From Prevotella sp. (lineage in GTDB: Bacteria; Bacteroidota; Bacteroidia; Bacteroidales; Bacteroidaceae): a stretch of 54,393 bases of DNA. The stretch spans positions 1 to 54,393 of the forward strand of contig JAGCDO010000014.1 in assembly GCA_017651265.1 (NCBI GenBank), in the 5' to 3' direction. Shown here piece by piece: positions 1 through 54,393 of the stretch (positions are counted from its first letter, which is position 1; each line of letters starts with the position of its first letter). Under the pieces are notes generated by a model. It did not search any database. It was not told the origin of the DNA and saw nothing but the letters and a program-made list of their open reading frames with translations. A program made the translations under genes and the position numbers.

Positions 1-28
1 CTTTGAACTTTGAACTTTGAACTTTATG
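1..28. repeat. CTTTGAA heptad array
   Basis: Three exact tandem copies of CTTTGAA (1-21) followed by a degenerate CTTTATG. On the minus strand the array begins a few bases after the TAA stop of the KDG kinase gene and runs off the window. The same heptad in the same orientation occurs at 34118-34152, and its complement at 34222-34251 and 20285-20319. Confidence 0.85.
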
Positions 29-29
29 A

Positions 30-1052
30 TTACCGTTGAACACGTCCATTTGCACTTCCACCAGCGAGGGCTTCCACTTCTTCGATGGTTACCATGTTGA
101 AGTCACCATTGATGGTGTGCTTCAAGGCTGAAGCAGCAACGGCGAACTCAAGCGCCTCACCCTGTGTCTCTTTGGTCAGCAGACCGTGAATCAAACCACC
201 AGAGAATGAGTCACCACCGCCCACACGGTCGATAATCGGATTGATCTCATAACGCTTGCTCTGATAGAACTCCTTACCGTCGTAGATCAGTGCCTTCCAA
301 CCATTGTAGGTAGCAGAATATGATTCACGAAGCGTGGAAACCACATACTTGAAGCCAAACTCCTGCATCATCTGCTTGAAGATTCCCTCGTAACCGGCAG
401 CATCAGTCTTACCACTCTCTACGTCAGCATCTGGCTTGAAGCCCAGACATAGTTCTGCATCTTCCTCATTACCGATACATACATCCACATACTTCATCAA
501 CGGACGCATGATGGAGATGGCCTTCTCTGAAGTCCACAACTTCTTACGGAAATTCAAGTCAACAGAAACCGTTACCCCATGACGCTTTGCTGCCTCACAA
601 GCCAGACGGGTTAACTCAGCGGCCTTATCAGAGATAGCTGGAGTGATACCGCTCCAATGGAACCACTGCGCACCTTCCATGATTGCATCAAAGTCGAAGT
701 CTGTTGGATCAGCCTCGGCAATGGCACTGTTGGCACGATCGTATATCACCTTTGAAGGACGCATCGAAGCACCTGTCTCTGCATAATACAAACCGATACG
801 ATTACCGCCGCGAACCACATACTGGGTATTAACACCATAGCGACGAAGCGCATTCACAGCAATCTGACCGATTTCGTGCTTCGGCAGTTTGGTTACATAA
901 TAAGCGTCATGACCGTAGTTGGCCAAGCTGATGGCTACATTTGCCTCACCTCCTCCTGGGATGATGCGGAAGGATTCAGTCTGAATAAAACGGTCATTAC
1001 CTTGCGGTGACAGGCGGAGCATAATCTCGCCAAGGGTTACAATCTTTGCCAT
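30..1052 (-). CDS. kdgK: 2-keto-3-deoxygluconate kinase (PfkB family)
   Basis: Sugar kinase of the PfkB/ribokinase family, expected to phosphorylate 2-keto-3-deoxygluconate (KDG) to KDPG in hexuronate breakdown. The 340-residue protein has the family's N-terminal glycine-rich segment (PGGGEANVAISLANYG, about residues 33-48) and, near the C-terminus, the PfkB signature DRVGGGDSFSGG, whose final Asp is the catalytic base. I chose the ATG at 1052 (MAKIVTLGE) because it matches the family start; the open frame continues upstream to 1208 but that part overlaps the promoter. It diverges from a LacI-type regulator and sits opposite an altronate dehydratase gene, which supports a KDG substrate over other sugars. 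Fructokinase-type activity cannot be excluded. Confidence 0.88.
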   Translation of the reverse strand: MAKIVTLGEIMLRLSPQGNDRFIQTESFRIIPGGGEANVAISLANYGHDAYYVTKLPKHEIGQIAVNALRRYGVNTQYVVRGGNRIGLYYAETGASMRPSKVIYDRANSAIAEADPTDFDFDAIMEGAQWFHWSGITPAISDKAAELTRLACEAAKRHGVTVSVDLNFRKKLWTSEKAISIMRPLMKYVDVCIGNEEDAELCLGFKPDADVESGKTDAAGYEGIFKQMMQEFGFKYVVSTLRESYSATYNGWKALIYDGKEFYQSKRYEINPIIDRVGGGDSFSGGLIHGLLTKETQGEALEFAVAASALKHTINGDFNMVTIEEVEALAGGSANGRVQR

Positions 1053-1135
1053 AATTACTATTTCTTTAAATCTTTTACTTTCTATTTGAATGATTTGTTT
1101 TGCTGTTTGCGTACACAAAAATACGCTTTCGGCGA

Positions 1136-1143
1136 CAAATTTA
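1136..1143 (-). promoter_or_regulatory. Promoter -7 box for kdgK
   Basis: TAAATTTG on the minus strand, matching the Bacteroidetes -7 consensus TAnnTTTG. It implies a 5' leader of roughly 75-80 nt before the ATG at 1052. Confidence 0.6.
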
Positions 1144-1218
1144 CAAAGAAAAATCGAGAAATAATAGGTTTGCAAGAAAAAAATGTGTTGTGTGTTCGCA
1201 CAATTCAACTTTTATTGT

Positions 1219-1226
1219 TAAATTTG
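1219..1226 (+). promoter_or_regulatory. Promoter -7 box for the LacI-type regulator
   Basis: TAAATTTG matching TAnnTTTG, about 50 nt before the chosen ATG at 1279. It would drive the regulator-uxaA-antiporter operon. Confidence 0.65.
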
Positions 1227-1278
1227 CACTCGAAAAGAGAATGTGTTCGCTAACAACCAATCATCACAACCCATTACA

Positions 1279-2343
1279 ATGGCACAAAAAGTAAGAATCA
1301 AAGACATCGCAGAGAAGTCGGGAGTATCTGTTGGAACTGTTGACCGTATCCTTCACAACCGTCCAAACGTATCGAAATCAGCACGAGAGAAAGTGGAAAA
1401 GGTCCTGAAGGAAATCAACTACCAGCCCAACATGTATGCAAGTGCATTAGCATACAACAAATCGTACACCTTTTATATCATAATGCCTATGCACGAGAGC
1501 GAAGCATACTGGCAAGAGATTGAAGAAGGTGCCATGAAGGCCTGCGATGCTCGCCGTGACTTCCACATCGACGTACAGGTGGCCTATTACACAAGGTTAG
1601 ACACAAAGACCTTCTCGGAGACTTTCCAAGATGTGCTTGACAAGGAACCCAACGGTGTGATTGTCGTTCCCAGCGAGTTCGAGATTACCAAGCACTATAC
1701 CGATCTTTTACACGAACGCAATATCCCATTCATCCTGCTTGACTCTTACATGCCCGATTTGAATCCCCTCTCTTTCTTCGGTCAGGATTCTTTCTGCAGT
1801 GGTTACTTCGCAGCAAAGATGCTGATGCTTGTGGCCGCTCAGGAAAAAAGCATCATGCTGATGAAGCAGACCAAAGACGGAAAAGTGGCGAGCAAACAGC
1901 AGGATAACCGCGAGGTGGGATTCCGACATTATATGAAAGACCATTTCCCCGCTGTGCAGATCGTTGAGCTCGACCTTCCGCTCGAAGCCGACAGGAGTGA
2001 GTATGATGCGATGATTGAATCTTTCTTCAACAAACATCCTGAAGTACATCACTGCATCACCATGTGTTCCAAAGCACATATCGTAGGTGATTTCCTGTTG
2101 CGAACGAACCGCAGGAATGTGCAGATCATGGGTTATGATATGGTGGGAAAGAATGCGAACTGTCTGCGTCAGGGTTCCATCTCATTCCTCATTGCCCAGC
2201 ATGCCTTCATGCAAGGATATAATTGTGTGGACACCTTGTTCAAGGCTATTGTACTGAAACAGAAGGTTGACCCCATCAACTACATGCCTATTGAACTTCT
2301 CACCAAAGAGAATGTAGATTTCTACCGTAGAACGCAGTTGTAA
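1279..2343 (+). CDS. LacI-family transcriptional regulator
   Basis: 354-residue DNA-binding regulator. The N-terminus carries the LacI helix-turn-helix (KVRIKDIAEKSGVSVGTVDRIL, residues 4-25) and the hinge region (VEKVLKEINYQPNMYASAL), followed by a periplasmic-binding-protein-like sensor domain (YTFYIIMP onwards). The ATG at 1279 was chosen because the extra upstream residues from a GTG at 1243 are not part of the HTH domain. The stop is 11 bp before uxaA, so it probably heads that operon and controls it and the divergent kdgK; a hexuronate or KDG is the likely effector, by context only. The effector-domain sequence alone does not identify the ligand. Confidence 0.88.
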   Translation: MAQKVRIKDIAEKSGVSVGTVDRILHNRPNVSKSAREKVEKVLKEINYQPNMYASALAYNKSYTFYIIMPMHESEAYWQEIEEGAMKACDARRDFHIDVQVAYYTRLDTKTFSETFQDVLDKEPNGVIVVPSEFEITKHYTDLLHERNIPFILLDSYMPDLNPLSFFGQDSFCSGYFAAKMLMLVAAQEKSIMLMKQTKDGKVASKQQDNREVGFRHYMKDHFPAVQIVELDLPLEADRSEYDAMIESFFNKHPEVHHCITMCSKAHIVGDFLLRTNRRNVQIMGYDMVGKNANCLRQGSISFLIAQHAFMQGYNCVDTLFKAIVLKQKVDPINYMPIELLTKENVDFYRRTQL

Positions 2344-2354
2344 TTGTTGTATCT

Positions 2355-3851
2355 ATGCAACAGTCATCAACCATCAGAATCAACCCTGCCGACACCGTCA
2401 TCGTTTGTCTGCGACCCATGCACCAAGGGGAAATCATCGAGGTGGATCATCAACAGATCACCTTGTTGGAGGATGTTCCCATGGGCCATAAGGTACTTAT
2501 ACGAGATACGCAGAAAGACGAAGACATCATCAAATACGGCTACCCTATTGGTCATGCGTGTCAGGATTTGAAAGCAGGTCAATGGGTGAATGAACATAAC
2601 CTTGCGACGAACCTGACCGGTAAGCTTACCTACGAATATCATCCCGTAGAAGCAAAGGCAAATGCTCTACCCGACCATCGTACATTCAACGGATATGTCC
2701 GTAAGAACGGCGAGGTGGGAATCAGGAACGAAATATGGATTGTCCCCACTGTGGGATGTGTAAATGGTGTGGCGGAACGACTGGCTCGTCAGCTGGAAGA
2801 AGAAACCAAATTAGAAGGTATTGATGCCGTGTTTGCCTGGCATCACAACTACGGTTGCTCTCAGTTGGGCGATGACCATGAGAATACCCGTAAGATCTTG
2901 CGTGACATTGTTTTACATCCCAATGCTGGAGGAGTACTTGTAGTTTCATTAGGATGCGAGAACAACCAGCCGGACACCTTTATGCAGTCGCTAGGTGACT
3001 ATGATCAGGAGCGTATCAAGCTATTAGTTACACAGCAGGTTGATGGTGATGAGATAGAAGACGGTATGAAGATGCTGCGCGAGCTGTATCAAGTGGCGAA
3101 AAAAGACCAACGACAGGCGTGCCCTATCCATGAGCTGCGTGTAGGATTGAAATGTGGTGGTTCTGACGGATTCAGCGGTATTACTGCCAATCCTCTTGTA
3201 GGTGCGTTCAGCGACTATCTCGTAGGACAAGGTGGTACGAGTATTCTGACTGAAGTACCTGAGATGTTTGGCGCTGAAACCATCTTGATGAATCGTTGCG
3301 AGACACCAGCGTTATTTGAGCAAACTGTGAAACTCATCAATGATTTCAAGGACTATTACCTGAGTCATGGTGAACCTGTGGGTGAAAACCCTTCACCAGG
3401 GAACAAGGCTGGTGGAATCTCTACCCTGGAGGAAAAAGCACTCGGTTGTACCCAGAAATGCGGAAGCATGCCTGTTAAGGGCGTGTTAGATTATGGTGAC
3501 CGACTGTCCGTCAAGGGTCTTAACCTCTTATCTGCTCCAGGAAACGACCTGGTGGCATCAACCGCCTTAGCGGCAGCTGGCTGTCAGATGGTGCTCTTCA
3601 CAACGGGACGTGGTACACCCTTCGGTACCTTCATCCCTACCATGAAGATCTCCACCAACAACGAACTGTTCAACAATAAGCCGAAATGGATTGACTTCAA
3701 TGCCGGTGAACTGTTGGAAGGAAAGTCGATGGAAGTCGTACTCCACGCATTCATCGACAAAATTATAGCCATTGCTAATGGTGAGAGGACACATAACGAA
3801 GAGAATGGCTATCGGGAAATATCTATCTTTAAAAACGGCGTGACATTATAA
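2355..3851 (+). CDS. uxaA: Altronate dehydratase (UxaA family)
   Basis: Expected to dehydrate D-altronate to KDG in galacturonate catabolism, which KDG kinase would then phosphorylate. The 498-residue length matches full-length UxaA (about 495 in E. coli). It has the N-terminal SAF-like domain (about residues 10-90) and then the UxaA catalytic region with GEVGIRNEIWIVPTVGCVN, HNYGCSQLG, SLGCENNQ and LKCGGSDGFSGITANP; conserved Cys and His residues in these segments are probably metal ligands. The ATG at 2355 follows the regulator stop by 11 bp and the next gene starts 4 bp after this stop, so it is operonic. A related sugar-acid dehydratase such as galactarate dehydratase is a less likely alternative. 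Confidence 0.88.
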   Translation: MQQSSTIRINPADTVIVCLRPMHQGEIIEVDHQQITLLEDVPMGHKVLIRDTQKDEDIIKYGYPIGHACQDLKAGQWVNEHNLATNLTGKLTYEYHPVEAKANALPDHRTFNGYVRKNGEVGIRNEIWIVPTVGCVNGVAERLARQLEEETKLEGIDAVFAWHHNYGCSQLGDDHENTRKILRDIVLHPNAGGVLVVSLGCENNQPDTFMQSLGDYDQERIKLLVTQQVDGDEIEDGMKMLRELYQVAKKDQRQACPIHELRVGLKCGGSDGFSGITANPLVGAFSDYLVGQGGTSILTEVPEMFGAETILMNRCETPALFEQTVKLINDFKDYYLSHGEPVGENPSPGNKAGGISTLEEKALGCTQKCGSMPVKGVLDYGDRLSVKGLNLLSAPGNDLVASTALAAAGCQMVLFTTGRGTPFGTFIPTMKISTNNELFNNKPKWIDFNAGELLEGKSMEVVLHAFIDKIIAIANGERTHNEENGYREISIFKNGVTL

Positions 3852-3855
3852 TAAA

Positions 3856-5136
3856 ATGAGTAATAAGAAAGGATTGCTGGCTCTGTCGCCATTACTGGTG
3901 TTTATCGCCTTGTATCTGATCACAAGCATCATTGCCCGTGACTTTTACAAGGTGCCCATCACTGTGGCCTTTATGATCTCCAGTATCTATGCTGTGGCAA
4001 CATCGTGGAACTTCCCCCTACCCAAGCGTATCGATGTGTTCAGCAAGGGAGCAGGAACGAGTAACATGATGATGATGCTCTGGATCTTCGTATTGGCAGG
4101 CGCCTTTGCCAACTCGGCCAAGGTAATGGGAAGCGTAGATGCAACCGTGAACCTCACCTTGATGGTGCTACCAGGAAGTATGATTATGGCAGGACTCTTC
4201 CTAGCTGCGTGCTTCATCTCGTTGAGCATCGGTACAAGTGTGGGAACGATTGTTGCCTTGGTACCTATTGCCGCAGGACTGGCCGGATCAACGGGTGTGA
4301 GTATTCCGATGATGACCGCTGTGGTGGTGGGTGGTGCTTTCTTTGGCGATAACCTCTCGTTTATCTCCGATACAACCATTGTGGCAACAAGCACGCAGGG
4401 CTGTAGGATGAGTGACAAGTTCCGTGTCAACTTCTTTATCGTCATGCCTGCAGCACTGGTCATCTTCATCATCTATATCTTCGCAGGCTCAGGAATACAG
4501 TCGCCAACCGATATTCCTGCTGTGGAATTCACCAAGGTGATTCCCTACCTTGTGGTTCTGGTATGTGCCATTTTCGGTATGAACGTGATGGCAGTGCTCA
4601 CCATTGGTATTATTTTGACAGGACTGATTGGAATGGTTAATGGCACCTACGACATCTATGGTTGGTTCAGTTCCATGGGCGACGGAATCCTTGGCATGAG
4701 TGAACTGATTATTGTAACCATGCTGGCTGGCGGTTTGTTGGAGATAGTGAAAGCCAATGGCGGTATTGACTTTATCATCTCAAGACTATCGGCTCATATC
4801 AAATCAAAGCGTGGTGCTGAGCTCTCCATCGCCGGATTGGTTGCCCTTACCGATATATGTACAGCCAACAATACCGTTGCCATTATCACCGTAGGAGGTA
4901 TTGCCAAACAGATTGGCGATAAGTTCGGGGTGGATAACCGCAAATGCGCCAGTATTCTCGATACGTTCTCCTGCTGTATGCAGGGATTGATTCCTTATGG
5001 GGCACAGATGCTGATGGCAGCCGGTCTGGCACAGCTGAACCCTATTCAGATTATACCTTATTTATATTACCCTTTCGCCATAGGCATCGTTGCCCTGCTC
5101 GCTATTCTTTTCAGGTACCCCAAACGTTATAGCTGA
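3856..5136 (+). CDS. NhaC-type Na+/H+ antiporter family protein
   Basis: Inner-membrane transporter of 426 residues with roughly ten or more hydrophobic segments starting at residue 7 (LLALSPLLVFIALYLITSII). The conserved FFGDNLSFISDTTIVAT stretch, around residues 165-180, and the later DICTANNTVAIITVGG are typical of the NhaC/ion-transporter family. It follows uxaA by 4 bp, so it is cotranscribed with hexuronate genes. In this setting it may import a sugar acid with a cation or balance ions during its uptake; the family name alone does not settle the substrate. The gene ends 6 bp before the next start. Confidence 0.8.
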   Translation: MSNKKGLLALSPLLVFIALYLITSIIARDFYKVPITVAFMISSIYAVATSWNFPLPKRIDVFSKGAGTSNMMMMLWIFVLAGAFANSAKVMGSVDATVNLTLMVLPGSMIMAGLFLAACFISLSIGTSVGTIVALVPIAAGLAGSTGVSIPMMTAVVVGGAFFGDNLSFISDTTIVATSTQGCRMSDKFRVNFFIVMPAALVIFIIYIFAGSGIQSPTDIPAVEFTKVIPYLVVLVCAIFGMNVMAVLTIGIILTGLIGMVNGTYDIYGWFSSMGDGILGMSELIIVTMLAGGLLEIVKANGGIDFIISRLSAHIKSKRGAELSIAGLVALTDICTANNTVAIITVGGIAKQIGDKFGVDNRKCASILDTFSCCMQGLIPYGAQMLMAAGLAQLNPIQIIPYLYYPFAIGIVALLAILFRYPKRYS

Positions 5137-5142
5137 TCATTC

Positions 5143-5982
5143 ATGAGTAAGTCAAGTATCATCAACAGGAACTTCTTCCGCATGTTACGTGCAGGAGCAT
5201 TCGACGATTATGAAGTCGTGGAGCCGATGTCGGCTTTCAAGTGGAAACGACTGATACAGATCGGAGAGGTGCAGAATGTCCTACCCTATTTGTCACGGGG
5301 CTTTTCTCAGCATGCAGACGACCGCCAGCTTACTTATACGGAATCGCTTCGGCAGGAGGTGGAAAGAATCAGCGACCAAAGGATACCGTCGGTTGATGCC
5401 TCCCTGCTTGCTATCTCTCAGGAGGAACCGCAACTCACGAACTTCCTGTCGAAAAGGAAACTGAAGAAACTGCGCAAACGTGAACTGAACAGCGAGGATT
5501 GTTCTGAAGAAACGTTGCAGATGCTCAACATCATCATTCATAATGTGAACCAGACGCTCTCTAAAGGTATCTCCCTTCAGGGAATCATTGAGATGGGAAG
5601 GTTCCTCAGGACAAAAGGTGACAAGGTGGATTTCGTGAAACTCGAGCAATGGTTGCACCAGCTCGGTATTACCCGACTGGCCAGTCTGCAGGGAAGCATC
5701 TTGATCGAGGTGTTCCATTTCGACATGAATGAAATCCCGTTTATGCAGAAAGAAGAAAAAGCCGCATCGAAACTCACCCAGCGCTCGTTGACACACATGG
5801 CAGCCGACACGGCAGAGAACTGGCATTTCCGGATGCGCACCAACGGAATGGTTGAGAACAACAGCAGGGTGCTTCGCAGAAACCTGCGCAGGAGCATGCG
5901 CTATATGCGGTATAATCCCGTTGAAACCATCAGTAGCTTCATGGCGAATTTTGCCAAGAGTCTTTCGGAGATAGAGGAATAA
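5143..5982 (+). CDS. Conserved-type hypothetical protein
   Basis: 279 residues, soluble, with no signal peptide or membrane segment visible and no family I recognise. It is rich in charged residues, with a basic patch in the middle (SKRKLKKLRKREL) and an Arg-rich C-terminal part (RVLRRNLRRSMRYMRYNP), suggesting nucleic-acid or protein binding, though this is only composition. It starts 6 bp after the antiporter stop and is probably the last gene of the regulator-uxaA-antiporter operon. Its role in hexuronate metabolism, if any, is unknown. The absence of disruptions and the operon position support a real gene. Confidence 0.75.
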   Translation: MSKSSIINRNFFRMLRAGAFDDYEVVEPMSAFKWKRLIQIGEVQNVLPYLSRGFSQHADDRQLTYTESLRQEVERISDQRIPSVDASLLAISQEEPQLTNFLSKRKLKKLRKRELNSEDCSEETLQMLNIIIHNVNQTLSKGISLQGIIEMGRFLRTKGDKVDFVKLEQWLHQLGITRLASLQGSILIEVFHFDMNEIPFMQKEEKAASKLTQRSLTHMAADTAENWHFRMRTNGMVENNSRVLRRNLRRSMRYMRYNPVETISSFMANFAKSLSEIEE

Positions 5983-6044
5983 TTCATACTTTTACTGCGT
6001 CGAAGGTACTTTCACTCGAAAATAAGAAGAAAAGTAAACTTTCC

Positions 6045-6076
6045 TTTTGTATTTTACTCATTTATTTGTACCTTTG
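6045..6076 (+). promoter_or_regulatory. Promoter of the GH25 gene (likely leaderless)
   Basis: TTTTG at 6045-6049 (-33 element) and TACCTTTG at 6069-6076 (-7 element) are 19 bp apart, a good Bacteroidetes promoter. The start codon at 6083 lies only 6 nt after the -7 box, so transcription would begin at or almost at the ATG. Confidence 0.7.
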
Positions 6077-6082
6077 CAAAAT

Positions 6083-6784
6083 ATGAAGAATTTGAAAAAG
6101 CTATTATTGGTCATTTTCACCATGATCTCAGCAAGCATCAGCGCACAGGAGAGTTATATTCTGTGCGAAGATACCTGTACCCATATTCATGGCATCGACC
6201 TCAGTCATTACCAGGGACAGGTATTCTGGGAGACGGTCGGCGATAACACGAAGATGCAGTACGTCTATCTGAAGGCTACTGAAGGTGGTGACCGAATTGA
6301 TGATAAATACGCACAGAATATCGAACTGGCTCATCGCTACGGACTGAAGGTGGGAAGCTACCATTTCTTCCGTCCGAAGTCTGAGCTAAAGAAACAACTG
6401 GAGAACTTCATGGCTCAATGCCGCCCAGGCGACCAGGATCTGATCCCGATGATCGACGTGGAGTCAACAGGCGGTCTTTCAAACGAACAGTTCTGCGATT
6501 CACTGATACGGTTCCTGGAGATGGTGGGACATGCCTACAGGCAGAAACCGCTGGTCTATACTGGCCGTAACTTCTACAACAAGCATCTCATCGGACAGAT
6601 TGACGACTATCCGTTAATGGTGGCCATGTATGCTAATGAACCTCCCGTTCTGGCAGATGATCGTGACTATTTGATATGGCAATATACGGCAAAAGGAAGA
6701 ATCAACGGCATCAACACCTATGTGGACAAGAGTAGGTTCATGGGTAGGCACAGCATGCGCGAAATCCGTTTCCGACACCGATAG
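6083..6784 (+). CDS. GH25 family lysozyme-like protein
   Basis: 233-residue exported glycoside hydrolase family 25 protein, predicted to cleave peptidoglycan as an N-acetylmuramidase. An N-terminal signal peptide (MKNLKKLLLVIFTMISASISAQ) is followed by the GH25 barrel: HGIDLSHYQGQVFW with the first conserved Asp, YLKATEG, HFFRP, PMIDVES carrying the catalytic Asp and Glu, then YTGRNFY and LIWQYT. The ATG at 6083 was chosen because it begins the signal peptide; the frame is open upstream but that part overlaps the promoter. The next gene begins 30 bp downstream, so the two may be cotranscribed. Role could be wall remodelling or attack on other bacteria. Confidence 0.88.
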   Translation: MKNLKKLLLVIFTMISASISAQESYILCEDTCTHIHGIDLSHYQGQVFWETVGDNTKMQYVYLKATEGGDRIDDKYAQNIELAHRYGLKVGSYHFFRPKSELKKQLENFMAQCRPGDQDLIPMIDVESTGGLSNEQFCDSLIRFLEMVGHAYRQKPLVYTGRNFYNKHLIGQIDDYPLMVAMYANEPPVLADDRDYLIWQYTAKGRINGINTYVDKSRFMGRHSMREIRFRHR

Positions 6785-6814
6785 ATAAAGCAAAGAATAT
6801 AAACAACAAACACT

Positions 6815-7996
6815 ATGGCAATCATCAAATGTCCTGAATGCGGACATCAAATCAGTGACAAGGCGCCCACATGTCCCAGTTGCGGCGTGGAGATCGCCGG
6901 AAAGGTGATCAGATGTCCTGAATGCGGTGAAATTTATATCAAGGAAGAGGACCTTTGTCCTCATTGCCACCGACCGACACGGGGACAGACAATCATCCAT
7001 ACACCTATACAACAGGAAGAGAAAACTGTTGCCCCTCCCCCAATAGCTCCAGTGATGACTGAGGCAAAGGCTGATGTGCCTGCTACCAAGGTGACACCAC
7101 CAGCTCCACCAACACCTCCGAAACCCAAGAAGAAAAGCAAGGCAGCTATCATTGTGTCCTTTGTCATTGCCCTTCTGATCTTCGGAACATGCTACTATAT
7201 GTACAATCAGGCGCAGGAGAACCATGAGAATGAAGAGTTCAACATCGCCATGCGCAGCACTGAGCCATTGATTCTTCAAGGCTATCTCGACACTTTCAAG
7301 GATGCACCGCAGGAGCATCGCGACAGTATCGAAGCACATCTGAAAGCGCTCAAGCAGGCTGATCTAGACTGGACCAACGCGCTGACAAGTAATTCCAAGG
7401 CGCTGTTGATGGAATACCTGAACAAATACCCCAGTACGATACACCGTCAGTTGGCCATGCACAAGATCGACTCTATCGACTGGGTGCAGAGCAATAACAT
7501 CAACACACCAGAGTCGTATCAGTCGTATATGACCGATCATCCCGATGGCGACCACTATGATGAGGCTGAGGAACTGATGAAGAAGCTCAAGGCCCAGGAT
7601 GTGACACCCGAGGAAAAAACACTCGTATCGAATGTGTTCCACAATTTCTTCGTGGCCATCAATGAGAAGGATGAGACGGCTCTTCAGAATACCGTGGCTG
7701 ATGAGATGACACTGCTGAACAAGGAGAACGCTACGAAGGGCGACATCGTTGACCTGATGGACAAGCTATATAAGGAAGATGTCGTTAAGATGATTTGGCG
7801 ACTCCCCGGCAACTACGATATTAAAAAACGCGAAGTAGGTAATGACAGATATGAGCTCAACGTAAGTTTCTCGGCTAACCAAGACGTGGAATATACTGAT
7901 GCAGCGAAAAATGGCTCAAACAAGTACAAGATCAATGCTACCGTCAACCCCGACGGTAAGATCTCACTCTTCAAGATGATCAAGATCGTGGAATAA
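6815..7996 (+). CDS. Zinc-ribbon membrane protein
   Basis: 393 residues. The N-terminus has two zinc ribbons, with CPECGHQISDKAPTCPSCG (residues 6-24) and CPECGEIYIKEEDLCPHC, giving four CxxC knuckles. A Pro/Lys/Ala-rich linker (about residues 60-107) leads to one transmembrane segment (AAIIVSFVIALLIFGTCYYMY, near residues 110-130). The rest is a soluble helical region followed by a C-terminal domain of about 110 residues (from VSNVFHNFFVAINEKDE) that resembles NTF2-like or DUF4878-type folds. A sensor or scaffold at the membrane is plausible, but no function can be assigned. It sits 30 bp downstream of the GH25 gene. Confidence 0.78.
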   Translation: MAIIKCPECGHQISDKAPTCPSCGVEIAGKVIRCPECGEIYIKEEDLCPHCHRPTRGQTIIHTPIQQEEKTVAPPPIAPVMTEAKADVPATKVTPPAPPTPPKPKKKSKAAIIVSFVIALLIFGTCYYMYNQAQENHENEEFNIAMRSTEPLILQGYLDTFKDAPQEHRDSIEAHLKALKQADLDWTNALTSNSKALLMEYLNKYPSTIHRQLAMHKIDSIDWVQSNNINTPESYQSYMTDHPDGDHYDEAEELMKKLKAQDVTPEEKTLVSNVFHNFFVAINEKDETALQNTVADEMTLLNKENATKGDIVDLMDKLYKEDVVKMIWRLPGNYDIKKREVGNDRYELNVSFSANQDVEYTDAAKNGSNKYKINATVNPDGKISLFKMIKIVE

Positions 7997-8059
7997 TTGT
8001 CAGAAGAAAGAATTTTGAAAATATTTCCAAAAATGTTTGGTCATGTCAAAATAAAGCAT

Positions 8060-8067
8060 TACCTTTG
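8060..8067 (+). promoter_or_regulatory. Promoter -7 box for the tRNA-Ser/tRNA-Glu unit
   Basis: TACCTTTG, about 48 bp before the first tRNA. Both tRNAs would be made from one precursor ending at the hairpin at 8301-8328. Confidence 0.6.
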
Positions 8068-8115
8068 CACTCGCATTTGAGGAGATACCCCTCGGTTTCT
8101 AACACGAAGCATCTT

Positions 8116-8202
8116 GGAAGGATGGGTGAGTGGCTGAAACCAGCAGTTTGCTAAACTGCCGTACGGGTTCCCGTACCGGGGGTTCGAATCCCCCTCCTTC
8201 CG
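8116..8202 (+). tRNA. tRNA-Ser (GCT)
   Basis: Type II tRNA with a long variable arm (CGTACGGG-TTCCCGTACC). The acceptor pair is GGAAGGA (8116-8122) with TCCTTCC (8195-8201), the anticodon loop is TTGCTAA with anticodon GCT, and the T arm is GGGGGTTCGAATCCCCC. The CCA end is not encoded. Confidence 0.95.
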
Positions 8203-8226
8203 CAGGGGTCTTTGAGAATGCCCGTT

Positions 8227-8298
8227 GGTGGATTCATCTAATGGTTAGGATACAAGATTCTCAATCTTGGCATAGGGGTTCGATTCCCCTATCCACTA
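8227..8298 (+). tRNA. tRNA-Glu (CTC)
   Basis: 72-nt tRNA with acceptor GGTGGAT (8227-8233) paired with ATCCACT (8291-8297), anticodon stem-loop CAAGA-TTCTCAA-TCTTG giving anticodon CTC (reads GAG), and T arm AGGGGTTCGATTCCCCT. It lies 24 bp after tRNA-Ser. CCA is not encoded. Confidence 0.92.
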
Positions 8299-8300
8299 CT

Positions 8301-8328
8301 AAGGAGAGGTTTTAACCCCTCCTTTTTC
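8301..8328 (+). terminator. Terminator after the tRNA pair
   Basis: Imperfect hairpin AAGGAG.GG / CC.CTCCTT followed by a T-rich run (TTTTTCTTTT), immediately after tRNA-Glu. Confidence 0.7.
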
Positions 8329-8380
8329 TTTTAAAACTCATCTTTTAAGATCGTTATACCCGTTTACACTCAAGCATTGA

Positions 8381-9394
8381 ATGAATAAATTGAAAGCAAT
8401 CATTACTCTTTTACTCCTGATCATGAACTGCCTCTGTATGAAGGCTGCCGAAACGGACAGTACTTCCCTGCATCCGTCATTCGGTGTTGAATATACAGGT
8501 GAGATACAAACTGATTTCAAGCGCGTTCGTCAGGCTAACCTCCTTCACCTCAGTGCTGAGATTCCCCTTTCAAGAGCTCTTTCCTTCGAAGTAGGCTCTC
8601 TGAGTATACATTCTTTTAATAAGAATTTCGTGACAGATGACCTCCAAGGCTATTCCAACATCAATGCTGATGATCTTCCCTTTGCACTGACGGTGGCTGG
8701 ATTCAATTGGCAAATCAACGAACATCATTCGCTCTTTGCCGGTATTCGCCGAACTGACGAGGATTACTTCTGTAGTGATGGACTGGCATTGTTTACCAAC
8801 AGCTCATGCGGCATCTTCCCCACCCTCAGCTTTAACTTCCCAATTGCTACTTTCCCAGAGGCTGCGGTGGGCATTCATTATAAGTACGATACAGAACCAC
8901 TGTGCTTGCAGGCTTCGTTATATAATGGTGTTGGTAACCACCGTTTTAGCGGTCGTGACAATGTTTTCCGCTTCTGTCCTCAAAGTGATGGCATTTTTGC
9001 TATTGGTCAGGCAGAATACCGCTACCGCGATAGTCATTATTTTTTTGGAGCCAGCATACATACAGAACCTGATGTTACTCCTTCCGTTTGGACTTACGCG
9101 GAACAAGCTTTGGCACCCAGTCTTACTTTGCTTGCCGCTTACGGACACACCTTCGGTCATGACAATGTATGTAGCAACGTCTATGGCATAGGGGCGAAAT
9201 ATGGTATCAAGAACACCGAGTTCGGTTTGTTTACCGACTACACCCACATCGATGACATCCATGAATGGGCAACAGAACTCATCTGCAGTCATCAATTCAC
9301 CAACTACCTGGCAGTCAAACCCGTGCTGCATATCCTCCACACCGACGGCAACACCAAGTGTATCGGTATGTTACGGTTTGACATCACTTTTTGA
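8381..9394 (+). CDS. Outer-membrane porin-like protein (OprB-like)
   Basis: 337 residues with a signal peptide (MNKLKAIITLLLLIMNCLCMKAA). The mature part alternates aromatic and polar residues and ends in Phe (MLRFDITF), as expected for an outer-membrane beta-barrel. Segments such as NLLHLSAEIPLSRALSFEVG, GIHYKYDTEPLCLQASLYNG and FFGASIHTEP resemble the carbohydrate-selective OprB family, so a sugar porin is the best guess. It stands alone between the tRNA unit and ispE and has no clear pathway neighbour. The ATG at 8381 gives a standard signal peptide. OprB assignment is moderate; the beta-barrel call is firmer. Confidence 0.68.
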   Translation: MNKLKAIITLLLLIMNCLCMKAAETDSTSLHPSFGVEYTGEIQTDFKRVRQANLLHLSAEIPLSRALSFEVGSLSIHSFNKNFVTDDLQGYSNINADDLPFALTVAGFNWQINEHHSLFAGIRRTDEDYFCSDGLALFTNSSCGIFPTLSFNFPIATFPEAAVGIHYKYDTEPLCLQASLYNGVGNHRFSGRDNVFRFCPQSDGIFAIGQAEYRYRDSHYFFGASIHTEPDVTPSVWTYAEQALAPSLTLLAAYGHTFGHDNVCSNVYGIGAKYGIKNTEFGLFTDYTHIDDIHEWATELICSHQFTNYLAVKPVLHILHTDGNTKCIGMLRFDITF

Positions 9395-9427
9395 TCAATA
9401 TAAATAGGATAGTTGCAAAGAAATGTG

Positions 9428-9435
9428 TATCTTTG
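9428..9435 (+). promoter_or_regulatory. Promoter -7 box for ispE
   Basis: TATCTTTG matching TAnnTTTG, 23 bp before the ispE start, with an upstream TTG near -33. Confidence 0.65.
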
Positions 9436-9458
9436 CAGTCGAACACGACAAATAAGAT

Positions 9459-10277
9459 ATGAGAATCCAACCTTGTGCAAAGATCAACTTAGGACTGAAC
9501 ATCGTGGAGCGAAGGGCCGACGGGTATCATAACCTGGAAACGGTTTTCTACCCCGTACCTATCCATGATGAAATCACTATAGAGGAACGCCCGGACGACG
9601 GATGTTCAAGGTGCCTTCTCACCATGAACGGAAACCCCATTGACGGTGATCCCGAGAAGAATCTTGTGGTTCGTGCCTACCAACAACTGGCGCAAAAGTA
9701 TTCCCTTCCCCCTGTTAACATCACGCTTACCAAGAACATCCCCATGCAGGCTGGTATGGGAGGTGGCTCTGCTGATGGTGCCTTTACGTTGCGACTGCTG
9801 AATGAGATGTTCCAGTTGGGAATGACGACGGAAGAGTTGGAAACTGCCGCTGTACCGTTGGGAGCTGATTGCGCTTTCTTTATCCAAGCAAAACCTGCAT
9901 ATGCAGAAGGCATCGGTGAGATCCTCCACCCTATTGATCTTTCGTTGGAGAACTATTCCTTGGCGATTGTCAAACCGCCCATTGCCGTCTCCACCCGTGA
10001 AGCCTTTGCCTTGATCAGTCCGAAGCGACCCGTTCAATGCTGTCGCGAGGTTGTCATGCAGCCCGTTGAGACCTGGCGCGACAGTCTTACCAATGATTTC
10101 GAAGAGAGCATCTTCCCCCAATATCCTGCTATCGGCGCCATCAAGGAAAGACTCTATGATCTTGGGGCGGTATATGCAGCCATGAGCGGTAGCGGAAGTG
10201 CCCTGTTTGCCCTCTTTGCCAACAAGCCAGAATCATTACAAACCTATTTCCCCGACTGCTTCACAGCCGTTCTTTAA
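9459..10277 (+). CDS. ispE: 4-diphosphocytidyl-2-C-methyl-D-erythritol kinase
   Basis: GHMP-family kinase of the MEP isoprenoid pathway; phosphorylates CDP-methylerythritol at the 2-hydroxyl using ATP. The 272-residue protein begins with AKINLGLNIVERRADGYHNLETVF, a hallmark of IspE, and carries the GHMP ATP-binding loop (PMQAGMGGGSADGAFTLRLL, about residues 91-110) and the C-terminal GAVYAAMSGSGSALFALF motif. It has its own promoter and no obvious operon partner, with rho starting 190 bp downstream behind a separate promoter. Confidence 0.95.
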   Translation: MRIQPCAKINLGLNIVERRADGYHNLETVFYPVPIHDEITIEERPDDGCSRCLLTMNGNPIDGDPEKNLVVRAYQQLAQKYSLPPVNITLTKNIPMQAGMGGGSADGAFTLRLLNEMFQLGMTTEELETAAVPLGADCAFFIQAKPAYAEGIGEILHPIDLSLENYSLAIVKPPIAVSTREAFALISPKRPVQCCREVVMQPVETWRDSLTNDFEESIFPQYPAIGAIKERLYDLGAVYAAMSGSGSALFALFANKPESLQTYFPDCFTAVL

Positions 10278-10338
10278 AACTTTAGAAGAAGATTGAAAAA
10301 AATACGCTGGAAAATTTGGTGGTGTGGATAAAATTCAC

Positions 10339-10346
10339 TACTTTTG
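10339..10346 (+). promoter_or_regulatory. Promoter -7 box for rho
   Basis: TACTTTTG matching TAnnTTTG. It predicts a 5' leader of about 110 nt before the rho start at 10467. Confidence 0.65.
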
Positions 10347-10352
10347 CAGTCG

Positions 10353-10466
10353 ATTTCAAATTAAGTCGTTTCCGGATTATGGTCGGGGGCTACGCTCCAA
10401 TGACTTGGTAAACGGCAAGAATCAATTATTCAACATCCAATTTTTAAAAATACACATATCCTACGT
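10353..10466 (+). promoter_or_regulatory. Structured rho mRNA leader
   Basis: AAGTC (10363-10367) can pair with GACTT (10402-10406), and the adjacent GTTTCC (10368-10373) can pair with GGTAAAC (10407-10413, one bulge). The order of the strands means these two helices form either a pseudoknot or two exclusive states. Between them GGGGC-TAC-GCTCC (10386-10398) forms a small hairpin. Rho often controls its own synthesis in bacteria, so a cis-regulatory role is plausible but not shown. Confidence 0.4.
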
Positions 10467-12488
10467 ATGTATAACATAGACGAATTATCATCGAAGAATA
10501 TCTCCGAATTGGAAGATATTGCGAAAGAACTTGGTATATCCATTGACAAGAAATCCTCTCAGCAGGACATCGTTTATACGATTCTTGACGAGCAGGCTAA
10601 GATAGGTGCGGCTAAGTCGCCACAGGTTACAAAACGTAAGCGCGTACGCATCAGTAAGAAAGATACCGACCGCGTTTATTCCGTTAACGGAAAGGAAGGC
10701 GAGAACTTCGACTTGAAGAAGAGCAAGAGCGCTACACCTGAGGTTGCTCCCCTGTTTTCTACTGAAAATGTAGAAACAGCAACAGAACCTGAGCAGGAAG
10801 AGGCACCGATAGTGGAGGAGCCCAAGGCAGAGAAGCCCAAGACTGCAAAGGGAAAGAAGACTGCTGCTGAAGAAATCTTAGCACAGTTCCCCAAGCACCG
10901 CGGAAGAAAGTCGAAAGCGGAACTGGCAGCCATTGCCGCCGCCGAGGCAGCCCAGAAGGAGCAGGAAGCAGCGGATAAGACCGAGTCTGTTGAAGAGCCC
11001 GTTAATGAACCTGAGCCAGTTGTGGAACAGGAAGATATCATCGCTGATGTTCCTGAGGCAGAGTTCGCTACAGGAGAGCCATCTGAATCTGACAATGAAG
11101 AGCAGAGCGATCTTCTTGCCCAGCTTCAGGCTAAGGTGAATGCCCATCATGAAGAAGCCGAGCAGTCGTTAGGTTCTAATGGTATTTGGGAAGGTGACCC
11201 AGGCGATGGAACCGATTTCATTCCTGTGGTCGATCTGCCAATTGAGGATCATTCCGTGCTTCCCAACTACGACATGTTCGACAATCCCACGACACCGATG
11301 CCCACTCCGCAGCCTTCATTACGTCCTGCCGCTGTACAGCAGCAGCCTGCGAGTGCAGCATACGACTTCTCTGATATCATCAGAGCCAATGGTGTTCTTG
11401 AGGTAATGCCCGACGGATATGGATTCCTCCGTTCCAGCGATTACAACTACCTCTCTTCACCTGATGATGTATATGTGTCAGTGGCACAGATCAAGCGTTA
11501 TGGTTTGAAGACCGGTGACGTGGTAAACTGTCATGTCCGTCCTCCCCACGATGGTGAGAAGTACTTCCCGCTGACCAGCATTGATCAGATTAACGGACGA
11601 GTACCTTCTGAAGTACGCGACAGAATTCCATTCGAGCACCTCACTCCCCTTTTCCCGGATGAGAAATATACCCTTTGCGGCGACCCAAGGACGACCAACC
11701 TCAGTACCCGCGTGGTAGATCTCTTTGCTCCTATCGGTAAAGGTCAGCGTGCGCTGATCGTTGCTCAGCCTAAGACCGGTAAGACCATCTTGATGAAGGA
11801 CATTGCGAACGCCATTGCTGCCAACCATCCTGAGGCTTATCTGATGATGCTGCTCATTGATGAGCGTCCTGAGGAGGTTACCGATATGGCTCGTACGGTG
11901 AATGCCGAGGTGATTGCTTCTACTTTCGACGAGCCTGCTGAGCGTCACGTGAAGATTGCCGGTATCGTCTTGGAGAAGGCTAAGCGAATGGTGGAATGCG
12001 GTCATGATGTCGTGATCTTCCTCGACTCCATTACCCGTCTTGCCCGTGCTTATAACACCGTTGCTCCTGCCAGTGGTAAGGTGCTTACTGGTGGTGTGGA
12101 TGCTAACGCCCTGCAGAAGCCGAAACGTTTCTTCGGTGCTGCCCGAAACATTGAGGGCGGCGGTAGTCTGACGATTGTTGCCACAGCCCTTATCGACACC
12201 GGTTCAAAGATGGATGAGGTGATCTTCGAGGAGTTCAAGGGTACAGGTAACATGGAGTTGCAGCTTGATCGCTCACTCAGTAATAAGCGTATCTTCCCGG
12301 CTGTCAACCTCGTGGCATCAAGTACACGTCGTGATGATCTGCTCCAGGATAGGACAACACTCGACCGCATGTGGATTCTGCGTAAGTATATTGCTGATAT
12401 GAATCCGATTGAGGCGATGAACACCATTCATGATAGTATGGAACGCACGAAGAGTAATGAGGAGTTCCTGCTGTCGATGAATTCATAA
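10467..12488 (+). CDS. rho: Transcription termination factor Rho with disordered insertion
   Basis: Hexameric RNA-dependent ATPase that ends transcription. The protein is 673 residues, against about 420 in E. coli. The N-terminal Rho_N helices ([24 protein letters not shown]) are followed by a low-complexity segment of about 230 residues (roughly 45-300) rich in Glu, Pro, Ala and Lys, then the RNA-binding cold-shock-like domain ([15 protein letters not shown]) and the ATPase domain with P-loop AQPKTGKT and [13 protein letters not shown]. Such insertions are typical of Bacteroidetes Rho, and in Bacteroides thetaiotaomicron this region has been reported to drive phase separation. The gene is monocistronic with its own promoter, long leader and strong terminator. 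Confidence 0.96.
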
Positions 12489-12502
12489 TAAAGACTAAAA
12501 GG

Positions 12503-12535
12503 AAAAAGGAAGACTTTCGGTCTTCCTTTTTCTAT
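12503..12535 (+). terminator. Terminator after rho
   Basis: Perfect 12-bp stem AAAAAGGAAGAC / GTCTTCCTTTTT (12503-12514 with 12520-12531) closing a TTTCG loop, running into T-rich sequence 14 bp after the rho stop. Confidence 0.88.
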
Positions 12536-12555
12536 ACCTGCAATTTTCCGTAGGG

Positions 12556-12708
12556 ATTGACTCCGTCGATCCCCAACCCTGCCACGGGCCAATCCTACAT
12601 ACAAAACAAAGGCCCCAACTGAAAACAAGTTTTCGTTGAAGCCCTTTATTTTGCACGTGATTCCGTCGAATTGACTTCGTCGATCCCTACCCTGCCACGG
12701 GCCAATCC
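12556..12708 (-). repeat. Duplicated 40-bp segment downstream of tRNA-Arg
   Basis: A 39-40 bp sequence (beginning ATTGACTCCGTCGATCC on the plus strand, ending GGGCCAATCC) occurs at 12556-12595 and again at 12670-12708 with two or three differences. Between them lies a hairpin (12611-12644). The second copy is preceded by CGTGATTCCGTCG (12656-12668), which repeats exactly the 3' end of the neighbouring tRNA-Arg (12766-12778). This looks like a tandem duplication that included the end of the tRNA, or the scar of an element that used it as a target. Confidence 0.65.
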
Positions 12709-12755
12709 CCGAAAAGAAAATCTCCGAACGCGAAAGTAAACTTTCTCATTCGGAG
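12709..12755 (-). terminator. Terminator after tRNA-Arg
   Basis: On the minus strand CTCCGAATGAGAAAG pairs with CTTTCGCGTTCGGAG (12755-12741 with 12736-12722, with mismatches) and is followed by a T-rich run (ATTTTCTTTTC), just downstream of tRNA-Arg. Confidence 0.65.
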
Positions 12756-12767
12756 CTTCTCTTCTCG

Positions 12768-12841
12768 TGATTCCGTCGGGATTCGAACCCGAGACCCACA
12801 GCTTAGAAGGCTGTTGCTCTATCCAGCTGAGCTACGGAACC
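12768..12841 (-). tRNA. tRNA-Arg (TCT)
   Basis: 74-nt tRNA on the minus strand. Acceptor GGTTCCG pairs with CGGAATC, D arm GCTCAGCTGGATAGAGC, anticodon stem-loop ACAGC-CTTCTAA-GCTGT with anticodon TCT (reads AGA), T arm TCGGGTTCGAATCCCGA. No CCA is encoded. Confidence 0.95.
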
Positions 12842-12897
12842 AAAAGCGGCTGCAAAATTACTCTTTTTTCTTCGAATACCCAAATTTTTTGATAAAA

Positions 12898-13701
12898 TTA
12901 TGTCAGCTCATAGATATCGCTGGGTGTTTTCCTGCGCAGCACATCCAACAGGAAGTCCTTACCGGGAATGATGCCGGCATCTCGTAGAATCATCTCCACC
13001 GTCTTCCTGGCCAGCTCAGGATGGTTGTTTTCCTCACTGAGATGACAAAGCCACACATGTTTTATGGTAGGTGTGACATTCTCAACTAATGCCTGTGCAC
13101 ATGCTTTATTACTCAGATGACCGTTCTCGCTGAACACCCTGTCTTTCAAGTACTGCGGGTAAGGACCGTTGAACAGCATCTCCTCATCATGGTTCGCCTC
13201 AATCACCAAATAGTTAGCACGCTGGATATACTGCTTCATCTCATCGGTCACATGCCCTGCATCAGTCATCAAACAGAACACTGTTCCCTCGCACTCAATA
13301 CAATAGCCAACGTTGTCACTACTATCATGGGGAACGTCGAACGATGTCACGGTGAAATCACCTAACTGAATCGTCGAACCTTTCTCAATGATTTTAGCAT
13401 TGATGGGTTGGATTTTACGTCGCACACAATAGTTGTGGTCGATACCGCGATGAACCTCACGAGTGGCATAAACTGGAAGATGATATTCACAACTAAAAGA
13501 ACCTACAGACTTTACATGGTCTGCATGATCATGGGTTATGATAATATGGCGGACTTGTGCCATCTTTAGTCCATAATCCTGAAAATATTTCTTTAGTGTA
13601 CGTACACCTATGCCAGTATCTATCAATATGCCGTCCGTTTCGGTGAAGAGGAAATAGCAGTTTCCGCTGCTACCGCTCCCGAAGGAAATGAATTTCAGCA
13701 T
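12898..13701 (-). CDS. MBL-fold metallohydrolase (YycJ/WalJ-like)
   Basis: 267-residue cytoplasmic metallo-beta-lactamase-fold hydrolase. The start MLKFISFGSGSSGNCYFLFTETDGILIDTG and the metal-binding motif THDHADH (about residues 56-62) match the YycJ family, related to exonucleases and implicated in DNA repair or cell-wall control in other bacteria. Further conserved metal-binding positions appear in FDVPHDSSDNVGY, LMTDAGH and WLCHLSEENNH. It is transcribed alone from a promoter at 13721-13728, divergently from the lipoprotein gene. The fold is secure; the exact substrate is not. Confidence 0.88.
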   Translation of the reverse strand: MLKFISFGSGSSGNCYFLFTETDGILIDTGIGVRTLKKYFQDYGLKMAQVRHIIITHDHADHVKSVGSFSCEYHLPVYATREVHRGIDHNYCVRRKIQPINAKIIEKGSTIQLGDFTVTSFDVPHDSSDNVGYCIECEGTVFCLMTDAGHVTDEMKQYIQRANYLVIEANHDEEMLFNGPYPQYLKDRVFSENGHLSNKACAQALVENVTPTIKHVWLCHLSEENNHPELARKTVEMILRDAGIIPGKDFLLDVLRRKTPSDIYELT

Positions 13702-13720
13702 GTCTGTGATTATTTTAATG

Positions 13721-13728
13721 CAAAAGTA
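13721..13728 (-). promoter_or_regulatory. Promoter -7 box for the MBL-fold gene
   Basis: TACTTTTG on the minus strand, about 20 bp before the start codon at 13701. Confidence 0.6.
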
Positions 13729-13761
13729 AGAAAAAAAGAGGGATATACCAAAGATTTTTTA

Positions 13762-13769
13762 TATATTTG
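13762..13769 (+). promoter_or_regulatory. Promoter -7 box for the lipoprotein gene
   Basis: TATATTTG matching TAnnTTTG, 20 bp before the ATG at 13790; divergent from the promoter at 13721-13728. Confidence 0.6.
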
Positions 13770-13789
13770 CATGATTTTAAACTTTTAAT

Positions 13790-14242
13790 ATGAAAAGGTA
13801 TAGTTTTCTATTACTGGTATTGCCTTTACTCGTGGCTTGCGGTGCTAGCAGGGATGGTTCTGAAGATCAGTTGAAGGAGGTGGCCGACAGTTTTTCTGTG
13901 GGTTATTTCAATTACGATCTACAGAAAGCCAAGCGTTTCAGCACCGATGATTCCGAGAAGTGGCTACAGTTCATTGCCAGTAATATCCAGCAGGAAGATG
14001 TGGACATACTGCGGCAACAGGAGTTACCTGCAACGGTTCAGGTTGGAGAAGTAAGCTATACTGGTGACAGCTCAGCAATAGTGAATATTTCCGTACAGAA
14101 TTTCCTGAAGATGGATTCCATTGGTAAGGCTGGTGTGATGACCGATGAGGCCGACTTCCGACTGAATGCTCACATCCACAACGGTAGATGGTACATCAGA
14201 ATGGAAGGCCCACTGCGAAGTGAAAAGAGAAGTCACGACTGA
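13790..14242 (+). CDS. Small lipoprotein (DUF4878-like)
   Basis: 150 residues. The signal peptide ends in a lipobox (LPLLVAC, Cys at about residue 17), so the mature protein is lipid-anchored. The remainder (VADSFSVGYFNYDLQKAKRFST and VGEVSYTGDSSAIVNISVQN, ending in DGRWYIRMEG-type residues) resembles the NTF2-like DUF4878 fold, in which a helix is followed by a curved sheet. No function is known to me. Its last 47 bp overlap the 3' end of the convergent tamL gene. Confidence 0.78.
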   Translation: MKRYSFLLLVLPLLVACGASRDGSEDQLKEVADSFSVGYFNYDLQKAKRFSTDDSEKWLQFIASNIQQEDVDILRQQELPATVQVGEVSYTGDSSAIVNISVQNFLKMDSIGKAGVMTDEADFRLNAHIHNGRWYIRMEGPLRSEKRSHD

Positions 14243-16397
14243 ATCGCGGATTCACGATGGGGAAATGTTCTTTATAGTTCTCATACGCCGGGTTCACCGC
14301 CTTCATACCCATATCAAAGCGTAGCACGAAATAGTCGAAATTCAGTCGTAAGCCGATGCCATAAGCCACAGCAATCTGCTTATAGAACTCATCCAGTTTG
14401 AACTGACCGCCCGGCTGTTCCTCATAGTTTCGTAACGTCCATATATTACCAGCATCTACGAATACCGCCCCGTCGAACTTCCAGAACAGGAATGTACGAT
14501 ATTCCGCATTCAGGTCGAGCTTCATATCACCGGTCTGATTGATGAAGTCGATAGCACCGTTCGACCCCTTGAACTTTCCTGGTCCTAAGCCTCTTACGCT
14601 CCATCCTCTTACTGAGTTCGCGCCACCCGAGAAATAACGTTTCTCGAACGGCAGAATCCTACTGTTGCCATAAGGATACGCAATACCGAAGCCCGCATGG
14701 ATAGCCAATTGGTTACGGCGGTCGAAACGAATCAGGTGGGTATAGTCGACATCTCCCTTGACATACTGCGCATAAGCGATATTGAACAAGGTATATTGCC
14801 CACGCTCGTTCTTTTCTTCGCCTAACAGATGACTGAAGCCGTTCAGCAGGTTACCAGCCGTCTCGATGTTTGCACGGAACGCATGGTGCCTTCCGTTGTG
14901 CGCCAACGAGAATCCGATCTTCATGATGAACAGGTCTTCGTAGTTATATCGCAGAATCGCGTTCCTATTACTCACGCTGTCGAGATAATCATGCTTGAAC
15001 GTACTGGATATCCACGGCATGTAGATATAGTTCAGGTCGATGACATCCGCCCGATAAGTGGTATTCCTGTTCGCATCCGTCCACCTGTACCGCCACGCCG
15101 CAGAGAAGAGTCGTCTATGGAACTCCGGTCGGTTCTGCATATTATAGCTCACCGACAGTTCCGATGCTGCCGAGCTCTTCTTCCTATAACTCTTCGACAC
15201 AGGAGCAATGAACCGCGGGAACGACAGCTTCGCCTCCAAGTTATACTCCTCATAGTCTTGGTTCTGATAACCCTCCAGTCCTGTAATGGCCTCAAAGGCA
15301 CCACGAAGCTGAACACTGAACGTCTCTGAGCCCTTGAACAGATTCCTGTTCTCATACGTCAGCGTAGCAGCAGCACCTAAGTCACCTGCTGTATTCGTTC
15401 CTTCGGGTTGGAAACTCACGCTGTTCGGCTTGTATGTACTGATCTGGATGCTACAGTCGAGCAGGTTACTGTCAGGTACTTCCGCAAACTTAATACCCGT
15501 ATAGCGCACAGCCGACAGTCGTCCGAAGCTGTTATACGTACGCTGCAGGTTCTGTGAGCTATAGAAATCCCCCTCTTTCAACCAGGTATTCTCACGAAGC
15601 ACCGACCGTCTGAGATGTAGTTTCCCATCGTCACCGCTCATAAAGTTCACCTGTCGTATCTTATACCGGGGATGGAAAGTCACCTCCGCATCGTTATGCG
15701 ACTGATACGGCATCAGCTGCATGGTCAGGTCGACCATTTTCGAGCCACGTGTAGTATCAGCATAGAAACGAATGAAATCCTTATGGAAACGGTAGAAGCC
15801 GGCATGTGTAAGCTGTTGCGTCATCTGCTTTCGGGCATTATCCAACTCTGCAGCCGAGAACTTCATTCCTTCCTTCAGATACAGGTTCTTGGCATGATCA
15901 ATATCCAGCACCTTGGCCACACTGTCGTCTTGGATATCATATTTCACCGACCGGATAAAATAAGGTATTCCCGGATGCAAGGTATAGATGGCGGTCAGCT
16001 TATGCCTACGTGTCTTCGTGTCAAGGGTTACATAACCGTTCATGTAACCCATGTTGTGCAACGCATCCTGCAGATCCTCGCATGTCTGCTTGGCCAGCAG
16101 CGAATCATACACCACAGGCTCCTCACCGATATTCCTCAGCGTACGGTTCAGCCACTTCGTCGTATCTCTTCCGGCCATTCCATACGTTCCCAAGGGAACC
16201 TTGAACAGCGAGAACCACTTACTGTTGGCCTGCTGATGGATGTAAGTGGACATCTGCGATACGTCAATCTCCTTGGCATCAGTCTCCACCCTTACCTTAT
16301 CCAGCAAATACTCACCATCGGAAAGGAATTTCGATGATGAGCACGAAGCCATAAGCAGCAGACAAGCAAGTGGTGCGAGTAATCTCCTTGATACCAT
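14196..16397 (-). CDS. tamL: TamL-type outer-membrane assembly lipoprotein (BamA/TamA family)
   Basis: 733-residue Omp85-superfamily protein expected to insert or assemble proteins in the outer membrane. The signal peptide ends in a lipobox (LLLMASC), giving the lipidated N-terminus that distinguishes Bacteroidetes TamL from TamA. Then come POTRA-like repeats (about residues 30-330; KVRVETDAKEIDVSQM, IRSVKYDIQ, IRQVNFMSGDDG) and a C-terminal 16-strand barrel with the characteristic FSGGANSVRGWSVRGLGPG motif and a terminal Phe. The ATG at 16397 was chosen for the signal peptide; the longer frame up to 16880 overlaps the divergent methyltransferase. No tamB-like gene is adjacent. Confidence 0.9.
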   Translation of the reverse strand: MVSRRLLAPLACLLLMASCSSSKFLSDGEYLLDKVRVETDAKEIDVSQMSTYIHQQANSKWFSLFKVPLGTYGMAGRDTTKWLNRTLRNIGEEPVVYDSLLAKQTCEDLQDALHNMGYMNGYVTLDTKTRRHKLTAIYTLHPGIPYFIRSVKYDIQDDSVAKVLDIDHAKNLYLKEGMKFSAAELDNARKQMTQQLTHAGFYRFHKDFIRFYADTTRGSKMVDLTMQLMPYQSHNDAEVTFHPRYKIRQVNFMSGDDGKLHLRRSVLRENTWLKEGDFYSSQNLQRTYNSFGRLSAVRYTGIKFAEVPDSNLLDCSIQISTYKPNSVSFQPEGTNTAGDLGAAATLTYENRNLFKGSETFSVQLRGAFEAITGLEGYQNQDYEEYNLEAKLSFPRFIAPVSKSYRKKSSAASELSVSYNMQNRPEFHRRLFSAAWRYRWTDANRNTTYRADVIDLNYIYMPWISSTFKHDYLDSVSNRNAILRYNYEDLFIMKIGFSLAHNGRHHAFRANIETAGNLLNGFSHLLGEEKNERGQYTLFNIAYAQYVKGDVDYTHLIRFDRRNQLAIHAGFGIAYPYGNSRILPFEKRYFSGGANSVRGWSVRGLGPGKFKGSNGAIDFINQTGDMKLDLNAEYRTFLFWKFDGAVFVDAGNIWTLRNYEEQPGGQFKLDEFYKQIAVAYGIGLRLNFDYFVLRFDMGMKAVNPAYENYKEHFPIVNPRFSRDFSFHFAVGLPF

Positions 16398-16417
16398 GAA
16401 TTTTTCTTTTTCGCTTG

Positions 16418-16425
16418 CAAAAGTA
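16418..16425 (-). promoter_or_regulatory. Promoter -7 box for tamL
   Basis: TACTTTTG on the minus strand, 20 bp before the tamL ATG, almost back to back with the promoter of the divergent methyltransferase gene. Confidence 0.6.
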
Positions 16426-16437
16426 AGAAAAAAAATG

Positions 16438-16445
16438 TACTTTTG
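16438..16445 (+). promoter_or_regulatory. Promoter -7 box for the SpoU methyltransferase (leaderless)
   Basis: TACTTTTG ends only 4 nt before the ATG at 16450, so the transcript would start at or next to the start codon. Confidence 0.6.
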
Positions 16446-16449
16446 CAAT

Positions 16450-17220
16450 ATGATAAGCAAAAACTTGTTGAAATACGTACGCAGCCTCGAAAACAAGAAG
16501 GGGCGCAAGGAGTTGGGACTCTTCGTTGCTGAAGGCACGAAGATTGTGGGTGACATGATGAAGGTGATGGGCCCTTTCCGAATCTTTGCCACAGAGGAGT
16601 GGTGGAAAGAAAACGACCTGGCACCTTGCGAGGAGGATAAGGTTCTCTCTGAAGAGGATCTCCGCCGACTCAGTTTCCTGCAGCATCCGCAGCAGGTAAT
16701 GGCCTTCTTCCTTCTTCCCGTTAACGAGAATCCGTTCTTAGCTGACCAACAAGATATTACGCCGCTTACCAATGAACTGTTTCTTGCTCTTGATGATGTC
16801 CAGGATCCTGGTAATCTCGGCACGATTATCCGCATAGCCGACTGGTTTGGCATTTCCACCATCTTCTGTAGTTTGAACACTGCTGACGCTTATAACCCCA
16901 AGGTGGTACAGGCCACCATGGGAAGCATTGCCAGGGTGAAGGTGATCTATACCGATTTGGTGGAGCTGTTCAGTCATCTGCCCAAAGACTTCCCCGTCTA
17001 TGGCACCTTCCTCAATGGCACGAATATCTATCAGGAGCCGCTCAGCCATAACGGCATCATAGTGATGGGAAACGAGGGGAAAGGCATTTCCCCAGAAGTA
17101 GCGGCCCACATCAACCGCCATCTCCTCATCCCCCACTACCCTGCCGACAAGTCCACTGCCGATAGTCTGAACGTTGCCATTGCAACCGCCATCACTTGCG
17201 CAGAGTTCCGAAGAAAATAA
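16450..17220 (+). CDS. TrmH/SpoU-family RNA 2'-O-methyltransferase
   Basis: 256-residue SPOUT methyltransferase that transfers a methyl group from SAM to a ribose 2'-OH in rRNA or tRNA. The N-terminal substrate-binding domain (KNLLKYVRSLENKKGRKELGLFVAEG) precedes the knotted catalytic domain with all three SpoU motifs: LALDDVQDPGNLGTIIRIAD (motif 1), VMGNEGKGIS (motif 2) and IPHYPADKSTADSLNVAIAT (motif 3). The ATG at 16450 fits the family start and the promoter position. Whether it acts on 23S rRNA (RlmB-like) or tRNA cannot be told from the sequence. It is single and ends in a terminator. Confidence 0.9.
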   Translation: MISKNLLKYVRSLENKKGRKELGLFVAEGTKIVGDMMKVMGPFRIFATEEWWKENDLAPCEEDKVLSEEDLRRLSFLQHPQQVMAFFLLPVNENPFLADQQDITPLTNELFLALDDVQDPGNLGTIIRIADWFGISTIFCSLNTADAYNPKVVQATMGSIARVKVIYTDLVELFSHLPKDFPVYGTFLNGTNIYQEPLSHNGIIVMGNEGKGISPEVAAHINRHLLIPHYPADKSTADSLNVAIATAITCAEFRRK

Positions 17221-17252
17221 AATCCCACCCATTAAGGGGCTGGGATTTGTTT
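17220..17252 (+). terminator. Terminator after the SpoU methyltransferase
   Basis: Stem AAATCCCA-CCC / GGGG-C-TGGGATTT directly overlapping the stop codon region and followed by TGTTTG. Confidence 0.75.
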
Positions 17253-17376
17253 GACGAAGAATTAATCTTTTGCAAAGTTAATACTTTATTTTGAAACTAC
17301 CAAATTATAAGTGTCGTAGAGTGCAAAAATCCTTTAACAAACATGGGGTAAACTGTTAAAAAACACTGAACGCCGT

Positions 17377-17437
17377 AAACGCTATGAGCGTTTGACGTTC
17401 CCGCTATCAGAGAATGACGTAAACGCTATCAGCGTTT
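17377..17437. repeat. Pair of 17-bp palindromes
   Basis: AAACGCTATGAGCGTTT (17377-17393) and AAACGCTATCAGCGTTT (17421-17437), 44 bp apart and differing at one base. Each is preceded by CGT and followed by GA, so each can form a tight hairpin. The rest of 17253-17525 holds two copies of GGCACTTTCC (near 17440 and 17485) and no gene that I can see. Confidence 0.7.
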
Positions 17438-17525
17438 GAGGCACTTTCCACAAGAAACTGCCATAGTTTCTACCGCAAAGTATGGCACTTTCCCCTTTTC
17501 GTTACCATCCCAACATCCCCCCTAA

Positions 17526-17722
17526 TTTGTGACGTTTGTGACATGTGACATTTGTGACAATAAGATTTTTCAACATGTGGATTTGAAAGGTTATATTAAT
17601 ATATAATATTTATATTATATATTAATATAAAATAATATTACTTATAATTTATAATCTAATCTTAGTTTTCTCAACATCGAAAATCCTTAATGTCACAAAT
17701 GTCACATGTCACAAATGTCACA
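17526..17722. repeat. Inverted TGTGACA-type repeat arrays, copies A and B
   Basis: Copy A (17526-17564) is made of TTTGTGACA/TGTGACA units and ends in AATAAG. Copy B (17691-17722) is the reverse complement (TGTCACAAATGTCACA twice). They flank an extremely AT-rich core (about 17590-17660, mostly TATTAATATA-like). A third copy, C, lies at 21577-21613 in the same orientation as A. Together A and C bound the HIRAN-like and primase-like genes. Confidence 0.8.
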
Positions 17723-17773
17723 CTTTTGAAAAAGAACCCCTCGCAGATGATTGTAAAATCGAATTGTTTTTTG

Positions 17774-17781
17774 TACCTTTG
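17774..17781 (+). promoter_or_regulatory. Promoter -7 box for the HIRAN-like gene
   Basis: TACCTTTG preceded by TTG about 20 bp upstream in a T-rich stretch, 39 bp before the ATG at 17821. Confidence 0.65.
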
Positions 17782-17820
17782 CACTTCAATCTGCAAAGCA
17801 ACAACGAACAAGAGAAACAG

Positions 17821-19071
17821 ATGACAGAATATACAGTAACGGGAATCAGGCATCAGCTGGGTGAAGGTCTGTCCGCTGAAGAGCAGACGGAAAAAGCAAG
17901 GCGCTTTGTGGCCCAGTTGGAGGAAGGTCAGGAGGTGATGCTGGCGGCCGAGTCTGAGAATCCTGTAGATGTGAATGCAATTGCGGTTTACATCGACTAC
18001 AAGCGCGTGGGCTATATCAACAAGGAGGATGCGCCAGAGGCCAAGCAGCTGCTCGACGAACAAGGACGGGGCGTAGGAAAGGTGGTGAGAACAGATCATC
18101 ACGTCACGTTCTTCATCTCCATTCACGGAGCGCCAGAGAAAAACACCCCGCAGGTAAGACGGGAAGGGATACTCCCCGAGGGCGTGCTGGGCGACAGTGT
18201 AAGGATACCGTTCACCAAGGGCGAGAGCGCGCTGCAGCTGATAGCCAACGACCTGCTGACCATGGAGGTGAGTAGGAAGAACATCAAGACCATCCTGCAT
18301 CTGGCCGACCTCTACCTACCCCATATCAAGACCTCCATCTGCCATGATGACAACATGTGGCTGAACAGGATCGAGAAACGGCTGCACACGATCTGTGAAC
18401 AACGCGAGGCCCTGGAGTTGTCGGACGAGGAATCGGAACAACTTGACAACACATACCAAATGATGCGCGAAGCCGTAGGTGACATACACTGCACACAAGA
18501 TCATTGGCCTGAGCGAATCTTCATCGGTCAGCTTGAGCAGCTTCGCCATGATGAACGCACAAACACCTATCTTTATAAGAAATACTGCGAGGCCTTCCTT
18601 GGCGGGAAGGATTTTGACGAGACCGATAAAAACCGGTTGAAAGCAGAGCACGACAGACTCACCGACTGGCTCAAGGGGATGAAGTGGAGCGAGCTGAGAA
18701 ACCCGCGCAGTCTGGAAACAATGGCACACAAGGTGAACTACCTCGGCTTGTCGCGACAGGAGCTCTATGAGCTCTATAGTGTGTTACTGCTGATTGAGCG
18801 CCTGGAGAAGTCGATGAAGGGACTGACGGTTAACCACGAACAGATTGTGGCTGAGCTGAAACCCATCTTCTATGGCGACGAGGAAGAGATAAACACATTC
18901 CTGCAGGATATCCAGTACATGAAGCCAACCCAAATCACCGAAAGGGTGAATCAGCTTGTGAAGCAAGATAAAATTTCGGGCCTTTCGAGGAAACGCAACC
19001 TTTGGTCAGTGCTGCACAGATATGAACTCTACTTACCCTCGGAAACGAACTGGAATCTGCAGGTGAAATAA
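17821..19071 (+). CDS. HIRAN-domain-like protein
   Basis: 416 residues. The first 110 residues resemble a HIRAN domain (TVTGIRHQLGEGL, LAAESENPVDVNAIAVYIDYKRVGYINKEDAPEAKQLL), a DNA-end-binding module known from Rad5/HLTF-type proteins and from stand-alone bacterial proteins. The remaining 300 residues are charged, mostly helical, with no enzyme motif that I can see. The ATG at 17821 follows a good promoter at the expected distance; upstream in-frame codons lie in the promoter. It precedes the primase-like gene with a terminator and a separate promoter between them, and both lie between the TGTGACA repeats. A DNA-related accessory role is inferred. Confidence 0.7.
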   Translation: MTEYTVTGIRHQLGEGLSAEEQTEKARRFVAQLEEGQEVMLAAESENPVDVNAIAVYIDYKRVGYINKEDAPEAKQLLDEQGRGVGKVVRTDHHVTFFISIHGAPEKNTPQVRREGILPEGVLGDSVRIPFTKGESALQLIANDLLTMEVSRKNIKTILHLADLYLPHIKTSICHDDNMWLNRIEKRLHTICEQREALELSDEESEQLDNTYQMMREAVGDIHCTQDHWPERIFIGQLEQLRHDERTNTYLYKKYCEAFLGGKDFDETDKNRLKAEHDRLTDWLKGMKWSELRNPRSLETMAHKVNYLGLSRQELYELYSVLLLIERLEKSMKGLTVNHEQIVAELKPIFYGDEEEINTFLQDIQYMKPTQITERVNQLVKQDKISGLSRKRNLWSVLHRYELYLPSETNWNLQVK

Positions 19072-19096
19072 CCATTTTCGATGACTACCCCTTCAT

Positions 19097-19130
19097 AAGG
19101 GAATCGGCGTTTGTCGGTTCCCTTTTTGTG
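19097..19130 (+). terminator. Terminator after the HIRAN-like gene
   Basis: Stem AAGGGAA (19097-19103) / TTCCCTT (19118-19124) with a 14-nt loop, followed by TTTTTGTG. Confidence 0.72.
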
Positions 19131-19134
19131 TCTC

Positions 19135-19184
19135 TACTTGTACAAATACTTGTGCGTTACTTGTATTTGCTTGTAATTACTTGT
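19135..19184. repeat. TACTTGT short repeats
   Basis: TACTTGT at 19135, 19147, 19158 and 19178, spaced 12, 11 and 20 bp, plus a CTTGTA between the last two. They lie between the terminator and the promoter of the primase-like gene and could be binding sites or another short-repeat array. Confidence 0.6.
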
Positions 19185-19234
19185 ATTTCAACATGTTACA
19201 AAACAAAACCTTCTTTTCCCTCCCATTTTCTTCG

Positions 19235-19242
19235 TACCTTTG
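19235..19242 (+). promoter_or_regulatory. Promoter -7 box for the primase-like gene
   Basis: TACCTTTG, predicting a leader of about 125 nt before the ATG at 19374. Confidence 0.65.
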
Positions 19243-19247
19243 CAAAG

Positions 19248-19279
19248 GATTCAAAAATTGAATCTGCGGAGAAATCCGC
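19248..19279 (+). promoter_or_regulatory. Two leader hairpins before the primase-like gene
   Basis: GATTCAA-AAA-TTGAATC (19248-19264) is followed directly by GCGGA-GAAA-TCCGC (19266-19279), the second closed by a GNRA-type tetraloop. They sit at the very 5' end of the predicted transcript. The rest of the leader (to 19373) has no clear stem. Confidence 0.5.
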
Positions 19280-19373
19280 TTAATGTTTAATCTGAGTTGA
19301 TGCGGTGAGGGAAGTCTCGCGAGTGAAAAGGATCCAATTTCAGCACTTGTCTCATCTCGCAATCTCTAAAAAA

Positions 19374-21581
19374 ATGACAAAGGAAACAATTAAAAATGGA
19401 AAGTGCTTTACATGTATCGGCAAGGGGGTAACCTCCCCTGCCCTACCAGCCACTCGTCAGGAATGGGAACACATGCGCAGAATGCCCTGGCTGAAGGAGA
19501 TGTGCGACCGTATTGAGAAGGGTGAGGAAGAACTGAAGAGCCAACTGCCCGTGTGGACAGCTCATTGCGCTGAGTTCAAGAACAACCACCGTTCAGCGGC
19601 AGATGCAGTGAAACCGTTGAAACGACTGATGTTCGACTTCGACGAGAAGGGGCACACCGAAGAGATCAAAAGAATTCTTCTGGAGAAATCACCCTACACC
19701 GTGCTGCTTATTGAGGAATCGGTGAGAAGAGGTACGCATGTATTGGTGGAGCTGCCCGATGGTGTAACACCTGATGAGGCGCAGGAGACCATGAAAACCA
19801 TCACAGGCTTTGAGCCGGATAAGGCCGTGAAGGATGTTGCAAGGTGTATCTACATGGTGCCGATGGGGCATACTCATTATGTGCATGCGAAGCTGTTTGA
19901 GCCTGAAGTGAGGAGTGTGGAGTGTGTAGTGAGGAGTGAGATTACTCCTGAGATACAGACTCCTGTTTTTCCTGATCAGTTCAAGGGTGTTCCTTATTCT
20001 TCCATCATCAGCGAATACTGGAACAGAACGGGCGGCCAACCCATCAGGGGCGAACGGAACAAACGGTTGCACCAGTTGGCGGCCAACCTGAGAGCCATCT
20101 GCGAGAACTCTGAGAATTGGCTGCTGGAAGTGATGCCCACCTTTGGCTTGTCGAATCAGGAAATGCGGACTATCATTCATTCAGCTTGCAAGGAACCCAC
20201 CAAGGGCTCGCGCATGATGGATCAGATTGTAAGCTCACTGAAAGGAGAGAACTTTTCTGAAGACATCGATGAAGAGGATGATGCAGTTCATAGTTCAAAG
20301 TTCAAAGTTCATAGTTCGAAGTTGCCAATAGGGTTGAAGGAATCGTTGGTGGGAGTACCTAAGAATATGCAGATGCCGGTATTATGTTCTGTGCTCCCTA
20401 TCGCTGGCGCCTATGCCGACCAAGTGGAGGTGGAGTATTGCGACGGAAACACCCAGCATCTGGGATTGATGAGTATCATCCTTGGTGAGCAGGCCAGCGG
20501 CAAGAGTGTCTGCAAGCATGCGGTGGATGTATGGAAGCGTCAGTTCGAAGAGGAGGATGCCTTGGCAAGAAAGCGTGAAGAGGAATGGAAAGAGCGCAAG
20601 AAAGCCCGTAAGGCCAACGAGACAGCGCCCGATGACCCCCATGTGCTGATACGAACGATGCCTGTAACGGTAAGCTGCTCTACCCTGCTGAAACGCTTCA
20701 AGAATGCCAACGGTCATACGTTGTACAGCTTTGGCGAGGAATTGGATACGCTGAGAAAAACCAACGGTGCAGGCTCATGGTCAAGCAAGTATGACATCTA
20801 CCGCCTCGCATTCGACCGTGGTGAGTGGGGACAGGATTATAATAGTGATCAGGCGGAATCGGGTGTAGTCAGAGTTGCTTACAACTGGACCATACTGGGT
20901 ACTTACGGTGCCATGCGGCAATGCTTCAAGAGTAATAATGTTGAGAACGGCCTCTCCAGTCGCATGCTGATAGCCGAAATGCCCGACAACAGTTTCTCGA
21001 AAATGCCCCGGTTCAAAAAACGCTCCAAGGAAGACGAGGCGAGGATTCAGGAAGCGGTGACGAAGCTGAGAAGCTATTCGGGACTCATTGACACACCTCG
21101 GTTGAGAAGGGCCATCGAGCAATGGGTGGAAGAGAAACGAGTGGAGGCTGCGAAGGATATCGACCACGTAAAAGACACCTACCGCAAACGTGCTGCCGTC
21201 ATCGGCTTCCGCGCAGGAGTGATCTTCCATCTGCTGGAGAATTCCTCAAACGCCCAAGGGAACAGGATGCGGGAATCAAAGGCTTGCATCGACTTCGCCC
21301 TGATGATGGCGGAATACTGCTTGGAAAGTCAGATAAAGGTGTTCGGAAACGACTTGCTGAACCAGTATATCGATGCAGAAAGCGAATGTAAGCGATACGG
21401 CGCTAATTACAGCGTGTTTGACCAGCTTGCTCCTGCGTTCTCAATTGATGACTTAAGGGCATTGAAACGGGACAGCTGCGGTGAAGCGGCTATCCGCAAA
21501 ATCATCTCTCGCTGGCATCGTGACAACTGGATTGAAAGAATCGACAAGATGCACTGGAGAAAGATGAAAGCCGAAATGTGA
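19374..21581 (+). CDS. Primase/helicase-like protein (BT4734-type N-terminus plus DUF3987)
   Basis: 735 residues. Residues 1-175 resemble the BT4734/BF3469 (VirE-like) N-terminal domain, with MFDFDEKGH and LVELPDGVTPDEAQE; about 195-300 look like a primase C-terminal helical domain; and about 320-735 match DUF3987, with Walker A LGEQASGKSVCK. Proteins of this build are common on Bacteroidetes mobile DNA and are thought to act in replication of the element. Two heptad arrays sit in frame exactly at the domain linkers (19905-19939, encoding VRSVECVVRSE; 20285-20319, encoding VHSSKFKVHSSK). The ATG at 19374 was chosen because upstream codons are leader. The stop codon lies inside repeat copy C. 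Confidence 0.8.
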   Translation: MTKETIKNGKCFTCIGKGVTSPALPATRQEWEHMRRMPWLKEMCDRIEKGEEELKSQLPVWTAHCAEFKNNHRSAADAVKPLKRLMFDFDEKGHTEEIKRILLEKSPYTVLLIEESVRRGTHVLVELPDGVTPDEAQETMKTITGFEPDKAVKDVARCIYMVPMGHTHYVHAKLFEPEVRSVECVVRSEITPEIQTPVFPDQFKGVPYSSIISEYWNRTGGQPIRGERNKRLHQLAANLRAICENSENWLLEVMPTFGLSNQEMRTIIHSACKEPTKGSRMMDQIVSSLKGENFSEDIDEEDDAVHSSKFKVHSSKLPIGLKESLVGVPKNMQMPVLCSVLPIAGAYADQVEVEYCDGNTQHLGLMSIILGEQASGKSVCKHAVDVWKRQFEEEDALARKREEEWKERKKARKANETAPDDPHVLIRTMPVTVSCSTLLKRFKNANGHTLYSFGEELDTLRKTNGAGSWSSKYDIYRLAFDRGEWGQDYNSDQAESGVVRVAYNWTILGTYGAMRQCFKSNNVENGLSSRMLIAEMPDNSFSKMPRFKKRSKEDEARIQEAVTKLRSYSGLIDTPRLRRAIEQWVEEKRVEAAKDIDHVKDTYRKRAAVIGFRAGVIFHLLENSSNAQGNRMRESKACIDFALMMAEYCLESQIKVFGNDLLNQYIDAESECKRYGANYSVFDQLAPAFSIDDLRALKRDSCGEAAIRKIISRWHRDNWIERIDKMHWRKMKAEM
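19905..19939. repeat. In-frame GGAGTGT heptad array
   Basis: Five tandem heptads (GAAGTGA, GGAGTGT, GGAGTGT, GTAGTGA, GGAGTGA) within the primase-like gene, at the linker between its first and second domains. Confidence 0.85.
20285..20319. repeat. In-frame AGTTCAA heptad array
   Basis: Five tandem heptads (AGTTCAT, AGTTCAA, AGTTCAA, AGTTCAT, AGTTCGA) within the primase-like gene, at the linker before the DUF3987 domain. The unit is the same as the CTTTGAA family at 1-28 and 34118-34251, read on the other strand. Confidence 0.85.
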
Positions 21582-21613
21582 CATTTGTGACATGTGACAT
21601 TTGTGACAATAAG
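21577..21613. repeat. TGTGACA-type repeat, copy C
   Basis: Two copies of TGTGACATTTGTGACA followed by AATAAG. The first copy contains the TGA stop of the primase-like gene. The 3' flank AATAAG is shared with copy A at 17526-17564. Confidence 0.85.
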
Positions 21614-21622
21614 CAAAATGAA

Positions 21623-21660
21623 TGTGAGGGGTGGCATCATAAAGATATCACCCCTCATTT
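21623..21660 (+). terminator. Terminator after the primase-like gene
   Basis: Stem TGAGGGGTG (21625-21633) / CACCCCTCA (21649-21657), with further pairing in the loop, followed by TTTA. Its sequence resembles the terminator at 23976-24016. Confidence 0.78.
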
Positions 21661-21697
21661 ACGGTTACACACAGCATTGTAAAAAAATAGGAGAAAT

Positions 21698-21731
21698 ACT
21701 TGCAAATATCAGAATAATTATTTATATTTGC
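21698..21731 (+). promoter_or_regulatory. Promoter of the BspA-like gene
   Basis: TTG at 21700-21702 (-33) and TATATTTG at 21723-21730 (-7), 20 bp apart, about 40 bp before the ATG. The whole 34 bp is repeated with two differences at 24442-24475. Confidence 0.75.
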
Positions 21732-21771
21732 AGCATAAACTACTGATTAACAATTATAAAGCTTTACGGAC

Positions 21772-23883
21772 ATGAAACAAAAACTATTTCTTACATTAGT
21801 CATGCTACTGACTGTTTGCTCATTCAGTAGGGCAAAGGAGGCCTATGCCGTATATGACTCAGGTGATCAAACTTTAACCTTCCGTTATGATGATGATTGG
21901 GGCAACCAACCTACTTCGGTATATAAATATAAATTGAATACTGGTAGTAACACCCCAGGTTGGATAGCAGAGGGAAAGCTATTCAAACGGGTTATTTTTA
22001 TCTCTTCTTTTGCCGATTATAGACCCACCTCCACCTATAAGTGGTTCTACAATCAAACAGAACTGACAACTTTTACTGGGTTGAACTACTTGAAAACGAA
22101 CAATGTGACTGACATGTCATTTATGTTTTTTGAATGCACAGGTCTGACAAGTCTTAATTTGAACGGCTGGAACACGAGTAACGTAAAGAATATGAACTTA
22201 ATATTCTACAATTGCAGAGGTCTGACAAGTCTTAACCTGAGCAGCTGGAATACGGGGAATGTGGAGGCTATGGGGTACATGTTCAATGGGTGCAGCGGTC
22301 TGACAAGTATTAATATAAGTGGCTGGAATACAGAGAATGTTGAGTATATGGAACACATGTTCAATGGGTGCAGCGGTCTGACAAGTCTTAACCTGAGCAG
22401 CTGGAATACGGGGAATGTGGAGGCTATGGAACACATGTTCAATGGGTGCAGCGGTCTGACAAGTATTAATATAAGTGGCTGGAATACAGAGAATGTTGAG
22501 TATATGGAACACATGTTCAATGGGTGCAGCGGTCTGACAAGTCTTAATATAAGTGGCTGGAATACTGGTAAAGTGCATTCTATGTCAAGTATGTTCAAAG
22601 GTTGCAGCGGTCTGACCAGCCTTGACGTGAGTGGTTTCAACACAGCAAATGTGACCGATATGTCCTCCATGTTCTATGAATGCAAAAATCTGACCAGCCT
22701 TAATCTAAGTAGTTTCAACACAGCTAATGTAACCAATATGTCAAATATGTTCTATAAATGCAGCGGTCTGACAAGCCTTGATATAAGTAATTTCAACACC
22801 GCCAATGTGACTGACATGTCATTTATGTTTTTTGAATGCACAGGTCTGACAAGCCTTGACCTTAGCAGTTTCGATACAAGCAATGTAATGTCTATGAAAT
22901 CTATGTTCTTTTATTGCAGAAATCTGAAAACGATTTATGCTGGTGATGGCTGGAATACGGATAAAGTGGATCAATCTGGAAATCTATATGGTTTGTTTTA
23001 TGAATGCAACGCGCTTGTAGGTGGTGAAGGGACAACGTTTGATAGTTCTCATGCAACCAAGGTGTACGCCCGTATTGATGGCGGGCCAACCTCTGCTACC
23101 CCTGGCTATTTCACGGTCAAAGTATACGACTTGAAGATAGCCGGCACAGAGGTTACGAGCATGAACAAGAGTGATGTGCTGAGCAATGGTGGAACTGTGA
23201 AGTTCGATGGAAATAAAACGCTTACCTTGGAAAATGCTGATATCTCAATCAATGTGACTAACGGCTTCGGCATCGACAATGAGATAGCCGACTTGGTTGT
23301 TGTTGCCACGGGTACGAACACCGTGAATAGCTATCGACACACGGCCTGCTATACGGGCAAGGATATTAGTTTTACTGGTGATGGAACCCTGACATTAAAC
23401 GGAGTCAGAGGAGGACTGAGCAGTGGCTCTAAGAAGATCATGGTGATGGATGGCATACACTTGATCTGCTTAAGCAATCAGTTGGGAGGAATAGAAGGTC
23501 ATCGTAACATCAAGGATAATTGTGTTACCACCTTGGAGATGAGTGGTGCCAACACAATCTTAGAAGCGGAAAGTCCCAATGGTAGTTTGACAGACATTAA
23601 AGCATTGTCGCTGAGCGATGGCTTGGGAATATGCTCACCCACAGGAGCCGTATTCGGCAATAATGCGGTATGCGATGCAAGTGGAAACGTTATTACCAGC
23701 AGAGTGATCATTAAAAATCCATCAGGAATTGCTACTGGCGAGGTGCTACCTCTAAATGACAATGGAGAAATGATAAATGATAAAGCAGGATCGTGGTACA
23801 CGATAGATGGCAGGAAGCTGAGTGGAAAGCCAACGAAGATGGGAATCTACATCGTGAATGGTAAGAAGGTTGTGATTAAGTGA
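21772..23883 (+). CDS. BspA-like surface protein with 26-residue repeats
   Basis: 703-residue exported protein. A signal peptide (MKQKLFLTLVMLLTVCSFSRA) is followed by a unique region and then about eleven 26-residue leucine-rich repeats of the DUF285 type (consensus GLTSLNLSSWNTSNVxxMxxMFxxC; roughly residues 105-400). A beta-rich stretch follows. The C-terminus (WYTIDGRKLSGKPTKMGIYIVNGKKVVIK) resembles the conserved C-terminal domain found on secreted Prevotella and Bacteroidetes proteins, so export across the outer membrane is likely. BspA relatives bind host proteins or other bacteria. Two 156-bp units (22236-22391 and 22392-22547) are almost identical, indicating recent repeat expansion. 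It stands alone with its own promoter and terminator. Confidence 0.85.
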   Translation: MKQKLFLTLVMLLTVCSFSRAKEAYAVYDSGDQTLTFRYDDDWGNQPTSVYKYKLNTGSNTPGWIAEGKLFKRVIFISSFADYRPTSTYKWFYNQTELTTFTGLNYLKTNNVTDMSFMFFECTGLTSLNLNGWNTSNVKNMNLIFYNCRGLTSLNLSSWNTGNVEAMGYMFNGCSGLTSINISGWNTENVEYMEHMFNGCSGLTSLNLSSWNTGNVEAMEHMFNGCSGLTSINISGWNTENVEYMEHMFNGCSGLTSLNISGWNTGKVHSMSSMFKGCSGLTSLDVSGFNTANVTDMSSMFYECKNLTSLNLSSFNTANVTNMSNMFYKCSGLTSLDISNFNTANVTDMSFMFFECTGLTSLDLSSFDTSNVMSMKSMFFYCRNLKTIYAGDGWNTDKVDQSGNLYGLFYECNALVGGEGTTFDSSHATKVYARIDGGPTSATPGYFTVKVYDLKIAGTEVTSMNKSDVLSNGGTVKFDGNKTLTLENADISINVTNGFGIDNEIADLVVVATGTNTVNSYRHTACYTGKDISFTGDGTLTLNGVRGGLSSGSKKIMVMDGIHLICLSNQLGGIEGHRNIKDNCVTTLEMSGANTILEAESPNGSLTDIKALSLSDGLGICSPTGAVFGNNAVCDASGNVITSRVIIKNPSGIATGEVLPLNDNGEMINDKAGSWYTIDGRKLSGKPTKMGIYIVNGKKVVIK

Positions 23884-23975
23884 GAGAAGTGTAAGCATGC
23901 TTCCACTTCCGAGCGTGAACAAGCTCGAACGAAGTTCAAAGGATCATTAAATAAAAAACAAACTAATACATAGAC

Positions 23976-24016
23976 AATGAGGGGCAGCATCGTACAGATG
24001 TTGCCTCTCATTTTTT
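23976..24016 (+). terminator. Terminator after the BspA-like gene
   Basis: 16-bp stem AATGAGGGGCAGCATC / GATGTTGCCTCTCATT (one G-T pair) with GTACA loop and a run of six T, about 95 bp after the stop. Confidence 0.88.
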
Positions 24017-24036
24017 AGAATTTTCTCTTTTTCCTC

Positions 24037-24247
24037 AAGACCTACCATTAGGAAAAGTTAATTGCCTAATTATAAAGAACTTAGGGGCAAAATGGGTGCT
24101 AAAAGACCTAACGTAAGAGGTAACAAAGACCTACCGTAACACCTAACATGACACCTAACATGCAACCTTGCCTCTTGCCTTTAAAATGTTAGGTCTGACG
24201 GTAGGTGTTACGGTAGGTCTTTGTTAGGTGTTACGGTAGGTCTTGAG
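24037..24247. repeat. Long inverted repeat with GACCTACCGT-type units
   Basis: The left part has AAGACCTACC (24037), AAAGACCTAACGT (near 24102), AAAGACCTACCGTAACACC (near 24125) and two 12-bp ACCTAACATG units. The right part (about 24186-24247) has the complements: GTTAGGTCTGACGGTAGG, then two copies of GTTACGGTAGGTCTT. The middle carries CCTTGCCTCTTGCC. The two arms can pair into a long hairpin. The rest of 24017-24567 holds two copies of CAGCCTTCTGG (near 24337 and 24402), the orphan promoter copy and no gene I can support. Confidence 0.7.
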
Positions 24248-24441
24248 AGTATCAAAAACGCGTGAAACGCCTATATACAGGCACTTACTTCCGTGAAACT
24301 GTTAGGTCTTGGGCAAAAACACAAAATAGAAACCAGCCTTCTGGGAGGCAGTTATCAGCCTTCTTACGAACCGTTACAAGGCTAGTTTCACCCTCTAATC
24401 AGCCTTCTGGCCTGGGAATGATATGTAAATTCAGGGAAAAA

Positions 24442-24475
24442 ACTTGCAGATATCAGAATAATTATTTATATATGC
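24442..24475 (+). promoter_or_regulatory. Orphan copy of the BspA-gene promoter
   Basis: Matches 21698-21731 at 32 of 34 positions. The -7 box is changed from TATATTTG to TATATATG, so it is probably weak or dead. No gene follows on the plus strand; it points into the 3' end of the cysteine desulfidase gene. Confidence 0.6.
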
Positions 24476-24567
24476 TATACATTCATAAGGCTGATCATCT
24501 TCTTTACCCATATGTGCAAATTTTGCACATGTGATATTTTACGTTCCCTTCATTGGAACAATAAAGC

Positions 24568-25842
24568 CTACTTCTTTTGCGTCATGATATTAAGCACCAT
24601 CTCATCGGTAATGCCCATACCGTCGGCACCAATGGCCGTGAGGTTATGGATGCTCTGGTCAACACTATCGTCAACGATGCCCTCCTCAGACGACACGCAC
24701 TTGCCCTCGATGGATAGCAAGGCTGACAACACGGCGGTGCTCACACTGGATGTGATCTTCAAGGAACAGGCGGGCTTGGCACCATCGCATATCATACCCG
24801 TGAGGTTGGCAATCATATTCTTCACGGCAAAGCAAACGCGCTCGTAGTCGCCACCCATCAGATAGGTAATGCCCACGCTGCTGCCTATCGATGCCACCAC
24901 GCAACCGCAGAGAGCTGATAACCTACCAAGACTCTGTTTGATGTAAATGGCCGTGAGATGACTCAGCATCAGAGCACGGATCAATTCCTCTTCTGTGTTC
25001 TCGTTCTCCTTGGCATATACACATACCGGATTGGTGGCACAGATGCCTTGATTTCCCGAGCCTGAGTTGGACATCACGGGAATCATCGCTCCACCCATAC
25101 GGGCATCACATGCTGATGCTGTGCGAGAAATGATATGACAGAAGATTGAGTTTCCGAAGATTCCTTTCGCCATCGGACGGTCGATGGTTTTACCGAGATT
25201 ATGACCGTAGTTGCCTTTCAACGCCTCACGGGCAGCATTCATATTGTAGGTACGCGTCTCTTCGATGAAACGGATTTCGTCAATGGGAGTCGTTGTGGCA
25301 AAGTCGTAAACCAATCGCATGTTCAAGGCAATCTCAGCATCTTCTTGACCACTCTCTTTCGTTTGGGTATCCATACGCTGACTTGCTGGTTCTATGAAGG
25401 TGGTGTGCCCACCTGAGATAATAGCTCTGGATGACTTCTCGCCTGCGGTAACGGTTATCTCAACGTACAGTTTGTCACAACTTCCGTCTTTAAGACCGAT
25501 ATCGATGCGGTTCTCTGCAATAAACTGTTTACCTTCTTCGAGCGCCTCGGGCGTAAGATCCTTCAATACCTCCAGCTGATAAGCACTCTTACCGATGAGC
25601 GCTCCTAAGGCAATAGCAATAGGCAGACCAATCATTCCTGTTCCTGGAATGCCTACGCCCATGGCGTTCTTCAGGATGTTGGCACTTAACTTGGTCTCAA
25701 TATGCTCCGGACGACAGCCCAGTTGCTCAGTAGCCTTTGCCGTACACAAGGCAACGGACATCGGTTCAGTACAGCCAATAGCGGGAACCACCTCCTGATG
25801 GATAAGAGAGATAATCCGTTTTCGCGTTTCTTTGTCAATCAT
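24568..25842 (-). CDS. cyuA: L-cysteine desulfidase-type protein (UPF0597, CyuA/YhaM family)
   Basis: 424-residue cytoplasmic enzyme of the UPF0597 family, related to the beta chain of bacterial serine dehydratases. Characterised members break down L-cysteine to pyruvate, ammonia and sulfide using an oxygen-sensitive Fe-S cluster. Conserved features seen here are PAIGCTEPMSVAL (Cys at about residue 23), the Gly/Ser-rich PVMSNSGSGNQGICATNPV, and Cys in SALCGCVVASIG and MICDGAKPACSLK, the last probably among the cluster ligands. The gene is monocistronic with a promoter at 25894-25901 and is divergent from lplA. It could instead act on a related amino acid; the family name is secure. Confidence 0.85.
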   Translation of the reverse strand: MIDKETRKRIISLIHQEVVPAIGCTEPMSVALCTAKATEQLGCRPEHIETKLSANILKNAMGVGIPGTGMIGLPIAIALGALIGKSAYQLEVLKDLTPEALEEGKQFIAENRIDIGLKDGSCDKLYVEITVTAGEKSSRAIISGGHTTFIEPASQRMDTQTKESGQEDAEIALNMRLVYDFATTTPIDEIRFIEETRTYNMNAAREALKGNYGHNLGKTIDRPMAKGIFGNSIFCHIISRTASACDARMGGAMIPVMSNSGSGNQGICATNPVCVYAKENENTEEELIRALMLSHLTAIYIKQSLGRLSALCGCVVASIGSSVGITYLMGGDYERVCFAVKNMIANLTGMICDGAKPACSLKITSSVSTAVLSALLSIEGKCVSSEEGIVDDSVDQSIHNLTAIGADGMGITDEMVLNIMTQKK

Positions 25843-25893
25843 GTCGTATTATTTAATTCGTTGATTCAGAATTGTTTTAATAGTTCTTGAGTG

Positions 25894-25901
25894 CAAAGAT
25901 A
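25894..25901 (-). promoter_or_regulatory. Promoter -7 box for cyuA
   Basis: TATCTTTG on the minus strand, about 52 bp before the start at 25842. Confidence 0.6.
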
Positions 25902-25988
25902 ACAAGTTTTTCCGAAACCTGTTTCCTTTTAGGGAAAAAAGACCATAAAAATGATGTGAAAAAAGTTGGGGGATTCATGGATTATTAT

Positions 25989-25996
25989 TAAATTTG
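25989..25996 (+). promoter_or_regulatory. Promoter -7 box for the lplA-gcv operon
   Basis: TAAATTTG, 33 bp before the lplA ATG at 26029. It is the only clear promoter upstream of the six-gene unit. The short leader leaves no room for a glycine riboswitch. Confidence 0.65.
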
Positions 25997-26028
25997 CATG
26001 CAAGAATCCTAAACAATCCGAAAGAGGG

Positions 26029-27030
26029 ATGGTACATATTAGGTTACCCGATGATAAGAACAGACCACTCAGCTTCTATCTGGCTATGGAAGAGTATGTT
26101 GCGCGAAATACCAACATCGCACACGCCTTCTTTATATGGCAAGTGGAGCCCAGCGTGATATTCGGACGGAACCAGCTGATAGAGAACGAGGTGAACATCG
26201 AATACTGTAAAAGGAACGGTGTGAAGATGTACCGCAGGAAAAGCGGAGGCGGCTGCGTATATGCTGATAAGAGTAATATGATGCTGTCGTATATCACGAA
26301 TGGCGACAGCGTGAACTTCACCTACCACAAATATACCACGTTGGTGGTTACCGCCCTTCGGCAACTGGGTATTCCGGCAACAGCCAACGGAAGGAACGAC
26401 ATCCTGATAGATGGGAAGAAAGTGAGCGGAAACGCATTCTACCACCTGGGGCCGCATCAGACCGCTACGGGTAAAGGGAGGAATATCGTACATGGAACGA
26501 TGCTCTACGACACGGAGATGCGGAACATGCTGGGATGTATTACTCCTGATGACGAGAAGCTGCTGAGCAAGGGTGTGAAAAGCGTTCGACAACGCATAAC
26601 CTTGTTAAAGGAATATACCACACTGACACTGGAGGAGATTCGCGAAGCACTCATCCGTTTCGCCTGTAATGAGGAACGAATGCTGACAGCAGAGGAGATA
26701 CAAAGCATCGAGGAGATGGAAAAGGAGTATCTCTCACCGAAGTTCATCTATGGAAATAATCCTCGCTATACGGTGATCAGGAAACAGCGCATTGACAACG
26801 TGGGAACCATCGAGGTGAGAATGGAGGTGAAGAACGGGGTGATCAGGGATTTCGATATGAAAGGCGATTATTTCCTGACAGGCGACCAGAATGAACTGTG
26901 TAGCCTACTGAAGGGAACGGCATTGAACGAAGAGGCGCTGAGGAACGCTATACCCCACTCCATCAGCGATATCATCATGAACTTACAAACAACCGATTTA
27001 ATATCTTTAATCTTAAGCAATGGAGAATAA
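26029..27030 (+). CDS. lplA: Lipoate-protein ligase A
   Basis: 333-residue enzyme that activates lipoate with ATP and attaches it to lipoyl domains, here presumably GcvH, encoded downstream. It shows FFIWQVEPSVIFGRNQLIENEVN, the lipoate-binding YRRKSGGGCVYAD loop and NDILIDGKKVSGNAFYHLG, whose Lys is the conserved catalytic-site lysine. The C-terminal accessory domain (from about residue 240) is present, as in full-length LplA. The ATG at 26029 was preferred because the in-frame codons from 25966 overlap the promoter. Its last 11 bp overlap gcvT, so the two are translationally coupled. Confidence 0.9.
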   Translation: MVHIRLPDDKNRPLSFYLAMEEYVARNTNIAHAFFIWQVEPSVIFGRNQLIENEVNIEYCKRNGVKMYRRKSGGGCVYADKSNMMLSYITNGDSVNFTYHKYTTLVVTALRQLGIPATANGRNDILIDGKKVSGNAFYHLGPHQTATGKGRNIVHGTMLYDTEMRNMLGCITPDDEKLLSKGVKSVRQRITLLKEYTTLTLEEIREALIRFACNEERMLTAEEIQSIEEMEKEYLSPKFIYGNNPRYTVIRKQRIDNVGTIEVRMEVKNGVIRDFDMKGDYFLTGDQNELCSLLKGTALNEEALRNAIPHSISDIIMNLQTTDLISLILSNGE

Positions 27031-28111
27031 AAGAACTTGTCTGTATGACAAACATGTGGCTCTGGGTGCACTAATCTCACCCTTTGGCGGCTTTGACATG
27101 CCGATACAGTATTCGAACATCATTGATGAGCACAACGCCGTAAGACAGCATTGCGGGGTGTTCGATGTGAGTCATATGGGTGAAGTAACCGTCAAGGGTG
27201 CTGAGGCAGAACGCTATGTGAACCACATCTTCACCAATGATGTTACTGGCGCTCCCGACGGACAGATTTATTATGGAATGATGTGTTATGAGAATGGTGG
27301 TACCGTTGACGACCTCTTGGTGTATAAGATGGGCGAACAGGACTACTTCCTGGTGATCAACGCGGCAAACATCGACAAGGACTGGGCATGGATGCAGCAG
27401 CAGGCTAAAGGGTTCGACATTGATTTGCAGAACTGCTCCGACTACTACGGACAGCTTGCTGTGCAAGGTCCTGAATCGGAGGCTGTCGTAGAAGAGGTGC
27501 TCGGACTTTCTTGCAAGGAACTGGTGTTCTACACAGCCAAGACGATGGATGTTGATGGCGAGACCATCATCATCAGTAGGACGGGCTACACCGGTGAGGA
27601 CGGCTTCGAGATCTATGGCTCGCATGCCTTTATCCAGCGCCAGTGGGACAAGCTGATGGAGAGCGGGAGATGTAAGCCCTGCGGACTGGGTTGTAGGGAT
27701 ACGCTGCGCTTCGAGGTGGGTCTGCCGCTTTATGGCGACGAGTTGTCTGACGAGATTTCACCGGTCATGGCTGGCTTATCGATGTTCTGCAAACTCGATA
27801 AGGAGGAGTTCATCGGTAAGGAGGCATTAGCCCAGCAGAAAGCTGAAGGTGTGAAGCAACGCGTGATTGGTATTGAATTGAAAGACAAGGCTATACCCCG
27901 TCATGGTTATAGTGTTTTATACCAAGGCGAGAAGGTGGGTGAAGTAACGACAGGCTACAATTCCATCTCTACAGGAAAGAGCGTTTGCATGGCATTGGTT
28001 GACACGGCTCATGCTAAATTAGGTACTGAACTGGAGATCCAGATCCGCAAGAAGACCTTCCCGGGTGTAGTGGTGAAGAAGAAATTCTACGAGAAGAGAT
28101 ATAAGAAATAA
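27020..28111 (+). CDS. gcvT: Glycine cleavage system T protein (aminomethyltransferase)
   Basis: 363 residues. Transfers the methylene group from aminomethyl-lipoyl-GcvH to tetrahydrofolate, releasing ammonia. Family segments include HNAVRQHCGVFDVSHMGEVTVKG, the conserved GPD/folate-binding part YFLVINAANIDKDWAWM, and SRTGYTGEDGFEIYG with the C-terminal GEVTTGYNSISTGKSVCMALV. It overlaps the end of lplA by 11 bp. Its final codons and stop are the beginning of the heptad array at 28103, so the C-terminal KRYKK may be partly array-derived. Confidence 0.95.
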   Translation: MENKRTCLYDKHVALGALISPFGGFDMPIQYSNIIDEHNAVRQHCGVFDVSHMGEVTVKGAEAERYVNHIFTNDVTGAPDGQIYYGMMCYENGGTVDDLLVYKMGEQDYFLVINAANIDKDWAWMQQQAKGFDIDLQNCSDYYGQLAVQGPESEAVVEEVLGLSCKELVFYTAKTMDVDGETIIISRTGYTGEDGFEIYGSHAFIQRQWDKLMESGRCKPCGLGCRDTLRFEVGLPLYGDELSDEISPVMAGLSMFCKLDKEEFIGKEALAQQKAEGVKQRVIGIELKDKAIPRHGYSVLYQGEKVGEVTTGYNSISTGKSVCMALVDTAHAKLGTELEIQIRKKTFPGVVVKKKFYEKRYKK

Positions 28112-28250
28112 GAAGCAAGAAGCAAGAAATAAGAAGCAAGAAATAAGAAGCAAGAAGCAAGAGATATGTAATAAGATACAAGTGAAAATATCCAATGCCT
28201 ATATAATAGTGGTATTCTCTTGCTACTAACCTCTTGCCTCTTGCTTCTAA
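28103..28250. repeat. Heptad-arm element, copy 1 (gcvT-gcvH)
   Basis: Left arm: nine tandem heptads of AAGAAGC/AAGAAAT ending in AAGAGAT (28103-28165), starting inside the gcvT stop region. Core of about 50 bp. Right arm: CTCTTGC, TACTAAC, CTCTTGC, CTCTTGC, TTCTAA (28217-28250), which is the reverse complement of the left arm. The core and arm ends are nearly identical to copy 2 at 28664-28818, with four differences in about 65 bp. As RNA the arms could fold into a long hairpin between two cistrons. Confidence 0.9.
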
Positions 28251-28287
28251 TTAATGAGCAACGCGAAATTTATTAAATAAAACAACT

Positions 28288-28665
28288 ATGGCAAAAGTAA
28301 TTGAAGGACTCTATTATTCTGAGAGTCATGAGTATGTGAAAGTGGATGGTGACTTCGGTTTCATCGGTATTACCGACTATGCGCAGAACGCATTGGGTAA
28401 TGTGGTGTATGTGGATATGCCTGAGGTGGATGATGAGGTGACTGCAGGTGAGGAATTCGGTGCTGTAGAGAGCGTGAAAGCTGCCAGCGACCTGATTTCA
28501 CCGGTAAGCGGTACGGTGGTGGAGATCAATGAAGCACTCGAGGATCAGCCGGAACTGGTGAACGAGGATGCTTACGCCAACTGGATCATCAAGGTGGAAC
28601 TGAGCGACAAGGGTGATCTCGACAACCTGATGGATGCTGCCGCTTACGAAGAGTTTACTAAATAA
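28288..28665 (+). CDS. gcvH: Glycine cleavage system H protein
   Basis: 125-residue lipoyl carrier that shuttles the aminomethyl group between GcvP, GcvT and Lpd. The lipoylation site is Lys64 in GAVESVKAASDLISPVSG, the classic H-protein motif; HEYVKVDGDFGFIGITDYAQNALG precedes it. It is flanked on both sides by the two copies of the heptad-arm element, the second starting in its stop codon. LplA from the same operon probably modifies it. Confidence 0.96.
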   Translation: MAKVIEGLYYSESHEYVKVDGDFGFIGITDYAQNALGNVVYVDMPEVDDEVTAGEEFGAVESVKAASDLISPVSGTVVEINEALEDQPELVNEDAYANWIIKVELSDKGDLDNLMDAAAYEEFTK

Positions 28666-28818
28666 GAAGTAAGAAGCAAGAAGTAAGAAGCAAGAAGCAA
28701 GAAGTAAGAAGCAAGAAGTAAGAAGCAAGAGATATGTGATAAGATACAAGTGACTATATCCAATGCTTATATAATAGTGGTATTCTCTTGCTTCTTGCCT
28801 CTTGCCTCTTGATTCTAA
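28664..28818. repeat. Heptad-arm element, copy 2 (gcvH-gcvPA)
   Basis: Left arm: ten tandem heptads of AAGAAGC/AAGAAGT ending in AAGAGAT (28664-28733), starting with the last two bases of the gcvH TAA stop. Core 28734-28784. Right arm: CTCTTGC, TTCTTGC, CTCTTGC, CTCTTGA, TTCTAA (28785-28818). AGAAGCAAGAGA can pair with TCTCTTGCTTCT across the core. It is a close copy of the element at 28103-28250. Confidence 0.9.
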
Positions 28819-28833
28819 AAATCAATTAACATT

Positions 28834-30162
28834 ATGAACCACAAGTATTTCCCGCATACCGAGGAGGAAATCCAGCAGATGCTCAAGGTGGCAGGGGTTG
28901 ACTCATTAGACGGACTCTATGCGGATGTGCCTGAGGATATTCGCTTCAAAGGCGACTACGAGATCGCTGATGCGATGAGTGAGCTGGAAATCCGTCAGTT
29001 CTTCAACACCTTGGGGATGATGAACGATCAGCTGACGTGCTTTGCCGGCGGTGGTGTATATGATCATTATACGCCTTCGGTGATTCCCAGTATCGTGGAG
29101 CGCTCTGAGTTTCTGACCAGCTATACACCGTATCAGGCAGAGATCTCTCAGGGTACGCTGCACTATATCTTCGAGTATCAGAGTATGATGGCGGAGCTTA
29201 CCGGTATGGATGTGTCGAATGCATCGATGTACGACGGGGCTACTGCTACTGCCGAGGCGGTGATGATGGCTTTTGCTGCAGGAAAGAAATGCACGAAGGT
29301 ATTAGTAAGCGACACCATCGACCCGAAGGTGCGACGCGTGATTGATACCTATGCAAAGTTCCATGGTATTGAGATCGTGAGTATCCAAGCTAAGGAGGGG
29401 GTGACCGACAAGGCGGATATGGAACAGAAGCTTGCTGAGGGTGGCGTGGCTGGCGTAGTGGTACAGATGCCGAACTATTATGGTATCGTGGAGGACTATA
29501 CCGGCTTTGCTGATGCAATCCATGAGCAGAAGGGGTTGTTCATCATGAACAGCATTGCTGCTGATCTGGCGGTACTGAAATCGCCTAAGGAATGGGGCGC
29601 TGACATTGCAGCTGGCGACGGACAGAGTTTAGGTATCCCCATGACATTCGGCGGACCGTCGGTGGGCTATCTGTGCTGCACGGAGAAGCTCATCAGGAAG
29701 ATGCCAGGAAGAATCGTGGGTATGACGAAGGATAGTCGTGAACAGCGTGCATTCGTTCTGACGCTTCAGGCTCGTGAACAGCATATCCGCAGACAGAAGG
29801 CTACTTCGAACATCTGCTCGAATCAGAGTCTGATGGCTTTGTTCGTTACCATCTACCTCTCTCTGATGGGTAAAGAGGGCATGAAGGAAGCTGCTGAGCA
29901 GTCGTATGCCGGTGCTCACTATCTGTGCGACAAGCTCATAGAGACGGGGTTGTTCAAACGTACATTCAACCAGCCGTTTTTCAATGAGTTCTGCGTTACC
30001 TATGAAGGGGATGTGGATGCACTACAGAAGAAATGCATGGAACTGGGCTATCTCGCCGGTGTGAAAATCGATGCGCACACGGTGATGTTTGCCGTTACTG
30101 AAAAACGTACCAAAGAGGACATCGACGATCTGGTAGAAATCATCAAGGAGGGCAAGAAATGA
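28834..30162 (+). CDS. gcvPA: Glycine dehydrogenase (decarboxylating) subunit 1
   Basis: 442-residue N-terminal half of the split P-protein. With GcvPB it decarboxylates glycine and loads the aminomethyl group on the GcvH lipoate. It starts MNHKYFPHTEEEIQQML like other GcvPA and contains YTPYQAEISQGTLHYIFEYQSMMAELTGMDVSNASMYDGATA, typical of the family. It has no catalytic PLP-lysine, as expected for subunit 1. The start follows the heptad-arm element by 15 bp, and the end overlaps gcvPB by 4 bp. Confidence 0.95.
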   Translation: MNHKYFPHTEEEIQQMLKVAGVDSLDGLYADVPEDIRFKGDYEIADAMSELEIRQFFNTLGMMNDQLTCFAGGGVYDHYTPSVIPSIVERSEFLTSYTPYQAEISQGTLHYIFEYQSMMAELTGMDVSNASMYDGATATAEAVMMAFAAGKKCTKVLVSDTIDPKVRRVIDTYAKFHGIEIVSIQAKEGVTDKADMEQKLAEGGVAGVVVQMPNYYGIVEDYTGFADAIHEQKGLFIMNSIAADLAVLKSPKEWGADIAAGDGQSLGIPMTFGGPSVGYLCCTEKLIRKMPGRIVGMTKDSREQRAFVLTLQAREQHIRRQKATSNICSNQSLMALFVTIYLSLMGKEGMKEAAEQSYAGAHYLCDKLIETGLFKRTFNQPFFNEFCVTYEGDVDALQKKCMELGYLAGVKIDAHTVMFAVTEKRTKEDIDDLVEIIKEGKK

Positions 30163-31730
30163 ACGTTTTTGATAAGCCAAATGAGCAGAATGATGTTAAC
30201 ATCAATTCTGCCATGGCGAAAAAAGGTGGGATGAAATCCAATAACAGATTATATGGTAACCTGATCTTCGAACTGTCGAAAGAGGGTCGTAGGGGCTATT
30301 CATTGCCTCAGAACAGATATGGAATCTACTCCGTAGAGGAACTGCCGGATGCACTGAAACGAAAGGAAGAGGCGCAGTTGCCCGAATGTGATGAGATGAC
30401 TGTGGTGCGCCATTATACGAACCATAGTGCGAACAATTTCGGTGTGAACAACGGCTTCTATCCCTTAGGTAGCTGTACGATGAAGTATAACCCGGTGATC
30501 AACGAGGAGATTGCGGCCATGAAGGAGTTCGCTGAGCTTCATCCATTACAGCCTGCTGAGACGTGCCAGGGCGCCCTTGAGGTGTACTACTGTGTGCAGC
30601 AGGCGCTGGCGGAACTGGCAGGACTGAGTGAGTTTACGCTCAATCCTTGTGCCGGAGCGCATGGGGAGCTCACAGGACTGATGATTATCCGCGCCTATCA
30701 TGAGAGTCGGGGTGACAATCAACGTACGAAGGTAATCGTTCCTGACTCGGCGCATGGCACGAATCCGGCTTCGGCAGCGGTATGCGGACTGGATATCTTA
30801 GAGGTGAAGAGTACGGATAAGGGACTGGTGGATCTGCCTGACCTCATCGCACTGATTGAGCAGCACGGACCGGAGATTGCGGGAATGATGATGACAAACC
30901 CGAATACCTTAGGTTTGTTCGAGAAGGATATTCCTGAGATTGCCAAGAGGATACATGACTGCGGCGGACTGATGTATTACGACGGGGCGAACCTGAACCC
31001 GATGCTGGGCGCTTGTCGTCCTGGTGATATGGGCTTCGACGTGATGCACATCAACCTGCACAAGACGTTCTCCACACCGCATGGTGGTGGTGGACCAGGT
31101 AGCGGTCCTATTGGTGTTCGTAAAGGACTGGAGCCCTTCCTCCCCACTCCACGCGTGATTCTGAATGAGGAGGAGAGTATGTTGACCGTTGAGACGGATA
31201 ACGACCAGTCGTTGGGAAGCATCGGCTCGTTCTTCGGGAACTTCGGTGTGATTCTTCGTGCCTTCACCTATATCCTCTCTATGGGCAAACAGAACATCAA
31301 GATGGTGGGACCGTTGGCCACGCTGAATGCGAACTATATCAAGGAGAGTCTGAAGGATGTGTACGAACTGCCGATTGGCGGACTGTGCAAGCATGAGTTT
31401 GTGTTCGACGGACTGAAGGATAAGTCAACTGGCGTAACCACCATGGATGTGGCCAAACGGTTGCTCGACTATGGCTATCATGCGCCTACCATCTATTTCC
31501 CGCTGCTCTTCCACGAGAGTCTGATGATTGAGCCGACGGAGAATGAGAGTAGGGAAACCATCGACGGATTTATCCAGGTGATGCGGAAGATTGCGCAGGA
31601 GGCAAAGGAGAATCCTGAACTGGTGAAGAGCGCACCGCATAACACGCCCATCGGACGGGTGGATGATGTGCTGGCTGCCAAGCATCCCGTGGTGACCTTC
31701 CGTCAAATGAAATACGAGGAACAGGCATGA
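30159..31730 (+). CDS. gcvPB: Glycine dehydrogenase (decarboxylating) subunit 2
   Basis: 523-residue PLP-binding half of the split P-protein. The cofactor lysine is about residue 302 in MHINLHKTFSTPHGGGGPG. Other family segments are NNGFYPLGSCTMKYNPVINEE, CAGAHGELTGLMIIRAYH and VPDSAHGTNPASA. A 4-bp overlap (ATGA) with gcvPA and with lpdA indicates translational coupling. The first 25 residues or so (rich in Asn) precede the conserved part; a later start is possible but the ATG at 30159 gives the coupled overlap. Confidence 0.95.
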   Translation: MNVFDKPNEQNDVNINSAMAKKGGMKSNNRLYGNLIFELSKEGRRGYSLPQNRYGIYSVEELPDALKRKEEAQLPECDEMTVVRHYTNHSANNFGVNNGFYPLGSCTMKYNPVINEEIAAMKEFAELHPLQPAETCQGALEVYYCVQQALAELAGLSEFTLNPCAGAHGELTGLMIIRAYHESRGDNQRTKVIVPDSAHGTNPASAAVCGLDILEVKSTDKGLVDLPDLIALIEQHGPEIAGMMMTNPNTLGLFEKDIPEIAKRIHDCGGLMYYDGANLNPMLGACRPGDMGFDVMHINLHKTFSTPHGGGGPGSGPIGVRKGLEPFLPTPRVILNEEESMLTVETDNDQSLGSIGSFFGNFGVILRAFTYILSMGKQNIKMVGPLATLNANYIKESLKDVYELPIGGLCKHEFVFDGLKDKSTGVTTMDVAKRLLDYGYHAPTIYFPLLFHESLMIEPTENESRETIDGFIQVMRKIAQEAKENPELVKSAPHNTPIGRVDDVLAAKHPVVTFRQMKYEEQA

Positions 31731-33037
31731 AGGAGCTGATTATCATCGGTAGCGGACCAGGTGGCTACAGAACGGCTGCGTATGCCGCAAGGATGGGTAT
31801 TCATACCACCATCTTCGAAGATAAGGAGGCTGGCGGAACTTGTCTGAACTGCGGATGTATCCCTACCAAAACACTCTGTCATGAGGCGGAGATAGTCGAC
31901 ATTTTGAAGAATAAGGGGTTTGATGTTGTCGACTTCTCCGCAATCATGACACGAAAGAATGCGGTGATTGAACAGCTGCGTTCGGGTGTGGAAACGGTGC
32001 TGCAAGGTGAGAACATCTCGTTTGTGAAAGCGCATGCGGCATTCAAGGATGCGAATACAGTGGTGGCTGACGGTCAGGAATATACGGCCGACAGAATCAT
32101 CATTGCCACTGGGTCGCATGCAAAGATGCTGCCCATCGAAGGGATTGACCAGCCTCATGTCATGACTTCCACCGAATTGCTGAACATCACCGAGGTGCCT
32201 AAACGGTTGTGTATCGTAGGTGCCGGGGTGATCGGCATGGAGATGGCTTCGGTGTTCAATAGCTTAGGAAGTGAAGTGACGGTCATCGAGTTCCTCAAGG
32301 AGTGTCTGCCGATGGTTGACAGTGATATCGCCAAACGTCTTCGTCAGACAATTGCCAAACGGGGCGTCACCTTCTTCATGCAGAGTGGTGTAAAACGTAT
32401 CAATGGCAACACGGTGTTCTTCGAACGGAAAGGGAAAGAGGAACAGTTGGAGGCAGATATCATCCTCATCGCTACAGGACGTGGGGCCAACGTGGATGGT
32501 CTTGGATTGGAGAATACGGGCGTGAACTTCTCTCCCAAAGGAATAGAGGTGAATGAGAACATGCAGACCAACATCCCGCATATCTATGCCATTGGCGACG
32601 TGAATGCAAGAATGATGTTGGCTCATGCGGCTACCTTCCAGGGAATGAAGGCCGTGAACCACATGCTGGGCATTGAGGATGAGATTAACTTGGACATGAT
32701 GCCTGCGGCCATCTTTACGAAGCCTGAGGCGGCTTGTATGGGATTGTCTGAAGATCAATGCAAAGAGAAAGGGATAAGTTTCCTGTGTAAGAAGGGATTC
32801 TATCGTGCCAATGGTAAGGCATTAGCAATGGATGAGACCGACGGCTTACTCAAGCTGATGACTGATGAGAACGGATTGATACTCGGCTGTCATGTGTTCG
32901 GTGCCCACGCAGCGGATATCGTACAGGAAGTGAGTGTGCTGATGTGCAAACATACCAACGTTCACGAACTGGCACAGATGGTGCATATACATCCCACACT
33001 CAGTGAGATTCTTTCGGATACGGCGATGATGTTCTGA
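31727..33037 (+). CDS. lpdA: Dihydrolipoyl dehydrogenase
   Basis: 436-residue flavoprotein that reoxidises the lipoyl arm of GcvH with NAD+. It has the FAD motif IIIGSGPGGYRTA at the N-terminus, the redox disulfide Cys39/Cys44 in GGTCLNCGCIPTK, the NAD-binding CIVGAGVIGMEMASVFNSLG, and the C-terminal catalytic His-Glu region HIHPTLSE. It is slightly short for the family (about 450-475). An additional Cys42 sits between the redox cysteines, where Val is more usual. As last gene of the operon it is probably dedicated to glycine cleavage. Confidence 0.94.
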   Translation: MKELIIIGSGPGGYRTAAYAARMGIHTTIFEDKEAGGTCLNCGCIPTKTLCHEAEIVDILKNKGFDVVDFSAIMTRKNAVIEQLRSGVETVLQGENISFVKAHAAFKDANTVVADGQEYTADRIIIATGSHAKMLPIEGIDQPHVMTSTELLNITEVPKRLCIVGAGVIGMEMASVFNSLGSEVTVIEFLKECLPMVDSDIAKRLRQTIAKRGVTFFMQSGVKRINGNTVFFERKGKEEQLEADIILIATGRGANVDGLGLENTGVNFSPKGIEVNENMQTNIPHIYAIGDVNARMMLAHAATFQGMKAVNHMLGIEDEINLDMMPAAIFTKPEAACMGLSEDQCKEKGISFLCKKGFYRANGKALAMDETDGLLKLMTDENGLILGCHVFGAHAADIVQEVSVLMCKHTNVHELAQMVHIHPTLSEILSDTAMMF

Positions 33038-33056
33038 GAAGAATTGAAGAATTGAA

Positions 33057-33098
33057 TTGAAGATTAAAGATTAAAGATAAAACATTAAACATTAAAAA
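33057..33098. repeat. TTAAAGA-type heptad array after lpdA
   Basis: Six tandem heptads: TTGAAGA, TTAAAGA, TTAAAGA, TAAAACA, TTAAACA, TTAAAAA. A further TTGAAGA lies at 33044-33050, so the array starts within a few bases of the lpdA stop (33035-33037). It runs into the terminator. Confidence 0.8.
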
Positions 33099-33134
33099 AA
33101 TAAGGATTAAGAAAGCTCTTAATCCTTATTTTTT
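33095..33134. terminator. Bidirectional terminator between lpdA and atpG
   Basis: 17-bp stem AAAAAATAAGGATTAAG / CTTAATCCTTATTTTTT (33095-33111 with 33118-33134), AAAGCT loop. The A and T tails suit termination on both strands, for the gcv operon and the atp operon. Confidence 0.9.
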
Positions 33135-33136
33135 GA

Positions 33137-34111
33137 TTAGTTGTTGACCGTTCCTCCTACAATATCGAGTAGCTCTGAGGTGATGGCCTGCTGACGACTC
33201 TTGTTGTACTGCAGGTTCAACTCACGAAGCAGCTCATCGGCATTGTCGGTAGCGGTCTGCATGGCCACCATACGGGCGGCATGCTCCGATGCATTACTGT
33301 CGAGCAAGGCCGTATAAAGCATCAGGTGAGCAAGCTTAGGAACAAGCTGTGAGAGCACAGTATCCATATCTGGCTCCACGATGAAGTTATCGTTCAACGG
33401 CTTCACTTCTTCCTTCTCGCCTCTTGCCTCTTTCTTCTCACCTCTCTTCTTCAGGTACTCCTGACTCTCCTTCGTGGCAATCACAGAGGTAAGGTCACGC
33501 TCATGATCGCGTTCAAGCTCCTCTTCGATGTCGATAGGAAGGAAGGTCTTACGGGTAAGCACCTGTGAACCGGCGCTCTTGAAATGATGATAGATCAGTT
33601 CCACCTTGTCAATCTCCCCTTCCAGGAACTTCATTCCAAGTTCCCGCGCAATCTCAATACAATCATGCGCATTAGGCTTGTCGGCCAAGGAAGAATACTC
33701 ACCCATCGTCTTCAATCCCATCTTGTTGGCCTTCTCATAGACCTTACGACCAATGGGATAGATCTCGATGTTCTCACGACCGATCTGCTGGGCATATTCA
33801 TCTACCGCCTGCGACATCATCTTGATGGTGTTAGCATTGAATCCGCCACAGAGGGAGGAGTTCGATGAAAAGACCACAAGGGCAACCCTTTGTACAGGGC
33901 GCACCTGGTCGAACGGGGTCTGAGAATCGGCTTCTGCTGCGAGGAACGACTTGAGGATATGCTCCAGCAAGGTCTCGTAAGGCAGCATATTCTGAATGGC
34001 TACCTGTGCGTGATGCAGCTTACTGGAGGCTACCATCTTCATCGCCGACGTGATCTTCCGCGTGGAATTGACAGAGGCAATACGACCTTTGATTTCTTTC
34101 AGACTAGGCAT
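33137..34111 (-). CDS. atpG: ATP synthase gamma subunit (with heptad-derived insertion)
   Basis: 324 residues, longer than the usual 285-290. Central stalk of F1. The N-terminus (MPSLKEIKGRIASVNSTRKITSAMKMVASSKL) and C-terminus (RMVAMQTATDNADELLRELNLQYNKSRQQAITSELLDIVGG) are typical. The extra length lies in a charged segment (residues about 222-236, KKRGEKKEARGEKEE), whose DNA at 33407-33448 is six tandem heptads of the CTCTTGC/TTCTCGC type. The insertion is 42 bp and therefore frame-neutral; it falls between conserved blocks in a region likely exposed on the globular domain. It is the last gene of the atp operon. Confidence 0.95.
   Translation of the reverse strand: MPSLKEIKGRIASVNSTRKITSAMKMVASSKLHHAQVAIQNMLPYETLLEHILKSFLAAEADSQTPFDQVRPVQRVALVVFSSNSSLCGGFNANTIKMMSQAVDEYAQQIGRENIEIYPIGRKVYEKANKMGLKTMGEYSSLADKPNAHDCIEIARELGMKFLEGEIDKVELIYHHFKSAGSQVLTRKTFLPIDIEEELERDHERDLTSVIATKESQEYLKKRGEKKEARGEKEEVKPLNDNFIVEPDMDTVLSQLVPKLAHLMLYTALLDSNASEHAARMVAMQTATDNADELLRELNLQYNKSRQQAITSELLDIVGGTVNN
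33407..33448. repeat. In-frame CTCTTGC-type heptad array in atpG
   Basis: Six tandem heptads: TTCTTCC, TTCTCGC, CTCTTGC, CTCTTTC, TTCTCAC, CTCTCTT. CTCTTGC is the same unit that forms the right arms of the elements in the gcv operon. Confidence 0.75.
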
Positions 34112-34117
34112 TATATT

Positions 34118-34251
34118 CTTTGAACTTTGAGGTTTGAACTTTGAACTTTATGATTTGTATATTTGAAATCTCACTTTGAACTCCGAGGATTGACTTTGCG
34201 ATTACCTGGTAATCAAAAAGATCAAAGCTCAAAGTTCAAAGTTCAAAGTCA
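34118..34251. repeat. Heptad-arm element between atpA and atpG
   Basis: One arm (34118-34152) is CTTTGAA, CTTTGAG, GTTTGAA, CTTTGAA, CTTTATG. The other (34222-34251) is the complement, AAAGCTC, AAAGTTC, AAAGTTC, AAAGTCA. It ends in the TGA stop of atpA (minus strand), while the first arm ends 6 bp before the atpG start. The core contains the palindrome GATTACCTGGTAATC (34200-34214). Layout matches the gcv elements but with different heptad and core. Confidence 0.88.
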
Positions 34252-35832
34252 CTTGTAAGTTCCTGCAATGTCAGCCATGACGGCTTCAATCTTAGCAGTC
34301 GTCTCATCGTCAATCTTACCGTTGGCAAGAGTTTCGATGACCTCAGGGTTGGCAGAGCGCAACTTATCGAGGAAGGCCGTCTGACACTCACGTACCTTAG
34401 GAATAGGTACCTCGCGCATCAATCCGTGTACACCACAATAAAGGATGGCGATCTGCTCGCCTACGGGCATAGGACTGTACTGCGGTTGGATGAGCAACTG
34501 GTTGTTCTTTCGTCCACGGTCGAGGGTCATGGCCGTCACAGCATCCATATCACTGGAGAACTTCGAGAAGGCCTCAAGCTCACGATACTGCGCCTGGTCG
34601 ATCTTCAACGTACCAGCCACTTTCTTCATTGACTTGATCTGTGCTGAACCACCCACACGAGATACGGAAATACCTACGTTGATGGCAGGACGGAAACCTT
34701 GGTTGAAGAGGTCGCTCTCCAAGAAGATCTGTCCGTCAGTGATAGAGATCACGTTCGTGGGGATGTAAGCGGATACGTCACCTGCCTGTGTCTCGATGAT
34801 TGGCAGAGCTGTCAAAGAGCCACCACCCTTCACATGTCCCTTCATGCACTCGGGAAGGTCGTTCATCTGCTCAGCTACTTCCTGCTGCTCGTTCATCTTT
34901 GCTGCTCGCTCCAAGAGACGGGAGTGCAGATAGAACACATCACCAGGATAAGCCTCACGTCCTGAGGGACGGCGGAGAATCAGTGATACCTCACGGTAGG
35001 CAACAGCCTGCTTGGAGAGGTCGTCATATACAACCAGGGCTGGCAATCCGCGGTCGCGGAAATACTCACCGATAGCGGCACCGGCAAAGGGTGCATAGTA
35101 CTGCATGGCTGCAGGATCGGCAGCTGTAGCAGCCACCACGATGGTATAAGGCATGGCGCCATGTTCCTGTAAGGTAGATACGAGGGTGGCAACAGTACTG
35201 GCCTTCTGACCAATAGCCACATAGATACAATATACAGGCTTACCAGCCTCATAGAAACTCTTCTGGTTGATGATTGTATCCACGGCAATGGCGGTCTTAC
35301 CTGTCTGACGGTCACCGATAATCAGCTCTCGCTGACCACGACCGATGGGAATCATCGAGTCGATGGCCTTCAAACCCGTCTGCAGCGGCTCCTTCACCGG
35401 CTGACGATAGATCACACCCGGAGCCTTACGGTCGAGCGGCATCTCGAAAGCATCGCTCAAGTCAATGTCTCCCTTACCGTCGATGGCCTGACCCAGCGGA
35501 TTGATGACACGTCCCAGCATGTTGTCGTTGACACGGATAGAGGCGATACGCTTGGTACGCTTCACCACCATGCCTTCCTTGATGCCTGAGGTGGAACCTA
35601 ACAGCACACAACCCACGTTGTCTTCCTCCAGGTTCATCACGATAGCCATGGTTCCGTTTTCGAATTCCAGCAGCTCGTTCGCCTCGGCATTGCGCAGTCC
35701 GTAGATACGGGCTACACCATCACTGACGGTCAGCACGGTTCCCACCTCTTCGAACTTCTCGGCATTGGTGATTCCCTTTAGCTGATCGAGCAGTACCTGG
35801 GATACTTCGCTTGGTTTAATCTTATCTGACAT
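34249..35832 (-). CDS. atpA: ATP synthase alpha subunit
   Basis: 527-residue non-catalytic nucleotide-binding subunit of F1. It has the P-loop GDRQTGKT, the family signature [17 protein letters not shown] and the N-terminal barrel ([16 protein letters not shown]). It follows atpH by about 50 bp, a gap filled with an 8-bp repeat array, and its stop codon is the first unit of the heptad-arm element before atpG. Confidence 0.97.
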
Positions 35833-35840
35833 TGTTTTCT

Positions 35841-35884
35841 GTTATTCGTTATTACGTTATTACGTCATGACGTTATTACGTTCA
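35841..35884. repeat. 8-bp tandem array between atpH and atpA
   Basis: On the minus strand the sequence after the atpH TGA reads as octads TAACGTCA, TGACGTAA, TAACGTAA, TAACGAAT, all around an ACGT core. It begins in the atpH stop codon region and fills most of the gap to atpA. Confidence 0.75.
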
Positions 35885-36418
35885 TTTACTTAATTGAGTG
35901 AGAATGGAATTCAACTTCGTCTTGACACTCGCATCCATGCGATAGGTGTCGTACTCGAGGATGAAACCACCGATGATATCGGGATCCACCTCCGACTCAA
36001 ACTCCACTGTTCCATTAGTCTTGCCCTCCACCATCTGTCGCATCTTCTGCTCTGTAGCAGGTGTAACGGCGGCAGCAGTGATGAGACGTCCACGGATGAT
36101 ATTCTTCTGTTGACGGTAAAGCGTGACGTACGAATTAGCGATGAACTGCATCACACGCTCCCGATCTTCCTTCAGCACCAGCTTGATGAAAGTCTTGGTA
36201 AGGTCGGAAGATTTCTCACCAACGGCAGTCAGCAACAAAGCTTCCTTCTTCTCCTTCGAGAGCATCGGATTGTCAATCGTGAACCGTAGCTGCGGCACTT
36301 CGACGTAGCTCTTGGCGAGCTGCTGCATCTCCGTATACACAGCATCCTCGATCTTCGCTTCGGTCGCACTCTTGAGCAGTGCACGAGCGTATCTTACCGA
36401 TATGACTCCAATATCCAT
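35882..36418 (-). CDS. atpH: ATP synthase delta subunit
   Basis: 178-residue peripheral-stalk protein linking the b subunit to the top of F1. It begins MDIGVISVRYARALLKSATEAK, the typical delta/OSCP N-terminus, and ends with the C-terminal signature region (PDIIGGFILEYDTYRMDASVKTKLNSI). The gap to atpF is 12 bp. Length is normal for the family. Confidence 0.95.
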   Translation of the reverse strand: MDIGVISVRYARALLKSATEAKIEDAVYTEMQQLAKSYVEVPQLRFTIDNPMLSKEKKEALLLTAVGEKSSDLTKTFIKLVLKEDRERVMQFIANSYVTLYRQQKNIIRGRLITAAAVTPATEQKMRQMVEGKTNGTVEFESEVDPDIIGGFILEYDTYRMDASVKTKLNSILTQLSK

Positions 36419-36430
36419 ACGTTAAATACC

Positions 36431-36952
36431 TTAGTTAACAGTAGAAACATCATCCAGCATACGGTCAATCAGATCCATCTGCGACTTGTCGTCTTTCAGG
36501 TTCTGTCTGAGAACCTTCTCGGCGATATCGACACTCAGCGTGGCAACCTGACTGCGGATATCGGCAATGGCGGCCTTTTTCTCCTGTTCGATGGCTGTCT
36601 TCGCATCGTCCAGCAGACGGGCACCTTTGGCCCTTGCCTTTTCCTGCGCCTTCTCCACAATAGCGTCACGCGTCTCAGCAGCCTCTTTCAGTATCTGAGC
36701 CTGCTTCTCACGAGCCTCTTGCAAGATGGATTCACCTTCTTTCTCGATATTGGCGAGACGCTCCTGGGCTTCGTGAGCCTTGCGGAGACTCTCGTCGATA
36801 TAGTTCTTGCGTTCCTCCACCATACCAGTGATGACGGGGAAGCCGAACTTGGCTAGAAGGAGAAAGACCACCAAGAACGCCACCAACATCCAGAAGAATA
36901 ATCCGAAGTCGGGCGTTAATATTGATGGTAAGTTAATTGAGCCCATTTGCAC
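36431..36952 (-). CDS. atpF: ATP synthase b subunit
   Basis: 173-residue peripheral-stalk subunit. One N-terminal membrane helix (FGLFFWMLVAFLVVFLLLAKF, about residues 16-36) is followed by a long charged coiled coil (KNYIDESLRKAHEAQERLANIEKEGE and onwards) to the C-terminus. Only one b-type gene is present. atpE lies 15 bp upstream and atpH 12 bp downstream. Confidence 0.95.
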   Translation of the reverse strand: MQMGSINLPSILTPDFGLFFWMLVAFLVVFLLLAKFGFPVITGMVEERKNYIDESLRKAHEAQERLANIEKEGESILQEAREKQAQILKEAAETRDAIVEKAQEKARAKGARLLDDAKTAIEQEKKAAIADIRSQVATLSVDIAEKVLRQNLKDDKSQMDLIDRMLDDVSTVN

Positions 36953-36967
36953 AGATGAATTTAATGA

Positions 36968-37222
36968 TTAAAGGAATACGCAGAGTGCGCATACAACGAC
37001 AGCGAACAGGGCAACACCCTCAACGAATGCAGCTGTCAGAATCATGTTCGTACGGATGGTGCCTGCAGCTTCCGGCTGACGAGCGATGGCATCCATGGCG
37101 TTTCCACCGATACGACCGATACCCAGACCGGCACCAATTGCTGCAATACCTGCGCCGAGACCGGCACCAAACTTAGCAAGACCAGCAGAAGCGGCTGCCT
37201 GTAAAATCAATGTTGATAACAT
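36968..37222 (-). CDS. atpE: ATP synthase c subunit
   Basis: 84-residue proteolipid of the rotor ring, with two hydrophobic helices joined by the polar loop GGNAMDAIARQPEAAG. The ion-binding carboxylate is the Glu in ILTAAFVEGVALF of helix 2. The Ser/Thr after this Glu and the helix-1 Gln seen in Na+-dependent rings are absent, so H+ coupling is more likely. The start at 37222 gives MLSTLILQAAAS, a short hydrophobic N-terminus. Confidence 0.95.
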   Translation of the reverse strand: MLSTLILQAAASAGLAKFGAGLGAGIAAIGAGLGIGRIGGNAMDAIARQPEAAGTIRTNMILTAAFVEGVALFAVVVCALCVFL

Positions 37223-37264
37223 AATCTTTAATTTTTAATGGTTATTAATTAATGTATTATAGAT

Positions 37265-38323
37265 CTATTCGTGATGCTCAGGATGAGCCAGTCCGATAAA
37301 GACGGCACTGAGCATGGTAAAGACATAAGCCTGAATGAAAGCCACCAGGAACTCCAGACAGTTCATGAAGAGCATCATGACGAAGCTGAGCAAAGTCAGA
37401 CCAGAGCCGAGGAAGGCATTCAACGACCAGCCAATGAAGATGATAGCCGTAAACGACAGGATGATAGCATGACCTGCCATCATGTTGGCAAAGAGACGGA
37501 CCATCAGGGCGAATGGCTTGGTGATGATTCCAAAGACCTCGATAATCGGCATGATGGCGGCAGGATAAGCCTTCAGGAACATCGGCACATCGGGCCAGAA
37601 GATTTCCTTCCAGTATTCCTTATTACCGAAGAGGTTAACGGCCAACATCGTACAGAGGGCCAGGAAGAACGTGATATTGATGTTACCCGTTACATTGGCT
37701 CCACCTGGGAATATGGGTAATAACCCCAGCATATTGGTGATCAGGATGAAGAAGAAGGCCGTCAGCAGATAAGGTGCATAAGGACGGTAGTGCTTCTCTC
37801 CAATAGAATCGCGGATAAGGTCATCGTGAATAGACATCACGAGCATCTCCACCATGCCTACGAATCCCTTGGGTACATCCTTGGTTGGATCATGTTTCTT
37901 ATACCAACGGGCACAGCCCAAGAAGATGGCCAGCATGATAATCACCACAATCCATATCTGCAACACACTCTTGGTTATGCTGAGGTCCCACGGACGGACA
38001 CTTGATCCGTCGGCCAGACGTTCGTAGATCTTGCCGTTCTTCTCTTCATTGAAGTAGAAGCCCATATAATCAGCACCCTCTTCTGCAGCTTCCTCGATGC
38101 GAGAACTACAGAAAGCATGCCACTTACCTGTGGCCTCGCTTCTTACAATCACCGGCAGAGGAATACTGATATGCTTTCCGCCGATGGTGGTGATGTGCCA
38201 CTCATAAGCATCTGAGAGGTGACCAAGCACGATCTCTTTCACGTCTATCCCCTCACTCTCGCTTGCCGACACAGGTGTGGCGGTAGCAAGAAGGAAAGTC
38301 AGGCATAAAAGCAAATATCTCAT
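37265..38323 (-). CDS. atpB: ATP synthase a subunit (with signal-peptide-like N-terminus)
   Basis: 352-residue proton-channel subunit. The essential stator arginine lies in FALMVRLFANMMAGHAI. It has an N-terminal leader resembling a signal peptide (MRYLLLCLTFLLATATPVSAS) and a periplasmic stretch of about 100 residues before the first conserved helix, an arrangement common in Bacteroidetes. I chose the ATG at 38323, which lies 10 bp after the stop of the atpI-like gene and starts the leader; ATGs at 38341 and 38362 are possible. Confidence 0.93.
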   Translation of the reverse strand: MRYLLLCLTFLLATATPVSASESEGIDVKEIVLGHLSDAYEWHITTIGGKHISIPLPVIVRSEATGKWHAFCSSRIEEAAEEGADYMGFYFNEEKNGKIYERLADGSSVRPWDLSITKSVLQIWIVVIIMLAIFLGCARWYKKHDPTKDVPKGFVGMVEMLVMSIHDDLIRDSIGEKHYRPYAPYLLTAFFFILITNMLGLLPIFPGGANVTGNINITFFLALCTMLAVNLFGNKEYWKEIFWPDVPMFLKAYPAAIMPIIEVFGIITKPFALMVRLFANMMAGHAIILSFTAIIFIGWSLNAFLGSGLTLLSFVMMLFMNCLEFLVAFIQAYVFTMLSAVFIGLAHPEHHE

Positions 38324-38333
38324 GTTATTCAGT

Positions 38334-38741
38334 TTATACATTATTTTTAATCTTCTTCTCAATCTTGACGAAATACCAGGTATCGTAGATGAGAATCACG
38401 AAATAGTAAATCAAGAAAGTAACGACGAAGAAAAGGATGGAATCCCGATTGTTCGCTACCAGACAGTAGATGACTACCACGATGATGGCTGCAAACATCC
38501 TGCAGGCGGACGCAGACAGATACAGTGTTGGTAAGCTGTCAGGCGACTTAGCAGAAACCCACTTCCACACCATAGCATAGGCGATGCAGGCCACCAGTTG
38601 GAACACAGCTGAGATGCAGATAGGTAACGTCATCCGCTCCACATTGCCCCAGATGTTGACATAAAGCAGTGCCAGCAGGGTTATACCTGCAATCAGACAG
38701 ATACTCTGTCTCAGATAGGTGTTCACAACGTTCTTAGTCAT
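38334..38741 (-). CDS. atpI: AtpI-like membrane protein
   Basis: 135 residues with four hydrophobic segments (ICLIAGITLLALLYVNIW, LPICISAVFQLVACIAYAMVW, RMFAAIIVVVIYCLVA, ILFFVVTFLIYYFVILIYDTWYF). It sits between atpC and atpB, the place of the atpI-like gene in Bacteroidetes operons, which is the main ground for the name; sequence similarity is weak by eye. AtpI proteins help assemble the c-ring. It overlaps atpC by 8 bp. Confidence 0.75.
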   Translation of the reverse strand: MTKNVVNTYLRQSICLIAGITLLALLYVNIWGNVERMTLPICISAVFQLVACIAYAMVWKWVSAKSPDSLPTLYLSASACRMFAAIIVVVIYCLVANNRDSILFFVVTFLIYYFVILIYDTWYFVKIEKKIKNNV

Positions 38742-38985
38742 GTTCGTGAAGTTCTACACACAAACTAACCTGATTCTTCTGTACTGCCACGAAGCCACCT
38801 GCAATCTCAATGGTATGCTTACCGTCGGTAGTTTCATACACCACATCACCAACACCCAGCGATGAGATAATCGGTGCATGATTGGTCAGGATCTCGAACT
38901 GGCCCATCGTTCCAGGCACCAGTACGTTCTCAACAACTCCGTCGTATTCAACCTTCTCGGGCGAAACTATCTTCAATTGCAACAT
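38734..38985 (-). CDS. atpC: ATP synthase epsilon subunit (short form)
   Basis: 83 residues, comprising only the N-terminal beta-sandwich (MLQLKIVSPEKVEYDGVVENVLVPGTMGQFEILTNHAPIISSLGVG). The C-terminal two-helix domain that inhibits F1 in E. coli (total about 139 residues) is missing. There is no frameshift to explain it, and short epsilon subunits are common in Bacteroidetes. The ATG at 38985 was preferred over an upstream TTG at 38994. The gap to atpD consists wholly of heptads. Confidence 0.92.
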   Translation of the reverse strand: MLQLKIVSPEKVEYDGVVENVLVPGTMGQFEILTNHAPIISSLGVGDVVYETTDGKHTIEIAGGFVAVQKNQVSLCVELHEHD

Positions 38986-39022
38986 AATTGTCAATTTTCA
39001 CATTTCAATTATCAATTGCCAA

Positions 39023-39025
<3 letters not shown>
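38984..39025. repeat. Heptad array joining atpD and atpC
   Basis: On the minus strand six heptads (TAATTGG, CAATTGA, TAATTGA, AATGTGA, AAATTGA, CAATTAT) run from the T of the atpD stop codon to the T of the atpC start codon, with no other sequence between the two genes. Confidence 0.8.
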
Positions 39026-40603
<1,578 letters not shown>

Positions 40604-40612
40604 TTATAAGCG

Positions 40613-40620
40613 CAAAAATA
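40613..40620 (-). promoter_or_regulatory. Promoter -7 box for the atp operon
   Basis: TATTTTTG on the minus strand, matching TAnnTTTG, about 64 bp before the atpD start. A TTTG near the -33 position lies upstream. Confidence 0.62.
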
Positions 40621-40686
40621 GCAATAATTTCCCAAAGCCACAAATTTTTTGTGACTTTTATTACAAAACCGGAAAAAAAAGAATCA

Positions 40687-42051
40687 TTACTGATAGTTTC
40701 GCATCAGAGCTACGAGTTCGTCAGGAGAAACGAGGTTCTGTTCGCCTGTCGTCATGTTCTTCAGCGTAACCTTTCCTTCATTCATCTCGTTCTCACCTAC
40801 AAGGGCAACGAACGGAATACTCTTGGCATTGGCATAGCTCATCTGCTTCTTCATCTTGACGGAATCAGGGAACACCTCTGTACGAATACCCTCCTCACGA
40901 AGACGGGCAGCAACAGGCATACAGAAGGCAGTTTCCTTCTCACCGAAATTAATGAAGAGCAGCTGTGTTCCGTTCACCGCTTCCTTGGGATAGGCATCAA
41001 GAGCATTCAACACATCGAAGATACGGTCAACACCAAACGAGATTCCCACACCAGAGATTCCCGGCATCCCGAAAATACCCGTGAGGTTATCATAGCGTCC
41101 ACCTCCTGTGATACTGCCGATCTGCACATCAAGCGCTTTCACTTCAAAAATAGCACCTGTGTAATAGTTCAAGCCACGTGCCAAGGTCAGGTCGAGCTGA
41201 ATCTCGTTCTGCAGTCCGAACAACTTCAATGTGTCAAGAATAAAGCGAATCTCCTCCACACCTTTCAGTCCGGTTTCAGAGTCCTTCAGCACCTCACTAA
41301 TTACTTGAAGTTTCTCTTCATTAGTTCCTGAGAGTAAGATAATTGGCTGCAACTTCTCAATGGCTTCAGCACTGATACCGTCCTTGGTCAGTTCTTCATT
41401 AACAGCCTCTAATCCTATCTTGTCGAGCTTATCAATAGCCACGGTGATATCCACGATCTTGTCAGCCTCTCCAATTACCTCAGCAATACCTGTCAGGATC
41501 TTTCGGTTGTTGATCTTAATCTGCACACGAACGCCGAAACGCTTGAATACCGTATCCACAATCTGCATCAGCTCCACCTCATTCAGTAAGGAGTCAGATC
41601 CCACCACGTCGCCGTCGAACTGGTAGAACTCACGGTAACGACCTTTCTGAGGACGGTCGGCTCGCCAAACTGGTTGCACCTGATAACGTTTGAACGGCAA
41701 TTGCAGTTCCTCACGATGCATCACCACATAACGGGCAAAGGGAACGGTCAGGTCATATCGAAGACCTTTCTCACAAAGTCTGGCGGCCAAATGCAAAGCA
41801 TTCCGCTGCTGCAGTTCCTCATCGCTCACCTTATTCAGGAAATCTCCGCTGTTGAGTACTTTGAAAAGCAGTTTATCACCTTCCTCGCCGTACTTACCCA
41901 TCAGGGTTTGCAGCGTTTCCATGGAAGGTGTTTCAATCTGCTGGAAGCCATAAAGAGCATAGACACTACGTATCGTGTCGAATATATAGTTGCGCTTCGC
42001 CATCTCTACAGGAGAGAAGTCGCGTGTTCCTTTAGGAATACTTGGTTTCAT
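40687..42051 (-). CDS. hisS: Histidyl-tRNA synthetase
   Basis: 454-residue class II synthetase. It opens with [18 protein letters not shown], has motif 2 in [22 protein letters not shown], the histidine-specific [15 protein letters not shown] and GGGRYDNL motifs, and a C-terminal anticodon-binding domain ([26 protein letters not shown]). The gap to purA upstream is 24 bp; it is likely the third gene of fur-purA-hisS. Confidence 0.96.
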
Positions 42052-42075
42052 AAAGACAATGAATAAGAGATGTAA

Positions 42076-43356
42076 TTACTTCTTGTTTCGAACGATTGTC
42101 TGATCGCGGTCAGGACCGATAGAGATGATGCTGATGGGTGTGGCCAGCTGCTCCTCGAGGAAGGCGATATAATCCTTGAACTCCTTCGGGAACTGATCCT
42201 CTGAAGTAAACTGAGTCATATCAGTCTTCCATCCCGGCAATTCTCTATATACAGGCTCTATACCCTCTTCGATACTATAGGGGAAATGATCAATCTCCAC
42301 ACCGTTCTGCTTATAGGCCACACATGCCTTGATCGTATCGAAACCGTCGAGTACATCACTCTTCATCATAATCAGCTGGGTAACACCGTTCACATCAATA
42401 GCATAGCGGAGCGCTACAAGGTCGATCCAGCCGCAACGACGCTCACGACCCGTCACGGCACCGTACTCATGACCTAAGTCGCGTATCTTCTTTCCTGTCT
42501 CGTCAAAGAGTTCCGTAGGGAACGGACCTGCACCTACACGAGTACAATAAGCCTTCATGATACCATACACCTCGCCGATCTTGTTAGGACCGATGCCCAA
42601 TCCAGAGCAGGCACCCGAGCAGATGGTGTTCGAAGAAGTAACGAAAGGATAGCTGCCGAAGTCAATATCCAGCATCGTACCCTGAGCACCTTCACAAAGG
42701 ATTGTCTTTCCCTGCTTCAGCAGCTTGTTGATTTCATATTCCGAATCCACGATGGGGAACTGCTTCATGTATTCAATACCTTCCATCCAGGTCTTCTCTA
42801 CCTCCGTGATATCATAGTCGGTAAAGTTCAGCGACCGCAGGATTTCCTCATGACGGGCCTTATGGGCGGCGTATTTCTCTTGGAAGTTCTCGAAGATATC
42901 ACCTACTCTCAGACCGTTACGAGAGATTTTGTCAGTATAGGTAGGACCGATACCTTTACCTGTCGTACCTACCTTGCTCTTTCCTTTCTGAGCCTCGTAG
43001 GCAGCATCGAGCACACGGTGAGTAGGCATAATCAGGTGAGCCTTCTTGGAAATATACAGACGGGAACGCAGATCATGACCGCTCTTCTCCAGATCCTTGG
43101 CTTCTCCCATGAACAAATCGGGAGCCAACACCACTCCGTTACCGATAATGTTCACCTTTCCTCCCTGGAAGATACCGGAGGGAATACTGCGAAGCACATA
43201 TTTCTCACCTTCGAACTCCAAGGTGTGTCCAGCATTAGGACCGCCCTGAAAACGAGCTACTACATCATAACCAGGTGTCAGTACATCGACCACCTTACCT
43301 TTACCTTCATCGCCCCACTGCAGACCCAGCAGGACATCTACTCTACCTTTGTTCAT
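42076..43356 (-). CDS. purA: Adenylosuccinate synthetase
   Basis: 426-residue enzyme joining IMP and aspartate with GTP, the first step to AMP. It has the signature QWGDEGKGK at residues 14-22, the catalytic His in NAGHTL and the C-terminal GTP-binding part (ISIISIGPDRDQTI). It starts 1 bp after the stop of the Fur-family gene, so the two are coupled. Confidence 0.97.
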   Translation of the reverse strand: MNKGRVDVLLGLQWGDEGKGKVVDVLTPGYDVVARFQGGPNAGHTLEFEGEKYVLRSIPSGIFQGGKVNIIGNGVVLAPDLFMGEAKDLEKSGHDLRSRLYISKKAHLIMPTHRVLDAAYEAQKGKSKVGTTGKGIGPTYTDKISRNGLRVGDIFENFQEKYAAHKARHEEILRSLNFTDYDITEVEKTWMEGIEYMKQFPIVDSEYEINKLLKQGKTILCEGAQGTMLDIDFGSYPFVTSSNTICSGACSGLGIGPNKIGEVYGIMKAYCTRVGAGPFPTELFDETGKKIRDLGHEYGAVTGRERRCGWIDLVALRYAIDVNGVTQLIMMKSDVLDGFDTIKACVAYKQNGVEIDHFPYSIEEGIEPVYRELPGWKTDMTQFTSEDQFPKEFKDYIAFLEEQLATPISIISIGPDRDQTIVRNKK

Positions 43357-43357
43357 A

Positions 43358-43831
43358 TCATTTATTGTTTTTCTTATTCTTCTGTCGTGTCATTTTTGCC
43401 AGACAGCTACTGCATACCCCATAGATATACAGGGAGAAGCCATCTCGGCGGAACCGTTTCAAACGCGTTTCGTTTACAGCCTGAATGATGGCTGGCGACT
43501 TTACTGCAGTAGTCTTACCACACACCGTGCAGATTTGTCGGCAATGGCCCACACTATCATAGGCAGCCTCATAACGTGTCTCCCCTCCCATACGATGCGA
43601 GAGAACGAGTCGTAGTTCCATCAAGAGGTTGATGGTGTTGTAGAGGGTGGCACGACTGACGGGGAAATGTGAGGCTTCCAACTTGTCGTTCAGGTCTTGT
43701 AAAGAAAAGTATGAAGGAAAACCGAATACAGCATCAAGCACCGCAAAGCGCTCGGGCGTCTTGCGGCGTTTGTTCTGTTCCAAATAGTTGGATAGCACTT
43801 TCCTTACTGCTACCTTTACGTCATCCTTCAT
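43358..43831 (-). CDS. Fur-family transcriptional regulator
   Basis: 157 residues. The winged-helix DNA-binding domain (RKTPERFAVLDAVFGFPSYFSLQDLNDKLEASHFPVSRATLYNTINLLMELRLV) is followed by a dimerisation domain with two zinc-type pairs (CTVC and CSSC) and VGHCRQICTVCGK. The ATG at 43831 was chosen because the promoter -7 box lies at 43855-43862, inside the longer open frame that begins at 43879. Whether it senses iron, zinc or peroxide cannot be told. Sharing a transcript with purA and hisS is unusual for a metal regulator but seems to be only an arrangement of neighbours. Confidence 0.88.
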   Translation of the reverse strand: MKDDVKVAVRKVLSNYLEQNKRRKTPERFAVLDAVFGFPSYFSLQDLNDKLEASHFPVSRATLYNTINLLMELRLVLSHRMGGETRYEAAYDSVGHCRQICTVCGKTTAVKSPAIIQAVNETRLKRFRRDGFSLYIYGVCSSCLAKMTRQKNKKNNK

Positions 43832-43854
43832 GCGTTGATTCACATAAGTCCGTG

Positions 43855-43862
43855 CAAAGTTA
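43855..43862 (-). promoter_or_regulatory. Promoter -7 box for the fur-purA-hisS unit
   Basis: TAACTTTG on the minus strand, 23 bp before the chosen start codon at 43831. Confidence 0.62.
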
Positions 43863-43927
43863 CGAAAAGTAGCGTGCAATACAAAACAAATAGTTGTTTT
43901 TTTTATTTAGATGAAGGACAAATAAGA

Positions 43928-44548
43928 TTAAAAAAGTCCTAAATCAAAGGATTTTGTGGCAGAACGAATAATTTGCGCATATTCATCTCCTTGTCTGCCG
44001 AGCCATTGCAAACAAGTCACAGCTGCACGACGTACCGGAAATGAAGTACCTTGCAAAGCCGTGAGCACCTGATCAATCACTTCATTGAGCCCCCTTTCAT
44101 CAGGCGTCATACCCTTCATAAACAATCTTGAGAGCACATGATAGCTGCATACCTGTTCCATGTCCTTATCAGAAGCAATCCATTGGAAAGCCAATACGGA
44201 AGCTTCATCCAGATGCTGATAAAGGTTAAACGCAGCCTGTTCAGCCACTTCCAGTGAGGGAGTCTGCTCCATCCACAGTTCCACAATCTCCACAGGCATC
44301 TCTTTGGGAGGCATAATCATCGTGGCCAGGATCTTACACTCACGGATATTCTCCTTCCAGAGCTCAATGGCCAACGAATAGTCCTTACCGTATTCCGCTG
44401 CCATCTTCTGCAAGTCTGGAATACTCGCTCCCCAGCTCAGATGATAGTCCATGCCTTTCTCGCGCATCGACTTAGCCGTTACCCCATTCATCAGTTGTCT
44501 GAGACTCTGTTTGATCTCTTTTACTTTGTGCTGTGTCTCTTCAGTCAT
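43928..44548 (-). CDS. DNA alkylation repair (AlkD-like) HEAT-repeat protein
   Basis: 206 residues, all helical, resembling the AlkC/AlkD HEAT-repeat superfamily (LRQLMNGVTAKSMREKGMDYHLSWGASIPDLQKMAAEYGKDYSLAIELW and FPVRRAAVTCLQWLG). AlkD excises alkylated bases; the active-site Trp/Asp arrangement is not evident by eye, so it may be a non-catalytic relative. It lies 12 bp after the peptidase gene on the same strand and is probably the third gene of that operon. Confidence 0.7.
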   Translation of the reverse strand: MTEETQHKVKEIKQSLRQLMNGVTAKSMREKGMDYHLSWGASIPDLQKMAAEYGKDYSLAIELWKENIRECKILATMIMPPKEMPVEIVELWMEQTPSLEVAEQAAFNLYQHLDEASVLAFQWIASDKDMEQVCSYHVLSRLFMKGMTPDERGLNEVIDQVLTALQGTSFPVRRAAVTCLQWLGRQGDEYAQIIRSATKSFDLGLF

Positions 44549-44560
44549 ATTACTTCATGT

Positions 44561-46519
44561 TTATAAAAAGCCGTACTCTTTGCTGTATCGCAGCATCTGA
44601 CTGGTATAGCTCTCCGTATAATCGAGTTGTATATCCACAATTTCCCCCTGGTCATTATAGACAGGTGTCATTACGGGATTCAGAAATCCTTTATATGGTG
44701 CGAGGTGGAGTTGTTCATATCTGCTGAGAATCTCCTGATGAAGATTAGTATCTACCTTTACTCCATAACGCTCCACCAATTCCCGAGCCGCAGCATAATC
44801 ACCTTCGCTTTTGATGCGCTGCACTTCAGCAAGTAAAGTAGCAAGGAGGGCACGCAGTTTCTCGTAATCGTTGATGCGAAGGAAGGTCTTACCATCTTTC
44901 ACCACCAGTTCCATAACCTGCTCTGCAGATCCTTTCTCCAAACACCAATGAGCGATTAAGGCCCTGTTCCTCATATGGGCTTCTTCCACTTGATGCCCTG
45001 GTTTGATGCGGGTAAGCTGTGTCAGTAATCCGTTCATCATATACGAGTAATACTGACTCTTATAGGCTTTCTTGTCAGGCACGAGTCCTAAGTCTATGAG
45101 CTTCTGGTCGGCAATATAATACAAGCCGAATAAGTCGGCCCTTGCCTCCTCAATGGTATTCCCATAAGCCTTCAACGCATCAGGATCAGTAGTAGGAAGA
45201 AGTTCTCCGCTACCATGTCCTAAGCATTCGTGCAAGTCGGTATGAAGGTCATCACACACATCACCGTATTGTTCTATCAGTGAGATAGTTTCCTTATCAA
45301 TCACAAACTCTTCCTTGAAGCCATTTCCTTTTGCTGCTTTCTGATAAGCTTCGGTCAGATTTCCAATGGTTACACTTTTGGAACCATGCGCAGCCCGAAT
45401 CCAATCGGCATTGGGTAAGTTGATACCTATCGCTGTTGAAGGATACTCATCCCCTCCCAGCATAGCCGCACAAATTACCTGTGCCGTCACTCCTTTCACC
45501 TTTTCTTTCTTAAAGCGGGGGTCCACAGGAGAATGGTCTTCAAACCACTGAGCATTATCTGAAATCAACTGCGTGCGTCGAGTAGCTTCCAGATCCTTGT
45601 ATTCCACGATTCCCTCCCACGAACCTTTCAGTCCGAGCGGATCGCCATATACCTCAATAAAGCCATTGATGAAATCGATACGGGCCTCATGTTCCCTCAC
45701 CCATTCAATACAATATTGATTAAATAGCTGAAGGTCGCCAGTGCGATAATATTTAATTAAGGTGGAGATATACTGTTGTTGCTGTTCATTCTCTGTAACG
45801 CCGAGTGCTTTTTCCAGCCAATGAATAATCTGTTGGATAACCGTTCCATAGCGTCCGTCAGCACACCACACATCTTCCTGAATCTTACCTTCTCGTTTGA
45901 TTAACGTGGAATTCAGTCCGAACGACGGCGGTTCAGGATCATTGGCATAAGCGGATTTCATCTCCTGATAGAACCTTTCCACCTCTTGTTGGGTTACCCC
46001 TTCGTAGAAATGACAGGCAGATGTGGCAACCAAGTCCTCCCCGTCGGTCTTGTTCACCCTTTTGGGAAGAATATCAGCATTGAAAATCACAGGGAAGAGT
46101 TCGTTGCACAGCATTTCCACATCCTCCCCTTCTTGCAAAGGCAATACCGACACATCCAGCGTACTGATCACCTCGCGAAGATATTGCTCACTGAATGCGG
46201 GAGTGAATTTCTCACAACCGTAATGATGATAGATGCCATTGGAGAACCAGACACGTTTGAGATACACCTCCAGAGCATGGAAATCCTTGCAATTCCTGTT
46301 ACCTTGGTAATGAAGATAAATGGTTTCCAGCAATTTCCGGATACGGAGGTTATAACGTCCAAACTGATCAAAGGTGATATCACGACCGCATAGCGTGGCT
46401 TCCGACAGATAATACACCAACAGTTTCTGTCTGAGTGATAGCTCATGAAAGCCGTTCAGACAGTACCTCAGTATTTGAATGTCGGAGAAGCACTCGTCGG
46501 TAAAAGAGAATGTGCTCAT
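44561..46519 (-). CDS. Dipeptidyl peptidase III (M49 family)
   Basis: 652-residue zinc metallopeptidase that releases dipeptides from the N-terminus of short peptides. It carries the M49 zinc motif in the Bacteroides form HECLGH (His430, Glu431, His435) and the second motif EEARAD (the third zinc ligand, about 30 residues later). Length is near the family norm (about 650-700). No signal peptide is evident, so it probably works in the cytoplasm. It lies 10 bp after the AraC-type gene. Confidence 0.92.
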   Translation of the reverse strand: MSTFSFTDECFSDIQILRYCLNGFHELSLRQKLLVYYLSEATLCGRDITFDQFGRYNLRIRKLLETIYLHYQGNRNCKDFHALEVYLKRVWFSNGIYHHYGCEKFTPAFSEQYLREVISTLDVSVLPLQEGEDVEMLCNELFPVIFNADILPKRVNKTDGEDLVATSACHFYEGVTQQEVERFYQEMKSAYANDPEPPSFGLNSTLIKREGKIQEDVWCADGRYGTVIQQIIHWLEKALGVTENEQQQQYISTLIKYYRTGDLQLFNQYCIEWVREHEARIDFINGFIEVYGDPLGLKGSWEGIVEYKDLEATRRTQLISDNAQWFEDHSPVDPRFKKEKVKGVTAQVICAAMLGGDEYPSTAIGINLPNADWIRAAHGSKSVTIGNLTEAYQKAAKGNGFKEEFVIDKETISLIEQYGDVCDDLHTDLHECLGHGSGELLPTTDPDALKAYGNTIEEARADLFGLYYIADQKLIDLGLVPDKKAYKSQYYSYMMNGLLTQLTRIKPGHQVEEAHMRNRALIAHWCLEKGSAEQVMELVVKDGKTFLRINDYEKLRALLATLLAEVQRIKSEGDYAAARELVERYGVKVDTNLHQEILSRYEQLHLAPYKGFLNPVMTPVYNDQGEIVDIQLDYTESYTSQMLRYSKEYGFL

Positions 46520-46529
46520 GGAAGGTTAC

Positions 46530-46994
46530 TTATGCTTTCCGCTCCCGTTTCTTTCCTTTCTTCTGTTCGGGTTGCGGATGCTGCGCCAGATGGCGGAGTT
46601 TATACTCACGAGGGGTAATCCCGTTGAACTTGTAGAATGCTGCATAGAACGACTGTCTGTTGGCAAAGCCCACCATGTCGCTGATGTCCTCCATGTTCAG
46701 GTCACGATAGCGTCTGTCAACAAGCAGCGTCATTGCTTCATCAATGCGGAACTTGTTCACAAATGTAGTGTAGTTCGTATGGAACCGCACGTTTACCACG
46801 GCAGAGATATACCTCGTGTTCGTACCGAGATCCTCAGCAAGCTTCTTGGCAGAATAATCCTTATCCTTGAACTTCTTCTGGAACAGAATAATGTTGAGAA
46901 TCCTTTCCTTGAGATCATCCATTAGCTTGGGATTCACCAGATTACGATAGGCCGCTTCCTTCTCTTTTCTTTCTGTAATATTATACTTTGCCAT
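46530..46994 (-). CDS. AraC-family DNA-binding protein
   Basis: 154 residues, consisting of a short N-terminal part and a C-terminal AraC double helix-turn-helix (YSAKKLAEDLGTNTRYISAVVN and MEDISDMVGFANRQSFYAAFYKFNGITPREYK). The sensory domain normally in front is missing, so it resembles stand-alone HTH regulators or the output half of hybrid systems. The C-terminus is very basic (KKGKKRERKA). It is the first gene of the unit with the M49 peptidase, which it may regulate. Confidence 0.85.
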   Translation of the reverse strand: MAKYNITERKEKEAAYRNLVNPKLMDDLKERILNIILFQKKFKDKDYSAKKLAEDLGTNTRYISAVVNVRFHTNYTTFVNKFRIDEAMTLLVDRRYRDLNMEDISDMVGFANRQSFYAAFYKFNGITPREYKLRHLAQHPQPEQKKGKKRERKA

Positions 46995-47028
46995 TTTGTT
47001 AACATTGATAGTCTAGATAAACATATTG

Positions 47029-47036
47029 CAAATTTA
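47029..47036 (-). promoter_or_regulatory. Promoter -7 box for the araC-type gene
   Basis: TAAATTTG on the minus strand, about 34 bp before the start at 46994. Confidence 0.6.
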
Positions 47037-47208
47037 TTACAAAAAAATCAAATAAGCAAGTGTTTCCTCCTATTTTAATAATATTTAAACCATCTGTCGC
47101 CTTTTATTGTCGTAAACAAGTGAAACGAACGAACAGTTGGCACACAAAAAGTTTCGTTAAAAACGTGAAAATGTTGAAGGAAAGTTTGCAAGGTTCATGG
47201 AAATGTAG

Positions 47209-47216
47209 TAATTTTG
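47209..47216 (+). promoter_or_regulatory. Promoter -7 box for rplU-rpmA
   Basis: TAATTTTG, predicting a leader of about 80 nt before rplU. Upstream sequence from 47037 holds no gene that I can support. Confidence 0.6.
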
Positions 47217-47221
47217 CAGCC

Positions 47222-47304
47222 GATTTAGCTCGTGGAGGCTCAAAAAGTGACGGCACGATGCCTGTCCGCCTTGCGGGAAAACCCGTTAAATGCAATAAAA
47301 ACAA
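47222..47304 (+). promoter_or_regulatory. Possible ribosomal-protein leader before rplU
   Basis: Two small hairpins: GGCA-CGA-TGCC (47252-47262) and CCGC-CTT-GCGG (47266-47276); the latter competes with GGG-AAAA-CCC (47275-47284). Autoregulatory leaders are common before ribosomal protein genes, so this could be one; I do not recognise a named motif. Confidence 0.35.
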
Positions 47305-47622
47305 ATGTACGCAATTGTAGAGATCAACGGTCAGCAGTTTAAGGTCGAAGAGGGAAAGAAGATCTTCGTGAACCACATCCGCGAGGCGGAAGAGGGCCAG
47401 ACTGTTGAGTTTGACAAAGTGCTCCTCGTTGACAATGAGGGTGCAATCACTGTAGGTACCCCTACTGTAGAGGGTGCAAAAGTAGTGTGTGAGGTTATCA
47501 ATCCCCTGGTAAAGGGCGAGAAAGTTATCGTCTTCAAGATGAAGCGCCGCAAGGACTACCGCAAGAAGAACGGTCATCGCCAGCAGTACACTCAGGTGGA
47601 AATTAAATCAGTAATCGCTTAA
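47305..47622 (+). CDS. rplU: 50S ribosomal protein L21
   Basis: 105 residues, the standard length. It begins [25 protein letters not shown] and ends with the RNA-binding [23 protein letters not shown] segment typical of L21. It is 17 bp before rpmA, the usual rplU-rpmA pair. Confidence 0.97.
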
Positions 47623-47639
47623 CTAAGGAGGAACAAGAA

Positions 47640-47912
47640 ATGGCACATAAAAAAGGTGTAGGTAGTTCTAAGAACGGACGCGAAAGTGCTGCACAAAGAC
47701 TTGGCGTCAAGATCTGGGGCGGTCAGAAGTGTGTTGCCGGTAACATCATCGTTCGCCAGCGTGGTACACACCACAATCCTGGTGAGAACGTGGGTATCGG
47801 TAAGGATGACACCCTCTTTGCTCTGTGTGACGGTATCGTGAACTTCAAGAAAGGCCGTAACAACAAGAGCACGGTTTCTGTAATTCCCGTAGCTGAGGAG
47901 GCAGAAGCCTAA
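47640..47912 (+). CDS. rpmA: 50S ribosomal protein L27
   Basis: 90 residues. It begins [29 protein letters not shown] and contains [27 protein letters not shown], the L27 signature. The N-terminus has no cleavable extension. It ends at the terminator at 47948. Confidence 0.97.
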
Positions 47913-47947
47913 CTTAATTTAATCAAGCTTATTCCAAACAAACATAG

Positions 47948-47977
47948 AATCCCAGTCCTACAAGACTGGGATTTCTT
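47948..47977 (+). terminator. Terminator after rpmA
   Basis: 10-bp stem AATCCCAGTC / GACTGGGATT around CTACAA, followed by TCTTAT; 36 bp after the rpmA stop. Confidence 0.82.
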
Positions 47978-47992
47978 ATCGATTACAAGTTA

Positions 47993-48073
47993 TTCCCAAC
48001 GTGGGAATAAAATGTTCCCAGCGTGGGAATAAAATGTTCCCAACGTGGGAATGAATTGTTCCCAACATGGGAA
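47993..48073. repeat. Four palindromes with 22-bp period upstream of serS
   Basis: TTCCCAACGTGGGAA at 47993, TTCCCAGCGTGGGAA at 48015, TTCCCAACGTGGGAA at 48037 and TTCCCAACATGGGAA at 48059, each exactly 22 bp from the next and separated by a TAAAATG-like 7-bp spacer. The array lies between the rpmA terminator and the serS promoter. Confidence 0.9.
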
Positions 48074-48131
48074 ACAACCGTTCGATAATAAAATAGAATT
48101 TGATTTATTTTGTTATACTCTCGTTTTTTCG

Positions 48132-48139
48132 TAACTTTG
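48132..48139 (+). promoter_or_regulatory. Promoter -7 box for serS
   Basis: TAACTTTG, 38 bp before the serS start and about 60 bp after the last palindrome. Confidence 0.62.
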
Positions 48140-48177
48140 CAGCCAATTATCGATAATACATTAATATAATAGAGTAT

Positions 48178-49503
48178 ATGCTTACATTGAAACTCATCAG
48201 TGAGGAAACTGAACGCGTTATCAAAGGTCTGGAAAAGAAGCATTTTGCCGATGCAGAACAGGCCATTCAACAAGTGCTCGCTGTAGATAAACAGCGTCGC
48301 GAAGCTCAACAGCAATTAGATGCCAACCTGAATGCGGCCAAGAAGATGGCTGCGCAGATCGGTGGCTTGATGAAGGAAGGAAAGAAGGACGAGGCCAATG
48401 CTGTGAAAGAATCTGTTTCCCAGCTGAAGGAGACCAACAAGCAACTGGAGGAACAGATGAGCAAGGCACAGGAAGAACTGACCACCCTGCTTTGTCAGAT
48501 TCCGAATATCCCTTATGATGAGGTACCCGAAGGAAAGGCGGCAGAAGATAACCGCGTGGTGAAGAGTAACCTCAAGGAGTGCACAGAGAATGATACCGTT
48601 GGTAACTGGGACGTCAACCCCAAGCTCGCAGCAGAGGGTTTCACTCCACTGCCCCACTGGGAACTAGCCAAGAAATACAACCTCATAGATTTCGACCTCG
48701 GTGTGAAGATCACCGGTGCTGGCTTCCCTGTCTATATCGGTAAGGGAGCAAGACTGCAGCGTGCGCTGATTAACTTCTTCCTTGATGAGGCTCGCAAGAG
48801 CGGTTATACAGAGATTATGCCGCCAACAGTGGTGAACCAGGCTTCAGGATATGGTACAGGACAGCTGCCTGACAAGGAAGGACAGATGTATCACTGTGAG
48901 GTAGATGACTTCTATCTGATTCCTACGGCTGAGGTGCCCGTAACGAATATCTATCGCGACGTGATTCTCGACGAGAAGGATCTGCCTATCAAGAACTGCG
49001 CTTATACTGAGTGTTTCCGCAGAGAGGCTGGTAGCTATGGTAAGGATGTACGCGGACTGAACCGTCTGCATGAGTTCTCAAAGATTGAGATTGTACGCAT
49101 CGACAAGCCTGAACATTCCAAGGAGAGTCATAAGGAGATGCTGGAACATGTGGAAGGACTGCTGAAGAAGCTGGAGCTGCCCTACCGCATTCTGCTGCTC
49201 TGTGGTGGCGACCAGAGCTTCACTTCTGCTATCTGCTACGACTTTGAGGTATATAGCGAAGCACAGGGTCGCTGGCTGGAGGTTTCGTCTGTATCCAACT
49301 TCGATACCTATCAGGCCAACCGACTGAAGTGTCGTTACCGCAACAGCGAGACAAAGAAGACGGAACTCTGTCATACACTCAATGGTTCAGCCCTTGCTTT
49401 GCCGCGTATCGTGGCTGCCCTCCTGGAGAACAACCAGACAGAGGATGGTATCAAGGTTCCTGCCGCACTCGTTCCTTACATGGGTTGCGACATGATTGAC
49501 TAA
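48178..49503 (+). CDS. serS: Seryl-tRNA synthetase
   Basis: 441-residue class II synthetase. The N-terminal tRNA-binding coiled coil (about residues 25-110, with EAQQQLDANLNAAKKM and KETNKQLEEQMSKAQEEL) is followed by the catalytic domain with TEVMPP-type motif 1 (SGYTEIMPPTVVN), motif 2 (ECFRREAGSYGKDVRGLNRLHEFSKIEIV) and motif 3 (LNGSALALPRIVAALLENNQ). It is a single gene with its own promoter. Confidence 0.97.
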   Translation: MLTLKLISEETERVIKGLEKKHFADAEQAIQQVLAVDKQRREAQQQLDANLNAAKKMAAQIGGLMKEGKKDEANAVKESVSQLKETNKQLEEQMSKAQEELTTLLCQIPNIPYDEVPEGKAAEDNRVVKSNLKECTENDTVGNWDVNPKLAAEGFTPLPHWELAKKYNLIDFDLGVKITGAGFPVYIGKGARLQRALINFFLDEARKSGYTEIMPPTVVNQASGYGTGQLPDKEGQMYHCEVDDFYLIPTAEVPVTNIYRDVILDEKDLPIKNCAYTECFRREAGSYGKDVRGLNRLHEFSKIEIVRIDKPEHSKESHKEMLEHVEGLLKKLELPYRILLLCGGDQSFTSAICYDFEVYSEAQGRWLEVSSVSNFDTYQANRLKCRYRNSETKKTELCHTLNGSALALPRIVAALLENNQTEDGIKVPAALVPYMGCDMID

Positions 49504-49521
49504 GATGTAAAGCGTAAAGGA

Positions 49522-49887
49522 TTATTCTTCTACGATTTCAAAGTTTTTCCAATATTCGGCAGACCGATAAGCATCTTTTGCTCCTTTAGGAACGTATAAG
49601 ATGGTCTTAGCGGTCTGTTTTGGTTTTTCGAAACGCCATGTTGACAAGTTCGCATGACCTTCCGATTTATTGATAACCACTTTAGGTGGTATTGTCCCTT
49701 GGCAATGTACCGCCTCCATCATATCGCAATTATAAAGAATCCCTTCTCCAATGGTTGTGAGGTTTTTGGGGAGCGTGATGGAGGGAAGACTTACGCAACA
49801 ATCGAAAGCAGATTCTCCTATATGAGTGACGCTGTTAGGAATGCTCACTGTGTTCAGGTTTCTACATTTATAGAATTTGTAACACGT
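49522..49887 (-). pseudogene. Truncated BspA-like LRR protein remnant
   Basis: The C-terminal about 120 residues of a BspA-type LRR_5 protein (FYKCRNLNTVSIPNSVTHIG then FDCCVSLPSITLPKNLTTIG, ending FEIVEE). The reading frame is closed upstream by in-frame stops (TAA near 49893, TGA just beyond) and no signal peptide or further repeats follow, so it is a 5'-truncated relic. An ATG in the frame at 49848 could only make a fragment. It marks a rearranged boundary next to the AT-rich island. 49894-50144 has no supported gene. Confidence 0.75.
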
Positions 49888-50144
49888 TTAATTTCAGTAA
49901 CTTTTGTTTGAAACGGTAGAAAAGTGATGGCGAAGATTCTGTAGAAGATGGAAAAGAGCAAGATTTAACTTATTTAACCTTTTGTAACAGGAAATACAAG
50001 TGCGAATGACAAGATCTGTCTTACCACTTGCACTGCCCAAAAACTGAGTAATACAAATAAGTCAATTGTGCGAAAAATATTTCAAATAATCAGTATTTAA
50101 AAAGAATTAACATCGCTTTTCGTGTGTGTGTGCGAACAATTTAC

Positions 50145-50152
50145 TAAATTTG
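50145..50152 (+). promoter_or_regulatory. Promoter -7 box for the ATPase/TOPRIM/GHKL operon
   Basis: TAAATTTG, 61 bp before the preferred start at 50213. The site TGTGTGCGAACAATT (50127-50141) lies just upstream, between the expected -33 and -7 positions. Confidence 0.6.
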
Positions 50153-50212
50153 CAATTAATTTGAGCGAACTCATTTAATATTATGAGTCCACTAATAAAT
50201 ATTTGTTATCGT

Positions 50213-51415
50213 ATGATAAAAGAACTAATTATTCGTGACTTCTTCTCGTTTAAGGGAGAGCACACAATCGAATTGAACACAGGTGTTAATATCCTTGTGG
50301 GTGTTAATGGAAGTGGTAAGACTTCCTTTCTGAATGCTGTCACTATGCTGTATGAGGGTATTGCTGGTGGCGGTTTGTCAGCTTTGTTTCGGCAATGGGG
50401 CACATACAACGCAATAGTTAATGCATGTGGTGAACAAAAGCCTGATTGTTTTAGTGTAACTTATGTTTTCGATGCGGATGTTTTGAGGAAACTTGTTTCG
50501 GCTTCTCCTTTTAAGAAGGATGTTTACTACAAGATAACGGTATTTCCTATAGGTGACGGTACAAGTTACTCACTCTGTGAAACGCTTTATTCTGAGGATA
50601 GCAGAGGTAAGAAAAAAACATTCAGTTATCTTGAATTTCGTAATGGCATCGGACAAATCTCGGTTCGTACAAAAAGCGGTATAGAAGTGGAAAAATATGA
50701 AGGCAGTATGCTGTCTGCTCAGGAATTGGTGCTTAGACAGATTACTGATCCTCAAAGATATCTGCCGTCTTTTGTTGTGAGAGAGGCTATAAATGCGATT
50801 GCAGGATATTCCAAGTTTAATTTTGACAAAGTTCGTCAGCCTGCTGAGGCTAATGACATTAAACGCTTGATAAGCACTGGTGAGAACCTGAGTCAGTTGC
50901 TAAGTAATCTAAATAACAACTATACATTCCAGTATGAGAAAATAAGGGAATGCCTGAGCGACATAAATCCGAATTTCACAGGAATCGGTTATAACGTTTT
51001 TGGTAGCAGGTTGTACCTGTCCCTTCGCGAGAAAAATTTGTCACATGCCATAGATGCTCTTCATATGTCAGATGGTACCTTGAAGTACCTGCTTTTATTG
51101 AGCATCTTCCATAATCCGGAGAGAGGTGCACTTATTGATATTGACGAACCAGAAGCATGTCTGCATCCAGACATGATCCGCTCAGTGGCAAAGATGATGA
51201 AGAATGCAGCCAAGACATCACAGATTATTGTGGCAACACATTCCGCTCTCTTGTTGAATGCATTCGAACTAGATGATATTCTGGTATTCGAAAAGAATGG
51301 CAGGAACGAAACTCAAATCATGCGTTATAGCGAAGATGATTTTGAGAATCGCGAGGGTGAACTGCTCCCTGGTCAGTTATGGTTGAATGGTGAGATTGGC
51401 GGCAAAAGATGGTAG
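50213..51415 (+). CDS. AAA15/OLD-type ABC ATPase
   Basis: 400 residues with a full ABC/SMC-type ATPase layout: Walker A GVNGSGKT (residues 30-37), the signature-like MSDGTLKYLLLL, Walker B GALIDIDEPEACLHP and the H-loop IIVATHSALLL near the C-terminus. It lacks a coiled-coil hinge of SMC length. Such AAA15 ATPases occur in OLD, PARIS and AbiL-type defence systems, where they partner a TOPRIM-like protein, as here. The ATG at 50213 (MIKELIIRDFFSFKG) matches the family start better than 50183. The stop overlaps the next gene by 7 bp. Confidence 0.85.
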   Translation: MIKELIIRDFFSFKGEHTIELNTGVNILVGVNGSGKTSFLNAVTMLYEGIAGGGLSALFRQWGTYNAIVNACGEQKPDCFSVTYVFDADVLRKLVSASPFKKDVYYKITVFPIGDGTSYSLCETLYSEDSRGKKKTFSYLEFRNGIGQISVRTKSGIEVEKYEGSMLSAQELVLRQITDPQRYLPSFVVREAINAIAGYSKFNFDKVRQPAEANDIKRLISTGENLSQLLSNLNNNYTFQYEKIRECLSDINPNFTGIGYNVFGSRLYLSLREKNLSHAIDALHMSDGTLKYLLLLSIFHNPERGALIDIDEPEACLHPDMIRSVAKMMKNAAKTSQIIVATHSALLLNAFELDDILVFEKNGRNETQIMRYSEDDFENREGELLPGQLWLNGEIGGKRW

Positions 51416-52098
51416 TCAATGTGTATGTGGAAGGTGGTGTTATCAATGGAAATGTTGATGCCACAACGAGCAATAACTCCGAGGCTTTACGTGAGGAACT
51501 AAATCGCTTCATGCAACGGGCGTTAAACCGTGATGATATCAGCATTGTAGTGAAGAAATGCTCTAGTTATAAAGAAGCTGCGAAACAGTTCATCAAAGCA
51601 GCGGATAATGAAGAAAACTATCTATATGTAGATCTTGACCGTAAGCCTGAGTTGAGGGGCGAGTGGTTCAAGAGCCTGTCGGACGATGGAATTGAAATGT
51701 CGCAGAATAAGGTAGAACACGTAAGTTTCTGGATTCAGGAAATGGAAGCTTGGTTCTTGAAACAACCTGAAGCTATTGAGCTATGGGCAGAAGATGAGAA
51801 CTTTATACGTAAACCTGGACAAAATAGTCCGTTATCCGAACATCCTTCTATCAAAAATAAAGATATTGAGCGTTTACAGCAGAAGGCATCGTATTTGATG
51901 GGGGTGATTCTGCGACAGGTTTTTTCTCCACAAGAAAAAGGGAAGAAGAGTGCATCTGGCAAAGTACGTGACTTGAAGTATGGCAAGTTGCGTCATGCTC
52001 CAGGAATCATTGCTCACTTGAATCCTACAGACTTGATCTCGAAGGATAATGAATTGAAAATTTTCTGTGTGAAGGTTAAAAGTAAAACAAGCAAATAA
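51409..52098 (+). CDS. TOPRIM-like (DUF4276-type) protein
   Basis: 229 residues with the pattern of a TOPRIM-like nuclease fold: Glu8 in NVYVEGG on the first strand, the DxD pair (Asp75, Asp77) in YLYVDLDRK, and Glu111/Glu113 in FWIQEMEAWFLKQ, the layout seen in DUF4276/RloB-type proteins. The C-terminal part (KGKKSASGKVRDLKYGKLRHAPG) is basic. It starts 7 bp before the ATPase stop, so production of the two is coupled. Similarity is motif-level; it could lack nuclease activity. Confidence 0.7.
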   Translation: MVVNVYVEGGVINGNVDATTSNNSEALREELNRFMQRALNRDDISIVVKKCSSYKEAAKQFIKAADNEENYLYVDLDRKPELRGEWFKSLSDDGIEMSQNKVEHVSFWIQEMEAWFLKQPEAIELWAEDENFIRKPGQNSPLSEHPSIKNKDIERLQQKASYLMGVILRQVFSPQEKGKKSASGKVRDLKYGKLRHAPGIIAHLNPTDLISKDNELKIFCVKVKSKTSK

Positions 52099-52106
52099 AG
52101 TCCTAC

Positions 52107-53951
52107 ATGGAAGTTAACATTCAAAAAGCGGTTAAGATGTTTTTCTCGAATTCTTCATTCGAGATGATATATAATGAGGCACTAGCAAATGCTTTGGATG
52201 CTGATGCAAACGAGATTCGTATAAACATATCTTTACCAGACCCAACACAACTCCATAATCTACAACTAACAATTTCAGATAATGGCGTTGGATTTGACGA
52301 TTTTAGGTTCGGGAAATTCAGTAAACTCTTTGATGTTGAAGAACAATCACACAAAGGTTTAGGCAGACTGGTTTATCTCTGTTATTTTGAGAGAGTACAC
52401 ATTGAAAGCACCTACAATGGCGGAACAAAGAAACGCACATTCACATTCGACGATGGATTCAACGGAGAAAATACCGTAGAAGACACCGAACCTTATCCAT
52501 GTGGTTCTTCTTTGACTATGCAGGGATTTGCAGGAGAAAGACTTCACCGCAATGATAACATCAATCCAAATTACATCAAGTCTTTGCTGATGGAGAATTT
52601 TTACATGCGGTTGTATAAAAAGAAACTTAATGAAGAAAGAATAAGAGTAATTATTGAATCTCATGTAGGAGGCAGCCGAGTTGAAGCGATTGTTGATACT
52701 GATGATATGCCCGATTTTTCTATTCTTCCATTAGACCATCAACTTGATTTGTTCAATTCAATTGACTTGTATTACTCTGTAAGAGAGACAGATGAAGCGG
52801 GCAAGAAACCTATCACAGCAATCGCAGTGGATGATCGTTGTCATCAAGTTGCAATTATTGATGACGAGAATCTTCCTGTAGGATATGAGATGATCTTCTT
52901 GCTGATATCTGAATCATTTCAAGGTGCCATCGACGAAGCCAGGCAGAATCTTACTTTGTCAGGTAATGATCTCGGAAATATCAAGCGCCTCTTTAGAGAA
53001 GGAATTGCTAGTATTATCAATGAAAGATTTCCGAGAATCGCAGCCGCTAATAGGGAACGAGAAGAGTATTTGAAAAATACCTATCCCCATCTTAGTGGAT
53101 ATTTCAAAACAAGTGATATCGGATTTTCGTCACATAATGACATATTGAAAGATGCTCAAGAGCAGTTCTTTAGGGACCAACGTGAAATTCTATCAGCAAC
53201 AACATTATCAGATGAGCAATATGAGAAATCGTTGCAGTTGGCAGCACGTTCTTTAGCTGAATACATTTTATTCCGTCAGAATGTTATTTCCAAAATGAAG
53301 GTGTTGGATAGCACCAATTTGGAGGCAGATCTTCATAACTTGATTGCACCTAAGGGAAGTGAGTTCCAAGAAGGAGAGCTTTATAAAGATTTATATCGCA
53401 ACAATGTTTGGCTTCTCGATGATAAATTCATGAGTTACTGCACTGTGTTAAGCGAAGCTGAGATGAGCAAGGTGATAGATGTGATTACGGAGGGAGAAGT
53501 CAAGGATAACGACGATGATAGACCCGACATAACACTATTTTTCTCTGCTGATCCGACGAAAGATAATCGGATGTTGGACGTTGTGGTTGTTGAACTGAAG
53601 AGATTGGGTATAACTCCTGAACAGAATTCAATTGTAGAGTTCCAGTTGGATACCAGAACTCAACGCCTTGCTGAATACTACGGACGTCGTATCCAGCGGA
53701 TGTGGTTTTATGGAATTGTAGAGTTTACAGATAAATATAGAATGCACCTTGTTAATAATGGCTACAATCCTTTATTTTCAAATGGAAGCGTTTATTTTAA
53801 GTCCAAACCTGTCTATACGGATCTCGAGAAGTCATTCAGTGTAGTACAGAACTCGTACATTATGGATTTTAAGGCATTAGCAGAGGATGCCAATGCACGC
53901 AATGAAACTTTCTTGAAGGTTTTGAAACACCAATTTGAAAATCCTCAATAA
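52107..53951 (+). CDS. GHKL ATPase with C-terminal PD-(D/E)xK-like domain
   Basis: 614 residues. Residues 1-110 have the GHKL (Hsp90/MutL/MORC) ATP-binding motifs: N-box EALANALDAD with Glu24 and Asn28, G1 box DNGVGFD (Asp58, Gly60, Gly62) and G2-like HKGLGRLVYL. A transducer-like middle follows (to about 310), then a helical region. Near the C-terminus a possible nuclease core is RPDITLFF (Asp about 474) with VVVELKR (Glu about 496, Lys about 498), fitting D-(x)n-ExK, followed by TQRLAEYYGR. It begins 8 bp after the TOPRIM-like gene. GHKL ATPases fused to or beside nucleases are known in bacterial conflict systems. The nuclease assignment is tentative. Confidence 0.75.
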   Translation: MEVNIQKAVKMFFSNSSFEMIYNEALANALDADANEIRINISLPDPTQLHNLQLTISDNGVGFDDFRFGKFSKLFDVEEQSHKGLGRLVYLCYFERVHIESTYNGGTKKRTFTFDDGFNGENTVEDTEPYPCGSSLTMQGFAGERLHRNDNINPNYIKSLLMENFYMRLYKKKLNEERIRVIIESHVGGSRVEAIVDTDDMPDFSILPLDHQLDLFNSIDLYYSVRETDEAGKKPITAIAVDDRCHQVAIIDDENLPVGYEMIFLLISESFQGAIDEARQNLTLSGNDLGNIKRLFREGIASIINERFPRIAAANREREEYLKNTYPHLSGYFKTSDIGFSSHNDILKDAQEQFFRDQREILSATTLSDEQYEKSLQLAARSLAEYILFRQNVISKMKVLDSTNLEADLHNLIAPKGSEFQEGELYKDLYRNNVWLLDDKFMSYCTVLSEAEMSKVIDVITEGEVKDNDDDRPDITLFFSADPTKDNRMLDVVVVELKRLGITPEQNSIVEFQLDTRTQRLAEYYGRRIQRMWFYGIVEFTDKYRMHLVNNGYNPLFSNGSVYFKSKPVYTDLEKSFSVVQNSYIMDFKALAEDANARNETFLKVLKHQFENPQ

Positions 53952-54194
53952 TATTGTGTCCATACTGACATAAAGACATACATATTGTTTTTTGTCAATT
54001 GCTTGTTGATATATATACGAGGAAGAAGGATGAGAATTATTTTTACTTGTCTATTATTTCCACAGTCCAGCCTAGGTGTAGAGCATTGCTGATACGGTCT
54101 ATGCATTTTCTTCTTGTCTTTGGTATAGCTAAGAGTCAAGACATAGAGTCCACGTTCTATTTCACGCTGGGTCTGACCATATTTTGGTCTCTCA

Positions 54195-54393
54195 TTATCC
54201 TTTAGGCTGATTCTGTAGATTGATAAAAGAGTAATCCCTGCCTTCTACACATTCTGGTGAGATGTTGATGTTTGCATTTATCTTCAGACTGGTAAGAGTA
54301 ATACTATTCAAATTCACAGGTTGCAACGTTATATTAGGCATAATTTTTTTAAGACCATCAAGGAAGAACTGCACGCGACCTTTGCCGACAAAC
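54195..54393 (-). CDS. Partial unrecognised protein (C-terminal end)
   Basis: The minus strand is open from the window edge to a TAA at 54195-54197, giving 65 residues (FVGKGRVQFFLDGLKKIMPN, then ITLQPVNLNSITLTSLKINA and so on). It is not interrupted and has normal composition. I do not recognise the family, and it is too short to judge. The gap 53952-54194 holds nothing I can identify. It converges with the defence-like operon and is probably the next gene. Confidence 0.45.
   Translation of the reverse strand, partial: FVGKGRVQFFLDGLKKIMPNITLQPVNLNSITLTSLKINANINISPECVEGRDYSFINLQNQPKG

Follow-up and report, generated by a model that had tools for sequence, protein, structure and literature searches.

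Three tightly coupled genes near the end of the window (the whole stretch of DNA analysed, 54,393 nucleotides of a Prevotella sp. contig, JAGCDO010000014.1) constitute a unit that moves as one block, in which a pair matching the PADLOC candidate system HEC-01 is followed by a GHKL ATPase with a nuclease-like C-terminus. The pair (HEC-01A/B) and the architecture of the third protein were already known separately, and what is new is their joining in one travelling block. By family, the trio is a well-supported candidate for anti-phage defense. Our preferred reading, held tentatively and at somewhat less than an even chance, is that of a mobile two-module unit in which direct DNA cutting would be backed by an abortive alarm. 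The features are located as follows.

50062..50182, plus strand: upstream leader moving with the trio (seen by blastn comparison with L007, L008 and L009)
50145..50152, plus strand: promoter-like -7 box TAAATTTG before gene 1, pattern TANNTTTG
50183..51415, plus strand: gene 1, 410 aa, ABC/OLD-type ATPase, HEC-01A; the start may be 50213
51409..52098, plus strand: gene 2, 229 aa, small HEC-01B protein (DUF4276-like), with a TOPRIM likeness only at the level of family and motif
52107..53951, plus strand: gene 3, 614 aa, GHKL ATPase with C-terminal nuclease-like domain, paraMORC3 type
52158..52493, plus strand: GHKL ATPase domain of gene 3 (residues 18-129), HATPase_c_3 match
53322..53720, plus strand: nuclease-like core of gene 3 (residues 406-538), with E406, D474, E496-x-K498 and Q513

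The three open reading frames are co-directional, with an overlap of 7 bp between genes 1 and 2 and a gap of 8 bp between genes 2 and 3, exactly the coupling reported in an initial annotation made from the DNA letters. The same annotation described the block as more AT-rich than its neighbors, which the composition confirms: the GC content of the trio is 0.395 versus 0.474 for positions 1-50182, where the lowest value among 465 overlapping trio-sized segments is 0.430. The block was originally started at 50145, the first base of the TAAATTTG box, which we take to be the Bacteroidetes -7 promoter motif. This box is identical in L008 and differs at one or two positions in L009 and L007, and the pattern TANNTTTG occurs 48 times in the window versus 29 expected, which alone is weak evidence for a promoter box. 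As judged by alignment, gene 1 probably begins at 50213 (MIKEL...), since that is where the likeness among the four known copies sets in, after a variable leader. Upstream of the trio lies a short minus-strand frame (49522-49848); downstream, between 53952 and the end of the contig (54393), there are short frames only, and because one of them, on the minus strand, overruns that end, a truncated gene is possible there.

Co-occurrence of the trio in other genomes, a point raised in the initial annotation, was found in three other contigs (L007, L008 and L009, all MAG or uncultured-isolate records, with DNA identities of 75-81%), giving four copies only; the contig L009, 4.4 kb long, is recorded under a different phylum and may be misbinned. 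In all three, the gene order is the same and the first overlap is also 7 bp, with gaps of 18, 20 and 17 bp, respectively, between genes 2 and 3. Because order, overlap and short gaps recur in this way, the arrangement is more than a coincidence. By blastn, the similarity to the window starts at 50062 in L007, at 50097 in L008 and at 50199 in L009, and in each it ends no more than about 10 bp from the stop codon of gene 3. The match in the short contig L009 runs border to border. Since the shared borders are sharp and the flanks of the two longer contigs, L007 and L008, are unrelated to the window, the trio is a real unit. Its genes are under purifying selection: dN/dS is about 0.04 in gene 1 and lies at 0.08-0.12 in gene 2; in gene 3 it is 0.06, a value that comes from the single pair with unsaturated dS.

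Gene 3 has a history different from that of genes 1-2 and has been exchanged separately: the informative sites (window+L007 / window+L008 / L007+L008) number 40/19/14 in gene 1, 21/15/13 in gene 2 and 41/46/83 in gene 3, and the pattern of genes 1+2 versus gene 3 gives p = 1.3e-6. This argues against the three proteins forming one machine, with gene 3 as an obligate third subunit and the pair regulated by, or recruiting, the GHKL nuclease in one complex. The ATPase/DUF4276-like pair also exists without gene 3, which is carried by 0/27 pair or ATPase loci elsewhere, and relatives of gene 3 are found alone or with restriction-modification genes. A single complex would nevertheless be consistent with the tight operon in 4/4 copies (7-bp overlap, gaps of 8-20 bp) and with the finding of no trio-clade copy lacking gene 3 or the pair, in searches able to show one. 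It is also favored by the direct pairing of OLD-type ATPases with PD-(D/E)xK nucleases described in parts of the literature for WonAB and elsewhere. On balance, we consider such a machine unlikely, with a real chance of being correct.

Regarding the individual proteins, gene 1 matches PADLOC HEC-01A (PDLC04177) over residues 10-410 (4.4e-63), as well as AAA_21 (7.8e-25) and AAA_15 (1e-16) in Pfam, in agreement with its original assignment as an AAA15/ABC ATPase. With numbering from 50213, G30, N32, S34, G35 and K36 (Walker A), D287/G288 (signature-like), D311/E312 and H343 are invariant in 11/11 sequences. A sequence search of solved structures retrieved PtuA, Rad50, AriA and SMC-type chains, and a search of viral contigs gave no match. 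Gene 2 matches HEC-01B (PDLC04201, 2e-13), with the best stretch covering residues 2-124 only, and scores 29.2 bits (1.3e-6) against DUF4276, under the cut-off of 30.2; both matches support its description as a DUF4276-type protein. E8, G9, G10 and E113 are invariant in 9/9 sequences, and D75-L-D77 is invariant in the four trio copies, though not across all nine. By family and by what we take to be the TOPRIM motifs, gene 2 appears TOPRIM-like. Its profile retrieved from the PDB two designed proteins and a tautomerase and no natural nuclease, and found nothing in viral contigs; gene 2 had no match in plasmids, and a literature search for DUF4276 gave no result.

Genes 1-2 thus match both HEC-01 models and are adjacent, ordered and overlapping. 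We take the HEC-01 label in PADLOC to denote a two-gene system; in this block, the pair is followed, after a gap of 8 bp, by a third gene that travels along with it. The likeness to OLD, PARIS and AbiL pointed out in the initial annotation holds as similarity, and beyond it a named pair is matched. PARIS (AriA + AriB) likewise has an OLD-type ABC ATPase and a TOPRIM nuclease as separate genes, but AriA is a weaker match for gene 1 (2.2e-27) than HEC-01A is, and gene 2 has no AriB match up to E 1. PARIS is not known to contain a GHKL protein. Similarly, AbiL (AbiLi + AbiLii) has a two-gene layout and gene 1 matches AbiLi (8.3e-31), but again lower than HEC-01A, and gene 2 has no AbiLii match. 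Gabija, an ATPase fused to TOPRIM plus the GajB helicase, was rejected, gene 2 being separate and small and the block having no helicase match. The same applies to MADS (MAD3 similarity of gene 1 at 97.5 bits versus the NCBIfam cut-off of 420; no MADS model matched by genes 2 and 3) and to the BbrUII/HgiDII restriction enzymes (NF050001 at 22.3 bits versus the cut-off of 550, residues 20-64 only).

Gene 3 is a GHKL ATPase, as first annotated. HATPase_c_3 is matched in Pfam (9e-7) and found in 17/17 relatives, and E24, N28, D58, N59, G60, G62, G84 and G86 are invariant in all 17 aligned relatives. The predicted structure (pLDDT 82.8, pTM 0.67) retrieved Hsp90, SMCHD1 and GyrB/ParE in Foldseek (best E 1.7e-11), with TM-scores of 0.28-0.34 by query length and an rmsd of at least 7 A for alignments of at least 377 columns (Hsp90, SMCHD1 and GyrB modules). 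These alignments bear on the S5 domain that comes after the GHKL domain in paraMORC3, which is at most a candidate in gene 3. Its profile matched, among solved structures, only MutL/PMS, histidine-kinase and anti-sigma ATPases (E 0.05-0.8), and a PADLOC scan gave no match. As for the possible nuclease end of the initial annotation, motifs speak for it, with E406, D474, E496-x-K498 and Q513 invariant in 17/17 aligned relatives, while the fold search of this domain gave 0/515 Foldseek matches at E <= 0.001, and HSDR_N was reached in Pfam at E 0.082 only. Because that search was non-significant, the putative nuclease fold is based on motifs and on strand order, which is helix-strand-strand-helix-strand in both models. 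We take the motif to be of the PD-(D/E)xK kind, with the residues presumably comparable to those of MutL or VcSduA. Gene 3 is probably a DNA-cutting protein.

This architecture fits paraMORC3 as described by Iyer et al. 2008 (PMC2292703), in which a GHKL ATPase carries an E-D-ExK domain at its C-terminus. Both share the N-terminal GHKL domain, the C-terminal E-D-ExK residues, the occurrence in Bacteroidetes, and the settings with restriction-modification genes or alone; passages of PMC2292703 do not mention paraMORC3 joined to an ABC-ATPase and DUF4276-like pair. In VcSduA (Shedu type I-D), likewise, a PD-(D/E)xK-type domain comes after the GHKL ATPase. According to passages of PMC12137116, this protein protects against phage with no sign that growth is arrested, and mutants of its ATPase or nuclease do not protect. 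As proteins of this organization were annotated as paraMORC3 (PMC12137116, same passages), gene 3 was tested for PF14082. No DUF4263/PF14082 was found among its Pfam matches up to E 1, PF14082 had no match in G000 at 1e-5, and hhalign against Shedu domains (sets of four and six) gave probabilities of 0.6% and 0.1%. VcSduA, which has DUF4263 and works as a single gene, is therefore kept as an analogy, and gene 3 is not assigned to Shedu (SduA). The initial annotation placed the third gene outside the OLD, PARIS and AbiL systems, and scans of the PADLOC, Pfam and NCBIfam models found no single named system with all three genes; the architecture of gene 3, in contrast, is a known one. The three-gene combination is not described in the literature searched, including parts of PMC8011034, PMC12839542 and PMC3710099, nor in passages of PMC3985639, PMC10568477, PMC12137116 and PMC2292703.

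The commoner settings of gene 3 relatives are near restriction-modification genes or alone. Seven adjoin methyltransferase genes or are one gene away from them (L010, L011, L012, L014, L016, L029 and L053, the readings for L011 and L016 being based on their similarity to L012 and L014), and an eighth (L032) adjoins a TaqI-like specificity-domain protein. Such neighbors would be expected if gene 3 were the cutting arm of a restriction-modification fragment with its methylase elsewhere in the genome, which we regard as improbable: a methyltransferase gene is absent from the block in 4/4 copies, and VcSduA protects as a single gene (passages of PMC12137116). Other relatives are the lone cargo of elements with conjugation-type genes (L113 and L114) or lie on a phage contig (L054), and since several stand alone, gene 3 may need no partner. 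Its profile had 12 matches in viral contigs (neighbors read for six: L053-L056, L058 and L059), the only close ones being L053 (64%) and L054 (42%); plasmids gave two weak matches and phages none. These lone relatives, together with the independent exchange of gene 3, would suit two defense modules that are adjacent by accident and carried together without a functional link. The 8-20 bp gaps kept across four copies point the other way, as does L017, where, in another clade, an AbiLi/PDC-M38-type ATPase (AbiLi-like, 2.2e-61), a DUF3226 protein and a gene 3 relative form a second such arrangement with a gap of 4 bp. We thus find accidental adjacency rather unlikely. Since the ATPase/DUF3226 pair of L017 is a different one and the clade another, a second joining of the gene 3 kind to an ATPase pair is suggested, and the same two kinds of module stand side by side a second time.

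For the preferred two-module unit, we infer all activities, the trigger and the division of labor. Gene 1 would sense infection and license gene 2, a putative small TOPRIM-like nuclease, and the HEC-01 pair would probably stop the infected cell, as PARIS does. Upon ATP binding, the GHKL dimer of gene 3 would close on DNA and the C-terminal domain would then cut, similar to what is proposed for VcSduA. In such layers, gene 3 would attack invading DNA and the pair would be the backup, perhaps once a phage blocks the first layer. Parts of the literature describe OLD/TOPRIM modules as a backup next to BREX and Fusobacterium AbiLii as toxic in E. coli. A stricter version, doubtful in our estimation, makes the pair a guard of gene 3: phage DNA would be cut by gene 3, and if a phage inhibitor inactivated this nuclease, the pair would respond by killing or arresting the cell. 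If true, the joining of paraMORC3-type proteins to different ATPase pairs, HEC-01 here and an AbiLi-type pair in L017, perhaps also in L027, would represent a convergent guard-plus-restriction assembly.

The block unites in one portable unit two poorly understood kinds of defense, the HEC-01-like ATPase/DUF4276 pairs and the paraMORC3 GHKL-nuclease proteins. It offers a compact test case for the idea that ATPase-TOPRIM pairs serve as a backup behind direct DNA-cutting systems, a role that, if true, would make it easier to understand why both kinds adjoin restriction-modification and other DNA-targeting systems.

The three genes, all on the plus strand, were located near the right end of the window, which spans an entire contig:

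50183-51415, plus strand, open reading frame of gene 1, an ABC/OLD-type ATPase
51409-52098, plus strand, open reading frame of gene 2, a DUF4276-like protein
52107-53951, plus strand, open reading frame of gene 3, a GHKL ATPase with a C-terminal nuclease-like domain

Genes 1 and 2 overlap by 7 bp and genes 2 and 3 are separated by 8 bp, which bears out the tight coupling proposed in the initial annotation. The AT-richness noted there was also seen, with a GC content of 0.395 for the trio versus 0.474 for the rest of the window, below the minimum (0.430) of the 465 overlapping windows of the same size in that remainder. Upstream, a seryl-tRNA synthetase-like gene (assigned by eye) is followed by a short minus-strand open frame (49522-49848) resembling the tail of a larger gene; downstream of gene 3 there are short frames only, one running past the contig end.

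The trio is a real, mobile unit. The scan of genome contigs for gene 3 returned 11 loci, and in three of them (contigs L007, L008, and L009) the pair formed by genes 1 and 2 lies directly before the gene 3 relative, so that the co-occurrence envisaged at the outset was found. The three proteins share 78-95% identity with those of the window, and the gaps between genes 2 and 3 are 8, 18, 20, and 17 bp in the window and the three other copies. DNA similarity to the window starts at 50062, 50097, and 50199 and stops at 53951, 53954, and 53941 (L007, L008, and L009, respectively), each end point lying within ~10 bp of where gene 3 terminates. Outside these borders, L007 and L008 resemble neither the window nor one another; L009, a 4.4-kb contig, shows little flank. 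Judged on unsaturated pairs, the trio genes are under purifying selection.

We have high confidence in the family identity of the proteins. Based on their sequences, genes 1 and 2 are a HEC-01 pair (a PADLOC candidate), given the matches to HEC-01A (E 4.4e-63; AbiLi, AriA, and others match more weakly) and HEC-01B (E 2e-13) and the conserved motifs. Gene 1 matches AAA_21 and AAA_15 in Pfam. Across all 11 aligned ATPases, even the distant protein from locus L017, there is no change in its Walker A, signature-like SDG, or Walker B motifs or in the H-loop histidine. Gene 2 scores one bit short of the Pfam cut-off for DUF4276; all nine aligned proteins share its E-G-G motif and an E further along without variation, and a D-x-D is invariant in the four trio copies, not across all nine. 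We would expect it to be a TOPRIM nuclease.

The GHKL fold proposed for gene 3 was supported by HATPase_c_3 matches in 17/17 aligned relatives and by the predicted structure (pLDDT 82.8), which matches GHKL modules of the Hsp90, SMCHD1, and gyrase type (best E 1.7e-11). TM-scores were low (0.28-0.34 by query length), so that a separate middle S5 domain is putative. The suggested PD-(D/E)xK end was upheld only in part: E406, D474, E496-x-K498, and Q513 are invariant in 17/17, and the models show the expected helix-strand-strand-helix-strand order at those residues, but the fold remains unproven, since the C-terminal domain alone gave 0/515 PDB matches at E <= 0.001 and its weak matches include many polymerases besides the restriction enzymes SgrAI and EcoO109I. 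Iyer et al. 2008 (PMC2292703) described this architecture, GHKL plus C-terminal E-D-ExK, for paraMORC3. The domains follow a similar order in VcSduA, a Shedu type I-D protein that protects against Drexlerviridae and is reported to lose this protection when either its ATPase or its nuclease is mutated (PMC12137116). The Shedu domain PF14082 was not matched in gene 3 by Pfam scan, search of the source genome, or profile comparison.

Both modules also occur apart. Counting the source genome, HEC-01B matches were found in 9/395 genomes of the class and gene 1 matches in 19/399 of the family, seven of these 19 with full-length matches at at least 51% identity. None of the 27 pair or ATPase loci (8 + 19) held a gene 3 relative (tblastn, two queries, E 1e-4; some contigs are short); 13 of them are distant ATPases, counted irrespective of partner status. 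A gene 2 relative is present in all six of the closest pairs, in one of them over only 91 residues. Few genomes carry a gene 3 relative at E 1e-30 (8/393 order, 4/299 genus, and 1/287 phylum genomes, the source genome in each count), and the neighbours of such relatives at other loci are as follows:

L010: type I restriction-modification
L011, L012: type II enzyme and C5 methyltransferase
L014, L016: LlaJI-like set
L029, L053: other methyltransferases
L032: TaqI-like specificity protein
L115: uncharacterised 332-aa protein
L013, L018, L019, L028, L030, L054, L113, L114: no evident partner, several limited by contig or locus ends

Loci L015 and L031 stop at contig ends. The 332-aa gene (L115:6438-7436) overlaps the gene 3 relative by 4 bp, has no Pfam family at E 0.001, and is a possible uncharacterised partner. 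The relative at L114:7369-8946, apparently truncated at its N-terminus (match from residue 41), lies by conjugation-type genes, a setting similar to that of the full-length relative in L113. Distant relatives (23-26%) occur on viral contigs (L055-L064); neighbours in L055, L056, L058, and L059 resemble phage structural or packaging genes, and the L056 protein matches phrog_6203. The contigs of L009, L013, and L015 are assigned to Gastranaerophilales, Campylobacteraceae, and Lachnospiraceae, respectively, reflecting either inter-phylum transfer or binning error.

A second ATPase pair accompanies a gene 3 relative in L017, where an ATPase (AbiLi 2.2e-61, also PDC-M38A) is followed by a DUF3226 protein (DUF3226 3.4e-12, PDC-M38B 5.5e-8), 4 bp later by this relative, and then by an HNH gene. 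A tree of 25 gene 3 proteins places L017 within a four-member clade (100/100), separate from that of the window's trio (100/100). The simplest reading is two independent joinings; alternatively, an older partnership may have swapped one ATPase pair for another. In L027, an ATPase and a DUF4276/RloB-like gene (1967-3774, minus strand) lie near a gene 3 relative on the same strand, separated from it by a nucleotidyltransferase gene and wider gaps.

Informative sites among the four trio copies, counted as window+L007/window+L008/L007+L008, group the window with L007 in gene 1 (40/19/14) and gene 2 (21/15/13), versus L007 with L008 in gene 3 (41/46/83; p = 1.3e-6 for genes 1 and 2 against gene 3). 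Identity between the window and L007 per 150 bp is 0.83-0.94 and drops to 0.66-0.81 from ~51,950 onward. By these site patterns, the history of gene 3 differs from that of genes 1 and 2, and homologous exchange between trios would account for this. The three genes could nonetheless form one machine, as in the described WonAB, where an OLD-type ATPase acts directly with a PD-(D/E)xK nuclease; the separate history fits such an obligate machine less well, and suits loosely coupled modules better without proving them.

We tentatively favor, at somewhat less than an even chance, a layered reading in which gene 3 cuts invading DNA directly and the pair serves as back-up, every step being drawn from relatives. 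Gene 3 would probably act as an ATP-driven clamp on DNA before cutting it, and gene 1 would probably detect a phage product and then switch on gene 2, which would damage nucleic acid; AriA is reported to license AriB in this way in PARIS (PMC12839542). Literature searches, with most subscription papers outside their scope, returned no description of the trio. It is a real, mobile unit that joins defence modules of known kinds in an apparently new combination.
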